A DNA stretch of 64,000 bases from positions 1 through 64,000 of the forward strand of contig JARLHR010000206.1 in the NCBI GenBank assembly GCA_031292145.1, written 5' to 3'. Positions 1-64,000 of the stretch are shown one piece after another. Numbering within the stretch: position 1 is the stretch's first letter; each line of letters starts with the position of its first letter. A program made the translations under genes and the position numbers. The notes below the pieces were generated by a model. It worked only from the letters and a program-made list of their open reading frames with translations, made no database searches and was not told where the DNA came from. The stretch comes from Clostridium sp. GTDB lineage: Bacteria; Bacillota; Clostridia; Clostridiales; Clostridiaceae.

Positions 1-67
1 CCGGTATTAGATCTTTTACTTCTTCCCAAAACTCATCAGTTATTTCCCATGATTGCTTTTGTATCAT
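1..67 (-). CDS. IS5-type transposase, N-terminal fragment (runs off window)
   Basis: Reading the reverse strand from an ATG at 67 gives 22 residues beginning MIQKQSWEITDEFWEEV and ending DLIP at the window edge. The W-x-(I/L)-T-D-x-x-W-x-x-(V/I) pattern followed by a L-I-P turn is the opening of IS5-family transposases (DUF4096-type N-terminus). A ribosome site AAAGGGTGAT lies at 72-81. The rest of the gene is outside the window, so completeness cannot be judged. The terminal repeat of the element should fall between about 82 and 150, immediately before the truncated radical-SAM gene. Confidence 0.7.
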   Translation of the reverse strand, partial: MIQKQSWEITDEFWEEVKDLIP

Positions 68-156
68 TTGTATCACCCTTTATGTCTTTTTCTTAATTAT
101 CGGATGATACGTAAAACTATTTAGGGATAAGCTCTAAGTATTTTCTAGATAAGCTT

Positions 157-1293
157 ATGAAAGGTGAAGCTATTGAAGATGCTTTATCACAATTAACAAG
201 CTCAGAAAATACTGGTTTTATAAAATATCTAGATTTACTTACTAGTGAGAATTTGGGATATTATTGTAATGAAAAAATAATATCTGGAAGTTACACTAAA
301 GAAAAAGTTATTCATAGAAAATTATCTACTGTATGGTTTGAATTAAGAAAAGCTTGTAATTTAAATTGCTATCATTGTTATATGGATTGTAATAGCAGCA
401 GTGATATAGATTTAAATCTATTGAATATTAATGATTGGAAAAAAATAATTGACCAATTAAAGGAATATAAACCTAAGAAGATTATTTTAATAGGTGGGGA
501 ACCGCTATTATTTAAGGATATTATTGAAATTATAAATTATTGTAAAGAAGTGTGTCTAAAATCGGAACTAGTCCTGTACTCAAATTTGACTTTATTAACA
601 GAAAAAATAACAGAAGCCATTGTAAGAAATAACGTTAAGGTAATTACGTCAGTTTATTCGAATAAACCAGAAATTCACGACAAAATAACTGGGAGAGAAG
701 GAAGTTTCAATATTACAATATCAAATATAAAGAAATTAAAAGCACTTGGGGTTTATATAAAAGCCAATAGTGCTATAATGAGTTATAATTTTAAGAATAT
801 TTCAGAAATACAATCTTATACATATGAATTAACAGGTGTTCATAGCAAAATAGATATAGTAAGGGATGTCGGACTATCTAAAAATCATTTAATTCCTTTA
901 GAACTAGAAAATAAATTCGAAAGAATTAGAAGTAAACCTAATTTTAAACCGTTAAATGAAGCGCAGTTTCAAAAAAATTATTCAGGAAATAGCTGTTGGC
1001 AAGGTAAAATAAATATTACTTGCGATGGGTATATTACTCCATGCATAATGGGAAATTGCTTTTTAAATAAAAAGTTTAATACTCAAAAAAATGATATTAA
1101 TGAGATTGTTGATGAGTATTTAATTCCACAGTTTTGGCGTATTTCAAAGGATTTTATTAATGAATGCAAAGATTGTGAATATAGATATGTTTGCAAGGAT
1201 TGCAGACCAATATGTACTGAAAAGGCCGATATTTATTCTAAAGGGGGATTGTGTAATTATGATCCTTATTGGGGTGAATGGAGAAGCAATTGA
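157..1293 (+). CDS. Radical SAM/SPASM protein, probably 5'-truncated
   Basis: The protein has a radical-SAM CxxxCxxC motif (KACNLNCYHCYMDC, about residues 66-78), a GGEPL motif near residue 112, and a C-terminal SPASM-like cysteine region (CDGYITPC, CKDCEYRYVCKDCRPIC). This is the layout of peptide-modifying RiPP maturases. The reading frame stays open upstream to an in-frame stop at 112-114, and those residues (YFLDKLMKGEAIEDAL) read like the end of a PqqD-like recognition domain. No ribosome site precedes the ATG at 157. The IS5-type transposase start lies only 90 bp upstream, so the gene probably lost its N-terminus to insertion. No precursor peptide was found nearby. Function as a RiPP enzyme is inferred from family only. 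Confidence 0.75.
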   Translation: MKGEAIEDALSQLTSSENTGFIKYLDLLTSENLGYYCNEKIISGSYTKEKVIHRKLSTVWFELRKACNLNCYHCYMDCNSSSDIDLNLLNINDWKKIIDQLKEYKPKKIILIGGEPLLFKDIIEIINYCKEVCLKSELVLYSNLTLLTEKITEAIVRNNVKVITSVYSNKPEIHDKITGREGSFNITISNIKKLKALGVYIKANSAIMSYNFKNISEIQSYTYELTGVHSKIDIVRDVGLSKNHLIPLELENKFERIRSKPNFKPLNEAQFQKNYSGNSCWQGKINITCDGYITPCIMGNCFLNKKFNTQKNDINEIVDEYLIPQFWRISKDFINECKDCEYRYVCKDCRPICTEKADIYSKGGLCNYDPYWGEWRSN

Positions 1294-1370
1294 AGACTTA
1301 GACTTATGTGGTGACTTAACTAAATCATAAATATTTTTAAATATTAGTATTTTCTATAAATAAAATTTAT

Positions 1371-1661
1371 CTCTTTCTAAGCCAATCAGACGATAATGTG
1401 ACACAGACTAGTATTGCTAAGATGGCTGATATGGATGTAATGACAGTATCCCAAATTGTCAAAGGGTTGGAAAAAAAAGAATTCATAGAACGAAGAGCCA
1501 ACCCAAATGATAGCAGGGCTAATACAGTTATACTGTTGCCCAAAGGTCAAGAAATGGTAAAGCTAGCCCTTCCTATAGTTGAAAAAACAGATGATGAGTT
1601 TTTCGGTGTTTTACATGAAAATGAAAGTGTTTTCCGCCAATACCTCAAACAAATGGAGTAG
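1371..1661 (+). pseudogene. MarR-family regulator, C-terminal remnant
   Basis: From about 1371 the frame reads LFLSQSDDNVTQTSIAKMADMD and continues through VSQIVKGLEKKEFIERR and NDSRANTVILLPKGQEM. These are the recognition helix, wing and dimerisation helix of a MarR-type winged helix. The first 50 or so residues of a normal 145-residue MarR protein are missing, and upstream in-frame sequence is AT-rich with no similarity. The only available starts (for example GTG at 1398) lack a ribosome site. It is therefore read as a decapitated gene in the same scarred region as the truncated radical-SAM gene. A short functional protein is possible but unlikely. Confidence 0.7.
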
Positions 1662-1726
1662 TCACTAAATTGATAAAATATTTATACATAATTACTAGAC
1701 TTTGAATGGATATCTATACCAGAAAT

Positions 1727-1903
1727 AAAATACATTTGTGTGAAGCAGGCATTTGAAAATTTCGATGCTAAAAGAACTTAGAGGCAGGTTGTTCCACTTA
1801 AGCTTGTCAAGCCTAATGGCTGGAGCAAGCTTAAGTGGGGGCAACCTGCCTCTTAGTGATTTCAGCGAAATTTTCATAGCCCTGTAGAACACAAATGTAT
1901 TTT
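1727..1903. repeat. 177-bp long palindromic element
   Basis: The outer arms are AAAATACATTTGTGT (1727-1741) and its exact complement at 1889-1903. A second layer pairs GAAAATTTCG with CGAAATTTTC, and a near-perfect core runs from 1779-1806 against 1826-1855 (AGAGGCAGGTTG / CAACCTGCCTCT and CACTTAAGCTTG / CAAGCTTAAGTG). The whole element folds into one long hairpin. There is no U-run after it, so it is not a simple terminator. It sits between the MarR remnant and the 3' end of proA. A MITE-like element is the simplest reading. Confidence 0.75.
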
Positions 1904-1944
1904 GTTTCGGTAAGCTACCACATAAGTCTAGGTGATATATAAGA

Positions 1945-3222
1945 TTACAACTTTCTATGTGTAAAACTCTTTGTTTTATTAGCATAATCAGCAACAATAT
2001 TACCATTACCGTATAATTTATATTTATAGATAAGAAGTCCATCAAGTCCAACTGGTCCTCTAGCATGAATCTTATTTGTGCTTATTCCAACTTCTGCACC
2101 AAAGCCATATCTAAAGCCATCACTAAATCTAGTAGAACAATTCCAAAATACATTAGCAGAGTCAACTAGATTCATAAATAATTCTGCCTTATCTTTGTTT
2201 TTAGTAATAATAGACTCAGTATGCCCTGAGGTATAAGTATTTATATGTTCTATAGCTTCTTCTAAGCTTTTAACTACTTTTATGGAAAGCTTATAATCAA
2301 GGTATTCTGTTTTCCAATCTTCATCTGACGCTGGTTTTACAGAAATAATTTTTTGAGTTTCATTGCAGCCTACCAATTCAACGTTCTTTTTATCTAACTC
2401 TATTTTTAATAAAGGAAGAAATCTTTTAGCAATATTTTCATTTACTAAAAGAGTTTCAGTAGCATTACAAACAGATACATATTGAGTTTTTGAGTCTACT
2501 ACAACATTTACTGCCATTTCTAAATCTGCTTCTGCATCCACATAACAATGGCATATACCATCTGCATGGCCCATAACTGGAATATTTGAATTGTTCATTA
2601 TATATTGAACAAATTCATTTGAACCTCTTGGTATTATTAAATCTATGTATTTATCTAATTTTAACATTTCATTTACATCTTCTCTTGTTTCTATAAGATG
2701 AAGCCAGCCTTCAGGTATCCCTACTGCTTCAGAAGCTGTTTTTATGATTTCAAATAAAATTCTATTTGTATTTAATGCTTCTCTTCCACCTTTTAAAAGA
2801 GCAGAGTTTCCACTTTTTAAACACAAAGTAGATATTTGAACTAAAGCATCTGGTCTTGATTCAAATATAACTCCAGTTACCCCTATAGGACAGCTTATTT
2901 TATAAAGTTCTAGACCTTCGTCTAATTCTGTAGCAGCTAAAGTTTTTCCTACAGGATCAGGTAGATTTATAAGACTTTCTATTCCACTTACCACATCATT
3001 AATTTTGCTTTCATCAAATTTTAGACGTTTTAATAATGGATCTGATAGATTTTCTTTTAAACTTCTTTCTGTATCTTCTTTATTTGCCTTAATTATTTCG
3101 TCTTGTCTATTTAATAAAGCATTTAAAATTTCTATAAGAGCCTTATTTTTTAAATCAGTATTGCAATTCGCAAGAGCTATAGATGCCTTTTTAGCTGAAG
3201 CCGCAGACTCTTTAATATTCAT
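1945..3222 (-). CDS. proA: Glutamate-5-semialdehyde dehydrogenase
   Basis: ProA reduces gamma-glutamyl phosphate with NADPH to glutamate-5-semialdehyde in proline synthesis, in the cytoplasm. The 425-residue protein covers the full aldehyde-dehydrogenase-like fold, with IFESRPDALVQ, LKGGREALNTN and the catalytic cysteine in YVSVCNATETLL, and the family C-terminal HARGPVGLDGL. The ATG at 3222 is preferred over a TTG two codons earlier because GAGGG lies at the right distance. The usual partner proB (glutamate 5-kinase) is not next to it: downstream are a palindrome and a MarR remnant, so proB is either elsewhere or lost from this locus. Confidence 0.95.
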   Translation of the reverse strand: MNIKESAASAKKASIALANCNTDLKNKALIEILNALLNRQDEIIKANKEDTERSLKENLSDPLLKRLKFDESKINDVVSGIESLINLPDPVGKTLAATELDEGLELYKISCPIGVTGVIFESRPDALVQISTLCLKSGNSALLKGGREALNTNRILFEIIKTASEAVGIPEGWLHLIETREDVNEMLKLDKYIDLIIPRGSNEFVQYIMNNSNIPVMGHADGICHCYVDAEADLEMAVNVVVDSKTQYVSVCNATETLLVNENIAKRFLPLLKIELDKKNVELVGCNETQKIISVKPASDEDWKTEYLDYKLSIKVVKSLEEAIEHINTYTSGHTESIITKNKDKAELFMNLVDSANVFWNCSTRFSDGFRYGFGAEVGISTNKIHARGPVGLDGLLIYKYKLYGNGNIVADYANKTKSFTHRKL

Positions 3223-3411
3223 ATCCAATCCCTCATTTCTGTATTTTTTTATTAAAAATGATACTATAGTTTAGCTTTTTTCTCAACACTATATTGATTT
3301 TTAATTGGGAAATTGAAAATAATTTATTGATTTTACTGAAATAGTGTTTATAAAAACATATATCCTATATATAACATAATTGAGAGGGAAAAATTAAGGA
3401 GTGTGGTAAAT

Positions 3412-4167
3412 ATGAGAGAAAGAAAACATGTAAAATTCAGAGTTGATATGTATGATGATACTAAATTTAAGATAATAGATATGAAGCCAGAAAGAGATCT
3501 TATTCATTATGTTTGGACTAGACTTGTAACATTAGCAGGAAAAGTGAATTTAGAAGGGGATTTGTATATTTCAAAAAACATTCCATATACAATAGAAACA
3601 TTATCAATAGAATTTAATAGGAGTATTGATCAAATTAAGTTGGCTTTAAATGTATTAATGGAATTACAAATGCTTGAACTTACTAATGAAAATATTTATA
3701 GGGTAAAAAATTTTGCAAAGCATCAAAATATTAAGGTAAAGGAAAAAAATGAATCTAAACCTAAGAATGAAGATATAAAGGAAGAGGATGTTCAGGTAAA
3801 AGAAAACTTAAAGAATGAAACAAATTATACTGAAGTTAAAGAAACTGATAATAAAATAAGACAAAACAAGGTGGAATATGTTAGGAATAGTGAGAATAGT
3901 AATTTAGAGGTTACTAATAAAGATATAAACAAAGTAGAGATTAACATGAATAACGAAAATATTAATAATAATTCGCAGAATACTATCCCTATACTTTTAA
4001 ATACTGAGAAAAGCAAGAAAAAGGCAAATAACAAAAAGAAAAATAACAACACACTTGAAACCACGGATGAGGAACCAGAAGATAATCCGATGTTTTGGTT
4101 TAGCGATGGAAATGAAGCACGACCTTTAGCAGAAGGGGAACGTGTTGTGGGATCGTGGTCTTTTTAA
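3412..4167 (+). CDS. Phage-replisome-organizer / DnaD-like N-terminal domain protein
   Basis: The first 100 residues (RERKHVKFRVDMYDDTKFKI, then a helical winged-helix-like segment ending IYRVKNFAKHQN) match the N-terminal domain of phage replisome organizers, which recruit the helicase loader at phage origins. The remaining 150 residues are low-complexity Lys/Asn/Glu-rich linker followed by an acidic, tryptophan-containing tail (DNPMFWFSDGNEARPL). The C-terminal DnaD helicase-interaction domain is not evident. The ATG at 3412 follows AAGGAG; the GTG at 3403 is too close. No other phage genes surround it, so it may be a domesticated prophage gene. Confidence 0.65.
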   Translation: MRERKHVKFRVDMYDDTKFKIIDMKPERDLIHYVWTRLVTLAGKVNLEGDLYISKNIPYTIETLSIEFNRSIDQIKLALNVLMELQMLELTNENIYRVKNFAKHQNIKVKEKNESKPKNEDIKEEDVQVKENLKNETNYTEVKETDNKIRQNKVEYVRNSENSNLEVTNKDINKVEINMNNENINNNSQNTIPILLNTEKSKKKANNKKKNNNTLETTDEEPEDNPMFWFSDGNEARPLAEGERVVGSWSF

Positions 4168-4313
4168 TTGGCCATTTTTCTAAATAATATTCATTTAATC
4201 TGGAGGATAGCAGTATTGATGATAGAATTCTGCGGCTCATTATGAAATAGAACGATATTTAGAGATTAAAAGATGTACTGCTTTGCAATATGGAATAATA
4301 TCCGAAATGTATT

Positions 4314-4342
4314 TTGTGAATTTTCAGAAAATAATGTATAAT
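4314..4342 (+). promoter_or_regulatory. Sigma-A promoter for the hydrogenase operon
   Basis: TTGTGA (4314-4319), a 17-nt spacer and TATAAT (4337-4342) form a near-consensus promoter. The rest of 4168-4535 has no gene. It would leave a leader of about 185 nt before the first start codon, including the palindrome at 4441-4508. Confidence 0.6.
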
Positions 4343-4440
4343 AAAAATATAATCTTAAAAACATACATTTAGTCGAAATATGGTCAATATATTTTAAGAA
4401 ATATTATGTTGAAATGCTTTACTTATAATTTTAAAAGCAT

Positions 4441-4508
4441 AAGGTATATTCGAAAAAATAATAAGTCAGCATAGTCTATTGATTTATTATTTTCTTTCAT
4501 ATGCCTAA
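4441..4508. repeat. Short intergenic palindrome (AGGCATATTC family)
   Basis: An AAGGTATATTCGAAAAAATAATAA-like arm is mirrored by TTATTATTTTCTTTCATATGCCT around a short centre, a diverged copy of the family seen best at 20911-20972. It lies in the hydrogenase leader. Confidence 0.6.
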
Positions 4509-4535
4509 ACAATAATGTTGAGAGGGGTAGAAAAA

Positions 4536-6371
4536 ATGAGTAGACTTGATATTACAACACCAAACAGGGCTCAAACTGTTGTTGAAGGCCTTTATAAAGA
4601 TTTAGAGCGTCGAATTATTGCCAGCCCTCCTGGACTATGTCCAGTTGATATGGCAGCTTCATTTTTAAAATTATGCCATGCACAAACTTGTGGAAAATGT
4701 GTTCCTTGTAGAGTCGGTTTAGGGCAATTGGAAAGCTTGATTAATGATGTTTTGGATGGGAATGCAACATTAAATACTATTGATTTAATCGAAAAAACAG
4801 CACGAGTAATTTCAAATTCTGCTGATTGTGCCATTGGATATGAAGCAGCTAATATGGTATTAAAAGGTGTTAAAGGCTTTAGAAGTGATTATGTAGAACA
4901 TATTAAAAATAATAGATGCATATGCAATTTAGATCAGCCTGTTCCATGTGTAGCTTTATGTCCAGCAGGCGTAGATATTCCTGGATATATTGCTCTAGTA
5001 TCAGAAGAACGATATGCTGATGCAGTTCGCCTTATTAGAAAAGATAATCCTTTCCCAACTGCTTGTGCACTTATTTGCGAACACCCATGTGAGGCTAGAT
5101 GTAGACGTAACATGATAGATGATTCAGTAAACATTCGTGGACTAAAGCGTTATGCTGTTGATCATGCAGGAAAAGTACCAGTACCAGCATGTGCTCCAGC
5201 TACAGGTAAAAAAGTTGCAGTAATTGGTGGGGGACCGGGTGGCTTAAGTGCCGCATATTTCCTTTCACTTATGGGCCATAAAGTAACAATTTACGAAAAA
5301 CGTGCTAAACTTGGTGGAATGCTTCGCTATGGAATTCCAAGTTATCGTTTACCGAGGGAACGTCTAGATGAAGATATTGAAGCTGTTATTTCTACTGGTG
5401 TAGAAATAAAAACTGGCATTACCATTGGTAGTGATATTTCAATGGTTGATCTTAAAAATAGCTATGATGCTATTTACATTGCTATTGGTGCACATACAGA
5501 TAAAAAAATAGGTATTGAAGGTGAGGAGAGCAATGGTGTCATTTCAGCAGTAGAAATGCTACGTAGCATTGGTGATAATACTCCACCTAATTTTACTCAA
5601 AAAACAGTTGTAGTAATTGGTGGAGGAAATGTAGCAATGGATGTTACAAGATCTTCAGTTCGCCTTGGAGCAAAAAAAGTTATAAATGTATATAGGCGTA
5701 GAAAAGTAGACATGACAGCATTGCCGGATGAAGTAGAAGGTGCTATTGCTGAAGGTTGTGAAATATTAACACTTAAAGCACCAGTTAGAATCGAAAAAGA
5801 TAATGCTGGAAATGTTGTAGCACTATGGGTAAAGCCTCAAATAATTGGCAATATAGATGGAGCCGGACGACCTACAATAGTAGATTCAGATGAAGATGAA
5901 GTTAGAATTTCTTGCGATATTGTTATTGTAGCAATTGGACAAGGTATAGAATCTCGCCATTTTGCAGAACATGGTGTACCTGTTAAAAGAGGTGTTATTG
6001 AAGCACTAAGTTCTAGCGGAATTGAAAATAGTAAAGGAATATTTGCTGGTGGTGATTGTGTAACTGGCCCTGCAACTGTAATTCGTGCAATTGCAGCAGG
6101 TAAAGTAGCAGCAGCTAATATAGATAATTATTTAGGGTATAATCACATTATTAAAACTGTTGTAGAAATTCCAACAGCAAGATTAGATGATAGACCAGCT
6201 TGTGGACGAGTTAATATGCTGGAAAGAGATGCAATGGAACGAAAAAATGACTTTGAGCTTATAGAACAAGGAATGACTTGTGCTGAAGCACATCAAGAGT
6301 CATTTAGATGCCTTAGATGTGATCACTTTGGATATGGAGTATTTAAGGGAGGGAGAGTTGAAAAATGGTAA
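4536..6371 (+). CDS. GltD-like NAD(P)H oxidoreductase with NuoF-type Fe-S N-domain, hydrogenase partner
   Basis: This 611-residue iron-sulfur flavoprotein has three parts. Residues 1-120 resemble the C-terminal [4Fe-4S] domain of NuoF (TCGKCVPCR and a later CAIG). Residues 125-210 carry the two-cluster ferredoxin-like helical domain of glutamate synthase small subunit (CVALCPAGVDIPGY, CEHPCEARC). The rest is a GltD-type FAD/NAD(P)H fold with two dinucleotide-binding loops (VIGGGPGGLSAAY, VIGGGNVAMD). It overlaps the downstream hydrogenase gene by 7 bp, implying coupled translation and a complex. The inferred job is passing electrons between NAD(P)H and the hydrogenase rather than glutamate synthesis, since no GltB-like subunit is present. 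The ATG at 4536 has AGAGGGG upstream. Confidence 0.85.
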   Translation: MSRLDITTPNRAQTVVEGLYKDLERRIIASPPGLCPVDMAASFLKLCHAQTCGKCVPCRVGLGQLESLINDVLDGNATLNTIDLIEKTARVISNSADCAIGYEAANMVLKGVKGFRSDYVEHIKNNRCICNLDQPVPCVALCPAGVDIPGYIALVSEERYADAVRLIRKDNPFPTACALICEHPCEARCRRNMIDDSVNIRGLKRYAVDHAGKVPVPACAPATGKKVAVIGGGPGGLSAAYFLSLMGHKVTIYEKRAKLGGMLRYGIPSYRLPRERLDEDIEAVISTGVEIKTGITIGSDISMVDLKNSYDAIYIAIGAHTDKKIGIEGEESNGVISAVEMLRSIGDNTPPNFTQKTVVVIGGGNVAMDVTRSSVRLGAKKVINVYRRRKVDMTALPDEVEGAIAEGCEILTLKAPVRIEKDNAGNVVALWVKPQIIGNIDGAGRPTIVDSDEDEVRISCDIVIVAIGQGIESRHFAEHGVPVKRGVIEALSSSGIENSKGIFAGGDCVTGPATVIRAIAAGKVAAANIDNYLGYNHIIKTVVEIPTARLDDRPACGRVNMLERDAMERKNDFELIEQGMTCAEAHQESFRCLRCDHFGYGVFKGGRVEKW

Positions 6372-8125
6372 ATTTAAAAATTGATAATATACTAGTCGAA
6401 GTTAAAGAAGGTACTACCATTTTAGAAGCAGCTGGACTTGCTGGAATTCCTATTCCAAGTCTTTGTTATTTGAAAGGAATAAATGAAATAGGTGCATGTC
6501 GTGTCTGCGTAGTTGAAGTAAAAGGAAAAGAAAAGTTACTCCCTGCTTGTAATAATATGGCCGAAGAAGGGATGGAGATATTTACAAACAGTCCTAGAGC
6601 TAGAGAAACTCGAAGAACCAATGTAGAGCTTATTCTTTCACAACATGACTGTCATTGTGCAACTTGTGTAAGAAGCGGTAATTGTAATTTGCAAAAAATA
6701 GCGAATGATTTAGGCATAATAAATTTAAACTATAAAAAGAAAGTTGAACCTTTTCTATGGAATGAAGATTTTCCTTTAATACGTGACGCAGGAAAATGTA
6801 TTAAATGCATGAGATGTATTCAAATTTGCAATAAAGTGCAAAGTCTCAATATTTGGGATGTTGCCAATACAGGATCAAGAACAACAGTTGATGTATCTTA
6901 TAATAGAAGAATAAAAAATTCAGATTGTTCCCTATGTGGACAATGTGTTACTCATTGCCCAGTAGGTGCATTAAGAGAAAGAGATGATACGGAAAAGGCC
7001 TTTGCAGCTCTTGCGGATCCAGATAAAATTACGGTAGTACAAATAGCACCTGCTGTTAGAGCAGCATGGGGAGAAGCTCTTGGTCTCTCACGCGAGGAAG
7101 CAACTGTTAAACGTCTAGTAGCAGCCTTAAGGAGAATGGGCTTTAACTATATTTTTGACACAAATTTCTCAGCAGATCTTACTATAATGGAAGAAGGAAA
7201 TGAATTTTTAGAAAAAATAAGTAATAAAGAAAATAATATACTTCCAATGTTTACATCTTGCTGTCCTGGCTGGGTACGTTTTTTAAAGTCACAATACCCT
7301 GACATGGTTAACCAACTTTCAACGGCAAAATCTCCACAACAGATGTTTGGTGCAGTGGCAAAAAGTTATTATGCAAAACTTTTAAATGTACATCCATCAA
7401 AGATTTATTGTATTTCTATAATGCCTTGTATTGCTAAAAAACATGAAGCTGAAATTCCTGTAATGAATGATGCAGGAGCAGGCCAAGATGTCGATTTAGT
7501 TCTTACTACCCGTGAAGTAGAAAGAATGGTAAGGGCAGAACATATAATATGCAAGGATTTAAAAGAAGAAGAGTTTGATATGCCTCTTGGAGTTAGTTCT
7601 GGAGCAGGGGTAATCTTTGGAGCTACAGGTGGTGTTATGGAGGCAGCTCTTAGATCTGCATACTTTATAGTTACTGGTAAAAATCCAGAACCAGATGCAT
7701 TTAAGGATGTAAGAACTACTGGAGGCATAAAAGAAGCAACTTTTGAAATTTCCGGAATTCCTATAAAAATAGCAGTAGTAAGTGGACTTGGTAATGCTAG
7801 AAAGCTAATTAAAGCTATCCGTAAAGGTAAAGCTAACTATGATTTTGTAGAAGTTATGGCATGTCCAGGAGGCTGTTCAGGCGGAGGCGGACAACCAATT
7901 AAAGATGGATTTGAGCTAGGAAAGGTTCGTGCAGATAACTTATATATGCTTGACCAGAAATCAATACTCAGATTTTCCCATGAAAATCCTTCTGTAATAA
8001 AACTATATGATGACTATATGGAAAAGCCTTTATCACATAAAGCACATAAACTTCTTCATACTGATCACAGTGCATGGGATATGCCGCTTTCTCCCAGAAA
8101 AGAAATAGAAGACGATGAAGAATAG
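6365..8125 (+). CDS. [FeFe] hydrogenase, GltD-linked (group A2-like)
   Basis: The 586-residue catalytic protein reduces protons or oxidises hydrogen at an H-cluster. In order it shows a plant-type [2Fe-2S] domain (CRVCVVEV), the His-Cys3 motif (HDCHCATCVRSGNC), two [4Fe-4S] ferredoxin motifs (CIKCMRCIQIC, CSLCGQCVTHC), and the three H-cluster signatures TSCCPGWVRF, MPCIAKKHE and MACPGGCSGGGGQP, ending in the small-subunit-like helix (YMEKPLSHKAHKLLHTDH). All cluster ligands are intact. Coupling to a GltD-like gene matches the HydDB group A2 genomic context, whose physiological partner is not established. Maturases hydE/F/G are not in the window. Confidence 0.93.
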   Translation: MVNLKIDNILVEVKEGTTILEAAGLAGIPIPSLCYLKGINEIGACRVCVVEVKGKEKLLPACNNMAEEGMEIFTNSPRARETRRTNVELILSQHDCHCATCVRSGNCNLQKIANDLGIINLNYKKKVEPFLWNEDFPLIRDAGKCIKCMRCIQICNKVQSLNIWDVANTGSRTTVDVSYNRRIKNSDCSLCGQCVTHCPVGALRERDDTEKAFAALADPDKITVVQIAPAVRAAWGEALGLSREEATVKRLVAALRRMGFNYIFDTNFSADLTIMEEGNEFLEKISNKENNILPMFTSCCPGWVRFLKSQYPDMVNQLSTAKSPQQMFGAVAKSYYAKLLNVHPSKIYCISIMPCIAKKHEAEIPVMNDAGAGQDVDLVLTTREVERMVRAEHIICKDLKEEEFDMPLGVSSGAGVIFGATGGVMEAALRSAYFIVTGKNPEPDAFKDVRTTGGIKEATFEISGIPIKIAVVSGLGNARKLIKAIRKGKANYDFVEVMACPGGCSGGGGQPIKDGFELGKVRADNLYMLDQKSILRFSHENPSVIKLYDDYMEKPLSHKAHKLLHTDHSAWDMPLSPRKEIEDDEE

Positions 8126-8157
8126 AATGAATAAGCTATAATTTAGTATTGATATTA

Positions 8158-8193
8158 ATCACCTAGAATTGCATTAATTCTAGGTGATTTTAT
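8158..8193 (+). terminator. Rho-independent terminator after the hydrogenase
   Basis: ATCACCTAGAATT (8158-8170) pairs perfectly with AATTCTAGGTGAT (8176-8188) around a 5-nt loop, followed by TTTATT. It closes the hydrogenase operon. Confidence 0.85.
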
Positions 8194-8260
8194 TATCTTA
8201 TTGATCCTATATACGACCTGTTACGTTAGAAAAATATTGAGAAAAAAACACAATTTTGTA

Positions 8261-8290
8261 TTGATATATTTAGATAATAATGATATTCTT
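8261..8290 (+). promoter_or_regulatory. feo promoter with possible Fur site
   Basis: TTGATA (8261-8266), 17 nt, TATTCT (8284-8289). The spacer contains AGATAATAATGATATTCT, a partial match to the GATAATNATTATC Fur core. Iron control of feo operons is well established; this particular site is a weak match. Confidence 0.4.
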
Positions 8291-8331
8291 GATTATATGA
8301 TAAGCATTTTCAATTAGGTGGTGTAATTATT

Positions 8332-8553
8332 ATGAGTATATGCAGTTTAAATCCAGGAGAAAAAGGAACTATTTCATCTATTAGAGGAGATTCTAAATTA
8401 ATTAAAAGATTATTTGCTTTAGGATGTATTGAAGGGACAGAAGTCTTGTTAAAAAGAAAAGCGCCCCTTGGAGATCCAATAATTATAAATTTTAGAGGTT
8501 TTGATTTAGCCATAAGAAAAAAGGATGCAAAATATATATTGTTGGAAAAATAA
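8332..8553 (+). CDS. feoA: Ferrous iron transport protein A
   Basis: A 73-residue SH3-like FeoA protein, with the family features SLNPGEKGTI, LIKRLFALGCIEGTEV and APLGDPIIINFRGFDLAIRKKDA. FeoA is a small cytoplasmic partner needed for FeoB-mediated Fe2+ uptake. It sits 84 bp upstream of feoB in the same orientation. The start has a GGTGGTG ribosome site. A Fur-like sequence overlaps its promoter. Confidence 0.92.
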   Translation: MSICSLNPGEKGTISSIRGDSKLIKRLFALGCIEGTEVLLKRKAPLGDPIIINFRGFDLAIRKKDAKYILLEK

Positions 8554-8637
8554 GTAATAATGGGGTATATTATATATGAGCACTAAGTAAAATAATTAAA
8601 GCGATATTTAGCGACAGAATAGAGGAGAATTAAATTT

Positions 8638-10446
8638 ATGATAAATGTAGCTTTGCTTGGTAATCCTAACGTAGGGAAAACCACATTATATAATGCACTT
8701 ACAGGTTCAAATCAATATGTGGGAAATTGGCCGGGTGTAACAGTAGATAAAAAAGAAGGATATCTTTTCGAAGATATTAAAATTGTAGATTTGCCAGGAA
8801 TATATGCTATGGATACTTTTTCAAATGAAGAAAAGGTATCAAAAAAATTTCTAGAAGAGGGCGATGTAGATTTGATTTTAAATATCGTAGATGCCTCAAA
8901 TCTCAATAGAAATTTATACCTTACAACTCAGCTTAAGCAATTTAATAAGCCCATAATATTGGCATTAAATATGATCGATGTTTGCGAGAATAAGGGAATA
9001 GTAATTGATTATAATAAATTATCAAAAGAACTTGATGTAGAAGTTATTCCTATAATAGCAGGGAAAAATATAGGAATTGACAAAATTAAAGAAAGATTAA
9101 AAAAAGGAAGCTTTAAAAAGTCTGTAAATTCTAGTAAATATGATTTTCATTCTGAAAAGGAAGCATATAAGTTTATTGAAAATGTATTAGATAAATGTGT
9201 CTCAATAAGTGAAAATAAAGATAAGAATACAACAGAAAAAATTGATAAATTTGTATTACATCCAATTCTTGCGTATCCAATTTTTATTAGTTTAATGGCA
9301 TTAATGTTTCAATTAACTTTTTCTTGGGTTGGACAACCTATTTCAGATTTACTTGATACAATTTTAAATGATTATATTATACCATATTCACAAAATCTTT
9401 TATCTGGTACTTCGTCTTGGTTTAGTTCATTAATTGTAGATGGAATAATTTCTGGCGTTGGAGGAATTATAGTATTGTTACCGATAATTTTAGTGTTATT
9501 TATATGTATTACCATATTAGAAGATAGTGGATATATGGCAAGAGTAGCATTTATGATGGATAAGTTAATGAGGAAGATGGGTCTTTCAGGTAAGGCATTT
9601 ATTCCTATGATAATAGGATTTGGATGTACAGTACCAGCAATAATGACAGCTAGAACGTTGGAGAGTGAAAAAGATAGAAAGCTTACAGCTTTACTTGTAC
9701 CGTTTATGTCATGTAATGCAAGATTACCTGTTTATACAGTTTTTGCAGCAGTATTTTTTAAGTCTCATAGGGGACTAGCCGTATCATCACTGTATTTATT
9801 AGGAATAATAGTTGCATTTTTTCTAGGAATTATGTTTAAAAATACTTATTTTAAGAAAGATGAAGAACCTTTCATAATAGAAATTCCAGAATACAAAATG
9901 CCAAAAATATCTTCAGTATATAAACAAACATTAGATAAAGCTAATGGCTTTTTGAAGAAGGCTGCTACTTTGATATTTGCAATGAGTGTAGTAGTATGGT
10001 TTTTATCTAACTTTAACTTTAATGGTATGGTAAATCATGTTGACAATAGCTTATTAGCTAGTATTGGAAATGTCATCTCACCATTATTTAGTCCACTAGG
10101 GTTTGGCAATTGGCAGTCAGCAGTATCATTACTTTCAGGACTTCTTGCAAAGGAATCAGTTTTAGCTTCAATGCAGGTAATTTATGCAGGAGATTTACCT
10201 AGTGTTTTGCCTCAGCATTTTACAAGTATTTCAGCTTACGCATTTTTAGTATTCGTACTGCTATATACTCCATGTATTTCTGCTGTTGGTACCATGAAAA
10301 AAGAGTATGGAGCAAAATTAACATCCTTTTCAGTATTTTTCCAACTATCAGTTGCGTGGATTGCTGCATTCTTAGTATTTAATATAGGAACTTTAGTTAT
10401 TAATATTAGCCATTCTGTTTTTAGGTTCAACAACTTGTTCTTTTAA
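8638..10446 (+). CDS. feoB: Ferrous iron transporter FeoB
   Basis: FeoB imports Fe2+ across the membrane under control of an N-terminal GTPase. The G motifs are all visible: GNPNVGKTTLYN (G1), a G2 threonine in NWPGVTV, DLPGIYA (G3) and NMID (G4). The membrane part carries two Gate-type repeats (ILVLFICITILEDSGYMARVAF and MSCNARLPVYT). At 602 residues it is slightly shorter than E. coli FeoB and typical of clostridial forms. It forms an operon with feoA and the small cysteine-rich protein downstream. Confidence 0.95.
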   Translation: MINVALLGNPNVGKTTLYNALTGSNQYVGNWPGVTVDKKEGYLFEDIKIVDLPGIYAMDTFSNEEKVSKKFLEEGDVDLILNIVDASNLNRNLYLTTQLKQFNKPIILALNMIDVCENKGIVIDYNKLSKELDVEVIPIIAGKNIGIDKIKERLKKGSFKKSVNSSKYDFHSEKEAYKFIENVLDKCVSISENKDKNTTEKIDKFVLHPILAYPIFISLMALMFQLTFSWVGQPISDLLDTILNDYIIPYSQNLLSGTSSWFSSLIVDGIISGVGGIIVLLPIILVLFICITILEDSGYMARVAFMMDKLMRKMGLSGKAFIPMIIGFGCTVPAIMTARTLESEKDRKLTALLVPFMSCNARLPVYTVFAAVFFKSHRGLAVSSLYLLGIIVAFFLGIMFKNTYFKKDEEPFIIEIPEYKMPKISSVYKQTLDKANGFLKKAATLIFAMSVVVWFLSNFNFNGMVNHVDNSLLASIGNVISPLFSPLGFGNWQSAVSLLSGLLAKESVLASMQVIYAGDLPSVLPQHFTSISAYAFLVFVLLYTPCISAVGTMKKEYGAKLTSFSVFFQLSVAWIAAFLVFNIGTLVINISHSVFRFNNLFF

Positions 10447-10503
10447 GTTATTTCAGATTTAATACTTATTACTAATTTTTTTATTATAAGAAGGTGATAT
10501 TAA

Positions 10504-10662
10504 ATGATGGAAATGATAGTTGCTACAATAATAGTAGCTTTAGCTGGATATATAATATTTAGATCTTTAAAGAATTCGTCAAAGGGAAAATGTAATTGTG
10601 GATGTAGTGGATGCAAAGCAGAAAAGATTTGCTCAGACAAAAATAATATTAAAATCAAATAA
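10504..10662 (+). CDS. FeoB-associated Cys-rich membrane protein
   Basis: A 52-residue protein: one N-terminal membrane helix (MEMIVATIIVALAGYIIF), a short basic stretch, then a cysteine cluster KCNCGCSGCKAEKIC. This is the FeoB-associated Cys-rich family, which commonly follows feoB in Firmicutes and whose exact role is unknown; it may serve as a cytoplasmic Fe2+ acceptor or FeoC-like partner. AGAAGGTGATATTAA precedes the ATG. A longer frame at 10598-10780 that overlaps it is not coding. Confidence 0.88.
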   Translation: MMEMIVATIIVALAGYIIFRSLKNSSKGKCNCGCSGCKAEKICSDKNNIKIK

Positions 10663-10691
10663 AAATTTACTTGAAATTTTTAAATGGTATA

Positions 10692-10729
10692 ATTCCGCTG
10701 AAATTGCTGATATTTTAGTGGAATTTTTT
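10692..10729 (+). terminator. Probable terminator of the feo operon
   Basis: ATTCCGCTGAAAT (10691-10703) pairs with ATTTTAGTGGAAT, followed by TTTTTTTGC. Position directly after the last feo gene supports the call. Confidence 0.75.
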
Positions 10730-10832
10730 TGCTTAAAACTCAAGCGGATTTATAGTATAATAACAAAATACAGCATATGAAAGGATTAACAAAAGAAAAA
10801 GACTATTAATAATGAAAGTAGGAATAGATATC

Positions 10833-11414
10833 ATGAATTATAAAACACATATAAATGGTGGAGCATTAATAGGTTTATATATAAGCTCACAAATACCAAA
10901 TAACCATATTTTATCTGCAAGTATTTTTTTCGGTGGTGCTATCTTAGGAAGTTTACTCCCAGATATTGATCATAAAAATAGTTATATTGGAAAAAAAACA
11001 AAAGGAATATCTAAAGCAATTAACAAAATAGCTGGGCACAGAAAGTTATTTCATGCTCCACTTATATATCTTCTTTTATATTCAATAGTTTTTGGGATGA
11101 TTACATTAAAGTCACTTTTAGTTGGAGTTACCGGTATCTTTTGTGGTATATTATCTCATTTGATTTTAGATAGCTTTACTATCGGGGGCTTACCCTGGTT
11201 TTATCCTTTTAGTAAAAAAAGGTTTTCCTTATGTAATATTAAAACAAATAGTAAATTAGAAGATATCTTATGTGGAATTTTAATCTGTGTTAACATTATT
11301 GTACTACTTGATATGTTTCATATAACTTCTATATTTACATTTACTCAAAATAATAACAGCATAATTAGTCAAGAAATTAAGAACTTTATTTTAAATAATA
11401 AAATACTAATTTAA
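10833..11414 (+). CDS. YdjM/LexA-binding-type metal-dependent hydrolase, membrane protein
   Basis: The protein matches the PF04307 family: N-terminal THINGGALIGLYI, the metal-binding LLPDIDHKNSYIGKK, GHRKLFHAPLIYLLLYS, and HLILDSFTIGGLPWFYPF, with four to five membrane helices. The conserved histidines and aspartates (DIDH, HR...H, H...D) are all present. The family's substrate is unknown; YdjM in E. coli is LexA-regulated, but no SOS box is seen here. The ATG at 10833 has AGTAGGA at good spacing; an upstream in-frame ATG at 10812 would add seven residues. Confidence 0.75.
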   Translation: MNYKTHINGGALIGLYISSQIPNNHILSASIFFGGAILGSLLPDIDHKNSYIGKKTKGISKAINKIAGHRKLFHAPLIYLLLYSIVFGMITLKSLLVGVTGIFCGILSHLILDSFTIGGLPWFYPFSKKRFSLCNIKTNSKLEDILCGILICVNIIVLLDMFHITSIFTFTQNNNSIISQEIKNFILNNKILI

Positions 11415-11420
11415 TATAAA

Positions 11421-11475
11421 GCACAAGAAAGAAAATAATAGACAAGCATACTGATTTATTATTTTCTTTCTTGTG
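11421..11475. repeat. Short intergenic palindrome, may terminate the YdjM gene
   Basis: GCACAAGAAAGAAAATAATAGA is mirrored by TTTATTATTTTCTTTCTTGTG around CAAGCATACTGA. It belongs to the same family as 20911-20972 and 45394-45454. The T-rich right arm could also end transcription. Confidence 0.7.
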
Positions 11476-11476
11476 A

Positions 11477-11520
11477 ATAAAGGAGAGTAGACACTACTAA
11501 ATAATAGTTCTACTCTCCTC
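11477..11520 (-). terminator. Terminator of the DUF1189 gene
   Basis: GGAGAGTAGA and TCTACTCTCC pair around about 18 nt; on the reverse strand the stem is followed by TTTATT. It lies just after the stop of the reverse-strand gene at 11530. Confidence 0.65.
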
Positions 11521-11529
11521 TGCATTTAT

Positions 11530-12327
11530 CTATTGAGTAATATTCATATTTGATTTATCTGTATTTTTAATCTCTTTAAGGGCTAGACTGCAGTATATTA
11601 AGGAAAGAATGTAGAAAAGTACATAGAAATTTTCTATTTCCATACCAGAAATGTTTAATAATGCTTCAAGCAAAAGTGGTAGAGTCATTGCATAGAAACT
11701 TAATGTGCAAGCTCTAGAATAATTAAATTCTATTCCCATAAAAGAACTAATAAATAAACTTAATGGTCCTATTATTGCAAATCCTGCCGCTAAATTAAAA
11801 ACAAAAGAAATTATAGGATTAACTATTAAAAGTACCAGTGGAAAAATAATTTTTAAAAGAAGCAATAATTTTTCAACACTTGTATTTGTAAAGTTTAACT
11901 CACTATAATCTGTTAAGTTTATTGTGAAAATTGTAGTGTAATTTTGCCTATAAATAAGTTCGTTGGAATTCACATAAATACCATCACTGTACGAATCTAA
12001 TGCGGAAGTATTTGTTTTATTAACTGTATCTATTATAAGTATTTCTCCATTATGTTTATAATAAACTGGCTCGCTAGAATCCATAGATAATACACCATTT
12101 TTAAATTCAAAATTAGGAATACTATTAACAAGTGCTTCTTGTATATCTGATGCTTCTGTATTAAATGTATCTATGGTTTTAAAATTAGTTATAGTTGAAA
12201 ATATTAAAGTGACAAGAAAAATATATAAAACAGATTTTCCAAGTCCCTGTACTAAAAATTCCTTATAGGCAGTGAAATCGAAAAAGCTGTATGCAAATTT
12301 ATGCCTAAATCCCATATTGGTTTTCAA
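11530..12327 (-). CDS. DUF1189 family membrane protein
   Basis: This 265-residue protein opens with RHKFAYSFFDFTAYKEFLVQGLGKSVLYIFLVTLI, a first membrane helix, then about 120 extracytoplasmic residues, then three to four C-terminal helices. That is the DUF1189 architecture, found in Firmicutes and sometimes linked to maltodextrin utilisation genes. No function can be assigned here: neighbours are a YdjM-like gene and the divergent que operon. The start at 12327 has AGGAGG upstream. Confidence 0.8.
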   Translation of the reverse strand: MKTNMGFRHKFAYSFFDFTAYKEFLVQGLGKSVLYIFLVTLIFSTITNFKTIDTFNTEASDIQEALVNSIPNFEFKNGVLSMDSSEPVYYKHNGEILIIDTVNKTNTSALDSYSDGIYVNSNELIYRQNYTTIFTINLTDYSELNFTNTSVEKLLLLLKIIFPLVLLIVNPIISFVFNLAAGFAIIGPLSLFISSFMGIEFNYSRACTLSFYAMTLPLLLEALLNISGMEIENFYVLFYILSLIYCSLALKEIKNTDKSNMNITQ

Positions 12328-12395
12328 AGAAAGACCTCCTCAAATATTTTATTCTTGCTAATTATAACATATTCAGCAGAAATACAACAGAAAGT

Positions 12396-12424
12396 TTGCA
12401 TAATTAAATGAAATGTGCTATTAT
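12396..12424 (+). promoter_or_regulatory. Promoter of the queuosine (preQ1) operon
   Basis: TTGCAT (12396-12401), exactly 17 nt, TATTAT (12419-12424). It places the transcript start near 12431, about 55 nt before the riboswitch aptamer. Confidence 0.65.
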
Positions 12425-12485
12425 AAAAATTGTTAAGTAAAACTTCATTATTATGGAAGTTTTAAGGTTTTCAAAAATTAAATAC

Positions 12486-12607
12486 GGACAGTTCATTAAG
12501 ACCATCCTGTCGTTAAACAAAACTAGGCATTATAAATTTTAGATTTATGGGAAATTTAAGGTTAATTTTGTTATGCTAGTTTTAATGTAACAATATTAAC
12601 CTTTTTT
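12486..12607 (+). promoter_or_regulatory. preQ1-I riboswitch with terminator switch
   Basis: The aptamer stem is GACAG (12487-12491) with CTGTC (12507-12511), enclosing a TTC... and C-rich loop, followed by the A-rich tail AAACAAAACTAGG (to 12527) typical of class I preQ1 sensors. Downstream, AAGGTTAATTTTGTTA (12558-12573) pairs with TAACAATATTAACCTT (12588-12603), followed by a U-run: an intrinsic terminator. The alternative is visible too: the aptamer tail AAAACTAGGCA can pair with TGCTAGTTTT (12574-12583) inside the terminator, acting as antiterminator. Ligand binding would lock the tail and favour termination, reducing queDE expression. Confidence 0.85.
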
Positions 12608-12678
12608 ATTGTTCAAAATTAATATAGCCTTTGCTATAGATACTATAAATTGTTAGAACATTATGTGAGGAGAGAAAT

Positions 12679-13107
12679 ATGTTTAAATTAAAAAGTGAAG
12701 TGCAATTTGATATGGCACATTATTTAAGTGGTTATAAAGGAAAGTGCTCAAATATTCACGGGCATAGATATAGATTAATTGTAATGTTAAAAGCAGAAAC
12801 CCTGCATTCAGACGGCCAGCTTAGAGGTATGGTTGATGATTTTTCAAATTTTAAGGACTCATTGAAAGAAATAGAAGAGATTTTTGATCATAAGCTAATA
12901 CTTGAAGATAATGAAGAAGGAAAAGCTTTAGCAAAAAAATTGGAAGAGCTTCCTAATGATTTCGATATATATTTTGTAAATTATAGACCTACAGCTGAAG
13001 AAATGTCTAGAGATATATTTAACAGATTAAAAGCTAAAGGTTTACCAGTATATGAAGTAGAGTTATTTGAAACTCCTAACAATAGTTGTATCTATACAGA
13101 AGATTAG
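12679..13107 (+). CDS. queD: 6-carboxytetrahydropterin synthase QueD
   Basis: QueD converts 7,8-dihydroneopterin triphosphate to 6-carboxy-5,6,7,8-tetrahydropterin, the first committed step to preQ0. The 142-residue protein has the T-fold features AHYLSGYKGKCSNIHGH (nucleophilic cysteine plus the zinc HGH histidines), FDHKLIL, and the substrate-binding NYRPTAEEMSRDIF. It is the first gene after the preQ1 riboswitch, and queE follows after 14 bp with its own ribosome site. Confidence 0.95.
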   Translation: MFKLKSEVQFDMAHYLSGYKGKCSNIHGHRYRLIVMLKAETLHSDGQLRGMVDDFSNFKDSLKEIEEIFDHKLILEDNEEGKALAKKLEELPNDFDIYFVNYRPTAEEMSRDIFNRLKAKGLPVYEVELFETPNNSCIYTED

Positions 13108-13121
13108 ATGGAGGATAAGGC

Positions 13122-13790
13122 ATGTTTAATATTGTTGAAAAATTTTTATCAGTTGATGGAGAAGGTCCAAGTTCAGGTGAATTAGCTACATTTATAAGAT
13201 TTCAAGGATGTAATTTAAGATGTTCTTGGTGCGATACAATTTATTCCTGGGACGAAAGTAGTACTAGTGAAGTATTAAATGCTGAAGAAATTTATAAGTA
13301 TATAAAAGAAAATGAGTCTAGTAATGTTACTTTAACTGGAGGAGAACCTCTTATTCAAAAAAATATAGATGAACTTTTAGAATTGCTAAGCAAGGATGAT
13401 GGGTTAACAATTCATATAGAAACTAATGGTGCTGTTGATATTGAGCCATTTAAAAAAAGACATACCCAAAAAAATATAAGTTACATAGTAGATTTTAAAC
13501 TTCCAAGTAGCAATATGACAAAACAAATGAATTTAAATAATTTAAATATTGTGGAGAGTTCAGATGTATATAAATTTGTGATAGGAAGTAATGAAGATTT
13601 ACAAATAGCCTATGATATTATAAGTAAACATGATTTGACTTCTAAATGCTTAGTTTATTTCAGTCCTGTATCGGGAAATATAGATATGCAGGAAATCGTT
13701 GAATTTATGAAAGCCAAAACATTGAATAAAGTTAGATTACAAATCCAGCTTCATAAAATTATTTGGGATAAAAATGCAAGAGGAGTTTAG
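13122..13790 (+). CDS. queE: 7-carboxy-7-deazaguanine synthase QueE
   Basis: QueE is a radical-SAM enzyme that contracts the QueD product to 7-carboxy-7-deazaguanine. The minimal CxxxCxxC motif FQGCNLRCSWCDT is near residue 27, preceded by FLSVDGEGPSSGELATF, and the GGEPL motif lies near residue 70. The 222-residue size is normal. It lies 14 bp after queD in the riboswitch-controlled operon. Confidence 0.95.
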   Translation: MFNIVEKFLSVDGEGPSSGELATFIRFQGCNLRCSWCDTIYSWDESSTSEVLNAEEIYKYIKENESSNVTLTGGEPLIQKNIDELLELLSKDDGLTIHIETNGAVDIEPFKKRHTQKNISYIVDFKLPSSNMTKQMNLNNLNIVESSDVYKFVIGSNEDLQIAYDIISKHDLTSKCLVYFSPVSGNIDMQEIVEFMKAKTLNKVRLQIQLHKIIWDKNARGV

Positions 13791-13893
13791 GTACAATAAT
13801 AGAGTGTTTTGTTTATATCTAATTTAGATTGAGCATATTTTAAATATGCAATATGCAGTTAGAAAAGGTTTAAAGATGTGAGGAGGCTTTAAT

Positions 13894-14487
13894 ATGCCAA
13901 AAAAGATAGATACTAATAAGATAGAGGAATGTATAAGAGAAATTATAATTGCATTAGGAGATGACCCTAATAGAGAAGGATTATTAGATACTCCAAAAAG
14001 AGTTTCTAAAATGTATGAAGAAGTTTTCGAAGGAATGACTCTTACAAATGAAGAAATAGCAGAGATGTTTGGTACTACTTTTGAAAATGAAGAATACATT
14101 TCTGAAACATATAATAATATGGTTGTCGTGAAAGAGATTCCAATTCATAGCTACTGCGAGCATCATTTAGCACTAATGTATAATATGAAAGTTTCAGTCG
14201 TATATATACCTAGAGAAAAAATAATTGGATTAAGTAAAATTTCAAGAATAGCAGACATGGTAGGCAGAAGACTTCAACTTCAAGAACGAATTGGCAGCGA
14301 TATTGCAGAAATTGTTTCTATGGCTACGGGTAGTACTGATGTTGGTGTACTAATTACTGGTGAGCACGGATGCATGACTTCAAGAGGAATTAAAAAACCT
14401 GGTACGGTTACTACTACTACCACGTTTATAGGAAAACTACAAACTAATGATATGTTAAGGCAAGAAGCCTTGTTAATTATGAAATAG
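13894..14487 (+). CDS. folE: GTP cyclohydrolase I
   Basis: FolE turns GTP into 7,8-dihydroneopterin triphosphate, feeding both folate and queuosine synthesis; here its position between queE and queC assigns it to preQ1 supply. The 197-residue protein carries the zinc ligands Cys-His-His-Cys ([12 protein letters not shown] and EHGCMTSRG), [12 protein letters not shown]-type helix ([18 protein letters not shown]) and RLQLQERI near the C-terminus, so it is the zinc-dependent type IA. The ATG is preceded by GAGGAGG. Confidence 0.95.
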
Positions 14488-14490
14488 TTA

Positions 14491-14651
14491 AGGCACATGA
14501 GAATAAATAACAAGTCCAAAGCTGCCATGACTATTTTTCATCAGGCAAGGAAGTAAAGAGCCATCATAGCGGGCCTATTATGGCATTTTGCTGACGCAGG
14601 ATGATGGAAAACAGACTGGCAGATGGACTTGTTATTTTTTTGATTGTGCCT
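14491..14651. repeat. 161-bp long hairpin element between folE and queC
   Basis: Ends AGGCACATGAGAATAAATAACAAGTCC and GGACTTGTTATTTTTTTGATTGTGCCT are near-perfect inverted repeats of the same type as the short palindrome family. The interior continues the pairing (GCTGCCA / TGGCAGA, TTTTTCATCA / TGATGGAAAA, GCCATCATA / TATTATGGC), so the whole element folds into one long hairpin. It splits the que operon and may carry a transcription stop. Confidence 0.75.
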
Positions 14652-14692
14652 AAATCAGTTAACTTTGTATATATAAATGGGAGGAATTTAAT

Positions 14693-15349
14693 ATGAATAA
14701 AAAGGCTGTTGTTGTATTTAGTGGTGGTCAAGATTCTACTACTTGTTTATTTTGGGCTCTTAAGGAATTTGATGAGGTAATTGCTGTTACATTCAATTAT
14801 AATCAAAAACATAAACAAGAAATAGAATGTGCAACTAATATTGCTAAGGAATTAGGTTTAGAACATCATGTACTTGATATGGCATTGCTTAATCAATTAG
14901 CACCAAATGCACTTACTAGAGATGATATAGAAATTAAAGCAGGTGAAAATGGTTCATTACCTTCTACTTTTGTTGAAGGACGTAATATGCTATTTTTAAC
15001 TTTCGCTGGTGTATTAGCTAAGGTTAAAGGTGCAAAACATATAGTTACAGGAGTTTGTGAAACAGATTTTAGTGGCTATCCTGATTGCCGAGATATATTC
15101 ATTAAATCTCTAAATGTAACTTTAAATTTAGCTATGGATTATGATTTTGTTGTTCATACACCATTAATGTGGATAGATAAAGCTGAAACATGGAAAATGG
15201 CAGATAGCTTTGGAAAATTAGATTATATTAGAGAGAAAACTCTTACTTGTTATAATGGTGTTATTGGAGATGGATGTGGAGACTGTCCAGCTTGTAAACT
15301 TAGAAAAAAAGGATTAGATAATTATCTACAAAGTAAAAATAACAATTAA
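14693..15349 (+). CDS. queC: 7-cyano-7-deazaguanine synthase QueC
   Basis: QueC uses ATP and ammonia to convert 7-carboxy-7-deazaguanine to preQ0. The PP-loop [15 protein letters not shown] is at residues 10-24, [10 protein letters not shown] in the middle, and a C-terminal zinc site [19 protein letters not shown] with four cysteines. The 218-residue length is standard. A hairpin element separates it from folE, so it may have separate transcription. Confidence 0.95.
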
Positions 15350-15438
15350 GTTAATTGTTAAATATACAGTGTTGATTGAAAGATATATTATAAAAATTGT
15401 TAAGAATAAAAATAAATTTTATATAAGAGGAGAAAATC

Positions 15439-15942
15439 ATGAGCGAAAGTGGAAGAAAATCTAAAGAACTTGAAGGAATAAGCTTACTAGGAAATCAAGG
15501 AGTAAAATATGACTATGGATATAATCCTGAGGTTCTAGAAGTTTTCGACAATAAACATCCAGATAACGATTATTTTGTAAAATTTAATTGTCCAGAATTT
15601 ACAAGTCTTTGTCCAATTACTGGGCAACCGGATTTTGCAACTATTTATATAAGTTATATTCCTAATATAAAGATGGTTGAAAGCAAATCATTAAAATTAT
15701 ATTTATTTAGTTTTAGAAATCATGGAGATTTCCATGAGGATTGCATGAATGTAATAATGAAGGACTTAATAAAACTTATGGACCCTAAATATATTGAAGT
15801 TTGGGGCAAATTTACCCCAAGAGGAGGAATAAGCATCGATCCATATTGCAATTATGGAATGAAAGGAACTAAATTTGAAGAAATGGCAAACTACAGAATG
15901 ATGAATCATGATATGTATCCAGAAAAGGTTGACAATAGATAA
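15439..15942 (+). CDS. queF: NADPH-dependent preQ0 reductase QueF
   Basis: QueF reduces the nitrile of preQ0 to the aminomethyl of preQ1, the last step before insertion into tRNA by Tgt. The 167-residue unimodular form has the catalytic cysteine and aspartate in [17 protein letters not shown], the QueF signature [21 protein letters not shown], and [11 protein letters not shown] near the C-terminus. It completes the preQ1 route queDE-folE-queCF in one cluster. The product of this pathway is the predicted ligand of the riboswitch upstream of queD. Confidence 0.95.
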
Positions 15943-15947
15943 TTTGA

Positions 15948-16074
15948 GTAGGTAAGAGGTAAGAACTAAGAGTTGAGGAAGAAAAGTCTGCGGCTTTTCA
16001 TAATAATGTTTTAATCAAAAAATCCTTTTAGGATTTTATCCTCACCTCTTATCTCTTACTTATTACCTCTTAAC
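15948..16074. repeat. Inverted repeat element between queF and the BaiN-like gene
   Basis: GTAAGAGGTAAGAACTAAGAG followed by TTGAGGA (left arm 15948-15979) is imperfectly mirrored by TCCTCACCTCTTATCTCTTAC and TTATTACCTCTTAAC (right arm 16039-16074). A small inner hairpin AAATCCTTTTAGGATTTT lies beside the right arm. It resembles a MITE or repetitive palindrome and is unrelated in sequence to the AGGCATATTC family. Confidence 0.6.
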
Positions 16075-16099
16075 TAAAAAAGATGGGTGGTTTTAAAAG

Positions 16100-17317
16100 T
16101 TGAGTAAAGTTATTGTTATAGGAGCAGGCCCAGCTGGTATGATGGCTGCATTGCAAGCTTCAAAAAAGCATGATGTTATATTATTAGATGGAAATGAAAG
16201 ACTAGGTAAGAAACTTTTTATAACTGGTAAGGGAAGATGTAATGTAACTAATGCAAAAGACATATCAGAATTTTTTGATTATATACCAGGTAATCCTCAT
16301 TTTTTATATAGTTCATTATATAGTTTTACAAATAATGATACTATGGAATTTTTTGAAAATGAAGGCATTAAGCTGAAAGTTGAAAGAGGAGATAGAGTAT
16401 TTCCTCTTTCAGATAAATCTTCAGATATTATAAGAGGTTTATCGAATGCATTAAGTAGAACAAATGTTAAAATAAGATTAAATTCTAAGGTAACTAATAT
16501 TAAATTTCAAGACAAAAAAATATTAAGTCTTGAAATAAATAATGAAGAATACTTAAGTGCGGATTATTATATTATTGCAACTGGTGGAGCATCTTATCCT
16601 TTAACCGGTTCAAGAGGTGAAGGACAAAAATTTGCTCAAATGTTAGGGCATAAGATAGTTCAATTAACCCCAGCTCTTGTTCCTATAGAAGTGGTAGATG
16701 AGAAAATAAAGGAGCTTATGGGGTTATCTTTAAAGAATGTAGAAATTAATATCAAAGAAAACGATAAGAAAGAAATTTATAAAAATTTTGGAGAAATGCT
16801 TTTTACTCATTATGGAGTTTCTGGACCTATTGTGTTAAGTGGGAGTAGATTTATTGAAAAAGGGAAAAAATATAGATTGAATATAGATTTAAAACCAGCA
16901 TTAAATTTAGGAGAACTAGATAAGAGAATTCAAAAAGATTTTAGCAAGTATTTAAATAAAGATTTTAAAAATTCTTTAGATGAGTTGTTACCACAAAAAT
17001 TAATACCAGTAATCATTGAAAAGTCTGGAATACCAGAGAATAAAAAAGTAAATGAGATAACAAAAGAAGAAAGAAAGAACTTAGGTAGGATTATTAAAGA
17101 GTTGTCCTTTGACATTAAAGGATTACGACCATTAGATGAAGCTATTGTAACAGTAGGAGGCGTAGATATTAAAGAAATTGATCCATCTACAATGAAATCA
17201 AGAATAGTAAATAATTTATCTTTTGCAGGAGAAGTAATGGATGTAGATGCCTTTACAGGAGGATATAACGTACAAATTGCTTTTTCTACAGGATTTATTG
17301 CTGGAAATAATATTTAG
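16100..17317 (+). CDS. BaiN/HI0933-like NAD(P)/FAD-dependent oxidoreductase
   Basis: A 405-residue flavoprotein of the HI0933 family: N-terminal FAD-binding VIVIGAGPAGMMAALQA, GNERLGKKLFITGKGRCNVTNA, a substrate domain with GEMLFTHYGVSGPIVLSGSR, and the C-terminal VGGVDIKEIDPSTMKS and FAGEVMDVDAFTGGYN. Family members are annotated as aminoacetone-oxidase-like or BaiN bile-acid reductases, but the substrate in non-gut clostridia is unknown. The start is TTG at 16100, with GGGTGG upstream. It is followed by cmk and ispH-rpsA, an arrangement often conserved in clostridia. Confidence 0.88.
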   Translation: MSKVIVIGAGPAGMMAALQASKKHDVILLDGNERLGKKLFITGKGRCNVTNAKDISEFFDYIPGNPHFLYSSLYSFTNNDTMEFFENEGIKLKVERGDRVFPLSDKSSDIIRGLSNALSRTNVKIRLNSKVTNIKFQDKKILSLEINNEEYLSADYYIIATGGASYPLTGSRGEGQKFAQMLGHKIVQLTPALVPIEVVDEKIKELMGLSLKNVEINIKENDKKEIYKNFGEMLFTHYGVSGPIVLSGSRFIEKGKKYRLNIDLKPALNLGELDKRIQKDFSKYLNKDFKNSLDELLPQKLIPVIIEKSGIPENKKVNEITKEERKNLGRIIKELSFDIKGLRPLDEAIVTVGGVDIKEIDPSTMKSRIVNNLSFAGEVMDVDAFTGGYNVQIAFSTGFIAGNNI

Positions 17318-17330
17318 CACATTAAGCACA

Positions 17331-17376
17331 AACAAGAAAATATTTTCTTGTTAGAATTGGTAAAAAATTATATAAT
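17331..17376 (+). promoter_or_regulatory. cmk promoter overlapping a perfect 22-bp palindrome
   Basis: TTGTTA (17348-17353), 17 nt, TATAAT (17371-17376). The -35 box is overlapped by AACAAGAAAAT / ATTTTCTTGTT (17331-17352), a perfect palindrome that could be an operator or a weak bidirectional terminator for the preceding gene. Confidence 0.55.
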
Positions 17377-17422
17377 CTTATAGAAGATATAAATTAAAAG
17401 ATTCAGAAATGGGGAGAAAGTC

Positions 17423-18076
17423 TTGAAAATTTCAGTAGCAATAGATGGTCCAGCAGGTGCAGGTAAAAGTACCATAGCAAAACTAGTTGGAAAAGAATAT
17501 AAGCTTATGTACATAAATACAGGCGCTATGTATAGAGCAGTAGCATTAAAAGCTAAAGAAAATAATTTGTCGCCAGATAAAATAGATGAAATTTGCAAGA
17601 TAATAGATACTCTTGAAATGCATTTTGAAAATGATGACTTGATTTTAAATGGTGAAAATATTCAAGAAAAAATTACGACACCAGAAATAAGTAATATTGT
17701 ATCAAATTATGCAAGTATTCCAGAAGTAAGATCCATGTTAGTAAAGCTTCAAAGGGATATGTCAAACAAGTTCAATGTGATTATGGATGGTAGAGATATT
17801 GGAACCGTTGTTCTAAAGAATGCAAATTTTAAGTTTTTTTTAACAGCTAGTCCAGAAGAGAGAGCAAATAGAAGATTTAAGGAATTACAAGATAGAAATA
17901 TTGAATGCTCATATGATCAAATATTACAGGATATAATAGATAGAGATTATAAAGATACTCATAGAGCTACGGACCCATTAAGAAAAGCAGACGATGCTAT
18001 GGAAATTGACACAACAAATTTAGATATCAGTGGAGTAGTAAATGTAATAAATGAGCACATAAAAAAAGGGAAATAG
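17423..18076 (+). CDS. cmk: Cytidylate kinase
   Basis: Cmk phosphorylates CMP and dCMP with ATP. The 217-residue protein has the P-loop [27 protein letters not shown], the NMP-binding insertion with [13 protein letters not shown], and [19 protein letters not shown]. The start codon is TTG at 17423, with GGGGAGAAAG upstream. ispH-rpsA begins 13 bp after the stop, the classic cmk-ispH-S1 arrangement of clostridia. Confidence 0.96.
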
Positions 18077-18089
18077 CAGGGAGATCAAA

Positions 18090-19994
18090 ATGAGTGAAGT
18101 TATTTTAGCCCAAAATGCTGGTTTTTGCTTTGGAGTTCAAAGAGCCGTAAATGAAGCAATAAGAATACAAAAAGAATATAATACTAAAATTTACACTTTA
18201 GGTCCATTAATACATAACAATGATGTAGTAAGATATTTAGAAAAAAATAATATATTTTCTATAAACTTTCAGGAATTAGATAACTTAAATAGTAGTGATG
18301 TAATTGTAATCAGATCTCATGGTGTTTCGGAAGCAGTTTTAGATTCACTTGAGAAAAAGCAATTAATAGTTATTAATGCTACATGTCCTTTTGTAACTAA
18401 CATTCAAAAGAAAGTAAAGAAATATTCAAAAGAAGGATATCATATAGTAATATTAGGAGACAAAGACCATCCTGAAGTTATTGGGATTAATGGTTGGTGT
18501 AATCATGAAGCAATTATTACTAAGGATGGTACTTTTCAAGAGGATATACCACAAAAGATATGTTTAGTTGCCCAAACAACTGAAAAAATTAAAAATTGGG
18601 AAAATACTTTAAAAAATTTAACTTCTGTGAAAGAGATATTAGCGTTTAATACAATTTGTGCTGCTACAGAAGTTAGACAAAGAAGCACTAATAAAATATC
18701 GAAAGAATCAGATGCTATGATAGTTGTTGGTGGAAAAAATAGTTCTAATACTACTAAGTTATATCAGATTGCAAAGGAAAACTGTGAAAATACAATTCAT
18801 ATAGAAAATTTCAAAGAATTGCCTGCAGATTTTATTAAAAATAAAAATATAAAAAAAATAGGAGTTACAGCTGGTGCATCAACGCCAGATTGGATAATTA
18901 GGGAGGTACTAGATATTATGAATACTGAAAATAATAATTACGAAGATCAATTATCATTAATGAATGAACTAGATAAAAGGTTCGTTATTGGTGATGAAGT
19001 AGAAGGAGAAATATTATCAAAAACAAGAGATTCTGTTTTAGTTTCACTTGTAGGATATAAGTCTGATGGAATAATCCCATTTACAGAATTATCAGCTAAA
19101 GAAGATCCGATAACTTTTTCAGAAAAACTTAACATTGGGGATTTAATTAAAGCTAAGGTTATTAAATTACAAAATAATGATGGCTATGTTGTTTTATCAA
19201 GGCTTGAATATGAAAGAGAAGGAGCCTTTAAGGAACTTGAAAAATTATTTTCTGAAGGTAGTACATTCCAAGTAACTATTAGTGAAGCTAAAGAAAAAGG
19301 ATTAGTTGCTAATTATAACGGTGTGAGAATTTTTATACCAGCATCACAAATTGATATTAGATTCACTAAAGACAAAGATGAATATGTTGGAAAAACTATA
19401 GAAGTTAAATTGATTGATTTTTCTTTAAAGAAACCTGTAAAGGTAGTTGCATCAAGAAGAGTATTATTAGAAGAAACTAAAAATGCAGAAGAGTCAAAGG
19501 CTTTAGAAAATATTAATCTTGGAGACGTTGTTAAAGGTCAAGTGAAGAGATTTACAAACTTTGGTGCTTTTGTTGATATTAATGGTATAGATGGATTATT
19601 ACATTTATCGCAAATTTCATGGAGCCATATAAAAAATGCAGGTGATGTATTAAAAGAAGACCAAATTATAGATGTTAAGGTTATAGGACTTGATAAAGAA
19701 GCTAAGAAGCTATCTCTAAGCTTGAAGGAATTAATGCCTAAGCCATGGGATAATGCTAAAGAAAAATATCCAGAAGAATCTATAGTTTTAGGCAAAGTTG
19801 TTAGGCTTAATGACTTCGGTGCTTTTGTTGAACTGGAACCAGGAGTAGATGGATTAGTTCATATTTCAAAAATATCACATAATAGAATAGAACATCCATC
19901 AGAAATTTTAAAGATTGGTCAAGAAGTAAAAGCTAAAATTCTAAGCGTTGATGAAGAAAATAAGAGAATAAGCTTAAGCATAAAAGATATTTAA
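18090..19994 (+). CDS. ispH-rpsA: Bifunctional HMBPP reductase IspH / ribosomal S1-domain protein
   Basis: Residues 1-280 are IspH, which makes IPP and DMAPP in the last step of the MEP pathway. The three [4Fe-4S] cysteines are in [19 protein letters not shown] and [11 protein letters not shown]. Residues 295-634 contain four S1 RNA-binding repeats, the last two the best ([34 protein letters not shown]). The fusion is a known clostridial feature, so it is not a prediction artefact. The gene follows cmk in the same operon and ends in a strong hairpin. Confidence 0.96.
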
Positions 19995-20001
19995 ACCCAC
20001 T

Positions 20002-20052
20002 GAAATAAGGAGCATGTTGTTTGGAATACAGCATGTTCCTTATTTCTAGTTT
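20002..20052 (+). terminator. Terminator after ispH-rpsA
   Basis: GAAATAAGGAGCATGTTGT pairs with ACAGCATGTTCCTTATTTC around a short loop, followed by a modest T-rich tail (TAGTTTAATT). Confidence 0.65.
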
Positions 20053-20228
20053 AATTATAAAATCAAGTCTAGCAAATACTAGTGAATATAGTATGTGTTT
20101 TTTCAGTTATATTTATATACATAATGTGTAAATTTGCAGTATAATTTTACTAGAGTAAAAATTTACACAAAAAATCTAAAAGAAATAGTATCATTTATGT
20201 CATATATGTACTAGGAGGAAATATACTT

Positions 20229-20843
20229 ATGAAGCAAAATAAAGTTACTAAAATTAAACCTTTAGCAGAAACTAGATATTTAAGCTTATATGAGGCTGAA
20301 TATGAAAATAAGGTTGGCAGCATGAGAACTTGGACTATTGCGTCAAGAAAGGATGAAAACACTCTTCAAAAGCAATTCTTTGAAAATAAGCAAGATAAAC
20401 CTGATGGAGTTATAATTGCCGCATATCATAAGGAAAAAGAAAAAATTGTTATTATAAAGCAGTTTAGAATTCCGCTGAATAACTTTGTCTATGAATTACC
20501 CGCTGGGCTTATTGATCCAGGTGAAGATGCAGAAAGCACCATTGGAAGAGAACTAATGGAGGAAACAGGTCTTAAAGTAATAAATATTATAAAAAATAGA
20601 GGGATTGATAAAGTATATGTTTCAGCAGGTATGACTGATGAATCTTTAGCTTTTGTTTATTGCACTTGTGAAGGCGAAATAAGCGATGAAAATCTTGAAG
20701 ATGACGAATGTATAGAACCGATGTTAATTTCTCAAGACCAGGCAAAAACACTTATACAAAGTAAAGAAAAATTTGATATAAAGTGCTTCATGCTGCTTCA
20801 AAGTTTTGCATTACTGGGGGAAACGATGTTTATTGAAGAATAG
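20229..20843 (+). CDS. NUDIX hydrolase, ADP-ribose pyrophosphatase type
   Basis: A 204-residue protein with an intact Nudix box (GEDAESTIGRELMEETGL) preceded by KQFRIPLNNFVYELPAGLIDPG, the usual setting in ADP-sugar pyrophosphatases (NudF/YqkG group). These hydrolyse ADP-ribose to AMP and ribose 5-phosphate. The N-terminus is longer than in B. subtilis NudF and begins with a dimerisation beta-sheet. The gene stands alone between ispH-rpsA and the MATE gene. Substrate is inferred from the family. Confidence 0.85.
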   Translation: MKQNKVTKIKPLAETRYLSLYEAEYENKVGSMRTWTIASRKDENTLQKQFFENKQDKPDGVIIAAYHKEKEKIVIIKQFRIPLNNFVYELPAGLIDPGEDAESTIGRELMEETGLKVINIIKNRGIDKVYVSAGMTDESLAFVYCTCEGEISDENLEDDECIEPMLISQDQAKTLIQSKEKFDIKCFMLLQSFALLGETMFIEE

Positions 20844-20910
20844 AGGCTTATTTTCATTTTAGCATATCTTACAATGGTATAATTACTTGATTAAGAATAT
20901 AATTTAGTTT

Positions 20911-20972
20911 AGGCATATTCAAAATAATAAGTCCATGTTAGAATGCTGGCTTATTATTTTTTGAATATGCCT
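20911..20972. repeat. Short intergenic palindrome, best family copy
   Basis: AGGCATATTCAAAATAATAAG and CTTATTATTTTTTGAATATGCCT are almost perfect inverted repeats around a 19-nt centre. This 62-bp copy is the least degraded and can serve as the family reference. Confidence 0.8.
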
Positions 20973-21003
20973 TAGTAATGAAACCAGATGTGAGGTATTT
21001 TAA

Positions 21004-22353
21004 ATGGATGAAAACAAAAGCATAAAGAAAAAATTACTTAGAATAACATGGCCAATTTTTATAGAAAGTTTGTTATTATCAACTCTAGGAACTGTAGATA
21101 CTTTTATGGTAAGTAGATATTCTGATAGTGCCGTTGCTGCTGTTGGGGTATCAAATCAAATAATAAATATGATAACTTTAATGTTTGTAATAATAACATC
21201 AGGAACTTCGATTTTAGTTGCTCAATATATAGGAGCTAATAGAGATGGGAAAAAGAAGAATGAAATTATACAACTTTGCGGTGTATCTATAGGTTTTAAT
21301 GCTTTGATTGGTTTAGTATTAAGCCTAGTCTTATCATGTTTTGGTATTGCATTTTTAAGGCTGCTTAATACATCAAATGGTATATTATACTTAGCAAATA
21401 ATTACTTAAAATATGTTGGTGGATTTATATTTGTTCAAGCTATATCAATGACAATTACTGCTATACTTAGACCTCATGGTTTAGTAAAGATTTGTATGTA
21501 TGTAACCTTATTTGTAAATATTATAAACGCAATTCTTAATTACATACTTATATTTGGTAAATTAGGTCTGCCGGAGCTTGGTGTAACAGGTTCTGCTATC
21601 GGCACAACTATAAGTAAAGTTATTGGTTTATGTATTTTATGTGTAGTCATATATAAAGAAATTCTTAAGGGACATTCTATTAAATTATTATGGCCATTTC
21701 CAATAAAGCATCTTAAAAATGTTTTATCAATAGGTGTTCCATCTGCTGGAGAAAATATGTCGTATAGCATGGCTCAACTTGTACTAATAAGCTTTATAAA
21801 CTCTATAAGTGTAGAAACTGTTACGACAAGGAGTTATGTTAACAATATAGTTAGTTTTGCAGTATTATTTTCAGCTGCACTTGCTCAAGGTAATGGAATA
21901 ATTGTAGGTCGTTTAATTGGTGAGAAAAAAAATACTGCAGCATTAAATTTTGGTATATACTCAATAAAAACTGCTATTCTTTTATCTACAGGTATGGCTG
22001 GCATATTTGCTATATTGGGACATCCATTAATGAGGATTTTCACAGAAAACCAGGAGATAATAAAATTAGGAGCTATAGTTCTTGGAATAGATGTAATTTT
22101 GGAAATTGGACGATCTACTAACGTAGTTGGAATAGGTGCACTTAAAGCAGTAGGAGATGTAAGATTTCCAGTATATATAGGAATATTCTCAATGTGGGTT
22201 ATATCTGTAGGGATTGGATATGTATTATCAATAAAATGTGGTTTTGGTCTAATTGGTATATGGATTGGTCTTGCTTCAGATGAATGTTTTAGGGCAATAC
22301 TGGTTATCTTTCGATGGAGGAGTAGAAAATGGGAAGGTAAGGCGTACATCTAA
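21004..22353 (+). CDS. MATE-family efflux transporter
   Basis: A 449-residue polytopic protein with twelve predicted helices arranged as two MATE repeats: it starts IKKKLLRITWPIFIESLLLSTLGTVDTFMVSRYSDSA-like sequence (WPIFIESLL, GTVDTFMVSRY) and repeats the pattern at VPSAGENMSYSMAQLVLISF. MATE proteins export cationic drugs or metabolites using Na+ or H+. No regulator is adjacent, and a palindromic repeat lies just upstream. Substrate cannot be predicted. Confidence 0.9.
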   Translation: MDENKSIKKKLLRITWPIFIESLLLSTLGTVDTFMVSRYSDSAVAAVGVSNQIINMITLMFVIITSGTSILVAQYIGANRDGKKKNEIIQLCGVSIGFNALIGLVLSLVLSCFGIAFLRLLNTSNGILYLANNYLKYVGGFIFVQAISMTITAILRPHGLVKICMYVTLFVNIINAILNYILIFGKLGLPELGVTGSAIGTTISKVIGLCILCVVIYKEILKGHSIKLLWPFPIKHLKNVLSIGVPSAGENMSYSMAQLVLISFINSISVETVTTRSYVNNIVSFAVLFSAALAQGNGIIVGRLIGEKKNTAALNFGIYSIKTAILLSTGMAGIFAILGHPLMRIFTENQEIIKLGAIVLGIDVILEIGRSTNVVGIGALKAVGDVRFPVYIGIFSMWVISVGIGYVLSIKCGFGLIGIWIGLASDECFRAILVIFRWRSRKWEGKAYI

Positions 22354-22413
22354 AATGCTAAAGCAACTAATGTAAATTTATATAAAATAAATAATGCTAT
22401 TAATTTCAGAAAG

Positions 22414-22453
22414 TAGGACATATCTCTGTTTAGTTGAGTATGTCCTATTTTTT
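22414..22453 (+). terminator. Terminator after the MATE gene
   Basis: TAGGACATA (22414-22422) pairs with TATGTCCTA (22439-22447), followed by TTTTTTATATTT. Confidence 0.85.
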
Positions 22454-22624
22454 ATATTTAAATGATTAAATTAGTACAAATTTCAATAATAATTTATATG
22501 TATCATGAGCTTTATAATTATAAATGAATATTAAATTAACAATAAATACAGAAAAATAATAGTAATAGTTCTATAATAGTAGTAAAATGTTACTAAATGT
22601 TATAATTTTAAGGGGGCAATAAAC

Positions 22625-23953
22625 ATGAATGCAGAAATTCAGCAAATAAAGAAGGCAAATATTATGATAAATTCTTTATGCATATTTACAAATATTAAAG
22701 AAGATAGTGTAATAAAAAAATATAAATTATTATTAAAATATCTAGATAAAGATAAGATATCTATAGAAAAAGCCATAACATTTTATAATGATTTTATTTA
22801 TGAATTATTAAATAAGGCTAATAGTACTTGTTTAAAGAAATATGTAATTGACTTGATTTTTTTAGATAGTAATCCATTTACCAAAATTATTGATAATAAT
22901 AACTTAAATAATATACTTATATTAAATCAAGTTCAATATGAACTTAGTGTTCTTGAATACATAACAAATATAAAATCTTCTGATATCAAAGAAATAATTA
23001 TTTCAAAAGGAAAAATAAAAGATTTTCAGGTTGATATAATTAATTCATTAATAGAACTTAAGCGTGAGGAGGATAATTCTAATTCATTGAAGGAAATAGA
23101 TAAACTAAAGCTAAATATTCTAAGCAATAATAATTGGGGAAGCTGCTTAGATGATATTATAAGCTTTTATAAGGATTATGGAACTGGAATATTTGGAGAA
23201 TATAGAGCTTTTGTTTGGGAACATGAAGATAATACGACATATCTCAGGGGGGTTGAAGCTCCAGATCCAGTTAAATTAAAAGATTTAGTTGGATATGAGG
23301 ATCAGAAAGAAACAATTATAAATAATACTGAGCATTTCTTAAAAGGTTATCCAGCTAATAATATTTTATTATATGGTTCTAGGGGAACAGGAAAATCTTC
23401 TACAGTTAAGGCTATAATTAATGAGTATTATAATGACGGCTTAAGACTTATTGAAGTTGATAAGGATAAGTTAGTGGATTTTACTAAAATAATCAGAATT
23501 CTTAAAGATAAAAACTTAAAATTTATAATCTTTGTTGATGACTTAGTTTTTGAAGAAGGAGAAGCAAGTTATTCAGCATTAAAGACAATATTAGAAGGTG
23601 GAGTAGAAAACAGAACAAATAATATATTAATTTATGCAACAACTAATAGAAAACATTTAGTTAAAGAAACCTTTAGCGAAAGAGCTGGTGATGATGTACA
23701 CGCTAACGATGCCATAGAAGAGAAGCTATCCTTAGCAGATAGATTCGGCATGACAGTATCTTTTTATTCACCAGATCAAAAAGAATACTTGAATATAATT
23801 GATAATATAGTAGAAGCCAGAGGAATAGAAGTAGAAAAAGACTATCTTCACAAGGAAGCTCTTAAGTGGGTAAGATGGTATAATGCACGCTCACCAAGAA
23901 CAGCTATACAATTTATTAACTGGTTAGAAGGAGATTTAAATAATAACAAATAA
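22625..23953 (+). CDS. DUF815-family AAA ATPase
   Basis: The 442-residue protein has a variable N-terminal helical region (1-200) and a C-terminal AAA module: ENTEHFLKG-like entry (NNTEHFLKGYPANNILLYG), Walker A GSRGTGKSS, Walker B FIIFVDDLVFE, sensor TTNRKHLV, and ERAGDDVHANDAIEEKLSLADRFG, which is the hallmark of DUF815. The family is widespread and of unknown function. The gene stands alone ahead of small hypothetical proteins. Its ribosome site is AAGGGGG. Confidence 0.85.
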   Translation: MNAEIQQIKKANIMINSLCIFTNIKEDSVIKKYKLLLKYLDKDKISIEKAITFYNDFIYELLNKANSTCLKKYVIDLIFLDSNPFTKIIDNNNLNNILILNQVQYELSVLEYITNIKSSDIKEIIISKGKIKDFQVDIINSLIELKREEDNSNSLKEIDKLKLNILSNNNWGSCLDDIISFYKDYGTGIFGEYRAFVWEHEDNTTYLRGVEAPDPVKLKDLVGYEDQKETIINNTEHFLKGYPANNILLYGSRGTGKSSTVKAIINEYYNDGLRLIEVDKDKLVDFTKIIRILKDKNLKFIIFVDDLVFEEGEASYSALKTILEGGVENRTNNILIYATTNRKHLVKETFSERAGDDVHANDAIEEKLSLADRFGMTVSFYSPDQKEYLNIIDNIVEARGIEVEKDYLHKEALKWVRWYNARSPRTAIQFINWLEGDLNNNK

Positions 23954-24019
23954 ATTAAATTTGTATACATAACTATCACCATAACACTAATACTATTAAT
24001 TAGATGGGAGGTGATTAAA

Positions 24020-24163
24020 TTGTCAAAAAACAAAAAAGACAAACTTATTCAACAAACTGGAAGTATGTCACAATCAAGGGTTAAGTCTTATATGGAAAAG
24101 GAGGAATTCACCAATAGAAGAGTATCTCCAGGTAAAGATATTACAATTAATGAGAAACATTAG
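24020..24163 (+). CDS. Small polar protein (47 aa), unknown
   Basis: A TTG start at 24020 follows a near-perfect GGGAGGTGAT ribosome site. The 47-residue product (MSKNKKDKLIQQTGSMSQSR at the start, VSPGKDITINEKH at the end) is hydrophilic, lysine-rich and lacks cysteine or membrane segments. It is followed by a strong terminator at 24248-24312, which supports it being a real transcription unit end. No family is recognised; small polar clostridial proteins of this kind are often sporulation-associated, but nothing here shows that. Confidence 0.65.
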   Translation: MSKNKKDKLIQQTGSMSQSRVKSYMEKEEFTNRRVSPGKDITINEKH

Positions 24164-24247
24164 TTGTAATAAAATAAATTGAAGAATTATTTTAATGTAA
24201 GGATTACAGCAGCTTTTATAATCATAAATTTAGAAGATTATACTATA

Positions 24248-24312
24248 ATAGAGCAAGACATAATAATTAATAACTATGAAACTTATTAATTATGTCCTTG
24301 CTCTATTTTTTT
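24248..24312 (+). terminator. Terminator after the 47-aa protein
   Basis: ATAGAGCAAGACATAAT pairs with ATTATGTCCTTGCTCTAT, one bulged base, then TTTTTTT. The flanking sequence 24164-24465 shows nothing else except AT-rich promoter-like DNA. Confidence 0.85.
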
Positions 24313-24465
24313 ATATTAAATAGAATAAGGTTAGAGCATTAGTAGATTAATATTGTTCATACTATATATAATTATTAATAAATGTGATAAAATAGTAAAA
24401 TAAATAAAAAACCGTAATCAATACTAGATAATTATATTATCTCAAAGATTAGAGAGGATGTTAGA

Positions 24466-25104
24466 ATGGCTATAAATAGAAGTGCACCAGAAAATTTTTA
24501 TTATGATAATGCTGAAAAAACTAATAAAAATTTCATCTATAAAAATTTAAAGAGAAGTAAATGTTACAACTGCAATTTTTCAAATTCAAACTTTGATTAT
24601 GCTAGCTTAAGAGGAGCTCATTTTAAAAAATGTAATTTTTTTAGATGTAGCTTTAATGGATCGGAGTTTATAGGCTCAAATTTAAAAGGGTGTAAGTTCA
24701 AAGAAGCAAAATTTGAAGATACAGTATTTGAAGGAGCAAATATAGACGCCGTAGATTTTAAGGATGCGAAATTTAAAAATACTATATTTGTTGGTTGTGA
24801 TATAACTAAAGCCAAAAATTTAAAAGAAAATGAAAATGGAATTAGAGTTTTTGAACAAATGCCAGAATTTGAAATAAGTGAAGACATAAAAAAATTGGTA
24901 GCGGACTTAATGGATAATGAATTCATCAAAAAATCAAGAGTATTTGATACAAAAGATGGAACTATTAATACATTGACATTAATGATTCTAAGCGAAAAAT
25001 TTGATGAAGAAACCCTTATAGAAGGATTACATTTTATAAAATATGAAATTGATAGAGATTTTCATACATTGAGTTATGTTATTAGGCTTATACAAAATAT
25101 GTAA
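24466..25104 (+). CDS. Pentapeptide-repeat protein
   Basis: Residues 25-115 form tandem A(D/N)LXX-type pentapeptides, for example CNFSNSNFDYASLRGAHF and SNLKGCKFKEAKFEDTVF, which fold into a right-handed quadrilateral beta-helix. Residues 130-212 are a separate helical domain without repeats. Some such proteins protect DNA gyrase from quinolones (Qnr), but this one has too few coils and no sign of that role. A terminator at 25137-25180 follows. Confidence 0.8.
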   Translation: MAINRSAPENFYYDNAEKTNKNFIYKNLKRSKCYNCNFSNSNFDYASLRGAHFKKCNFFRCSFNGSEFIGSNLKGCKFKEAKFEDTVFEGANIDAVDFKDAKFKNTIFVGCDITKAKNLKENENGIRVFEQMPEFEISEDIKKLVADLMDNEFIKKSRVFDTKDGTINTLTLMILSEKFDEETLIEGLHFIKYEIDRDFHTLSYVIRLIQNM

Positions 25105-25136
25105 AAATTATTCTAGTATAATTTTTACTACATATA

Positions 25137-25180
25137 TAAAGCAGGTTTTTTCTATTTAGAAATTCCTGCTTTATTTATTT
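25137..25180 (+). terminator. Terminator after the pentapeptide-repeat gene
   Basis: AAAGCAGG pairs with CCTGCTTT, with AT pairing in the inner stem, followed by ATTTATTTG. Confidence 0.75.
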
Positions 25181-25327
25181 GTTTTCATTTAATATTTTTA
25201 CTAAATACTTTATTTATTAGATTTATATAATGAAATTAATATGCAATTTATATATGTATTTTGAATAAACTATTATAATATAAAGTAATAAGTTTGTACA
25301 TTAATAATTTTTGGAGGAAATATTTGG

Positions 25328-25834
25328 ATGGCAAATGATAACCTTGCAAAAATAGATAATAATTATACAAAAAGAAAACATAAATTAAGCCATGAAAACA
25401 CTAAAGACATTAAAATATATACTCCAGAAATAATACCTAAATACAAGGATGCTTTTAAAAGAGTATTTAAAATAACTAATGACAAAACTAAAACTAATTT
25501 CATTATGTATAATAAAATTTTCAAATGGTATGAAAATGAAAAAAATGTTAATATTAGCATGGAGAGAATTTATATTAAATCTAAACTTGGTTCATATAAT
25601 AGTGGTGGATGTGGGCTAAGCGGTTCACTTTTTGCCGGTTTAACATCGAGCGGAATAATCTTTTGTTTGGATAATTACGTAAAAAGAATTGGACCATTAA
25701 TTTTTGCAATATATTTTTTAACAATTTTATGTTTTGGAATGAAAATCCTTTCTCACGAAGATAACAAGGTAGAAATGTATAATATGTTTTTAGAAGTATT
25801 GAATGATATAGAATATGATAATAATGATAATTGA
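25328..25834 (+). CDS. Hypothetical membrane protein (168 aa)
   Basis: No family is recognised. The first 90 residues are hydrophilic and lysine-rich; residues 95-145 contain a glycine-rich turn (SGGCGLSGSLFAGLTSSGIIF) and then a clear membrane helix (IGPLIFAIYFLTILCFGMKIL), so probably two helices with a cytoplasmic tail ending in an acidic DNNDN. GGAGGAAATATTTGG precedes the ATG. It heads a run of small genes (25904, 26213) in the same orientation. Confidence 0.65.
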   Translation: MANDNLAKIDNNYTKRKHKLSHENTKDIKIYTPEIIPKYKDAFKRVFKITNDKTKTNFIMYNKIFKWYENEKNVNISMERIYIKSKLGSYNSGGCGLSGSLFAGLTSSGIIFCLDNYVKRIGPLIFAIYFLTILCFGMKILSHEDNKVEMYNMFLEVLNDIEYDNNDN

Positions 25835-25903
25835 GGATAATTAAAATACGGATAGAAACGCGCTAAACTGCACAATATACTATCGTAGAAAGGAAGTGTT
25901 ATT

Positions 25904-26161
25904 ATGAATGATAAATCTAAATCAAATAGCCTTGAAAGTTTTTCAAGATCAAATGGTCTTGGAAGTTTTTCAAATGTAACTGGAGCAAATCAGGTAAATA
26001 TAAGTAGTAATTCTTCGCAAGGTAATAATATTAGCGGTGATAAAAAGAATAGCGGTTGTAATGATTGGAACTCAGTGCCAGTAACTTATGATAAAGAAGA
26101 GTCAACTCGTAAGCATGAAAAAACTGCGACAAACAATCAATGGTGTTCTACTTCTAAATAG
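25904..26161 (+). CDS. Small Ser/Asn-rich protein (85 aa), unknown
   Basis: The product is rich in serine and asparagine with no hydrophobic core. It contains an internal near-repeat: LESFSRSN then LGSFSNVT, encoded by two copies of a CTTG-AAGTTTTTCAA-type block. Single cysteines occur at NSGCNDW and NQWCSTS. AGAAAGGAAGTG precedes the ATG at 25904. Composition is reminiscent of spore-surface or secreted small proteins, but there is no signal peptide, so this is not assigned. Confidence 0.6.
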   Translation: MNDKSKSNSLESFSRSNGLGSFSNVTGANQVNISSNSSQGNNISGDKKNSGCNDWNSVPVTYDKEESTRKHEKTATNNQWCSTSK

Positions 26162-26212
26162 TTATACATTGTAACATTATATTACTTAGATTTAAAAAGG
26201 AGTTGGTATATT

Positions 26213-26380
26213 ATGAGTAAACAATATAAAAACCATGAAAATAACATGAATGATAATTATTATGCATTTCAAGGTGGTTACATCTCATATGATCCCAATA
26301 TACTAACAGAACACTATACGGTAAAAGGATTTGAAGGGAAAGTTAAGAAGCCGCAAGTATCCAAAAGTAAATGGTCTTAA
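26213..26380 (+). CDS. Small protein (55 aa), unknown
   Basis: AAAAAGGAGTTGG precedes an ATG at 26213. The 55-residue product is polar and aromatic-rich (NDNYYAFQGGYISYDPN, TEHYTVKGFEGKV) and ends KSKWS. It has no recognised family. It lies 51 bp after the Ser/Asn-rich gene and is followed by a strong terminator, so the two are probably co-transcribed. Confidence 0.62.
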   Translation: MSKQYKNHENNMNDNYYAFQGGYISYDPNILTEHYTVKGFEGKVKKPQVSKSKWS

Positions 26381-26435
26381 TTAATAGAAGTTAAATATAT
26401 ATATATTATATTTGGTTCTTATAGGTAAAGTTTTT

Positions 26436-26492
26436 GTTTCCTTCATTAATATGATAGAAGGTTATCATAGATGAAGGAAACAGTTTTTTTGT
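26436..26492 (+). terminator. Terminator after the small-protein pair
   Basis: GTTTCCTTCAT pairs with ATGAAGGAAAC around about 24 nt, followed by AGTTTTTTTG. Confidence 0.85.
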
Positions 26493-26586
26493 TATAAATT
26501 TACAAGTAGATAATTATCATTGTTAGTTGACTATGACATTTATAAGAATTATAATTTATTTATTAAAAGGGAAACGGGGAAGTAAT

Positions 26587-27457
26587 ATGGTCTTTTTAGA
26601 GAAATTGTCATTGTTTAATATAGATCGTTTTAGAAAACTGTATAATAGAAATGAAGATGCTTTTATTTGTGATAGAAGTTTTTTTGAAATTTACGATAAT
26701 GAACACTTCATAATAAAAATATCTTATAAGAAAACAAATAAAATTATTTAAGGTTAACAATGAATATATCGGCTATATATGGTATGAATATCCTTCTCAA
26801 AGAGACTTCAGCAATATATATTCCATTTATTTAAAAGATGAATATGTAGATTTGATCAATTCAAAAATGTTATCATTTTTGAATATTAATGCCTTTAGAT
26901 ACGATATGTTAACTAATTCAAAGGCTTCAAAGCTTATGAAAAAATTAAATTTTAATGTAAATTCTAAAAATATTTTAATGAAAATAAAAACAAATAATTT
27001 TTCCAATATAATTAATGAAGATAAAGTTATATTCAGGCATTTCAAAGAAGGACAAGATGAGGCATTGAGATGTAAAATCCAAAATTATGTTTTTAACAAT
27101 AAAAATAGAATTCCGCTAAGTGTTGAAGATGTCTATCGAGAAGAGGTAGAGGATTATTATTTAAATGATTTTGGAGTTTTTATTTGCAATTCTAAAGGAC
27201 AAGCTATTGGTTATGGTCAAATTATTCTTAATAATGGATTTTTCACTATAGTTAACCTAGGGATACTTCAAGAATACAGAAATCATGGTTATGGTGAGAT
27301 GCTTGTTAAATATTTAATTAATTTATGTTATCATAAATCAATTAACGAAGTTTATATTCGAGTGGATAAAGATAATTATACTGCATTAGCTTTATATAGA
27401 AGAGTGGGTTTTAAGGAGCATCAATCATACATCAGTTGGTATAAGAGCATTAATTAA
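26587..27457 (+). pseudogene. GNAT-family N-acetyltransferase, frameshifted
   Basis: Two frames together encode one protein of about 289 residues. The first runs from the ATG at 26587 (GGGGAAG ribosome site; VFLEKLSLFNIDRFRKLY) to a stop near 26751. The second continues it from about 26730 (KLFKVNNEYIGYIWYEYPSQ) to 27457. Removing one A from the AAAA run near 26731-26734 restores a single frame. The C-terminal half is a good GNAT fold: NLGILQEYRNHGYGEMLVKYL is the acetyl-CoA loop (R/Q-x-x-G-x-G/A type), followed by VDKDNYTALALYRRVGF. This is a true frameshift mutation, an assembly error in a homopolymer, or slippage; sequence alone cannot decide. Confidence 0.75.
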
Positions 27458-27461
27458 GTAT

Positions 27462-27503
27462 AAAATAAATGAGATATGTTAAATTATGTATCTCATTTAT
27501 TTT
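27462..27503 (+). terminator. Terminator after the GNAT gene
   Basis: AAAATAAATGAGATA pairs perfectly with TATCTCATTTATTTT around 12 nt. Confidence 0.7.
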
Positions 27504-27585
27504 ATGTATTTCATTCTAGTCTTTCAATTATGAGTATTATTTGTTATAATACTATGGAAATTGTATTATAAATGGAGGAACACTA

Positions 27586-28953
27586 ATGAATTTTGATATA
27601 GAAAAGCTAACTAATGAAAATGTAAATGATGAAAAGAAATTATTCTTTATACAAACTTATGGTTGTCAAATGAATGAGGAAGATTCTGAAAAACTTTCAG
27701 GTATGCTCAAGAGAATGGGATATGAAAGAACAGAAAATAGAGACGAAGCTTCAATAATAATATTCAACACTTGTTGCGTTAGAGAAAATGCTGAGAATAA
27801 AGTATATGGCAATCTAGGAGCATTAAAAAAGCAAAAAGAAAAAAATCCGGATTTAGTTATTGGTATTTGTGGATGCATGATGCAACAAAAGGGAATGGCA
27901 GATGAAATTTTAAAGAGATTTCCATATGTTAACATAATATTTGGTACTCATAACTCATATAAATTTCCTGAATATTTAAATAGAGTTAAAACAGACGGAG
28001 TACAAATTAAAGAAATAGTTGATAAAGAAACGGAAATAGTAGAAGGAGTACCTATAGACAGAAAAAGTGATGTAAAAGGTTTTGTAACCATAATGTATGG
28101 ATGCAATAATTTCTGTACATATTGTGTTGTGCCTTATGTAAGAGGTAGAGAAAGAAGCAGAAAGCCAGAAGACATTGAAAATGAAATAAAGGAAATGGTA
28201 TCGAACGGCTACAAAGAAGTGACTCTTTTAGGTCAAAATGTAAACTCTTACGGAAAAGGATTGGAAGAAAACATAACTTTTGCTGATTTATTAAGAAGAG
28301 TAAATAAAGTGGAAGGTCTCGAAAGAATCAGATTTATGACATCTCACCCTAAGGATTTGACATTAGATGTGGTAGATGCTATCAGAGATTGCGATAAAGT
28401 CTGTGAACAAATACATTTACCAGTGCAAAGTGGTTCTGATAGAATATTAAGGGAAATGAATAGACATTACACTAAGGATCAATATATTGAATTAGCAAAG
28501 AAAATAAGAAAAGAAATTCCTAATGTAACATTTTCTACAGATATAATCGTTGGATTCCCTGGCGAAACTGAAGAAGATTTTAGTGAAACTTTAGAACTAG
28601 CTAAAGAAATTCAATATGATGCAGCATTTACTTTTATTTATTCAAGAAGAAATCATACTCCAGCTGATAAGATGGAAAATCAAATTCCGGATGACATAAA
28701 ACATGAAAGATTTAACAGGTTAGTTGAAATAGTAAATAACGGTATTGCAAAGGGAAATAAAGAAGCCGAAGGTAAAATATATGATGTTTTAGTTGAAGGA
28801 TTCAGCAAGAATGACGAATCAAAACTAACTGGTAGAACTAGAAATGGACGACTAGTCAATTTTGAAGGTGGGGTAGAGTTAATAGGAAAATTAGTTGATG
28901 TAAAAATAGTTAAAGCAAACTCTTTCTCTTTAGTTGGAGAAGTTGTTAAATAA
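27586..28953 (+). CDS. miaB: tRNA-2-methylthio-N6-dimethylallyladenosine synthase MiaB
   Basis: MiaB adds the methylthio group to i6A37 in tRNA, acting after MiaA (encoded at 36289-37218). The 455-residue methylthiotransferase has the N-terminal cluster cysteines ([26 protein letters not shown]), the radical-SAM motif [20 protein letters not shown] and a C-terminal TRAM domain. Both [4Fe-4S] clusters are fully represented. GGAGG precedes the ATG. In many clostridia miaB is followed directly by mutS-mutL; here it is not. Confidence 0.96.
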
Positions 28954-28995
28954 TTAATTTATATATTAATCACATATAGATAAGTAATAATAAAG

Positions 28996-29043
28996 AAGAA
29001 CTAAAGTAAGAGACTTAATATAAAACTTTAGTTCTTTTTTATA
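28996..29043 (+). terminator. Terminator after miaB
   Basis: AAGAACTAAAGT pairs with ACTTTAGTTCTT, followed by TTTTATATT. Confidence 0.85.
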
Positions 29044-29082
29044 TTAATACAATATGAAATTTAGTTTGGAATCTGAAATGAG

Positions 29083-29166
29083 ATAACAAGTCAAAGATTC
29101 TGAGGATATTTTGCGCTAAGCGAAGAACCATAACCAGTGCAAAATAGACTAGAATATGACTGGTTA
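29083..29166. repeat. 84-bp imperfect long hairpin
   Basis: ATAACAAGTC pairs with GACTGGTTAT at the ends; inside, AGATTCT / AGAATAT and ATATTTTGC / GCAAAATA continue the stem. A T-run follows on the plus strand, so it may also act as a terminator. The fragment GAAGAACCATAACCAG resembles part of the element at 55035-55118. Confidence 0.6.
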
Positions 29167-29240
29167 TTTTTGAAGATCTTTTATTATATATTAGCTATGA
29201 ATAAATTAAAATGTTAATAAAGTGGGAGACTGATAAAAAC

Positions 29241-29456
29241 ATATAATAAGTGCCATTTTTAACGCGTTAGAACAAATGTTCTTGGAGACGAAAATAACAA
29301 CAGGCTAAAACGATAAATTTACAATAATTTTCTTAGTAATTTATATTGTATGAAGTAGGAGAGTCCTAATTTTATGATAAACTCATATAAAAAGCATGCT
29401 TTACATGATTCAAGAACAAATGTTCTAGAACACTCAAAACAGCACTTATTATTCAT
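29241..29456. mobile_element. 216-bp inverted-repeat (MITE-like) element with LexA-box arms
   Basis: The left arm (29241-29285) and right arm (29410-29456) are imperfect inverted repeats of about 45 bp: AATAAGTGC, then a T-rich stretch, then a GAAC-containing block. Each arm contains GAACAAATGTTC (29270-29281 and 29414-29425), which fits the Gram-positive LexA/DinR box GAAC-N4-GTTC. The interior has only a 28-codon frame (29374-29460) with weak support. The surrounding 28954-29485 has no gene. Confidence 0.6.
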
Positions 29457-29485
29457 TTGATTATATAACTGTATCTCTTTAAGAA

Positions 29486-29962
29486 TTATTTGATTATATC
29501 GTTAAAAGAACAAACTATCACTTTTTCAAGATCCTTCGGATTCATTTCTATTTGCGCACCTATTTTTCCACCACTAAATACAATTGAATCAAATAGCATA
29601 GCATCTTCTTGAATATAGGTTTTGAATACTTTTTTCATACCAAGTGGGGAACAGCCACCCCTAATATATCCGGTAATTTTATTTATATCTTTAACGTGAA
29701 TCATTTCTATATTTTTTTCACCTGCTGCTTTGCTAGCTTTTTTCATATCTAATTCTTCAGCAACTGGAATTACAAAAACATAAAATTCTTTAGAATGACC
29801 TTGAGTCACTAGAGTTTTAAAGACTTGATTAACATCCTTTTCTATTTTATGCGCAACTGCAACACCGGCGATTTTGCCATCTTTATTTTCATAGCTATGA
29901 GTTGTATATATAATGTTGTTACTGTCTAAAATTCTCATCGCATTAGTTTTTCCTTGTGCCAT
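29486..29962 (-). CDS. ybaK: YbaK/EbsC-type Cys-tRNA(Pro) deacylase
   Basis: A 158-residue editing-domain protein that hydrolyses mischarged Cys-tRNA(Pro). Recognisable parts are TNAMRILDSNNIIYTTHSYE, VFKTLVTQG, the catalytic-lysine region KAAGEKNIEMI, GYIRGGCSPLGMKK and the C-terminal GKIGAQIEMNPKDL. All match the family. The reverse-strand ATG at 29962 has GGGAGGAATT upstream. It stands alone between the 216-bp element and a 700-bp intergenic region. Confidence 0.93.
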   Translation of the reverse strand: MAQGKTNAMRILDSNNIIYTTHSYENKDGKIAGVAVAHKIEKDVNQVFKTLVTQGHSKEFYVFVIPVAEELDMKKASKAAGEKNIEMIHVKDINKITGYIRGGCSPLGMKKVFKTYIQEDAMLFDSIVFSGGKIGAQIEMNPKDLEKVIVCSFNDIIK

Positions 29963-30191
29963 AATTCTGAAATTCCTCCCTGGGTTTAAAAAAATAAATG
30001 TATTATACTATCTATAAGTATACATAACTAGATTATACCATATTTGATTTTAGACTTAAACCTGAGTTTTTTGTTTAAATTAAAACGTAAGTCAGATGTG
30101 ATTTTACTAAGTTTTAATTACGTTCAAATTTAAAATTTTCTTAAAATCGAAATAGGATGAACATACAACAATGTAGAATATAAATTAATTT

Positions 30192-30212
30192 TAATGATAA
30201 TAATTATCATTA
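30192..30212. promoter_or_regulatory. Perfect Fur box with no obvious iron gene
   Basis: TAATGATAATAATTATCATTA is a perfect 21-bp palindrome that contains GATAATAATTATC, the consensus Fur core. It lies in the 720-bp intergenic region 29963-30682, 230 bp upstream of ybaK and 470 bp upstream of the recombinase. No iron-related coding gene is adjacent. Confidence 0.6.
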
Positions 30213-30518
30213 ATAATACGGAAAATATATAACAATCATCTATCGAAAAAGAAAAATTTATCTGCATAAAACAAAATAAAAAAACTATAAATTATCCTAA
30301 AGTAAAATTTCAAACTTGAGCCAAAATCTATTAGTATTTATCCAATCATAATTTATAAAAGATGAGATTTGAAAATGCTGAAATATTATTTGTATTTCAA
30401 TTTGCTGAAATAACAATCGAACACAAAATATAAAATTAACAGCTTTAGAAAATAATTAACAAATGTAGATTAATAAAAATAATAACAAAATTATTTGAAG
30501 TTTATAAAAACACCTGTT

Positions 30519-30554
30519 AATTATTTCGCTAAATATACATTTAGCGAAATAATT
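30519..30554. promoter_or_regulatory. 36-bp perfect palindrome at the recombinase promoter
   Basis: AATTATTTCGCTAAAT and ATTTAGCGAAATAATT are perfect 16-bp complements around ATAC. The right end touches the -35 box of the recombinase promoter. There is no U-run after it, so an operator or recombination site fits better than a terminator. Read as 11-6-11 (ATTTCGCTAAA-TATACA-TTTAGCGAAAT), it has the geometry of a Xer-type core site. Confidence 0.65.
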
Positions 30555-30581
30555 GCATTGATTTGCGAAATTTGATATAAT
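30553..30581 (+). promoter_or_regulatory. Promoter of the tyrosine recombinase gene
   Basis: TTGCAT (30553-30558), 17 nt, TATAAT (30576-30581), leaving about 95 nt of leader before the start codon. Confidence 0.7.
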
Positions 30582-30682
30582 ATTTATAACGAACCGCAAA
30601 TTACCAATAGCATCATAGAATTCTAATTAGGACTTGCTATAGTTCTGATAGAAATAATATAAATGATATATAGGAGAAAAAT

Positions 30683-31672
30683 ATGAAATATAATATTCAA
30701 GTACTTCAAAATAATAAACTTCCGGAAAATTTAGTTGATTTTTTAAATTATTTAGAAACCATTAAAAGCACATCTATAAACACTATAGAAGGATATAAGA
30801 TTGATTTAACTATTTTTTTTAGATTTATGATGATATATAAAGGTAAGGTCAATTCCGATTCTGTTGAATTTGAAGATATAGAAATAAGCATTATTGATGA
30901 AGAATTTTTAAAAAACATCAAACTTAGGGATTTATACGCCTTTCTTTCATTTACCGAAAAGTACAGAGATAATAGTTCTTATGCTAGAGCTAGAAAGGTT
31001 GCAACCTTGAAATCTTTTTTTAAATTTCTTCACGGAAAAGCAAAGGTAATTAGCGAGAATCCTGCTTTAGAATTAGAGTCCCCTAAAATTAATAAACGCC
31101 ACCCCGTTTATCTCACTTTAAATCAAAGCATCCATCTTTTAGGATCTTTAGATAAAAGCGATAAAAATTATGCTAGAGATTATTGCATTTTAACTTTTTT
31201 CTTGAACTGTGGAATGAGACTTTCAGAGCTTTGCAGTATACAAATAGATAAAATCAGAGACGATACTCTTACTATCATCGGAAAAGGAAATAAAGAAAGA
31301 ACAGTTTACTTAAATGATGCATGTTTAAAAGCTTTAGGAAATTACATGAAAGTTAGAAATGATTCAAAAGCCATGTTAGAAAATAAAAAGTTTCTATTCT
31401 TATCATCAAGAAATGTTCCTATAAACAAAAGAACTGTTGAGATTATGATAAAAAAACATATTACAAATGCAGGATTAACTGACGATAAATATACTCCTCA
31501 TAAATTAAGGCATACCGCCGCTACCCTTATGTATAAATACGGCAATGTTGACATACGAAGCTTACAAAGTATTTTAGGGCATACAAATATATCAACTACT
31601 CAAATTTATACTCATGTAGATGATGATTCTTTAAGGGATGCCGTAAAGTCAAATCCGCTATCTAAATTATAA
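30683..31672 (+). CDS. XerC/D-like tyrosine recombinase
   Basis: A 329-residue tyrosine recombinase. The SAM-like N-terminal DNA-binding domain covers about 10-125. The catalytic residues are all present: Arg in CGMRLSELC, Lys in IGKGNKERTVYL, HxxR in HKLRHTAAT, His in ILGHTNIST and nucleophilic Tyr in QIYTHVD. It is chromosomal, without phage genes around it, and directly upstream lies the 36-bp palindrome. It could be a XerC-type resolvase or a solitary integrase; a second Xer gene elsewhere in the genome would decide. GGAGAAAAAT precedes the ATG. Confidence 0.88.
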   Translation: MKYNIQVLQNNKLPENLVDFLNYLETIKSTSINTIEGYKIDLTIFFRFMMIYKGKVNSDSVEFEDIEISIIDEEFLKNIKLRDLYAFLSFTEKYRDNSSYARARKVATLKSFFKFLHGKAKVISENPALELESPKINKRHPVYLTLNQSIHLLGSLDKSDKNYARDYCILTFFLNCGMRLSELCSIQIDKIRDDTLTIIGKGNKERTVYLNDACLKALGNYMKVRNDSKAMLENKKFLFLSSRNVPINKRTVEIMIKKHITNAGLTDDKYTPHKLRHTAATLMYKYGNVDIRSLQSILGHTNISTTQIYTHVDDDSLRDAVKSNPLSKL

Positions 31673-31749
31673 TTTATACATTTATGTATTGATTATAAAA
31701 ATAGTACACTCTCCCACTTTAGTTTACATTTATCTTATTATTTATTAGT

Positions 31750-31792
31750 GAAAGGTTATTAGTTAGTACGTTAAACTAATAACCTTTTATAA
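31750..31792 (+). terminator. Terminator after the recombinase gene
   Basis: AAAGGTTATTAGTT pairs with AACTAATAACCTTTT around a short loop, T-rich on both sides, so it may serve both converging genes. Confidence 0.75.
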
Positions 31793-31814
31793 AATATTCA
31801 AAAATCGCAACTTT

Positions 31815-32369
31815 TTAAGGTCTCAATGCATTTCCGTAAACTCTATTAAATTCATCAATATATGCCGGTTCCTTACCTTCATACATAATAAGCGTATTTC
31901 CTTTTCTATAATAATAAGGACTTGTTATGAATTTTGCATTAGTACCATTTATAGTCATTCCGTTAGGAGAAATTCTATTCATATCCCCTTCTAAGTCAGC
32001 AGCTGAATTGTACTCATAAAGTCTAACTGTATCTCCGCCTAACCTATAATCTGTTTCTTTTCCTTTAAAATAATTCTTAGTGTTATTAGCCCAATCTGTA
32101 ACAGTGTATCCTGCTTTTGTAATATCATCTTTAAAATTTTGTGCAGTATATGCTAAAGAATTTCCGGCAGCATTAGTTGCATTTCGAGCAGAGTCTACAG
32201 CATTTTGGGTTGTATTTCGTCCAGAATTATTTATGCCATCCTGCATATTATTGGCAGCGTTATTTCCAGTACCTGTTCTAGTTCTCGAAACATTACCACA
32301 CTCTACTAAGGAAAGCGAAGCCACAATAAACGCAGCTCCGATTAATGCTAGATTAGATCTTCGCTTCAT
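31815..32369 (-). CDS. Hypothetical exported protein, possible lipoprotein
   Basis: The 184-residue protein starts with a basic end and hydrophobic segment (MKRRSNLALIGAAFIVASLSLVEC), ending in a cysteine that could be lipidated, although LVEC is a poor lipobox. Residues 25-75 are Asn/Thr/Ala-rich low complexity, and the C-terminal 90 residues form a compact domain (TVRLYEYNSAADLEGDMNRI, YYYRKGNTLIMYEGKEP) with no recognised family. GGATGATTTACT precedes the ATG. Confidence 0.65.
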   Translation of the reverse strand: MKRRSNLALIGAAFIVASLSLVECGNVSRTRTGTGNNAANNMQDGINNSGRNTTQNAVDSARNATNAAGNSLAYTAQNFKDDITKAGYTVTDWANNTKNYFKGKETDYRLGGDTVRLYEYNSAADLEGDMNRISPNGMTINGTNAKFITSPYYYRKGNTLIMYEGKEPAYIDEFNRVYGNALRP

Positions 32370-32441
32370 AGTAAATCATCCTTTCTCAGAAAATATCTTT
32401 CGAGATTATTATGTGAAATAAGCGAAAATCTATGCATTTAT

Positions 32442-32867
32442 TTAATTTTTAATTCTTCTGACGCCAGGATATATTTCCTCTGTCATCTCTTCTAGATTCA
32501 TTTCATCAAGCAACTCAACTTCATCTAAATATTCAATATGATCAAAGGCGTCCTCGTAATCATCTTCATTAGACGAATACTCAAAGCTATCAGAATTGCT
32601 TAATTCTTTTCCAAACTTATTATAAATGTCTTTTAAATTTAGATTACCTTCCTCAATTTCACTCAATTCATCTTCGCCTAAAGAAGCCTTTAAGTCATTC
32701 AAAAATTCTTCTTCCAATAATTCGTTTTCTTCTTGAGTCTTAGCAATATCCTCTATTTTAATTGCTTTTGTATCAACTCCAACCTTTTCTAAGCATTTAC
32801 CACAATTATCACATATCTTATTCTCATATATATCACAATAATCATCATCAGTGTACTTAAATGTCAT
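32442..32867 (-). CDS. Hypothetical acidic protein with N-terminal Cys cluster
   Basis: The 141-residue product begins with a compact cysteine group (CDIYENKICDNCGKC), probably a small zinc or Fe-S knuckle, followed by a strongly acidic, helical remainder (many Glu/Asp) ending in EEIYPGVRRIKN. No family can be named. AAGAGGTGTTG precedes the ATG. It lies between the exported hypothetical protein and fRMsr on the reverse strand. Confidence 0.65.
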   Translation of the reverse strand: MTFKYTDDDYCDIYENKICDNCGKCLEKVGVDTKAIKIEDIAKTQEENELLEEEFLNDLKASLGEDELSEIEEGNLNLKDIYNKFGKELSNSDSFEYSSNEDDYEDAFDHIEYLDEVELLDEMNLEEMTEEIYPGVRRIKN

Positions 32868-32956
32868 TTACAACACCTCTTTTACGTATTTATAACTTTA
32901 AAATTATATCAAAAATTATTAACCAAAGCAAATTTTTATGTATAAATATAAAATAG

Positions 32957-33469
32957 TTAATTAACTATAAGCAAATTATCCCAATTTATATATTTATTTA
33001 GTATAGAAACTGCTTTTTCTAAGTACTCCTTCTCTACTTCAGTAAATCTTTCTAATTTAGCGCTATCTAAATCGAGAACTCCTATAAGTACATTGTTTTT
33101 TATTATAGGAATTACTATTTCTGAGTTAGAAGCTGCATCACAAGCGATGTGTCCTTCAAATTTATGTACATCTTTAATTAATAGAGTTTCTCTTTTTAAT
33201 GCAGAAGTTCCACATACACCCTTTCCTATTTCAATCTTAGTACATGCAGGCATACCTTGAAAAGGCCCTAAAATAAGGTTGTTATCTTTAGCTAAATAAA
33301 ATCCACACCAATTAATTCCATCTATCAGAGCATTAATTAATGCAGCGGCATTGCAAAGTTTAGTAATAGGCAAATCATCTTTATCTTGAACTAATCCTTC
33401 AAGCATTATAAGCATATTATCTAATTTGCTTACTGTACTCACATTTTCAAAAACTCTTATATCAAACAT
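32957..33469 (-). CDS. msrC: GAF-domain free methionine-(R)-sulfoxide reductase
   Basis: The protein is a single GAF domain of 170 residues carrying the fRMsr signatures: INWCGFYL, LILGPFQGMPACTKIEIGKGVCGTSA and GVLDLDSAKLERFTEVE. The cysteines in PACTKI and KGVCGTS are those used by the enzyme to reduce free Met-R-sulfoxide with thioredoxin. An oxygen-damage repair role fits an anaerobe. Start at 33469 follows AAGGTGAG. Confidence 0.88.
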   Translation of the reverse strand: MFDIRVFENVSTVSKLDNMLIMLEGLVQDKDDLPITKLCNAAALINALIDGINWCGFYLAKDNNLILGPFQGMPACTKIEIGKGVCGTSALKRETLLIKDVHKFEGHIACDAASNSEIVIPIIKNNVLIGVLDLDSAKLERFTEVEKEYLEKAVSILNKYINWDNLLIVN

Positions 33470-33700
33470 TTCGCACTCACCTTGTATTTGTTAAATATTT
33501 TATGAATTACTGTTCTAATATTACACATTAATAACATTAACATTAATGTAAGATTATTTTAAATTATTACCTGTTAATTAGAAATTAATTCAATAATGCT
33601 GTTATTATACCATAGTTAACAATTAAGATAATACTTTTTTTATATTGTGGCAATAATATTGATGAAATCACATGTTACTACTGATTAATAATCAATTTAA

Positions 33701-33739
33701 GAACGTTAGTTTGCTATATTATATAGTCTATGTTATAAT
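33701..33739 (+). promoter_or_regulatory. lexA promoter with overlapping LexA-like box
   Basis: TTGCTA (33711-33716), 17 nt, TATAAT (33734-33739) is a near-consensus promoter. GAACGTTAGTTT (33701-33712) resembles GAAC-N4-GTTC with the last base changed and overlaps the -35 box, as expected for autorepression. Confidence 0.65.
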
Positions 33740-33766
33740 ATTTATAAGAATAGTGAGGTGTTTGTA

Positions 33767-34375
33767 ATGTCAGACGAAAAGGATAAGCAATCAGAAATAT
33801 ATGAATTTTTAAAAACTTATACAGAAAGCAAAGGTTACCCTCCTTCAGTAAGGGAAATTTGTGAAGCTGTATCTTTAAGATCAACTTCAACTGTTCATGG
33901 TCATTTGAAAAGATTAGAGAAAAAAGGTATGATTAAAAGAGATCCATCTAAGCCAAGAGCTTTAGAAATAGCAGAGCTTTCAACGTCCAAAAAAGAAATG
34001 ATTAATATTCCGATTGTAGGTAAAATAACAGCCGGGCTCCCAATACTTGCAACAGAAAATATTGAAGATACATTTCCACTACCATTGGATTATATAAAAC
34101 ATGATAATGATTTATTTATCCTTCATGTATCAGGAGAAAGTATGATCAATGCAGGAATTAGAGATAAAGATTTAGCTATTATAGAAAGTTCACAAACTGC
34201 TAAAAATGGTGATATAGTGGTTGCATTAATTGAAGATAGTGCTACAATTAAAAGATTCTTTAAAGAAAAGAATCATATTAGACTTCAACCTGAAAATGAT
34301 GCTATGGACCCAATTATAGTAGATGATTGCAAAATCTTAGGCAAACTTGTTGGAATATTCAGATCTTTTGTATAA
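33767..34375 (+). CDS. lexA: LexA repressor
   Basis: LexA represses SOS genes and cleaves itself when RecA filaments form. Residues 1-65 are the winged helix ([25 protein letters not shown]). The cleavage site is Ala-Gly in [10 protein letters not shown] (about 89-90); the dyad is Ser in VSGESM (about 125) and Lys in ATIKRFF (about 162). The ATG at 33767 is preferred over the GTG at 33758 because GTGAGGTG is then correctly spaced. ynbB converges from the other side. Confidence 0.96.
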
Positions 34376-34415
34376 TAAATTATTTACCTCAAAAATTACA
34401 ATTATAAATTAATAG

Positions 34416-34479
34416 ATTGTATAAATTATTTTGATTTAGCGCTACAAGCGTGTCAACAATAATTTATACAATTTTTTTA
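34416..34479 (+). terminator. Terminator after lexA
   Basis: ATTGTATAAATTATT (34416-34430) pairs perfectly with AATAATTTATACAAT (34458-34472), followed by TTTTTTTAT. The loop itself can pair (AGCGCT / AGCGTG). Confidence 0.8.
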
Positions 34480-34514
34480 TATATTTAGGCACACATTAAG
34501 AAAAATAATAAAAT

Positions 34515-35816
34515 TTAATTTTCTTCTAGTACTCTGCTTAGTCCAATAAGAATGCCTATTTTACCATGATCGAAGTTTAATCCACCTTGTATATAAGCTA
34601 TATATGGTTCTCTTACTGGTCCATCAGCTGATAATTCAATTGTTGATCCTGAAATAAAAGCACCAGCTGCCATTACAATTTCACTATCATAACCTGGCAT
34701 TGCCCATGGCTCACAGACTGCAAATGCATCAATTGGAGAACCTGCTTGAATTCCACTGCAGAAATTAACCAATTTCTTCGGATCGCCAAATTCTATTGCT
34801 TGAATTATGTCTGTTCTCTTGTCGCTTGAAGATGGGAATACCCTAAAACCAGCTATCTCCATTACACGTGCACAAAATATAGCTGTCTTTACAGCTTCAA
34901 TAGCTACATGAGGAGCAGAAAATAATCCTTGATATAAACTTCTCATTAAACCATAAGTTGCGCCATACTCTCCTCCTACTCCTGGAACTGTCATTCTATT
35001 AGCTGCTGCTTCTACATACTTTTTCTTTCCAACAATATATCCACCACCAGGTGCTATTCCGCCACCAATGTTTTTCATAAGTGATCCAGCCATAATATCG
35101 GCACCGAATTCTGTAGGTTCCACAGTTTCAATAAATTCTCCATAGCAGTTATCAACAAAAATTATCACATCTTCTCTAACTTCTCTTATATGTTTGATTA
35201 CTTCAGCTATTTCACAGACTAAAAAAGATTTTCTTGAAGCATACCCAGTACTTCTTTGTATATGTATAAGTTTAATTTTAGAATCGGATTTCAAAGACTC
35301 CTTGATTTTATTAAATTGAAACTTACCTTCTTCATCTAAATCTACTACTTCAGTTTTGATTCCATATTCGTCTAAAGAACCAGGATTCTTTTTTTTCGAT
35401 AGTCCAAGTACTCCAAGCAAAGTATCATAAGGCATACCAGAAACACACAGTATTTTATCACCAGGTTTTACATTGCCGGCCATAGCACATCCTATAGCAT
35501 GTGTACCACTAACAAAATGCGGTCTAACTAAACCTGCTTCAGTATTGAAAATATCAGCATATACCTTATCTAAAGCATCACGCCCTAAATCATTAAGTCC
35601 ATATCCTGTTGTATTAGTAAAATGGGAATCACTTATTTTTTCAGCTTGAAACGCATTTAATACTTTAAGCTGATTGAATTCTCTAATTTCATCATATTCT
35701 TTGAATTGAGATTCAGTATCTGTTAAGGCCTGTCTATATATTTCAAAAGTCCTTTCATTTATCTTATAGTTACTAATCAAAAATTCTTCTGTTTTATTTA
35801 ACATATTTAAGTACAT
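34515..35816 (-). CDS. ynbB: YnbB-type methionine gamma-lyase family PLP protein
   Basis: A 433-residue PLP fold-type I protein of the Met_gamma_lyase family (often called aluminium-resistance protein). Key segments are HFVSGTHAIGCAM, FVDNCYGEFIE, the probable Schiff-base lysine in MAGSLMKNIGGGIAPGGGY, and a Gly-rich VPGVGGEYG. The reaction is not firmly known for most members. It follows hfq on the reverse strand, an arrangement shared with other Firmicutes (miaA-hfq-ynbB). Confidence 0.9.
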   Translation of the reverse strand: MYLNMLNKTEEFLISNYKINERTFEIYRQALTDTESQFKEYDEIREFNQLKVLNAFQAEKISDSHFTNTTGYGLNDLGRDALDKVYADIFNTEAGLVRPHFVSGTHAIGCAMAGNVKPGDKILCVSGMPYDTLLGVLGLSKKKNPGSLDEYGIKTEVVDLDEEGKFQFNKIKESLKSDSKIKLIHIQRSTGYASRKSFLVCEIAEVIKHIREVREDVIIFVDNCYGEFIETVEPTEFGADIMAGSLMKNIGGGIAPGGGYIVGKKKYVEAAANRMTVPGVGGEYGATYGLMRSLYQGLFSAPHVAIEAVKTAIFCARVMEIAGFRVFPSSSDKRTDIIQAIEFGDPKKLVNFCSGIQAGSPIDAFAVCEPWAMPGYDSEIVMAAGAFISGSTIELSADGPVREPYIAYIQGGLNFDHGKIGILIGLSRVLEEN

Positions 35817-35899
35817 CCTCCAAAGTATAGTATATTATTATAGTTTTAGTATTTATTTAAAATAATTAACACAAAGGTAATCTATTTTATTGAGTAAGT

Positions 35900-35955
35900 A
35901 ATCTTCAAAAAATAACAGATAAGCACACTCATCTATTATTTTTGATTGCACCTAA
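35900..35955. repeat. Short intergenic palindrome between ynbB and hfq
   Basis: A CTTCAAAAAATAACAGAT arm is mirrored by ATCTATTATTTTTGATTGCACCT around AAGCACACTC; a partly degraded family copy. Confidence 0.6.
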
Positions 35956-35968
35956 GTATATAACCCAA

Positions 35969-36000
35969 AAATAAATAGGCAAAATTTTTGCCTATTTATT
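35969..36000 (-). terminator. Terminator of hfq
   Basis: AATAAATAGGCAAAA pairs with TTTTGCCTATTTATT; on the reverse strand it overlaps the hfq stop codon region and is followed by TTTTTGGG. Confidence 0.75.
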
Positions 36001-36244
36001 AATCACCTGCATATTCACTATCTGTAAATAAAATTGGTCTAGCGGGCGTTATAGTTGATATAGAATGCTTATATATAAGCATCTGCTTGTTATCACAATC
36101 TAAAATAACAGTAAAATTATCAAACCCCTTTACAATGCCTTTTAATTGAAATCCATTCAGCAAATGAATAATTAATGAAATTTTATTTTTTCTTGCATTG
36201 TTTAAAAAAACATCTTGTAGATTATTTTGTTGTTTATTGACCAA
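35999..36244 (-). CDS. hfq: RNA chaperone Hfq
   Basis: Hfq is a hexameric Sm-like protein that binds small RNAs and U-rich tails. The 81-residue product has Sm1 ([25 protein letters not shown]) and the Sm2 signature [10 protein letters not shown]. The start is a TTG at 36244, chosen because GGAGGTG sits 7 nt before it; the longer frame to 36280 lacks a ribosome site. It lies 44 bp downstream of miaA, the usual arrangement. Confidence 0.93.
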
Positions 36245-36288
36245 AATATAACACCTCCATAAGTAACTCTCTAACAACATTATAACAT

Positions 36289-37218
36289 CTAATTGTTTAT
36301 TATGTCATTATTTACTTTATCTATAATTTCGTCATCGCTCATAATATCCTTATCTAAAAAAATACATCTTTTATCACGCCTAAACCAAGTTAACTGCCTC
36401 TTAGCATAATTTCTTGACCCTTGCTTTATCATATCTATTGCTTCACTTAAAGAAATTCTGCCTTCTAAATAATAGAAAAGTTCTTTGTAACCTATACCTT
36501 GCATTGATTGAATATCTGAAGTATACCCCATTCCCTTCAATCTTATGCACTCATCTAAAAGACCTTTTTCCATCATAATATCTACTCTTTTATTAATTCT
36601 TTCATACAATTTTTGTCTATCCATAGTTAAGACATAGTAAAATACATCATAATCACTATTATAAAAATCATCACCAGCATTGTATGAACTAAAAGGCTTA
36701 TTTGTAAGCTTATATACTTCCAATGCTCTTATAACCCTCTTCCTATTATTCTCATGAATTTCTTCATAACTTATAAGATCTATTTCTTTTAACATTTCAT
36801 GAATATAGTCATTCCCTTTTTCTATGGCTAAATTCTCTAAATATTGTCTATATTCTTCATCTTTTTCTGCTTCTGTAAAAGTCATATTACATGTTAATGA
36901 ATTAATATATAAACCTGTTCCGCCAGATATTATTGGAAATTTGTTTTTCAATATAATATTTTTTAATGCGAACTCACCATATTCTTTAAAATCTGCAACT
37001 GAAAATGGAGTATCAGGTTCAATTACATCGATTAAATAATGTTTAATTCCATCCATTTCATCCTTTGTTACCTTTGCTGAACCTATATCCATATACTTAT
37101 ATATTTGCATTGAATCAGCTGAAATAACTTCTCCATTTAATTTTTTTGCTAATTTTATAGAAAGATCAGTCTTCCCTACTGCTGTTGGTCCACCAATTAT
37201 CAATAATTTTTGTTTCAT
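36289..37218 (-). CDS. miaA: tRNA dimethylallyltransferase MiaA
   Basis: MiaA transfers a dimethylallyl group to A37 of tRNAs reading UNN codons; MiaB (27586-28953) then methylthiolates it. The P-loop [13 protein letters not shown] opens the 309-residue protein, with [17 protein letters not shown], a GGTGLYI segment and [10 protein letters not shown] near the end. The ATG at 37218 has AAAGGG; the upstream start would add eight residues without one. It lies between mutL and hfq on the reverse strand. Confidence 0.95.
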
Positions 37219-37244
37219 TATATGCCCTTTCGTTTTTAGCATCT

Positions 37245-37304
37245 AGGCACATGAAATAAAATAATAGACGAGCGTACTGGTTTATTACTTTTTAGAATGT
37301 GCCT
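37245..37304. repeat. Short intergenic palindrome between mutL and miaA
   Basis: AGGCACATGAAATAAAATAATAGA is mirrored by TTTATTACTTTTTAGAATGTGCCT around CGAGCGTACTGG. The centre GCGTACTGGTT matches other copies (GCATACTG). Confidence 0.7.
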
Positions 37305-37326
37305 TAATGTTATATAAAAATATTTA

Positions 37327-39315
37327 TTATATTATTCTTCTAAATTTTTTATCAATATCTGTACTAGTAAATTTTATGATTATAGGCCTGCCATGTGGAC
37401 AATGAAAAGGATCATTTATATATCTTAAATCCTCTACTAAATTTATCATCTCACTTATTTCTAATTTATCATTTGCCTTAATAGCAGCCTTACACGCTTT
37501 AGTAGCTATTGCATTATGTTTTACCTCAGTGGTCTTTCCATTACCTAAGTTTTTTAGATTATCAAGAATATCTAAGAATAAATTTTTAGGATTAAGTTTT
37601 CCAAGAAAGTATGGAACTTCTTTTAAAGATAATGAATTACCACCAAATTCCTCAAGTAAAAAACCGGCATATTTAAATATCTCCTTATTTTCTTCAAAAT
37701 AAGAATAATCATCTGCGCTTAAATCAATGACACTTGGAACCATAAGTGGTTGAATTATAATTGATCCATCTTCAATTTCTTTTAAATATTTTTCAAATAG
37801 TATCTTTTCATGAGCTGCATGTTGGTCAATCATGTATAAAGTTCCATCAAATTCACCCAATATATAAGTTTTATTATATTGACCAATTATAGAAATGGGT
37901 GGAAATTTAGCACTTGGCTTTATTTCATTATAATCTGTTTCATTCTTAAAGCTTGATATTTTAACATTTTCAGAATTATTTTTTATATTATCGATATCAT
38001 CATCATAGTCATTCCCTTTTATTTCATCAATAAAATGTGATTTAAGACCTATAGGAAGCTTGATTTCCGTTTTCTCAATTTCATTTATATCATTATTTTC
38101 AGAGTCTGCCTTACCATATTCCTTATGTGTAGATACAAAACTAGTATCTATATGTTCACTATTATTATCAACTTTTAAGTCCTTACCTTCATCAATCAAA
38201 GTTTTAACTGCCGAATTTACAAATTTAACTTTTTCCTCTTCTTCCTTAATTTTAAAAGTAATTTCTTCAAAAGTCGGAGGCGTATAATTTTTAGTGCTTT
38301 CCTCTTTTATAGCAAAGGTCTCAAATACTTCATTTTTAAAAGAAGTGTGAACTGCTCCAAATATATTTTTAAAAATCATTCTTTCATCGTTAAACTTTAC
38401 TTCTGCTTTAGTTGGATGAATATTAACATCTACATATTCAGGATAAATTTCTATAAATAAAATAAAGAATGGAAACTTATTTACTGTAGAGAAAGACTTA
38501 AATGCTTGTTCAACAGCTACTGCTAGTGACCTATTTTTTATATATCTTTTATTAACAAATATACTTTGATTATTTCTAGAGCCTCTTGCTATCTCCTCAT
38601 TGCCTATATAACCATAGACAGTAATAAGATCAGAAGTATCACTAAAATAAATTATGTTATCCGTTATAGATTTACCGTATAGAGTTCTTATTACATCTTT
38701 AAGTTCTCCATTGCCAAAAGTATGAATAATCTTTTTTTCATTATTATATAATTTAAAACTTATTTTAGGATTAGCTATAGCAAGCCTAGTTATTATATCA
38801 TTAATTACAGAAGCTTCTTTTGAAGCAGATTTTAAAAACTTCTTTCTAGCAGGTACATTATAAAATAAATCACGAACTTCTATTATAGTTCCTTTATTAA
38901 CACCACATTCAGTTACATCAGAAAATTTACTGCCTTCAATAGTTATTTCATATCCTAAGCCCTGATCTTTTTCTTTAGATTTTAAATTGACTTTAGCTAC
39001 AGAAGCTATTGATGGAAGTGCTTCTCCTCTAAAACCTAAAGTATGTATATTATATATATCTTCTGATTGATTTATCTTGCTAGTAGCATGTGGAAGAAAG
39101 GCTTTGGCTATATCGCCTTTATATATACCATCTCCATCATCAATAATTCTAATGAGAGATATCCCACCTTCTTCAATTTCAATTACTATGTTTTTAGAAT
39201 TCGCATCAATAGAGTTTTCAACTAATTCTTTAACTACTGAAGCAGGTCTTTCAACTACCTCTCCTGCTGCTATCTTATTAGCAGTATCTTCACTTAATAT
39301 GTTAATTCTCTTCAA
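37327..39315 (-). CDS. mutL: DNA mismatch repair protein MutL
   Basis: MutL couples MutS mismatch recognition to strand nicking. The GHKL ATPase motifs are in KELVENSIDA, DDGDGI and TLGFRGEALPSIA. The C-terminal domain carries the endonuclease motif (IDQHAAHEKILFEKY) and CPHGRP, so this is a nicking MutL as expected in bacteria without MutH. The 662 residues include a low-complexity acidic linker. The start is a TTG with GGAGG upstream. mutS lies 16 kb away rather than adjacent. Confidence 0.96.
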   Translation of the reverse strand: MKRINILSEDTANKIAAGEVVERPASVVKELVENSIDANSKNIVIEIEEGGISLIRIIDDGDGIYKGDIAKAFLPHATSKINQSEDIYNIHTLGFRGEALPSIASVAKVNLKSKEKDQGLGYEITIEGSKFSDVTECGVNKGTIIEVRDLFYNVPARKKFLKSASKEASVINDIITRLAIANPKISFKLYNNEKKIIHTFGNGELKDVIRTLYGKSITDNIIYFSDTSDLITVYGYIGNEEIARGSRNNQSIFVNKRYIKNRSLAVAVEQAFKSFSTVNKFPFFILFIEIYPEYVDVNIHPTKAEVKFNDERMIFKNIFGAVHTSFKNEVFETFAIKEESTKNYTPPTFEEITFKIKEEEEKVKFVNSAVKTLIDEGKDLKVDNNSEHIDTSFVSTHKEYGKADSENNDINEIEKTEIKLPIGLKSHFIDEIKGNDYDDDIDNIKNNSENVKISSFKNETDYNEIKPSAKFPPISIIGQYNKTYILGEFDGTLYMIDQHAAHEKILFEKYLKEIEDGSIIIQPLMVPSVIDLSADDYSYFEENKEIFKYAGFLLEEFGGNSLSLKEVPYFLGKLNPKNLFLDILDNLKNLGNGKTTEVKHNAIATKACKAAIKANDKLEISEMINLVEDLRYINDPFHCPHGRPIIIKFTSTDIDKKFRRII

Positions 39316-39543
39316 AGTATGCTTTCCTCCTTTCTTTTTTTATATTAATAACCTTATTTTTCTTTCAAATTGTATTATATCGAATTTATATAATAATAAC
39401 AATTCAAATCGTAATTGATATATTTTTCAATTTTAATCTATCAAAATTATTATAGTATTGTCACCTGCAATGTGAATTAGTGTCTTTTTCAAGTAATTTA
39501 TCATATTAATAATATTATAATTAAAAATTAAAGGAGATCTATC

Positions 39544-41220
39544 ATGGAATATATCCATTCCTTTAGACACATCTTAGTTAAGTTTTTTAATTGCAATCAC
39601 AACATATTAAGTAATAGAAAATTATTAGATTTATATACTCGTGAAGCTGCTAAGGAGCTAAATATAGGTGAAATCAAAAATTCATTTTTTTTATTTAATC
39701 CATATGGAATAACTGTTGTTGTTGTTTTAAACAAATGCCAATTAACACTTAATACAAACTATAACAACACTTGTACAACTCTTGATTTATTTACTATATC
39801 AGCTGATATTAATTCATATTCTGCTTTTAAATATTTAAATAAAACTCTTAAAGCAAAAACTTGCGAGATAAATGAAATTATGCATAATGAAAATTCTCTT
39901 TTATTTCCCTATATTGAATTACCAATTAATTCGAAAATAAATTTAAGATGTAATTCTTCATATATTAATCCAACCATATCTATTTTAGGTAGTAGTGGCG
40001 GTGTAGCTAAATCTGTTTTATCTATATTAAATAAAGCCTGCAAAGATAAAACTGATCCTATTAATAGCTTCATTAATTCATGCAAACTACATCTAATTGA
40101 TTTAAAACAAAATGACATGAAATATTATGAAAATCGATTTCCTAACTTAAAAAATAAAATATCGCTATATGAATTTGACCTAAATAACACTGAAGTATTT
40201 ACTGAACATTTAAAACAAACAAATACCACTATTGTACTAGATGTATCCTTTGCCGATACAGTTAATATGTTAAGATGCTGCGATTCATTAGGTGTAATAT
40301 ATATAAACTCTGCATTTGAAAGTTTAAGTGTTGATGAAAACAATGATTTAGAAGGATTCCCATTACAAGAAAGATATGAAATTTTTGAAAGTCATAGAGA
40401 TGAATTTCAAAATACCTCAGCTATAATATGTTCAGGAATGAATCCCGGAGTTGTTCAATGGATGGCAATTGATTTAATGAAAAAATACCCAAACAAACTT
40501 CCTAAAGCTTGTTACATCGTTGAAGAAGATACCTCTTTTTATGAAGACGAAACATTGGCAGATAAAAATACACTTTATACTACTTGGTCTACAGAATGCT
40601 TCTTAGATGAAGCTATTTATAGCTATCCTTCGTTTGTGAAAAAGCACCACTCATTATTTCTTTATAAAGATGTATATGAACTTGAATTTAAAGTTGTTTT
40701 AGGAGAAAAAAATTTTTACGGATGCCTTATGCCACATGAAGAAGCCATTACACTAGGGAAAATGTACGATATGGAAACTGGTTTTATATATAAAATAAAT
40801 GATCATACAACTAACTTAATTACAGATAATTTAGATAATGTTGATGATTTATGGAGCAAACCAATGAGCGTTTTAAATCCAGAAGTTTCTCCTTTAAAAG
40901 GTGAAGATTTGGTTGGAATACTTCTTGTTTATGATGATAAAGAACTCTATATGTACAACAGCTTAAACAACAGCAAAACCTATGAAAAATATAAAACTAA
41001 TGCAACTTATCTTCAAGTCGCTGCTGGAATTTATGGTGCTTTAGCTACTATATTATTAGATAATATTCCCCGAGGAATCTACTATGTTGATGAACTACTT
41101 GTTAATGCAAAAAGTAACTACGGCAAATATCTTAAACATCACTTAGATAAATTTGTAATTGGAGAAAATAATCACTCAGATGGCGATTTGCTAGATAGAA
41201 TGAGAGAAAGAAAAAAATGA
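39544..41220 (+). CDS. Fusion: degenerate AdoMet decarboxylase-like domain + saccharopine-dehydrogenase-like domain
   Basis: Residues 1-115 follow the prokaryotic AdoMet decarboxylase fold closely (HILVKFFNCNHNILSNRKLL, NPYGITVVVVL, TLDLFTIS, AFKYLNKTLKAKTCEI). However, the processing motif E-S-H-L-(S/T)-I-H-T is here N-K-C-Q-L-T-L-N-T: the cleavage Glu-Ser is Lys-Cys and both histidines are gone, so no pyruvoyl group can form. Residues 140-540 are a saccharopine/carboxynorspermidine-dehydrogenase-like Rossmann protein (ISILGSSGGVAKSVLSI, NSAFESLS, CSGMNPGVVQWMA). A polyamine link is plausible; the reaction is unknown. GGAGATCT precedes the ATG. Confidence 0.75.
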   Translation: MEYIHSFRHILVKFFNCNHNILSNRKLLDLYTREAAKELNIGEIKNSFFLFNPYGITVVVVLNKCQLTLNTNYNNTCTTLDLFTISADINSYSAFKYLNKTLKAKTCEINEIMHNENSLLFPYIELPINSKINLRCNSSYINPTISILGSSGGVAKSVLSILNKACKDKTDPINSFINSCKLHLIDLKQNDMKYYENRFPNLKNKISLYEFDLNNTEVFTEHLKQTNTTIVLDVSFADTVNMLRCCDSLGVIYINSAFESLSVDENNDLEGFPLQERYEIFESHRDEFQNTSAIICSGMNPGVVQWMAIDLMKKYPNKLPKACYIVEEDTSFYEDETLADKNTLYTTWSTECFLDEAIYSYPSFVKKHHSLFLYKDVYELEFKVVLGEKNFYGCLMPHEEAITLGKMYDMETGFIYKINDHTTNLITDNLDNVDDLWSKPMSVLNPEVSPLKGEDLVGILLVYDDKELYMYNSLNNSKTYEKYKTNATYLQVAAGIYGALATILLDNIPRGIYYVDELLVNAKSNYGKYLKHHLDKFVIGENNHSDGDLLDRMRERKK

Positions 41221-41221
41221 A

Positions 41222-41289
41222 CATGCCGACGAAATATGACACAAAATAGACTCGCATACTGACTTATTATTTTTTTGAATATGACTTAA
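41222..41289. repeat. Diverged short intergenic palindrome
   Basis: The right half (GCATACTGACTTATTATTTTT then TTGAATATGACTTA) matches the AGGCATATTC family; the left half is eroded. Confidence 0.5.
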
Positions 41290-41341
41290 TTTACATGGAT
41301 AAGATAATACGGAAATTTAATTGTTTAAAGGAGGCTTTAAA

Positions 41342-41482
41342 ATGAGTAATAAAAATTCTATTAAAACTACATCTGAACCATTAACTCGTAATTATGCAAA
41401 ACAAGTAAAAAATAAAGCAAATGAAAAAAGTCCATATGGAGAGGATGATCCTTCTCCAAGTACTGCATTTAAAAATGAATAA
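41342..41482 (+). CDS. Small polar protein (46 aa), unknown
   Basis: AAAGGAGGC lies 8 nt before an ATG at 41342. The 46-residue product (MSNKNSIKTTSEPLTRNYAK at the start, PYGEDDPSPSTAFKNE at the end) is hydrophilic with no cysteine or membrane segment and is not a recognised family. A strong terminator directly after it supports expression. It is similar in size and character to the 47-residue protein at 24020. Confidence 0.68.
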   Translation: MSNKNSIKTTSEPLTRNYAKQVKNKANEKSPYGEDDPSPSTAFKNE

Positions 41483-41501
41483 ATTATAGTTCTTAACTAA
41501 A

Positions 41502-41538
41502 AATAACCACTCGTTCAAAATCGAGTGGTTATTTTTTC
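41502..41538 (+). terminator. Terminator after the 46-aa protein
   Basis: AATAACCACTCG pairs perfectly with CGAGTGGTTATT, followed by TTTTC. Bidirectional use with the converging methyltransferase gene is possible. Confidence 0.88.
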
Positions 41539-41549
41539 TTTCATGCGCC

Positions 41550-42710
41550 TTAAATCAACGTGTCTTCCTTCAATAGATTATATAGTGTTGGATTAAAATT
41601 AAATTGCTTCATTAGATTTTTAACTTCAGCTAAAGCCCTTTGCTTTTTCTCTTTTGATACATTAGTTTTTGATGCTCTAATTAATATATTTTTAGGAGAG
41701 TGAGCTATATCTATAAATTCTAGTAGTTGTGCTTTATACCCTACACATTCTAATAGGTTAGCACGAACTGAATCTGTCATAAGTGCTGCAATTCTCTCTT
41801 GTACTATTCCATACTTTGTTAATATAGATAAGGATTCTGTTTTCATTTGTTGATTAAATTCATGTTGACAGCAAGGTACTGAAAAAATCATTTTAGCATT
41901 CCACTTTATTGCATTATATAATGCATAATCAGTAGCTGTATCACATGCATGTAATGTAATTACCATATCAACCTTATTATTATATTTAAAACCGTTTATA
42001 TCTCCAAGTTCAAAATGCAAATTTTCATAGTTATAGCGTTTAGCTATGTCATTACATTTCTTGATTACATCTGCTTTAAGATCCAGGCCTATCATCTTTA
42101 CACTTATTTTCTTAATTTCTACAAAGTAATAATATAGTACAAAAGTTAAATAGGATTTTCCGCATCCAAAATCTAAAATTGTTAAATCTGTATAATCATT
42201 CTTCTTAATTTCATCATCAATAATCTCAACGAATCTGTTTATCTGCTTATACTTATCATATTTCGAATTAACTACTTTTCCCTCTTTTGTAAAGATTCCC
42301 AAATCTATAAGAGGTTCAATAATCATTCCTTCTTTTAAAATATAATTCTTTTCTTTATTATGACTTTTATTAACTAACTTCCCATTGTCACCTTTTTTCT
42401 TACTAAATAATATCTTTCCTTTTTTAGATATTTTTAAATCAAAGGAAGTAATATTTGACCAAGCTGAAATTTGCTTGAAAGATGACACATATTCCAGCAA
42501 TTTTTCTTCTAAAACATCTACATTAATATTTTCATGGAATACCTGTTTATCAGTGTACTTTTCTATTTGATAATATTCTTTACCATTATTTTGTTTAAGT
42601 ACAAATGTTATTTTATTGTATTCAGTATTATTATTTAATTTATTACTGATAACTAATTTTATAATATCTTCTTTAATTATTTCACTAATAGCTTTCTTTA
42701 AATCTTCCAT
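41550..42710 (-). CDS. SAM-dependent methyltransferase (Methyltransf_32-like)
   Basis: A 386-residue protein. The class I methyltransferase domain spans about 160-330: motif I ILDFGCGKSYLTFVLYYYF, then VKMIGLDLKADVIKKC, and VDMVITLHACDTATDYAL, a pattern typical of the PF13679 group, with FSVPCCQHEFNQQ after it. The N-terminal 150 residues form a separate accessory region. Substrate is unknown. The ATG at 42710 has AAGGTG; a frame extending to 42785 lacks support. Confidence 0.82.
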   Translation of the reverse strand: MEDLKKAISEIIKEDIIKLVISNKLNNNTEYNKITFVLKQNNGKEYYQIEKYTDKQVFHENINVDVLEEKLLEYVSSFKQISAWSNITSFDLKISKKGKILFSKKKGDNGKLVNKSHNKEKNYILKEGMIIEPLIDLGIFTKEGKVVNSKYDKYKQINRFVEIIDDEIKKNDYTDLTILDFGCGKSYLTFVLYYYFVEIKKISVKMIGLDLKADVIKKCNDIAKRYNYENLHFELGDINGFKYNNKVDMVITLHACDTATDYALYNAIKWNAKMIFSVPCCQHEFNQQMKTESLSILTKYGIVQERIAALMTDSVRANLLECVGYKAQLLEFIDIAHSPKNILIRASKTNVSKEKKQRALAEVKNLMKQFNFNPTLYNLLKEDTLI

Positions 42711-42816
42711 TTTACAACACACCTTATTATTTATTTCAATTTGCTTCAATTGGGTATATTCAATAATATTATTATATATACCCAATTCATAAATGCAAAC
42801 TCTTTTTTGTAGTAAC

Positions 42817-43473
42817 TTAACTTAACTCTAGACCTTTATTAAGCAAATCAGAAAAAACACTCCATTCTACAAATTTTCCTCCCATACTCTCTAAATGCTT
42901 AGTATGCATTTGACAATCTATAAAAATGAACCCCTCATTATGTAGTTTTTCTGAGAGCTTTGTTAACGCTATTTTAGAGGCATTACTTACTTTGGAAAAC
43001 ATACTTTCTCCGAAAAAGCATTTTCCTATTTTAACTCCGTACAACCCTCCTACCAATTCTTCATCAAGATATGTTTCAACGCTCATTGCATATCCATTAT
43101 TAAAAAGATTTATATATGCATCTTTCATATCATTACTAATCCAAGTTTCTTCATTATTATTTTCCCGTATGTACTTGCAATTACTTATTACACCTTTAAA
43201 ATCATTATTAAAAGTTATCTTGAATTCTTCTCTTTTAATAATTTTTTGCATAGATTTAGAAATTTTAATTTCTTCTGGTATTATTATAAATCTAGGCTTA
43301 GGGCACCACCAAAGAATTGGTTCTCCTTCGTTATACCATGGAAAAATACCGTTGCAGTAAGCTAGAATTAACCTCTTCAAAGATAAATCTCCACCAATTG
43401 CCAAAAGTCCATCTTCTTCAGAAAGCTCTGGATTTGGAAAGATAATTTCTTTTGTTAATTGAAATATAGGCAT
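42817..43473 (-). CDS. aat: Leucyl/phenylalanyl-tRNA-protein transferase
   Basis: Aat adds Leu or Phe to N-terminal Arg/Lys of proteins, marking them for ClpAP/ClpS degradation. The protein is 218 residues with the family blocks GLLAIGGDLSLKRLILAYCNGIFPWYNEGEPILWW, TWISNDMKDAYINLF, VGGLYGVKIGKCFFGESMFS and ECQMHTKHLESMG-like FIDCQMHTKHLESMGG. Aat is common in proteobacteria and patchy in Firmicutes, so its presence in this accessory stretch is worth noting. The ATG at 43473 follows AAGGAAGTG. Confidence 0.94.
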   Translation of the reverse strand: MPIFQLTKEIIFPNPELSEEDGLLAIGGDLSLKRLILAYCNGIFPWYNEGEPILWWCPKPRFIIIPEEIKISKSMQKIIKREEFKITFNNDFKGVISNCKYIRENNNEETWISNDMKDAYINLFNNGYAMSVETYLDEELVGGLYGVKIGKCFFGESMFSKVSNASKIALTKLSEKLHNEGFIFIDCQMHTKHLESMGGKFVEWSVFSDLLNKGLELS

Positions 43474-43567
43474 TGTTTTCACTTCCTTACATGTTAATTG
43501 GACCCAATGATTATTTTAACATAATTTTAATATTACTTTTTATTTACTAGTCCACCAATAATATATT

Positions 43568-44320
43568 CTAAAAAACAAACTTTTTTAATGCATCATTTAA
43601 TGTTTTTAAAACTTTTAACATAAGTTTCAAAATATACGGTAAAAAGAATGATGCTAGTAACACTGAAACAGCTAAAATCAATATGTTATAATTTATTGGT
43701 TGTCCTAATTTAACCTGATATAAATGTATCGCTCCTGCAGATATGGCTCCAACGATTAATAATTTAGTTGCTATCCATGAAATTATATTTATGATCTGGA
43801 GTAATAATATTGTTACTGACAATATAGCTATTAATGGTAAAGCTAATATCTTAAATGGAAGCATAATCAAAATAAACATTTGTTCAGTGTTGCGTTTAGT
43901 GCTTTTTTCAGATGCTTTTTGTTTCCTGTCCTTTTCTTCGTTATCATCATTTAATTTATTTTTCTTATATTTGTTTTTTGAAATTCCTTTTTGAGTAAAA
44001 TCATTCTTTTTTTTACTAGTACTTTTTCCTTTACTTTTAGAATTACGTCTATTTATATTATTACTTTTATTATTATCCTCTAGTTCTTTTTGAACTTCTT
44101 GCGGATTCATAATTAATGTTGCATTTTTATCAACAAACTGATTTTCTTCTAAACTAGTTAAAGTTTCATATGCCTGATCAAACAACTTCAAAAATTGATT
44201 AAGTCGTTTTTCATTAACTACTTCTCTTTTTATTTTTGCTACCTGCTTTTCATAAGCTTCTTTTATTTCTTCTTTTGATGAATTTTTTTCTACACCTAAT
44301 ATTTTATAATAATCTGTCAT
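43568..44320 (-). CDS. J-domain-like membrane protein lacking the HPD motif
   Basis: The first 60 residues (TDYYKILGVEKNSSKEEIKEAYEKQ) match a DnaJ J-domain by helices I and II, but where HPD should be the sequence reads VAKIKREVVNEK, so Hsp70 stimulation is unlikely. Residues 80-145 are Lys/Asn/Ser-rich linker, and residues 155-250 contain three to four membrane helices. The ATG at 44320 has GGAGAG close by; an earlier one at 44347 is less well placed. The U32-like gene upstream ends 39 bp before it, so they are probably co-transcribed. Confidence 0.7.
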   Translation of the reverse strand: MTDYYKILGVEKNSSKEEIKEAYEKQVAKIKREVVNEKRLNQFLKLFDQAYETLTSLEENQFVDKNATLIMNPQEVQKELEDNNKSNNINRRNSKSKGKSTSKKKNDFTQKGISKNKYKKNKLNDDNEEKDRKQKASEKSTKRNTEQMFILIMLPFKILALPLIAILSVTILLLQIINIISWIATKLLIVGAISAGAIHLYQVKLGQPINYNILILAVSVLLASFFLPYILKLMLKVLKTLNDALKKFVF

Positions 44321-44359
44321 TTCTTCTCTCCATTTAAAACCAATCATGTAATATAATAT

Positions 44360-45379
44360 TTAATAATAATAGCATTGTCCACTGCATTTACCATTGAGCA
44401 ACTTATCTTTTACTCTTTTTTCATAAGTCTCACTATCTCCAATATCATCTAACATTCCTATAGCTTTTTTTAAATTTTGCACATCATTTTCCATATTCTT
44501 AATTGAATTTCCTCTTCCAACTACTTTCAAATGTGTGACACCAGCTTTTTTTAACCTTTTTAAAGAACATAAACCACAGCCAGTGCTGCCAAGAATATAT
44601 GAATCTGATATTTCTTCTTCATCTTCTACTTCACATTGATTTTCCATATAAAATTCCTCTTTATCCATATCATCCAGCTCTTTATAATAAAGCTTAAGTC
44701 TCCTATCAACATCTTCAAAGTTATTTGCATGTCCACTCACTTTTGATAAATGATATGGCATTTTACATAAATGTATCATTTCATCACAATGTAGAGAATT
44801 ACAAAAAGCCCCGGTATAATGGCATCTCTCATTTAAAATAAATGCTTCATACTCCAGATTTCTCACTTTATTATTACTTATACATGATTCCATATCTTCA
44901 ATTGAATTTTTTCTATGAAATATGTAACGGGATATGTCCAGTTTGTTAAAAAAATCAATGGAAAGACGATTTAATTCAGCACATTCTCCACTTAAATGTA
45001 TGGAACATTTTATAGCAGTTTGTTTTAAATATAATAAAAGTCCAATGTCTGCTATAATAAAATCATTAAAACCAATAGCAGTCAACTCTTTTATTATTCC
45101 AGCTATCATTTCATATTGTTCTTCGAGGTAGTATAAATAATTAAAGGTTATACTTACTGGCACCTTATATGCTTTAACCATTTTTTTTAGTATTTTCATA
45201 TCCTCAATGGAACTTATCTGAATATTATAGTAAAGCACCTCTCTTCTATTTAAAGGAAAAAGATTGCCATATTTTTTATTCCACTCATAAGGAACATATC
45301 CGCAAAATACTTCATCTGCCCCAGCTTTCACCAAGGTTATATAATCATCAATACATCCTAATCCCGCTACTATCTTCAT
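44360..45379 (-). CDS. U32-peptidase-like protein A
   Basis: The 339-residue protein starts KIVAGLGCIDDYITLVKAGADEVFCGYVP, the first strand-helix of the U32 TIM-barrel, and has SIHLSGECAELN and a cysteine cluster RCHYTGAFCNSLHC with a later HLC, like the [4Fe-4S] ligands of U32 proteins. It ends with GSTGCGLCSLKRL, THLKVVGRGNS and a Cys-rich tail GKCSGQCYYY. Known U32 proteins act in tRNA hydroxylation or collagen degradation; this is divergent. GGGAGGAAAC precedes the ATG at 45379. Confidence 0.7.
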   Translation of the reverse strand: MKIVAGLGCIDDYITLVKAGADEVFCGYVPYEWNKKYGNLFPLNRREVLYYNIQISSIEDMKILKKMVKAYKVPVSITFNYLYYLEEQYEMIAGIIKELTAIGFNDFIIADIGLLLYLKQTAIKCSIHLSGECAELNRLSIDFFNKLDISRYIFHRKNSIEDMESCISNNKVRNLEYEAFILNERCHYTGAFCNSLHCDEMIHLCKMPYHLSKVSGHANNFEDVDRRLKLYYKELDDMDKEEFYMENQCEVEDEEEISDSYILGSTGCGLCSLKRLKKAGVTHLKVVGRGNSIKNMENDVQNLKKAIGMLDDIGDSETYEKRVKDKLLNGKCSGQCYYY

Positions 45380-45393
45380 TATAGTTTCCTCCC

Positions 45394-45454
45394 AGGTATA
45401 ATCAAGAAAATAATAGACACGCATACTGGTCTATTATTTTCTTGATTGTGCCTT
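45394..45454. repeat. Short intergenic palindrome between the two U32-like genes
   Basis: ATAATCAAGAAAATAATAGAC is mirrored by GTCTATTATTTTCTTGATTGT around ACGCATACTG; the right end is followed by GCCT. Confidence 0.7.
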
Positions 45455-45457
45455 ATA

Positions 45458-46792
45458 TTATATAAAATTTAAAACAATTCTATCTATCCCGTTATCTATA
45501 TAATACTCCAATTCTTTTGTATTTTTAAGCAGGGTGTCATCAAAAGCAAATAAAGAATTATACCTTCCAACCATTTTTAAATGCTTAGGATACGCAAACA
45601 CATAATCCTTGCAATATTTTGGACAGTTAGTAACAAGTTTCTGATTTCCTCTGTCCATGCTTGTACACATTGCATATAGTGGACAATATTGTGATGTGTT
45701 TGTCTGATAAAAAGGAATATGTAAACTATGGCATCCTTCTGCAATAGAAATTTTATGACCACAATTTTCATATTCATATCGTTCTATCTTACAATCTTTC
45801 AGAAACTTATTAAAAATTGAACTATTAAGACTGTTTTCTGCAGCAGATTTATGTGTATATCCTTTCTTATAAATATATCTTGGATCTTTTTTTCTCTTAT
45901 TTAACAAAACACCTAGTGACAGTTTAAAATAATCTGTCTTATCTTCAACCAATTTCAGCATTCCAAAATCATTTACTATAATCTCTATCGATCTATTATT
46001 TTCATCGCACCAATTATATATCTCACTTATAACATCTTTTGTTTTTTCTATATAACAATCTCTCATATATGTAAAACATAGTGTTATCGAAAGTTTTTCC
46101 TCTTTGGCTTTTTGCATCATCTTCTTTAACAATTTGACTTCTGGAAATAAATTATGGCAGAATTCATTTCCAATATAAAGCCTGGTAATATCTTTTTGAA
46201 ACAGCTTATGATTACTTGCAAAATTCTCTTTTAAATAATCATTCTTAAAAGCTTTTATATCCTTATCCATATACTTTTTATATAAAATATCATTATCTAA
46301 AGTAATAGATAATTCTACTGAATCTTTAATGCTCTCATTCCAGTCTGGATAATTTAATTCTGACATCCAGTCTTTTTTTTGCTCTAAATAATACTTATAA
46401 AATTCATAATCCAATTCTGTTGGATATTCAACCATTTCCTTTGAAAACTCATTTCCATCACCAAAAGCTTTTAACATAATATATTTTGAATAATTTCTAA
46501 AAACATTTCTTACATTATGTAAATATTCTAATACTTCAATAGAAAATACATATATTAAACTAAACTCGCCTTTTCTTTTCTCTATAATATCAAAATCTTT
46601 TATTATTACCTCTTCGTATCTGCATTCATCAAATATATAAAATACTACTTTTATGCTATCTATCTTTTCTATTTCCTCAGCCACACGCACAGTTAACTTT
46701 TTAGGAGATATTCTTAATATACGTACTTCTCTGTTATCTAATAAACAACTTACAAGTCCTGATGGTAATAATTCTACTTCTTCTCTTTCCAA
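45458..46792 (-). CDS. U32-like protein B with extra N-terminal domain
   Basis: The 444-residue protein has a 110-residue N-terminal beta-rich domain (SGLVSCLLDNREVRILRISPKKLTVRV), possibly PilZ-like but without clear RxxxR / DxSxxG motifs. Its C-terminal 280 residues resemble the U32 neighbour: ITRLYIGNEFCHNLFPE, IEIIVNDFGMLKLV, cysteines in EGCHSLHIPFYQTN, SQYCPLYAMC and NCPKYC, and the shared ending HLKMVGRYNSLF. The start is TTG at 46792, 11 bp after the serine-hydrolase stop, so the genes are coupled. Function unknown. Confidence 0.65.
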   Translation of the reverse strand: MEREEVELLPSGLVSCLLDNREVRILRISPKKLTVRVAEEIEKIDSIKVVFYIFDECRYEEVIIKDFDIIEKRKGEFSLIYVFSIEVLEYLHNVRNVFRNYSKYIMLKAFGDGNEFSKEMVEYPTELDYEFYKYYLEQKKDWMSELNYPDWNESIKDSVELSITLDNDILYKKYMDKDIKAFKNDYLKENFASNHKLFQKDITRLYIGNEFCHNLFPEVKLLKKMMQKAKEEKLSITLCFTYMRDCYIEKTKDVISEIYNWCDENNRSIEIIVNDFGMLKLVEDKTDYFKLSLGVLLNKRKKDPRYIYKKGYTHKSAAENSLNSSIFNKFLKDCKIERYEYENCGHKISIAEGCHSLHIPFYQTNTSQYCPLYAMCTSMDRGNQKLVTNCPKYCKDYVFAYPKHLKMVGRYNSLFAFDDTLLKNTKELEYYIDNGIDRIVLNFI

Positions 46793-46803
46793 ACTAACGC
46801 CTC

Positions 46804-47934
46804 TTATCCATTTTCTAATAGTTTTGATATTCCTGTAGCTATATAATTAACATACGGATCATCATCTTTATTGCTTAATATAATAATTAAATACTTCTTA
46901 TCAATATTTCTTTTAACATATGAAGTATAACCAGATAGATTTCCGGCATGATAAATACTCATATTTCCTTTAGTACTATCATCAATATACCATCCATATC
47001 CATAATCATCTAAATTAGGAGTAAACATTTCTTTTAGAGATTGTTTATTAATTACTTTCCCTGAATATAAAGCATCCTCCCATCTATATAAATCTTCAAC
47101 TGTTGAATATATTTCTCCAGCTGACGCTATAAGTGACCCTTCTGTATCAATTGCTTCTTCATAGTCATTTTGACTATTATCTATTGTATAATAGCCAACT
47201 GCTTTATCTTTTATAGCAGATTTATCACTTAGAAATCCTGTATTACTTAAATTTAAAGGTTTTAATATGTTTTCTTCTATATAAGCTTTATAACTCTTTT
47301 TTGTTATCTTTTCTATTATATATCCTAGCAATATATAATTCGAATTACTATATTCAAATTCTGTCCCAGTATTAAAATCAAGGGGCTCATTTTTAAATAA
47401 TTCAATTATTTCCTCTAAAGTATATGTATGTTTTCCACTTTCTATGGATTCAACCAAATCCATATGATCATGGATTCCAGATGTATGAGTAAGAAGGTTA
47501 TAAATTTTTATTTCATCCCCATTAGGATAATCTGGAATGTATTTGCTAAGTGGATCTTCAACACTTAAAAGGTTCTTTTCTTGCAGCATTAATATTGCTG
47601 CAGCTGTAAACTGTTTTGTGATGGAGGCAATTTCAAAAGCTGTCTGTGTTGTATTTGCAATATTATTATCATAATCTGCCATTCCAAATGCTTCATTTAA
47701 TGCTATATTGCTACCTTGCGCAACAAGAACCGCACCATTAAATTTATAATCTTCAGAATAATTATTAATATAATCAATTATCTTTGATTGAAAATTCTTG
47801 CTAATCCCATTTGTGCTTTCTTTTAAAGCTAGTGTTTTATTATTTTTATCACTTTCAATAAGTGAACAGCCATTTAATAATATTGAAAATATTATTATTA
47901 AAGTTATCATATATAATATAATTTTTTTTATCAT
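46804..47934 (-). CDS. Serine hydrolase of the beta-lactamase class C / PBP4* family, lipoprotein
   Basis: The 376-residue protein has a lipoprotein signal (IILYMITLIIIFSILLNGCS; lipobox LNGC). The active-site SxxK is in ASITKQFTAAA, the YxN motif in FEYSNSNYILLGY, and a HxG motif near the end, IYHAGNLSGYTS. This is the broad class C-like esterase/D-aminopeptidase family, so antibiotic resistance should not be assumed. The ATG at 47934 follows GAGG; the extension to 47949 does not. U32-like B follows in the same direction. Confidence 0.87.
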   Translation of the reverse strand: MIKKIILYMITLIIIFSILLNGCSLIESDKNNKTLALKESTNGISKNFQSKIIDYINNYSEDYKFNGAVLVAQGSNIALNEAFGMADYDNNIANTTQTAFEIASITKQFTAAAILMLQEKNLLSVEDPLSKYIPDYPNGDEIKIYNLLTHTSGIHDHMDLVESIESGKHTYTLEEIIELFKNEPLDFNTGTEFEYSNSNYILLGYIIEKITKKSYKAYIEENILKPLNLSNTGFLSDKSAIKDKAVGYYTIDNSQNDYEEAIDTEGSLIASAGEIYSTVEDLYRWEDALYSGKVINKQSLKEMFTPNLDDYGYGWYIDDSTKGNMSIYHAGNLSGYTSYVKRNIDKKYLIIILSNKDDDPYVNYIATGISKLLENG

Positions 47935-48218
47935 AATTGTATTCCTCAAAACATAAAATGTTAACTAAATTCTCTGATATTATAGCCTATATTTGTAAAT
48001 ATTATAACTCACGTGTCATCCAATTTACCTAAATATCTAATTTATGACATATGAGCAAATAATATAACATCGTCATTTTTCTACTAACTTTCTTATATTA
48101 TAACATAATTTTGCATTTAAATATTTTAAAGAGTTAAATTTTATCTCCCTGTGTTTCAATTGTATTGAATACATGAGAATTACTTAATATAATGAGGTTA
48201 TATCTATAAAATAAAAGA

Positions 48219-48251
48219 CCCACGAAAATCCAAGTTTTAGATTTTCGTGGG
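48219..48251. repeat. Hairpin repeat, copy 1 (CCCACGAAAATC type)
   Basis: CCCACGAAAATC (48219-48230) pairs perfectly with GATTTTCGTGGG (48240-48251). The flank TTCATAGTGGAGGCGATATGTAAC resembles that of the copy at 55052-55088. It lies in the 510-bp intergenic region 47935-48444. Confidence 0.65.
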
Positions 48252-48296
48252 ATTCATAGTGGAGGCGATATGTAACTTTTAAAATCCACTAGAATA

Positions 48297-48440
48297 TCAT
48301 TTCGTCTTCGGAAACAATCTCAAAACATAAATATCTTGACGCAATTCATCTGTAAGTATTTCTGTTTTATCTAAATCCTCTGCTAACATAATGCATCCGA
48401 CCTCTGGAGTATAGGGATAATTGTGCATTGTTAATTGCAT
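48297..48440 (-). CDS. Possible small ORF (47 aa) after the RND gene
   Basis: A reverse-strand frame starts at an ATG at 48440, four bases after the RND stop codon, and encodes MQLTMHNYPYTPEVGC then IMLAEDLDKTEILTDELRQD and ends RLFPKTK. Codon composition looks protein-like, but the ribosome site is weak (GGAAAAAAT 15 nt away). It may be a remnant of a larger gene. No family is recognised. Confidence 0.35.
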   Translation of the reverse strand: MQLTMHNYPYTPEVGCIMLAEDLDKTEILTDELRQDIYVLRLFPKTK

Positions 48441-48444
48441 TTAA

Positions 48445-51400
48445 TTATTTTTTCCAAAACATTAACGATTTAATGTTCAATTTATCCATCTTTAATTTAG
48501 TATTTAAATTATTCAGTTTTATTGGCCTCTCTTCTAATCTAGTATTAACTAAAGAATAAACCACTGGAACAACTACAAAGGTAAGGAATGTAGCTGATGC
48601 AAGTCCAAATATTATAGTTACAGACATAGGCCCAAATAATGCACTCTTAGAAAATGCAAGCGGTATAAGTCCTGTAATTGTTGCTGTTGAACTTAATATT
48701 ATAGGTCTAAATCTTTGGCTTACAGCATGCAAACATGCTTCATCTATGGAAAGACCTTCATTTCTTCCTTCAATTATATATTCCACAAGCAAAATACCAT
48801 TTCTTATAACTACTCCAATTAAGCTTATTATTCCCATTACAGCAGTTAAAGATAACTGCATCTTAAACAGCATAATCCCTACTGTTACTCCTATTAATGA
48901 TAGTGGAAGTGCACACATTATTACAAGCGGCTGCAAGAAAGATTTGAATTGAACAAATAAAATTACATAAATTATTAGTATGCACATAACTCCAGCTATA
49001 CCAAGACTTGTGAAGTTTGTTTCTATTTGATGTTTCTCACCATCATAAACAACATTTACACCATCTATATTCAGTTTATTTATTTCCTGGGTTACTGCAT
49101 TTTCTATATTAACAGCATTATACCCAGTTTTTACATCACTGTATACTGTTACAGTTTTATCTTTTTTATAATGCTTTATTTGATCTAACTGTGAATTAAG
49201 ATTTATATCTGCTACTTCGGATAACAATACCTTATTATTTGTTACACTTGATTTTATCTCTAAATTTTTCAAATCTTCTACTGATGCAATATTAGTTTTA
49301 ACCAGTATATTGTAGTCACTGCCATTCTTTCTATATACAGAACTACTATATCCTTTTAAAGCGATGTTTATTTGTTTTTCTATATCAGATTTTAATAAGC
49401 CATGTTGGGATGCTTTTGTACTATCTATATTTACTTCATACTCATAAGTCTTTTTTGCTGCATCATCTCTTATATTTAAGGTTCCTGGTATATTTCTTAA
49501 TTTTTCTTGTATTTGATCTGAGGCAGCATAAATCTTATCTAAATCATCTCCTGTAAGTCTTAAACGAATAGGCGCTCCTATTGGCTGTGCTTGTTCCAAA
49601 AGCTTTACTGTAGCAGTTCCCCCAGAGATTTTACTATCTAATTGACTTTGCAAATATTCAACTAACTTTTGTCTTGTATCAAACTTTTTAGTTTTACTTA
49701 AGTCTATTTTCACCATAATTTGAGCTGTATCCTTTGCTGGTGCTACTGTAGGCAAAGTAATATAAAACTTAGGCATTCCACCACCTATAGCTGAAGTATA
49801 ACTTGTAACTTCTTCTTGCGATTTTAAAACATCTTCTACCTGTTTTACTAAATTAACTGTACTATCCATATCTTCAACTTTTTCATTAGAAACATCTATA
49901 TAAATAACATCCTTATCTACATAAGGGAAAAATTGCATCCCTAGGGTTTTCATTAAACCTATAGATGCCATAAATACACATAAGGCCACTATAATAATAT
50001 TTCTTTTATGCTTAAGTCCATATGTCAAAATTTTAAGGAACATCTTTCTGATTATACTTTCTTTATTAACATTTTTACTTTTCCTAAAGAATATAGATGA
50101 CATTACAGGAGTTATAAATAGTGCTGAAATATACGAACAAGTTATACATATCATTACCACTTGTGGCAGAGTTCTCATAAATTCCCCAACTGCACCAGGT
50201 ATATTTAAAAGAGGTGAAAAAGCACCAACAATAATTAATGTAGATGTAAATACAGGAACAAATAATTTCTTTATACCATGAAATGCTGCTTCATCTCCTG
50301 ACATTCCCTGATCAATTCCAACCTGAACCACATCTCCAATTACAATTGCATCATCTACCAGTATTCCAAGTGCTATTATAAGTGCTGTTGTAGACATTTG
50401 ATGAACTTTTATCCCAAGCGCCTCCATAGCAATAAAGGACATAGAAATAGATATTGGAATTACTGCTGATACTACCATTGCATTTCTAAAGCCCATTCCT
50501 ATAAGAACAGTTATTACTACGAGAATTACACCATCTCTAAGGTTTTCCATAAAGAAAGAAACTGACTCATTTACATCTTTAGGCTGGAATGTAACTTCTT
50601 CTATCTTTAAATCCTGTGGTAATTGTTTTTTTATCTCATCTAATTTTTTTCTTACATCATCACCTATTAAAACTATATTTTTATTATCTTGAAAATAACC
50701 TGCAAGTAATACTGCATTTTCCCCATTATTAGTGTATTTATAATTAGAATCATCATCATAATCCATATGGACATTTGCTATATCTTTAATCTTTATAGTT
50801 TGTCCAGTATCCGTTGAAACTCCAACAATTGTATCTTCTATCTCTTTAAGAGAAGTAAAACTACCTGGTGTCTGCACTTTTATTTTCCCAGTTTTTAAAT
50901 CTAAATTTCCAGAAGGAATATCTATATTTTGTGCCTTTAATACCCCGCATACATCTTCAAGAGAAATAGAATATTTATTTATTTTACTTAAATCTACATC
51001 AACTTTTACTTGTTTATCCTGTTTACCCTTGATATCAAATCTAGAGATGCCGCTAACACCACTTAATTGTTTCTTTATGTCATCTGCATAATTTCCTAAT
51101 TGTTCATAAGAATAATTATCACCAGACACACTTAAAATTGTACCAGCAGTTTCTGTAAGATTAGTATCTATTACACTATCTTGACATCCATCTGGAAGAT
51201 CAGACTTTATGTCCTTTATTTTATCTCTTAAGTCTCTCCACGCTTTATCTTTATCTACATCATTATTTAAGTAAAGAATAACTATAGATGCACTATTTTC
51301 AGAATAAGATTCAGCATAATCATAACCATCTATTTCTTCAACTTTATCTTCGATTTTTTTTGTGACTAAACTTTCTATATCACTAGAAGAAGCCCCTGGA

Positions 51401-51552
51401 TAAATAGTTGTAATCATTGCTGCTGGAGATGAAACATCTGGGCTTTCCTGCTTAGGAATAATATGATAACAATAACATCCACTTAAAATAGCTATAATTA
51501 CTAAAAATAATACTATTTTTTTATTATTTATAGCCGCTTTAATCAATCCCAT
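48445..51552 (-). CDS. RND-family efflux permease
   Basis: The 1035-residue AcrB/MexF-like permease has twelve membrane helices and two large extracytoplasmic loops. It starts IKAAINNKKIVLFLVIIAIL and has the TM4 proton-relay aspartates GILVDDAIVIGDVV plus RPIILSSTATITGLIPLAF near the end. It is preceded by its adaptor (13 bp gap) and a TolC-like gene, forming a tolC-adaptor-RND operon. The substrate is unknown; control by the divergent TetR regulator is likely. Confidence 0.93.
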   Translation of the reverse strand: MGLIKAAINNKKIVLFLVIIAILSGCYCYHIIPKQESPDVSSPAAMITTIYPGASSSDIESLVTKKIEDKVEEIDGYDYAESYSENSASIVILYLNNDVDKDKAWRDLRDKIKDIKSDLPDGCQDSVIDTNLTETAGTILSVSGDNYSYEQLGNYADDIKKQLSGVSGISRFDIKGKQDKQVKVDVDLSKINKYSISLEDVCGVLKAQNIDIPSGNLDLKTGKIKVQTPGSFTSLKEIEDTIVGVSTDTGQTIKIKDIANVHMDYDDDSNYKYTNNGENAVLLAGYFQDNKNIVLIGDDVRKKLDEIKKQLPQDLKIEEVTFQPKDVNESVSFFMENLRDGVILVVITVLIGMGFRNAMVVSAVIPISISMSFIAMEALGIKVHQMSTTALIIALGILVDDAIVIGDVVQVGIDQGMSGDEAAFHGIKKLFVPVFTSTLIIVGAFSPLLNIPGAVGEFMRTLPQVVMICITCSYISALFITPVMSSIFFRKSKNVNKESIIRKMFLKILTYGLKHKRNIIIVALCVFMASIGLMKTLGMQFFPYVDKDVIYIDVSNEKVEDMDSTVNLVKQVEDVLKSQEEVTSYTSAIGGGMPKFYITLPTVAPAKDTAQIMVKIDLSKTKKFDTRQKLVEYLQSQLDSKISGGTATVKLLEQAQPIGAPIRLRLTGDDLDKIYAASDQIQEKLRNIPGTLNIRDDAAKKTYEYEVNIDSTKASQHGLLKSDIEKQINIALKGYSSSVYRKNGSDYNILVKTNIASVEDLKNLEIKSSVTNNKVLLSEVADINLNSQLDQIKHYKKDKTVTVYSDVKTGYNAVNIENAVTQEINKLNIDGVNVVYDGEKHQIETNFTSLGIAGVMCILIIYVILFVQFKSFLQPLVIMCALPLSLIGVTVGIMLFKMQLSLTAVMGIISLIGVVIRNGILLVEYIIEGRNEGLSIDEACLHAVSQRFRPIILSSTATITGLIPLAFSKSALFGPMSVTIIFGLASATFLTFVVVPVVYSLVNTRLEERPIKLNNLNTKLKMDKLNIKSLMFWKK

Positions 51553-51565
51553 AATTCATCCTCCT

Positions 51566-52777
51566 TTATTCTGCTGAAACCTGATATCCAGCTTTTATAT
51601 TTTTCATACCTTCCGTAACAAGATTATCTCCAACTTTTAATCCGTCTACACATACCTCATTTTCATTTGTATCTCCTAAAGTTATATTTTTCCTAACCGC
51701 ACGTCCATCTTCTACCACATAAACGTAGTCTTCTCCATCATTCAAAATACTATTAATAGGAATCCATATTCCATCCATTTCTCCATCACTAATATAAATT
51801 TTTACTGATTGGCCTATGTAAAATTTGCTATTATCTATCGGATTTAAAAGTTTAATTTCTGCACTAAAGGTACCAGATTGTTTATCAGGCATTTGAACTA
51901 TATTTATAATCTCTCCATCTGAAGTTGTATCATCTATTTTAACTTGTGCTTTTGTTCCAATCTGTACTTTCTTTACATCATCATCAGATAATCCCACAGT
52001 AACTACTTGATTTTCACTTCTAATTAAAATCACTGGATAACCAGCCTGCTGCAGCTCTCCTTCTTTGCAAAGAACATCTACTATATATCCATCTTCATCT
52101 GCGGTAAGAGAAGCATCTTGAACTAAGTTGACTTTTGAATCATAATCAGCCTTTGCAGCGTTTACTTGAGCCAATGCTGTTTGTTTATCTTCTTCCCTTG
52201 TTCCATTTTGAAGCTGATTTAAAGTTTCATTAGCTGCATTTAATGCACTTTCACTATTATCTAATTTATTTTTAATATCATCAACCTGCTGCTGTGTCGC
52301 TGCCTTTATTTGATATAAATTAACAGTCTTATCATATAAATCTTTGCAGTAATTATAATTATCCTGAGCATTTTTTACTGCTATTTGAGCTTTATTTATA
52401 TCTTCTTCTTGTGCCCCATTTACCGCTTTATCATATTGCGCTGAAGCTGCATCCATTTGAGCTTTTGCGGCGTTCTGTGCAAGGTTTAAATCACTTTTAT
52501 CTAAATCAACAAGGTTATCTCCTTTTTTTACATGCTGACCTTTTGAAACATATATTTTTGATATTTTGGCTGAACTTTTAAAGGAAAGCTTTCTCACTTC
52601 ACTCCCCCCTGTTGTTCCTTCATATTCTAAGGAAATTGGGTAACTTTGCTCCTGAAGCTCCACAGTTTTTACTGGATAAGTTTTTACTTCAGCTTTTGAA
52701 TCAGATTTACCACTACATCCACTTAATGTAACAAAATTTAAAAATACTAAGCAAATAGCTAATACCTTCTTATTCAT
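51566..52777 (-). CDS. HlyD/AcrA-type RND adaptor lipoprotein
   Basis: The 403-residue protein begins with a lipoprotein signal (MNKKVLAICLVFLNFVTLSG followed by Cys), then the first half of a lipoyl domain (KLSFKSSAKISKIYVSKGQH), a long alpha-hairpin (Ala/Gln/Asn-rich, about 95-225), the second half (EDGYIVDVLCKEGELQQAG) and beta-barrel (IGQSVKIYISDGEMDGIWIP). This is the periplasmic adaptor architecture. In a monoderm the lipid anchor would hold it on the outer face of the membrane. Adjacent to the RND permease. Confidence 0.92.
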   Translation of the reverse strand: MNKKVLAICLVFLNFVTLSGCSGKSDSKAEVKTYPVKTVELQEQSYPISLEYEGTTGGSEVRKLSFKSSAKISKIYVSKGQHVKKGDNLVDLDKSDLNLAQNAAKAQMDAASAQYDKAVNGAQEEDINKAQIAVKNAQDNYNYCKDLYDKTVNLYQIKAATQQQVDDIKNKLDNSESALNAANETLNQLQNGTREEDKQTALAQVNAAKADYDSKVNLVQDASLTADEDGYIVDVLCKEGELQQAGYPVILIRSENQVVTVGLSDDDVKKVQIGTKAQVKIDDTTSDGEIINIVQMPDKQSGTFSAEIKLLNPIDNSKFYIGQSVKIYISDGEMDGIWIPINSILNDGEDYVYVVEDGRAVRKNITLGDTNENEVCVDGLKVGDNLVTEGMKNIKAGYQVSAE

Positions 52778-52862
52778 ATATCCTCCTTATATTTACGATA
52801 TCATATGTAAAATAATATATATTGTCTTTATTTTCCCCTATAATTTTGTTCATTGAAAAAAT

Positions 52863-54203
52863 TTACTGGTTACTTAGTATCCATGGTTTTTGAATACTGT
52901 CTCTTAAGTTATTATGAGCATACACAAGCTTTCTTAAAGAAGTATCTAAATCTTCACTTGCTAGAACTTGTTTATCATAATCATTTTGCAAAATTAACCC
53001 CATGTCTACTTGAGCTTTTGCAAATTTAAGCTTTATATCTGTTGAGTTAACCTGTTCTTTTAAAGTATCTATTTTATTTTCTATATCAATGAGTGTTGAA
53101 TAATTTTGTTTTAAAATATTTTTAAGATTCTTTTTTGTATCATCTAACTTAACCTTTGATTCATCATACTGGTATTTACCATCTAAATAAGATCCATAAG
53201 AATTGAGATCGTTATAATATTTTAATTCTTTTTGCTCATAGGCTATTAAACCTAACGCATATTTGCCTGAATCTAAAGTAGCATTACCATTAGTATCAGT
53301 CGTCATATAATCAGATGCCTTTGGAGCTGTTGGTATTTCTTCATTCATGACATCTTTTATTCCTTCATCCTTTAAATTTTTCATATAGTCTTTAGTTAAA
53401 TCTAATATTTTATCATCATATTCAAAATAGCTGTTAAGTCTGTCATCTATGTATTCATCGACTGAACCATCTATTTTAAATTTTGTATAATCCATCTCAT
53501 AATCGAGTATATAAGTATCCTTTAAATCTAAATCGGTTAACACTTTAAAATAATCTTCAGCATCATTTAAAGCATTTTCTTTTGAACTTATCTCATCTTG
53601 TAAGGATTTGATTTCAATTTGTGCATCATCGATTTCATTAGATGTTGCCATTCCTAAAGATAGTTTTCCATTCAAAGAATTTAAGTCGTTTTTCTTTAAT
53701 TCCAAATTTCTTTTTGATTTGCCTATATCAATTTGTTTCAAAACCATATCATTATATTTATTGGTAATATCACTTGCTATTTGATCCTCCATAAATTCCT
53801 GTGATTGTTTTGTCTGTTTTTCCTGCAATTCAAGTTTATCGTAAGGATAATCATATACATCATCAGAGTAATTATTCGCTGCTATGGATTTATCAAAATC
53901 AGTACTTTTTTTCTGAAGATCCTCTTTATTTCGGTAGTGTAGTATTTCTTGTGATTTTAGTGCAAATTTGTCACTGTTACTTATTGCTGCATTTATTGCA
54001 TCATTTAACTTAAGAGCTTTTTTCCCCGCAACGTTTTGTCCACTTTGTACAGTTTTTGAATTATTCTCATCATTGCTATAAGATATCGTTGATTCGGACT
54101 CATTTGAACTAGTATTATCTACTGCAAATACTGGCACAATACTACTATTCATAACACTAACTACAATCCCAATTGCAATTATATTTTTAATATTTTGTTT
54201 CAT
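52863..54203 (-). CDS. TolC-like (outer membrane efflux protein-type) exported coiled-coil protein
   Basis: The 446-residue product has a signal peptide (KNIIAIGIVVSVMNSSIVPV, probable cleavage after VFA) and then mostly coiled-coil: heptad-rich segments around LKSQEILHYRNKEDLQKK, LELKKNDLNSLNGKLSLGMATSNEIDDAQIEIK and YSTLIDIENKIDTLKEQV. The LSLGMATSNEIDDA and VDMGLILQNDYDKQ repeats are the TolC helical-repeat turns. The beta-barrel segments are not obvious, so it may be a periplasm-like channel extension or surface protein. The ATG at 54203 follows GGGGTGT. Confidence 0.78.
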   Translation of the reverse strand: MKQNIKNIIAIGIVVSVMNSSIVPVFAVDNTSSNESESTISYSNDENNSKTVQSGQNVAGKKALKLNDAINAAISNSDKFALKSQEILHYRNKEDLQKKSTDFDKSIAANNYSDDVYDYPYDKLELQEKQTKQSQEFMEDQIASDITNKYNDMVLKQIDIGKSKRNLELKKNDLNSLNGKLSLGMATSNEIDDAQIEIKSLQDEISSKENALNDAEDYFKVLTDLDLKDTYILDYEMDYTKFKIDGSVDEYIDDRLNSYFEYDDKILDLTKDYMKNLKDEGIKDVMNEEIPTAPKASDYMTTDTNGNATLDSGKYALGLIAYEQKELKYYNDLNSYGSYLDGKYQYDESKVKLDDTKKNLKNILKQNYSTLIDIENKIDTLKEQVNSTDIKLKFAKAQVDMGLILQNDYDKQVLASEDLDTSLRKLVYAHNNLRDSIQKPWILSNQ

Positions 54204-54262
54204 TAACATACACCCCTTTATTTTTTGAATTCGCCTTAAGTTAATATTTAAAACACCACACA

Positions 54263-54389
54263 TAATCTACACGTGTATATTATCTTTACAATTGTATATT
54301 TACAGTCTATACTCTAACCATAAGCTTATCAAGAAACAATAATCTTGATTTATATAGTTAATCTACAGCATTGACATATGTGTAGATTA
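54263..54389. promoter_or_regulatory. Divergent RND/TetR control region with repeated operator
   Basis: TAATCTACACGTGTATATTA (54263-54282) lies by the RND-operon promoter. Nearer tetR, TAATCTACA (54359-54367) and TGTAGATTA (54381-54389) form a perfect 9-bp inverted repeat over a 13-bp centre that contains TTGACA. The TAATCTACA half-site occurs in each, so it is the likely binding site for the TetR protein at 54408. Confidence 0.6.
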
Positions 54390-54407
54390 TTTCTTTAGGA
54401 GGAATAT

Positions 54408-54998
54408 ATGAACAATATAATAATTGATGAAACTCTCGATTTAAGAATACGACGAACACATAAACTGTTATCAGATGCTTTAACATCTTTACTTACAGAA
54501 AAAGCTTTTGATGATATTCGTGTTTCAGATATCTGCAATAAAGCAATGGTTCATAGAACTACTTTTTATAAGCATTTTGAAGACAAATATCAATTACTTG
54601 ATTTTTTACTGGGGCAAATAGTAATAGAATTTAAAGAAAAAAGTATGCAATATACATCTAATATAAATTCAAGGGAATATTATATAATTTTAATTAAACT
54701 TCTTTTTGAACATATGTATGAGAACAAAAAATTATATTCTGTAGGATTATTAAATAACAGTTCAGCGAGAAAGTTATTAAAAAGAACAGTACTTGAGTGT
54801 GTAATATCCAGTTTAGAAAGTAATGCAGCAAATGGCGTTAACTTTACTATTCCAATACCTATCATTTCAGAATTTTATTCTGCTGCTATTGTTAACTTAG
54901 CTAGTTGGTGGCTTGAAAATAATATGCCTCTTAGCATTGACGATATGGTGAAATATGGTGATGTGATGATTAATAGACTTGATATACAAAATAGATAG
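54408..54998 (+). CDS. TetR/AcrR-family regulator
   Basis: The 196-residue protein has the TetR helix-turn-helix at residues 12-60 (RIRRTHKLLSDALTSLL, FDDIRVSDICNKAMVHRTTFYKHFEDKYQLL), and the C-terminal region resembles the TetR_C_8-type ligand domain. AGGAGG precedes the ATG. It is divergent from the RND operon across a region with repeated TAATCTACA sites, so it most likely represses that operon and itself until an effector binds. Confidence 0.92.
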   Translation: MNNIIIDETLDLRIRRTHKLLSDALTSLLTEKAFDDIRVSDICNKAMVHRTTFYKHFEDKYQLLDFLLGQIVIEFKEKSMQYTSNINSREYYIILIKLLFEHMYENKKLYSVGLLNNSSARKLLKRTVLECVISSLESNAANGVNFTIPIPIISEFYSAAIVNLASWWLENNMPLSIDDMVKYGDVMINRLDIQNR

Positions 54999-55034
54999 AA
55001 CTCTTATATTTAAGTGAATTTTTTTAATGTAATT

Positions 55035-55118
55035 AAGGCACAAACTAAAATAACCCACAGAAATCCAAATTCTAGATTTTTGTGGGTTCATGGTGAAGAC
55101 GAGCCGTAACCAGCCCCC
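55035..55118. repeat. Hairpin repeat, copy 2 (AACCCACAGAAATC type)
   Basis: AAGGCACAAAC opens the element, AACCCACAGAAATC (55052-55065) pairs with GATTTTTGTGGGTT (55075-55088), and the flank TGGTGAAGACGAGCCGTAAC parallels TAGTGGAGGCGATATGTAAC at copy 1. It lies between tetR and the 3' end of mutS. Confidence 0.65.
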
Positions 55119-55127
55119 ATACCTTAA

Positions 55128-57869
55128 TTAATTGTTCAACTTTTTAGCCTCACCTATCAACCTATATAAAGTATTCATAGCCTCCATAGGATTTAAGTTT
55201 AATATATCAACTTCACTGATTTCTTTAAGTAAGGCTTCTTTTTCCATATAACTAAAATCTAATTGCATATTATTAGAAGCTTCCTTCTCCTTATGCTTTT
55301 TATGTTTTGTTTCTTCCTTAAATTCAACTTTTGTAGAAGTTTCATTTTCATATTTTATCTCTTCTATATATTCATTTTTGCTTTCAGAAACTGTTTCAGC
55401 AACTATATCTACAGCAGCCTCATTTTCTTTAATTTCGCTATTTGTTACCTTATGAATATCAAAATTGTTTTCTCCCTCTAAGCTTAAAAGTATTTCTTTA
55501 GCTCTATTAATAACTGCTTCTGGAAGGCCTGCAAGTTTAGCTACTTCTATTCCATAGGATTCATCGGCACCGCCTTCTACTATTTTTCTTAAGAATATTA
55601 CGCTATCCTTCATCTTCTTAACAGCTACAGAATAATTCTTAACTCCATGTAGTATTCCTTCTAGTTTTACTAGTTCATGATAGTGGGTTGCAAACAAGGT
55701 TTTACATCTTAAATTTTCATTTCCTGTTATGTATTCAATAACTGACCATGCTATGGAAAGTCCATCATAGGTTGAAGTTCCTCTTCCTACTTCATCTAAT
55801 AAAACTAAGCTCTTTGATGTGGCATTTTTAAGTATATTTGATACTTCCCACATTTCAACCATAAAAGTTGATTTACCTCCAGCCAAATCATCTGATGCTC
55901 CAATTCTAGTAAATATCTTATCGCATATTGAAATATTTGCATTTGCTGCTGGTATAAAGGACCCAATTTGAGCCATTAGCGTAATAAGTGCTACCTGTCT
56001 CATGTATGTAGATTTACCGGCCATATTAGGACCTGTTATTAAAAGTAATTCCTTATCACTTTGATTTAAGGTAGTGTTATTAGAAACAAACTCCCCCCTT
56101 CCAATTACCTTTTCGACTACTGGATGCCTGCCGTCAATTATTTCTATTACTCCCTCTTCGTTAAGTTCTGGCTTAACATAGTCATTTTCTAAAGCTACTA
56201 GCGCTAAGGTAGATATTCCATCAAGATTTGAAATTATTCTAGCACTTTGCTTAAGTCTTGAAATTTCTTTTTCTATTCTATCTCTTATATCCGTAAATAA
56301 AGCATATTCTAAATTAATAAGCTTTTCTTCTGCACCTAGAATTTTATCTTCCATTACCTTTAACTCTTCAGTTATATATCTTTCTGCATTGGACAGAGTT
56401 TGTTTTCTTACATATCTCCCTTCTGGAATAGAGCTGTAATTAGATTTCGAAATCTCTATGAAATAACCAAATACTTTGTTATAACCTACTTTTAAAGACT
56501 TAATTCCAGTAAAATCTCTTTCACGATTTTCAAGGGCAGCAATCCATTCTTTCCCATGGAGTTTTGACTGCCTTAATTCATCTACTTCACTATTATATCC
56601 ATCCCTTATTATATTTCCTTCTTTTATGCTTAAAGATGGTTCCTCTTTAATAGATGAGTCTAATAAATCTTTTATATCGGTTAATTCATCAAGCTCTTCA
56701 AAATATTCTTTCAAAAGTGCAGAATTTCTATCACTTAAAAGCTGCTTAATCATAGGGATTTTCTCCAAAGATGCTTTAAGAGATAACATATCCTTTGCAT
56801 TTACATTTTTATTTGATATCTTGCCTACAATTCTTTCTATATCATAGATTTCTTTTAGAGCAGTTCTTAGATCTTCATTAAAGCTGATGGAACTAAAGGC
56901 CTCATTAACTCCATTTAATCTCTTTTCTATTTCAGATTTAATAATCAGAGGTTCTTCTATCCACTTTCTAATAGTTCTGCCTCCCATAGATGTTGCACTT
57001 TTATCTAAAACCCATAGAAGAGAACCTTTTTTATTTTTTTCTCTTATACTTTCGGTAAGTTCTAGGTTTCTTCTTGAATTTCCATCTATAGTCATGTAAT
57101 TTATTATTTCATATTGTTCTAATAAATTTATATTAGTCAAACTCATTTTTTGAGTTTCATATATGTACTTAAGTAACACGCTACTTGTAATTTCCCTTTC
57201 ATAAGTTAAACCTGCTACTTCCATCTCAGAAAATTGCGCTATAAGTTCTTCCTTTGAAACTAAAAATTCATCGTAATTCTTTTTAGATATAAGTGCTGAT
57301 GTGATTCCTTTTATATCGCCAAGAATATCCTCACTTAATTTTTCATCTACTAAAATTTCTTTAGGGGAAACTTTAGCAATTTCATCTAATAAGCTTATTC
57401 TTATATTATCAAAAGAAGTTGTTTTAAATTCACCAGTACTTATGTCTGAAATAGAAATACCGATTTTATCATCATTTATGTGGATAGCCATTAAATACGT
57501 ATTATCATTTTCAATAGAACTATTGCTATCTATAAAAGTTCCAGGGGTAATTATTTTTACAACGCCTCTTTTAACGATGCCTTTTGCTTCCTTTGGATCT
57601 TCAAGCTGTTCACAGATTGCAACCTTATAGCCTTTACTAATAAGTCTTGGAATATATGCCGCTGCTGCATGATGCGGAATTCCACACATAGGCGCTCTCT
57701 CTTCAAGTCCACAATTCTTCCCTGTAAGCACTAGTTCAAGTTCTCTTGATACAGTTATTGCATCCTCAAAGAACATTTCATAAAAATCACCTAATCTATA
57801 AAAAAGAATACAATCATTGTATTCTTCTTTAGTTTTCATGTATTCTACCATCATTGGCGTTAAAGCCAT
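55128..57869 (-). CDS. mutS: DNA mismatch repair protein MutS
   Basis: MutS recognises mismatches and small loops. The 913-residue protein contains the mismatch-binding Phe-x-Glu motif in [13 protein letters not shown], the Walker [14 protein letters not shown], Walker B in [16 protein letters not shown], and a C-terminal helix-hairpin region ([21 protein letters not shown]). It is slightly longer than usual owing to an acidic linker near 830-870. AGGAGG precedes the ATG. In most clostridia mutL follows mutS directly; here mutL is 16 kb away. Confidence 0.97.
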
Positions 57870-58145
57870 AATTAATTTCCTCCTTTAAGTTTCCATTTAT
57901 AGTCTTGGAATTATAAATATCATATAAATTTCATTATACACCTAAAAATCCCCAGAACAATTATAACAATTATCCTAAGGATTTTCATTATTTTTATTTT
58001 AATATAAATCAAATATATTATTTTAAATTGCTGGTGAAATATTTTTTGTTTATAATACCCAAATTTATATACTTCGAAATATAACATAGTTTTAATTTGC
58101 GCTTAATAATTTAAGAATATAATATTTATAAAAGGGAGTGATAAA

Positions 58146-58724
58146 ATGAAAAATTTAAACATTTGTATTGATATTGACGGAACTATAACGGATCCATACT
58201 ATTGGCTTAGTTATGCAAATAACTATTTTAAATTAAATGTTTCAGTAAATGAAATTACATGTTATGAAATTGCTAAAGTTTTAAAAATTAAAGAAGATGA
58301 TTATCTTAGATTTTATGAAGAGTATAAATTCGAAATTCATAGTAAACAAGAATTAAGAGATGATGTTAAAGCTATACTAGATATGTTGTATAAACAAAAT
58401 AATATATATTTTGTAACAGCAAGAGATAGATCCTTAGAATTGTTAACTAATCTCTATTTAAAAAATCATGATATTCCTTCAGATGAAGTTTTAGTCCTAG
58501 GTACTCATAATAAAGTTCCAGCTGCAAGAAATCTAAATTGTGATATTTTTATAGAAGATAGCTATGATAATGCTATTCAATTATCAACTAGTGGTTTTAA
58601 AGTATTGTTAATTGATACTAATTATAATAGATTTCCACTTAATGATAATATTATAAGGGTATACAATTGGAAAGAAATCTTAGATTTTATAGATAAAGTT
58701 TCAAAAGAAAAAGAAGTTATTTAA
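58146..58724 (+). CDS. HAD-type 5'-nucleotidase-like protein (NT5C family)
   Basis: The 192-residue protein has HAD motif I (NICIDIDGTITDPYYWL), motif II Thr in YFVTARDRS, motif III Lys (HNKVPAARN) and motif IV (CDIFIEDSYDNAIQL). The short cap and order match the NT5C/YqfW group of dephosphorylating enzymes for nucleotides. Substrate is inferred. It stands alone between mutS and the fetAB operon, with a terminator at 58751-58805. Confidence 0.8.
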   Translation: MKNLNICIDIDGTITDPYYWLSYANNYFKLNVSVNEITCYEIAKVLKIKEDDYLRFYEEYKFEIHSKQELRDDVKAILDMLYKQNNIYFVTARDRSLELLTNLYLKNHDIPSDEVLVLGTHNKVPAARNLNCDIFIEDSYDNAIQLSTSGFKVLLIDTNYNRFPLNDNIIRVYNWKEILDFIDKVSKEKEVI

Positions 58725-58750
58725 TGTAAATATATATGCTGAAATTTTAC

Positions 58751-58805
58751 ATCTACAGTAGAATATAGCCTAAATTGGCTATTTACAATGTAGATTATTT
58801 TTTTG
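58751..58805 (+). terminator. Terminator after the nucleotidase gene
   Basis: ATCTACAGTAGAATATAGCC pairs with GGCTATTTACAATGTAGAT, one or two mismatches, followed by TATTTTTTTG. Confidence 0.8.
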
Positions 58806-58882
58806 CAATATATCACATTAAAACTTCTTTTTCATTTTATAAAAATTATATAAATAATTTAAAATTTATTAGACTATAAAAT

Positions 58883-59662
58883 CTATTTCAATCTATTATC
58901 TTTAGTGAAAAATGTCTTATACCCAAGTGTCACAAATATAACAGTTGATACAGCTGTACTACCTAAGATAGCAAGCATAATACCAATTTGATATTTTATA
59001 GCTGTTATTGGAAATGTTCCAGAAAGTATTTGCCCTGTCATCATTCCTGGTAATGATACGATTCCCATAGTCAGCATATTATTCATTGTAGGTAAAATAG
59101 CAGTATCGAAAGCATTATTTACTATTTCTTTAGTAGCTGCAGCTGGACTTGCTCCAAGCATTAAAGAATTTTCAATTTCAACTCTTTTATCTTCAAATGA
59201 ACTGCATAATTTATTAGCACCTAAAGCTATTCCTGTCATACTATTTCCAATAATCATTCCTGAAATGGGTATAAAATATTGAGGATTAAACCAAGGTCTT
59301 ACATTTAGTACTACGACAATAAAAAAAGCTGCAGTCAACAGTCCTCCAAAGGCCATTGAAAAGGCTATTATATTTTTCAATTCTTTTGACATTGAAAGTT
59401 TCACTCTTTTAATTGAATTGTGAATTGCAAATGAAATCATAATGACAATCATTATAGAAGTTAACCACCAGCTTGGATTATTGAAAACAAACATAAGGAC
59501 ATACCCCATTATTGTAAGCTGTATAGTCATTCTTGTAGAAGCAATAATAATTTGTCTTTCTCGTTTAATTCCCCTTGATTTAAATATAACTAACATTATT
59601 AGAACAAAAATATATGCTATGGATAGCTGTAAAATAGAAAGATTCATTACTGTATTATTCAT
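58883..59662 (-). CDS. fetB: FetB-type (UPF0014) ABC permease
   Basis: The 259-residue protein is polytopic with seven or so helices, and has the family signature MNNMLTMGIVSLPGMMTGQILSG and ENSLMLGASPAAATKEIV. In E. coli FetAB exports iron under oxidative stress; whether this pair does so is inference. The ATG at 59662 is preferred (GGAGGCAGATA) and overlaps the end of the ATP-binding gene by 8 bp. Confidence 0.88.
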   Translation of the reverse strand: MNNTVMNLSILQLSIAYIFVLIMLVIFKSRGIKRERQIIIASTRMTIQLTIMGYVLMFVFNNPSWWLTSIMIVIMISFAIHNSIKRVKLSMSKELKNIIAFSMAFGGLLTAAFFIVVVLNVRPWFNPQYFIPISGMIIGNSMTGIALGANKLCSSFEDKRVEIENSLMLGASPAAATKEIVNNAFDTAILPTMNNMLTMGIVSLPGMMTGQILSGTFPITAIKYQIGIMLAILGSTAVSTVIFVTLGYKTFFTKDNRLK

Positions 59663-60290
59663 TATCTGCCTCCGCAACCTTTCCTTTTTCAATTCGTATG
59701 ATTGAATCTAGAAATTTTTCTGCTATTTGCTCTGAATGCGTAATCATAATAAGTTCCTTATTACTTTCCAAAACAAACTTTGAGAAATTTTCTATTATAA
59801 ATTCCTCAGTTTCTTTATCTAACGCAGCTGAAGGTTCGTCTAGTAAATATGTATCTGCATTCATCAGCATTACTCTTGCGAGACATAACCGTTGTTTTTC
59901 ACCACCAGAAAGATTGTTGCAAGTATCTGAGATCTCCTTCTTAAGCTCTACTCTTTTAAGAGCTTCCTCCATTGCCATTTTAGAAGCAGGAACTTTTTGT
60001 GAAAATTCTAATCCAATTTGAAGGTTATCCTCTATTGTTCCACTATAAATGACAGTTGTCTGTCCTAACATAACTACATTACGTCGTAATTTTATAGTAT
60101 CCATTTTAGAAATATCCTTATTATTATAATAAATTGTGCCTTCATCAGGTACATTTAAACCATTTAACATACGTAATAAAGTTGTTTTTCCACTTCCAGA
60201 TGGTCCTACGATACATGTGATATTTTTATTGATTCTTAAAAATGGAATATCTAATATATCTTTAAATTTTAAGCTCTTTATTTCAAACAT
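59655..60290 (-). CDS. fetA: FetA-type ABC ATP-binding protein
   Basis: A 211-residue ABC ATPase: Walker A IVGPSGSGKTTLLRML, Q-loop VVMLGQTTVIYSGTI, signature NLSGGEKQRLCLARVML, Walker B TYLLDEPSAALD, switch His in MITHSEQ. It overlaps the FetB-type permease gene, so the two form one transporter. The ATG at 60290 follows AGGATGTG. Confidence 0.88.
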   Translation of the reverse strand: MFEIKSLKFKDILDIPFLRINKNITCIVGPSGSGKTTLLRMLNGLNVPDEGTIYYNNKDISKMDTIKLRRNVVMLGQTTVIYSGTIEDNLQIGLEFSQKVPASKMAMEEALKRVELKKEISDTCNNLSGGEKQRLCLARVMLMNADTYLLDEPSAALDKETEEFIIENFSKFVLESNKELIMITHSEQIAEKFLDSIIRIEKGKVAEADNE

Positions 60291-60430
60291 ATAATTCTTC
60301 ACATCCTAACAAATAGTATCATTTATCTAATACATAAAGAAGATCTTAAATGGTATGTAGCCATTATTAAATGTTGTATTTAATAATATTTAAAACGCAC
60401 ATAACTGACTAATTTCAAGTCACCATAGAA

Positions 60431-60465
60431 AACCATATAATAATTATACCAATTATTATATGGTT
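60431..60465 (-). terminator. Terminator of the UvrD-S24 gene
   Basis: AACCATATAATAATT pairs perfectly with AATTATTATATGGTT; on the reverse strand it is followed by TTC-rich sequence. It lies 12 bp after the stop. Confidence 0.65.
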
Positions 60466-60476
60466 ATTCATTAATT

Positions 60477-62000
60477 TTACGTATTTTTAATAATACCAAT
60501 AGCCACTCCAAGGAAATGAACTTGTTGATCTTCTATAATTATTGGGGCATACTTTTCATTTTCAGGCATTAAAACAATATGTCCATCAACATTTTTGTAT
60601 GTTTTCAATGTAGCTTCACCATCAATATCAACTGCAACTATATCTTTAACATTTGGATAAGGCTGCTTATATATTACTACATAATCTCCATCACCAATGT
60701 TCTTATTTATCATGGAATCCCCTTTTACTTTAAGAATAAAGGTATCCTTAGAATTTCTTATCCATTCTTTTGGTAAAATATAATTATCCTCAATGGAATC
60801 ATTCATAAGAATTGGACTACCTGCTGCTATTTCATTGAATACTGGAATACTTAAAGTGTTTTCTACTTTTTCCTCAGTCCCATTACGTTCAATATATATA
60901 TTATCTATAGTATCAGGATCTTTTATAAATTTATGAGATACATTTCTCTTTAGATCTATATATTCTATAGTATTCAATGTTAAGTATTTATCAGCTTCAA
61001 CTTTATTTCGAACATCTTTACCTTTATGTAAATCGATTGTATTAAATTCAAATATATTTATTTCATTCATATAGTATTCAGTCAATGTAATACTCTTTCC
61101 TTTCATATCATATCCTAAACTACTAAAAGATCTTCCATTTATTAACCAAGCTTCTAAATTTGTTTCTTCTCCACTATTAAATATAAAATTTATACTTGAA
61201 TAATTCTTATCATTATAAAGTAATTTTAAGAATTCAAATTCAACTTTCGTTAACCTTTCACTATTATCTATAAAAATGTGGGTATAATATTTAGTTCTAT
61301 TTTCTTTTGCGCTTTCAAGTGCTATAATTGCCCTATCTTGCAAATCTATTTTATTTATCTTTTTTAAATTATTGTTATATTCAATTAGAATTTCGTAAAT
61401 AGCTTGTCTTTGTTTTGAATTCTTTCTAAGTATTTTAGTTTCACCAGTTAGTCTATTAACACGACTTTTTCTATATGCTTTTTGATATTCATCAAGCTCC
61501 ATAAAATTAGAAGATTTAATCCAAGTGATTTCTTCTTGAATAAATTTAGTATAATTAGAATCAAATATATCAAATTTTTCTTTCTCATATTTCTTATGAA
61601 TAACTTTTATTGCATTCTTTAATTGTTTTTCGCACTCTTGAGTTGATGCAATTAGAATTTTTATTTTATGTTCTTCCTGATATTGATTAAAATAATATAA
61701 TATTAATGAGTCTATAGTATTTATTTCTAACTTATTACTAGTATCTTCATCAAAAAAACTACTTTGGTGATATTTTCTACTATCCAAATTTTCATATATA
61801 TATGATACATATTGAGAATGTTCTTCATTACAAGCTGCTATAAGTATTTTATCATCTTTATCTATACAATAATTATTAAGTAATGTAGGAATCTTATTTA
61901 CATAAGCTGTAGTTTTTCCAGTTTCTTTTTCGCCTTTTATTAATAAATGACCATTAGGTTTACTGTTAATTATCTTCTTTTGCTTTTTGTTAAGTTCCAC
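60477..62000 (-). CDS. UvrD-like degenerate ATPase fused to a LexA-type S24 peptidase domain
   Basis: Residues 1-310 resemble the N-terminal half of UvrD/Rep helicases: Q-motif LNKKQKKIIN and Walker A GEKETGKTT. The Walker B region reads FIDNSERLTKVEF where active helicases have DEAQD, and motif III is replaced by FNSGEE. Helicase motifs IV-VI are absent. Residues 384-507 form an intact S24 domain: Ala-Gly site in EIAAGSPIL (about 393), Ser in KGDSM (about 429) and Lys in ATLKTY (about 466). There is no recognisable HTH. The start is GTG at 62000 (GGAAGGAGGAG); longer starts lie in a repeat. Confidence 0.8.
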   Translation of the reverse strand: MELNKKQKKIINSKPNGHLLIKGEKETGKTTAYVNKIPTLLNNYCIDKDDKILIAACNEEHSQYVSYIYENLDSRKYHQSSFFDEDTSNKLEINTIDSLILYYFNQYQEEHKIKILIASTQECEKQLKNAIKVIHKKYEKEKFDIFDSNYTKFIQEEITWIKSSNFMELDEYQKAYRKSRVNRLTGETKILRKNSKQRQAIYEILIEYNNNLKKINKIDLQDRAIIALESAKENRTKYYTHIFIDNSERLTKVEFEFLKLLYNDKNYSSINFIFNSGEETNLEAWLINGRSFSSLGYDMKGKSITLTEYYMNEINIFEFNTIDLHKGKDVRNKVEADKYLTLNTIEYIDLKRNVSHKFIKDPDTIDNIYIERNGTEEKVENTLSIPVFNEIAAGSPILMNDSIEDNYILPKEWIRNSKDTFILKVKGDSMINKNIGDGDYVVIYKQPYPNVKDIVAVDIDGEATLKTYKNVDGHIVLMPENEKYAPIIIEDQQVHFLGVAIGIIKNT

Positions 62001-62039
62001 TTTACTCCTCCTTCCTTGATTATTATTTATTACGAGCTC

Positions 62040-62098
62040 AGACATATTCAAAAAATATAAATAGCATGGTGAATTTGCCATTCTATCTCATATACCTT
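62040..62098. repeat. Diverged short palindrome upstream of the UvrD-S24 gene
   Basis: ACATATTCAAAAAATATA is partly mirrored by a TCATATACCTTAAG end, an eroded copy of the AGGCATATTC family. Confidence 0.45.
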
Positions 62099-62213
62099 AA
62101 GTTTAATCATTGTTGTAATTATACTATATTATGCATTTATGTGCAAAGTTTTAGCGATTCGTAAATAGACATATATTATAATGCGTTCCTATTAATAATA
62201 AAAGCAGACTACC

Positions 62214-62242
62214 TTGTAATAATTTGATAAAATATGTATAAT
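62214..62242 (+). promoter_or_regulatory. Promoter of the HAD phosphatase gene
   Basis: TTGTAA (62214-62219), 17 nt, TATAAT (62237-62242). The following leader (62268-62312) contains another eroded palindrome half (AATTTTTGAATGACCTT). Confidence 0.6.
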
Positions 62243-62337
62243 AAACAAGTATAATTTTTAGACTAAAGGTGTATTCATACCAGCATAGGACTAGTTAATT
62301 TTTGAATGACCTTGGTACAAGCATGGAGGTAGAATAT

Positions 62338-63111
62338 ATGAAACCTAATATTATATTTTTTGATATTGACGGAACATTGCTAAATGAACAAACTTATACT
62401 GTCCCAGATAGTGCAAAAAAAGCTATAAAAATGGCTCAAGATAATGGAAATTTTATATTTATTAATACAGGCCGCCCAATATTAGAAATTGATAATTGTA
62501 TTAAAGAGCTAGAATTTGATGGTTATATTTGTGGATGTGGCACCTATGTAGAATTTAAATCTAAAGAATTGTTTCATAAGAGTATTGGAATTGAATTATC
62601 AAAACAAATTGTTAATAAATTAAGAAAATGTAACATAGATGCGATTTTAGAAGGTAAACATGGTGTTTACTATGATTATGATAAAAATATAAATTCTAAC
62701 GAAGTTAGCAGAATTAAATCTCGTCACACTGGGGAAGGTTTTTATAAAGGACATACTTTTGATGATTCAGATATTGATTTTGATAAATTAGTAATTTGGA
62801 ACAATGAAAATAGCAACTTCGAATCATTTTATAATGAATATAAAAATTCCTTTGAATTTATTCATCGTAGTGAAAATTTTTATGAAATTGTACCTTTAGG
62901 ATTTTCTAAAGCATCCGGCATAAAGTATATTATGGAATATCTAGATATTCCATATGAGCAAACATACGCAATTGGCGATAGCACAAATGACTTATCAATG
63001 CTTGAATTTGTAAAAAATAGCATTGCTATGGGCAATAGTCACCCACTACTTTTTGATTTAGTTTCGTTTGTTACAAAAATATTGAAGAAGATGGAATTTC
63101 ACATGCTTTAA
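62338..63111 (+). CDS. Cof-type HAD phosphatase
   Basis: The 257-residue protein has HAD motif I FFDIDGTLLNEQ, INTGRP for motif II, a type IIB cap, lysine in GFSKASGIKYI and motif IV IGDSTNDLSMLEF, with SIAMGNS before the C-terminus. Cof-type enzymes dephosphorylate sugar phosphates, FMN or similar; the substrate is unknown. The ATG at 62338 has GGAGGTAG; the frame from 62302 lacks a ribosome site. Confidence 0.9.
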   Translation: MKPNIIFFDIDGTLLNEQTYTVPDSAKKAIKMAQDNGNFIFINTGRPILEIDNCIKELEFDGYICGCGTYVEFKSKELFHKSIGIELSKQIVNKLRKCNIDAILEGKHGVYYDYDKNINSNEVSRIKSRHTGEGFYKGHTFDDSDIDFDKLVIWNNENSNFESFYNEYKNSFEFIHRSENFYEIVPLGFSKASGIKYIMEYLDIPYEQTYAIGDSTNDLSMLEFVKNSIAMGNSHPLLFDLVSFVTKILKKMEFHML

Positions 63112-63158
63112 AGCACTATAATATTATATAAAATAAGATAGATAAAATTATGTGCTAA

Positions 63159-63195
63159 AAAAGAGGATTCAATTTGTGAATCCCCTTCTTTTGAC
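63159..63195. terminator. Bidirectional terminator-like hairpin
   Basis: GAGGATTCA pairs with TGAATCCCC/TTC; T-rich on both strands. It separates the HAD gene and the intron remnant. Confidence 0.65.
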
Positions 63196-63209
63196 AGCCA
63201 GCATCAAAC

Positions 63210-63330
63210 TTATTTTGATACAGCCACAGTAGATAGATTGGAATTTTTATATTTTCTTTTAACACATTGGACCAATGATTTATTCATATGTCTTAAAACT
63301 TTATATAGTTCTGATTTATAAAAGCTTCCA
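63210..63330 (-). pseudogene. Group II intron maturase, C-terminal remnant
   Basis: The reverse strand reads GSFYKSELYKVLRHMNKSLV followed by QCVKRKYKN and a stop at 63210. This is the C-terminal X/D-domain end typical of group II intron reverse transcriptase/maturases (FYKSELY...LRHMN..LV.W...KYK). Only about 40 codons remain; the catalytic domains and intron RNA are not visible. It abuts the 3' end of the glycosyltransferase gene, so an intron or its fragment was probably lost here. Confidence 0.72.
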
Positions 63331-64000
63331 TTATACGATCTGGTTACTAATCTCTTCTTTTAATAATTTAATACGCGGTTTTATTTGTGCCTCAAAATTA
63401 TATAATTCTATAATCTTTTTTTGCCCTTTTTCAGCTATGCTTTGTAATTTTTCGGGATTATTCATAAATTCCTCTATTTGCTGGACAATTTTTTTACTAT
63501 CAGGTGAAATGATGACTATCTCTTCATTATCTATAAATCTTTCTTTATTAAGTCCTAATTCATCAGTACATAAAATAGCAACTTTTTGCAGTCCTGCATC
63601 TATGCACGAATCTGTTGGAAAACCAGTAAAAAAGCCTTTAAACATTTTACCTTGAGTATTAGGAGATAAAATAATATCCTTGTCCTTAAAAAAAATGTTA
63701 AGCCATTCTTCATCCTTTTGTTCATAAAATATTATCTTATCTTCTATTTCACTTATATTTATTACGTTTTGATTAACTAATCCTACTACATGGAAATATA
63801 TATTTTGATGCTTCTTCACTAGTTCCTTAGCTACTTTAACAAAAATATCATACCCATTGTCCTTATCATAACTTATATACTCATATGTCACAAAACATAT
63901 ATCAAGTGTATCTTTATTAACCCCATAATGTTTTTTCTGACATTTTTCTGCTAGCTCTATTTTCTCTAATGGTACAACAACACCAAAAACAAATTCTATT
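63331..64000 (-). CDS. Glycosyltransferase family 4 C-terminal part (runs off window)
   Basis: The reverse-strand frame is open to the window edge, reading EFVFGVVVPLEKIELAEKCQ before FVTYEYISYDKDNGYDIFVKV. The segment NGYDIFVKVAKELVKKHQNI, VVGLVNQNV, FYEQKDEEWLNIFFKDKDIILSPN and GFPTDSCIDAGLQKVAILCTDELG matches the nucleotide-sugar-binding half of GT-B glycosyltransferases (Glycos_transf_1). The Glu-x7-Glu motif is replaced by DSCIDAGLQ, so it is divergent. The N-terminal half is outside the window. Confidence 0.8.
   Translation of the reverse strand, partial: IEFVFGVVVPLEKIELAEKCQKKHYGVNKDTLDICFVTYEYISYDKDNGYDIFVKVAKELVKKHQNIYFHVVGLVNQNVINISEIEDKIIFYEQKDEEWLNIFFKDKDIILSPNTQGKMFKGFFTGFPTDSCIDAGLQKVAILCTDELGLNKERFIDNEEIVIISPDSKKIVQQIEEFMNNPEKLQSIAEKGQKKIIELYNFEAQIKPRIKLLKEEISNQIV

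Follow-up and report, generated by a model that had tools for sequence, protein, structure and literature searches.

Known S24 switches include repressors and a polymerase subunit. One gene in the window (the whole stretch of 64,000 nucleotides analyzed here) joins an S24 self-cleaving domain to half of a UvrD-type helicase, and raises the question of what such a domain would switch when its partner is a helicase-derived module. The initial annotation proposed a damage-triggered switch in which cleavage releases or inactivates a DNA-binding ATPase module. No description of a UvrD-S24 protein, with a helicase-derived S24 partner, was found in the open-licence papers searched. S24 proteins with other HTH partners are already characterized, according to the accessible part of PMC8565304.

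Gene and domain organization

The minus-strand ORF extends from 60477 to 62081. The GTG at 62000 is very probably the real start of the gene, because AGGAGG lies upstream at a normal distance and most fetched relatives begin there. This start gives a protein of 507 aa and agrees with the gene end of 62000 proposed initially. The protein matched PF00580 (UvrD-helicase) with 45.1 bits (cut-off 23) and PF00717 (Peptidase_S24) with 104.9 bits (cut-off 23.3), which bears out the claim of a UvrD-type half and a LexA-type domain in one protein. The homology supports a P-loop helicase fold in the N half. In the PDB sequence set, chains of LexA and UmuD structures matched the S24 end. The Q-motif Gln (Q7), Walker A, the cleavage site (IAA/GSP), Ser429 and Lys466 are all present as annotated, and helicase motifs IV–VI were, as annotated, not found in the alignment with full-length relatives. 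The features are listed in Table 1.

Table 1. Positions of the features described in this study (window coordinates; the last row gives coordinates within other loci)
Feature	Position	Strand	Basis
Whole short-form gene, 507 aa, GTG start	60477..62000	-	AGGAGG upstream of GTG at 62000; starts of relatives
UvrD/REP helicase N-terminal (1A/1B) homology, residues 3-267	61200..61994	-	PF00580; profile alignment with full-length relatives
Walker A GEKETGKTT, residues 23-31	61908..61934	-	Sequence/alignment
Altered Walker B FIDNSE, residues 243-248 (DESQ-like in full-length relatives)	61257..61274	-	Alignment
Approximate site, residues about 313-342, of a putative internal deletion that removed motif IV and beyond, domain 2A/2B and the nuclease	60975..61064	-	Profile alignment, junction lengths
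Linker region common to the long form (YIDLKRNVSHKFIKD...), residues about 343-385	60846..60974	-	Alignment
S24 (LexA/UmuD-type) self-cleaving domain, residues 386-501	60498..60845	-	PF00717; LexA and UmuD chain matches
Predicted cleavage site IAA/G, residues 391-394 (bond A393-G394)	60819..60830	-	Invariant in short forms
Predicted catalytic Ser429	60714..60716	-	Alignment to LexA
Predicted catalytic Lys466	60603..60605	-	Alignment to LexA
Ordinary LexA of the genome (HTH + S24), LexA box GAACGTTAGTTT upstream at 33701	33758..34375	+	PF01726, PF00717; box match
Long relatives without S24	L067/L068:4998-6965, L072:4074-6011, L010:742-2487, L011:1513-3054, L018:1507-3186		

No HTH family was present among the five Pfam families matched by the protein at E up to 1, in line with the initial statement that the N half lacks an HTH. 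A plain LexA repressor was rejected, since the protein has no HTH (PF01726) and a separate true LexA is encoded in the window. The S24 half alone passed the NCBIfam lexA equivalog model (116.2 bits, cut-off 110.95), and the gene could therefore be labelled lexA by automatic annotation. The PRK10276 umuD-type model gave 75 bits, under its cut-off of 110. UmuD has approximately 140 aa and acts with UmuC, whereas the window protein has 507 aa and a helicase half. The gene is flanked by an ABC transporter ATPase and a UPF0014 membrane protein on one side and by a divergent HAD hydrolase on the other.

Long and short forms of the family

The homologue search called for in the initial annotation revealed a large family, in which the window protein represents a short form that has apparently arisen twice and that has long helicase-nuclease-S24 relatives. 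The family set comprised 103 proteins, an uneven sample of ORFs of at least 380 aa from the fetched loci. It was divided into 28 long forms, 6 long relatives without S24, 16 short forms of the window's clade and 53 short forms of a second clade, with L114 (533 aa) counted as short against its automatic label of "long".

The long form (approximately 810–870 aa) comprises a whole helicase, a PD-(D/E)XK nuclease and then an S24 tail like that of the short form, in the Pfam order PF00580, PF13361, PF13588 (HSDR_N_2) and PF00717. The window protein has the same order of parts and differs from these relatives in that they possess the full motor and the nuclease, occur patchily and often lie beside restriction or defence genes. 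The short-form and long-form profiles aligned over 497 columns (E = 4e-147), a resemblance beyond chance, and the approximately 300 unmatched long-form residues formed one block. The long form L064 (813 aa) is 53% identical to the window protein over the N half, and its S24 tail (residues 647–813) is 65% identical. By its Pfam domains, WP_013389202.1, encoded on an Ilyobacter polytropus plasmid, is a long form as well, and its annotation reads only "S24 family peptidase". Automatic annotation thus hides the family, through this name for the long form and through the lexA model that the S24 half passes.

Conserved and lost residues

The long forms kept the Walker B Glu, the motif III Gln and the motif IV and VI arginines in 28/28 cases, the nuclease Glu in 27/28 and the nuclease Lys in 28/28. 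Their S24 bond and dyad were intact, except for Ser in place of Ala at the bond in two of the 28 and Asp in place of Gly in one.

The short forms showed a different pattern. The Q-motif Gln was kept in 16/16 proteins of the window's clade and 48/53 of the other, the Walker A Lys in 16/16 and 51/53 (one of the two misses is a row ended by its contig), and the Walker B Asp in 16/16 and 50/53. The catalytic Glu of Walker B remained in only 1/16 and 11/53, versus 28/28 long forms. Motifs V–VI were absent from all 69 short forms, apart from one chance G in an alignment column. The motif Ia Lys, which we take to have a role in ssDNA binding as in PcrA/UvrD, was replaced by Glu or Asp in 16/16 proteins of the window's clade. 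Two representatives of the other clade fell under the Pfam UvrD cut-off. The change of Walker B to DNSE, noted initially, was confirmed, and the ancestral sequence DEAQ was not: the full-length relatives carry DESQ (also DECQ, DETQ and DEGQ).

An active helicase was rejected on these residues (DNSE Walker B, motifs IV–VI absent). The active ATPase module of the initial annotation is not favoured, because the window protein and 15 of 16 members of its clade have no catalytic Glu, motifs III and IV–VI have disappeared or are missing, and an acidic residue replaces the motif Ia Lys. For the same reasons, the better guess is that the short form binds ATP and neither hydrolyzes it nor translocates. 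The 11 of 53 rows of the other clade that keep the Walker B Glu count against this pseudo-ATPase reading. One short form, L031:1486-2871 (+), has a destroyed Walker A together with an intact S24 dyad and cleavage site, so ATP binding is not needed in every case.

All 69 short forms compared kept the Ala-Gly pair of the cleavage bond as well as the catalytic Ser and Lys, and loss of the Ser/Lys pair in close homologues, named at the outset as evidence against a switch, was thus not observed. Purifying selection acts on both halves of the short form, as indicated by NG86 dN/dS values of 0.06–0.30 (N half) and 0.04–0.18 (linker and S24) in 13 pairs. The mean pairwise identity of S24 and 1A/1B was 0.75 and 0.56 in the window's clade, and 0.57 and 0.36 in the other.

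The S24 domain is thus the best conserved part in both short clades. This would suit a protein that serves as a ligand or buffer of RecA filaments, whose S24 domain competes with LexA and tunes the SOS threshold while the N half anchors or oligomerizes it; L031, which lost Walker A and kept S24, would suit it as well. However, the two short clades have both retained the same 1A/1B half, including its Q motif, Walker A and Walker B Asp, with dN/dS well below 1, which argues that the N half does more than fill space. We consider the buffer explanation improbable.

Two origins of the short form

In the phylogenetic analysis of 101 rows (L024 and L079 left out), the window's short clade was nested, with strong support, among the long forms, and the second short clade branched elsewhere. 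A single short-form group was rejected on this tree (AU p = 0.00034). A more careful tree, built from 48 of the 103 rows chosen after the 101-row tree was seen, had the same outcome; the long form was one-sided in 0% of its 200 bootstrap trees (AU p = 8.5e-5). A tree of the N half alone agreed with separate origins. A tree of the S24 domain alone agreed less firmly: the older short clade needs two changes there, and long branches were flagged. These part-protein trees left out L024, L079, the six rows without S24, L009, L050, L128, L132, L133 and L031.

The junction between the flanking homologous positions measured 26–68 residues in the window's clade versus 10–61 residues, mostly 12–25, in the other. 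Two separate deletions would give two such differing ranges. The short form thus seems to have been made twice by internal deletion from the long form. We infer that the long form is the older state, since it has canonical helicase motifs, and chance alone would not restore a normal motor to a short form.

Distribution of the two forms

At least 115 of the 206 genomes of the window's family carried the short form, with one listed per genome; the count was made by hand, and four of these 115 rows (G010, G128, G075 and G208) are partial. The same 206 genomes held at least 27 long-form ORFs, and at least 19 genomes had both forms. Within the genus, at least 45 of 68 genomes carried the short form, 16 with the window's clade and 29 with the other. 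No genome of these 68 had both short clades among the matches listed. Across 398 evenly sampled genomes of the phylum, hand counts gave the short form in at least 2 genomes, both of the window's family, an intact long ORF in at least 14, and broken or incomplete long forms in at least 3 more. The short form was not seen outside the window's own family among the matches listed. By these family and phylum counts, the long form has a wide but patchy distribution, and the short form is common within a local range. The gene is not essential to the family group, as it is absent or undetected in many of its genomes.

Relatives of the window's lineage carry the older short form, and none is listed with both. 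This suggests that an independently made newer copy replaced the older short form in the window's lineage and does the same job.

Some short-form copies are broken, for example G023, and the motor and nuclease are gone from the short form, as would be seen in a decaying relic of the long form without present function. This explanation is disfavoured and very improbable: it sits badly with the number of genomes that carry the short form, the S24 dyad in 69/69, dN/dS values of 0.04–0.30 and the two origins.

A viral origin of the family was rejected on the viral contigs searched and the phage matches listed. Viral contigs gave 37 loci, all of which matched the S24 end only, and no long form was found in them. 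Among the 20 of 91 phage matches listed, no record reached 80% coverage of the long form.

The fusobacterial long form L230:8001-10433, on the Ilyobacter polytropus plasmid pILYOP01, is 42% identical over the whole length. It sits among housekeeping-type genes with no visible defence cluster.

Neighbourhood of the long form

A NERD-HRDC gene lay directly beside the long form in 9 of 22 loci with wide flanks, and an HNH gene in 3 of 22. The long forms adjoining NERD-HRDC genes include L064:4998-8573, L065:3846-7472, L134:7998-11585 and L137:7992-11522. Other neighbours were methyl-directed restriction, GmrSD, SIR2 and DUF2357-PDDEXK proteins. None of 51 short-form loci had any of five defence-type gene clusters within five genes, the identity of each cluster being based on one or two members. 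No constant neighbour or partner gene of the short form was seen across both short clades.

The best PADLOC matches of the long form were "NERD+UvrD" and GajB of the Gabija system. The likeness lies in the UvrD-type helicase; the homology is confined to it, and the PADLOC profiles as matched do not include S24. The window protein had one weak PADLOC match (mad8, 17 bits) and was not called as a PADLOC defence system in a defence island. The long form looks like a phage-defence-type enzyme, and the long form with its NERD-HRDC gene is possibly a two-gene defence module that has not been described. A regulator dedicated to the long form was also considered for the short form and is unlikely, because, by a hand count, 96 of the 115 short-form genomes had no long form among the matches listed.

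Predicted cleavage and its direction

All 69 short forms, and 25 of the 28 long ones, had the tripeptide Ile-Ala-Ala before the bond. In the genus, 19 of the 20 lexA loci read had VTA/G or ITA/G and one did not match the pattern. The predicted N-fragment of the short forms would therefore end in -IAA, versus Val/Ile-Thr-Ala in LexA of the same genus. The tmRNA tag of the window's genome is NAEDNFALAA.

The accessible part of a Clostridium thermocellum study (PMC12203970) reports that ClpXP degraded fragments with -IAA and -VAA ends in vitro, that an -FAA fragment resisted ClpXP and that purification of one -IAA fragment was not possible. Given the last two fragments, decay cannot be concluded from the tripeptide alone. 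The accessible parts of PMC5742171 and PMC10584840 describe degrons that lie hidden next to LexA-type cleavage sites, and the requirement that the N-fragment be cleared. Taken with these papers and the tmRNA tag, the invariant -IAA, which resembles a ClpXP degron, favours cleavage as an off-switch. Of the two outcomes allowed initially, inactivation is thus preferred, and release is less favoured.

The cleavage of UmuD to UmuD' is a precedent for an S24 on-switch. The S24 tail could likewise restrain the N half by dimerization or masking, so that RecA-triggered cleavage frees an acting fragment; in the long form, infection or damage would thereby unleash the helicase-nuclease. This possibility draws some support from the six long relatives that lack S24. 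Their helicase motifs are intact, and the nuclease is missing (three proteins) or lacks the E and K (three proteins), as if S24 restrains the nuclease. The pattern is a hint that S24 guards the nuclease of the long form. It fits the safety catch of an off-switch equally well, however, and the six relatives form only two lineages in the 101-row tree. The invariant -IAA end predicts a short-lived fragment, which speaks against release. We regard an on-switch as unlikely.

The trigger is assigned by likeness to the S24 family. IrvR, a LexA-like protein, is given as an exception to the RecA rule in the accessible part of PMC7101444, and this argues against taking RecA-dependent cleavage of the window protein for granted.

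LexA box and expression

The clostridial LexA box was taken as GAAC-N4-GTTT/C, as given in the accessible part of PMC4234289. Among 20 lexA loci, the filter recognized 12 lexA genes, and all 12 had the box upstream. Only 1 of 102 family genes had it, and no GAAC-N4-GTTY was found in the upstream stretch of the window gene. Regulation by LexA as an SOS gene is thus not supported. Since the box is missing from nearly all family genes, the family protein is apparently already there when damage occurs, and would be a target of RecA filaments rather than an SOS product.

Comparison with known proteins and proposed mechanism

The window protein resembles LexA, UmuD and phage CI in its complete C-terminal S24 domain, linker, Ala-Gly bond, Ser and Lys, and in having an N-terminal partner to be cut off. 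It belongs to the S24 switch family by every sequence feature tested and, on present evidence, would work like an S24 switch. It differs in that the partner is a helicase-derived P-loop module, not an HTH or a short arm. The family also differs from the LexA regulon in the missing LexA box of nearly all its genes. The 1A/1B half, Q motif, Walker A and Walker B Asp are shared with the SF1A helicases UvrD, PcrA and Rep (PF00580, PF13361). The window protein lacks their catalytic Glu, motif III Gln, motifs IV–VI and domain 2A, and so, in its present form, cannot be such a helicase.

Most S24 proteins whose function is known are repressors. The window protein might accordingly be a transcription factor without an HTH, whose 1A/1B half binds DNA or, like HelD, RNA polymerase, and whose cleavage derepresses genes. 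HelD chains were indeed the best non-S24 PDB matches of the short-form profile (6wvk_H, 3.6e-6), and Rep also matched weakly near the P-loop. This similarity covers approximately 40–55 residues around Walker A. HelD, which recycles RNA polymerase, is a complete motor, and none of the polymerase-binding parts that are specific to it was matched in the short form. A HelD-like factor was rejected because the match is confined to this weak P-loop similarity. With no HTH found and no constant neighbour across the two short clades, we hold a transcription factor to be highly improbable.

We return to the off-switch and propose a damage-erasable, ATP-binding pseudo-helicase. The ancestor would be a helicase-nuclease-S24 enzyme of defence-like type. 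Internal deletion would have taken its second motor domain and nuclease and left the 1A/1B half. This half would bind ATP, neither hydrolyze it nor move on DNA, and hold on to a partner. After damage, the S24 tail would dock on RecA-ssDNA filaments and cut its own Ala-Gly bond, as in LexA, UmuD and CI, and the freed N-fragment ending in -IAA would be destroyed by ClpXP. In this way the module would be lost post-translationally upon DNA damage, in parallel to the LexA regulon and not through it. We give this reading as a whole an even chance.

We further suggest, tentatively and with somewhat less than even confidence, a new class of damage effector: a pseudo-helicase derived twice, through internal deletions, from a mobile defence-type helicase-nuclease-S24 enzyme, fixed in Clostridiaceae and erased through RecA-dependent self-cleavage and ClpXP. 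If a switch on a helicase-derived module is real, RecA filaments would act directly on proteins beyond LexA. The long form raises a question of its own: could its S24 tail be a damage-triggered self-destruct that spares the host's own broken chromosome?

Other observations in the window

The interval between a plus-strand ORF that ends at 28953 and a minus-strand ORF at 29486–29962 contains two perfect LexA-box-like palindromes (GAACAAATGTTC), at 29270 and 29414, which are 144 bases apart. A third perfect LexA-like box is located at 17802. The ORFs at 37327–39315 and 55128–57869, recognized by eye, are presumably mutL and mutS. They are approximately 16 kb apart, with efflux-pump, methyltransferase and other genes between them. 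A broken copy of the family gene in L032 (Clostridium sp. MAG) lies beside an ORF that shares its start with this mutS.
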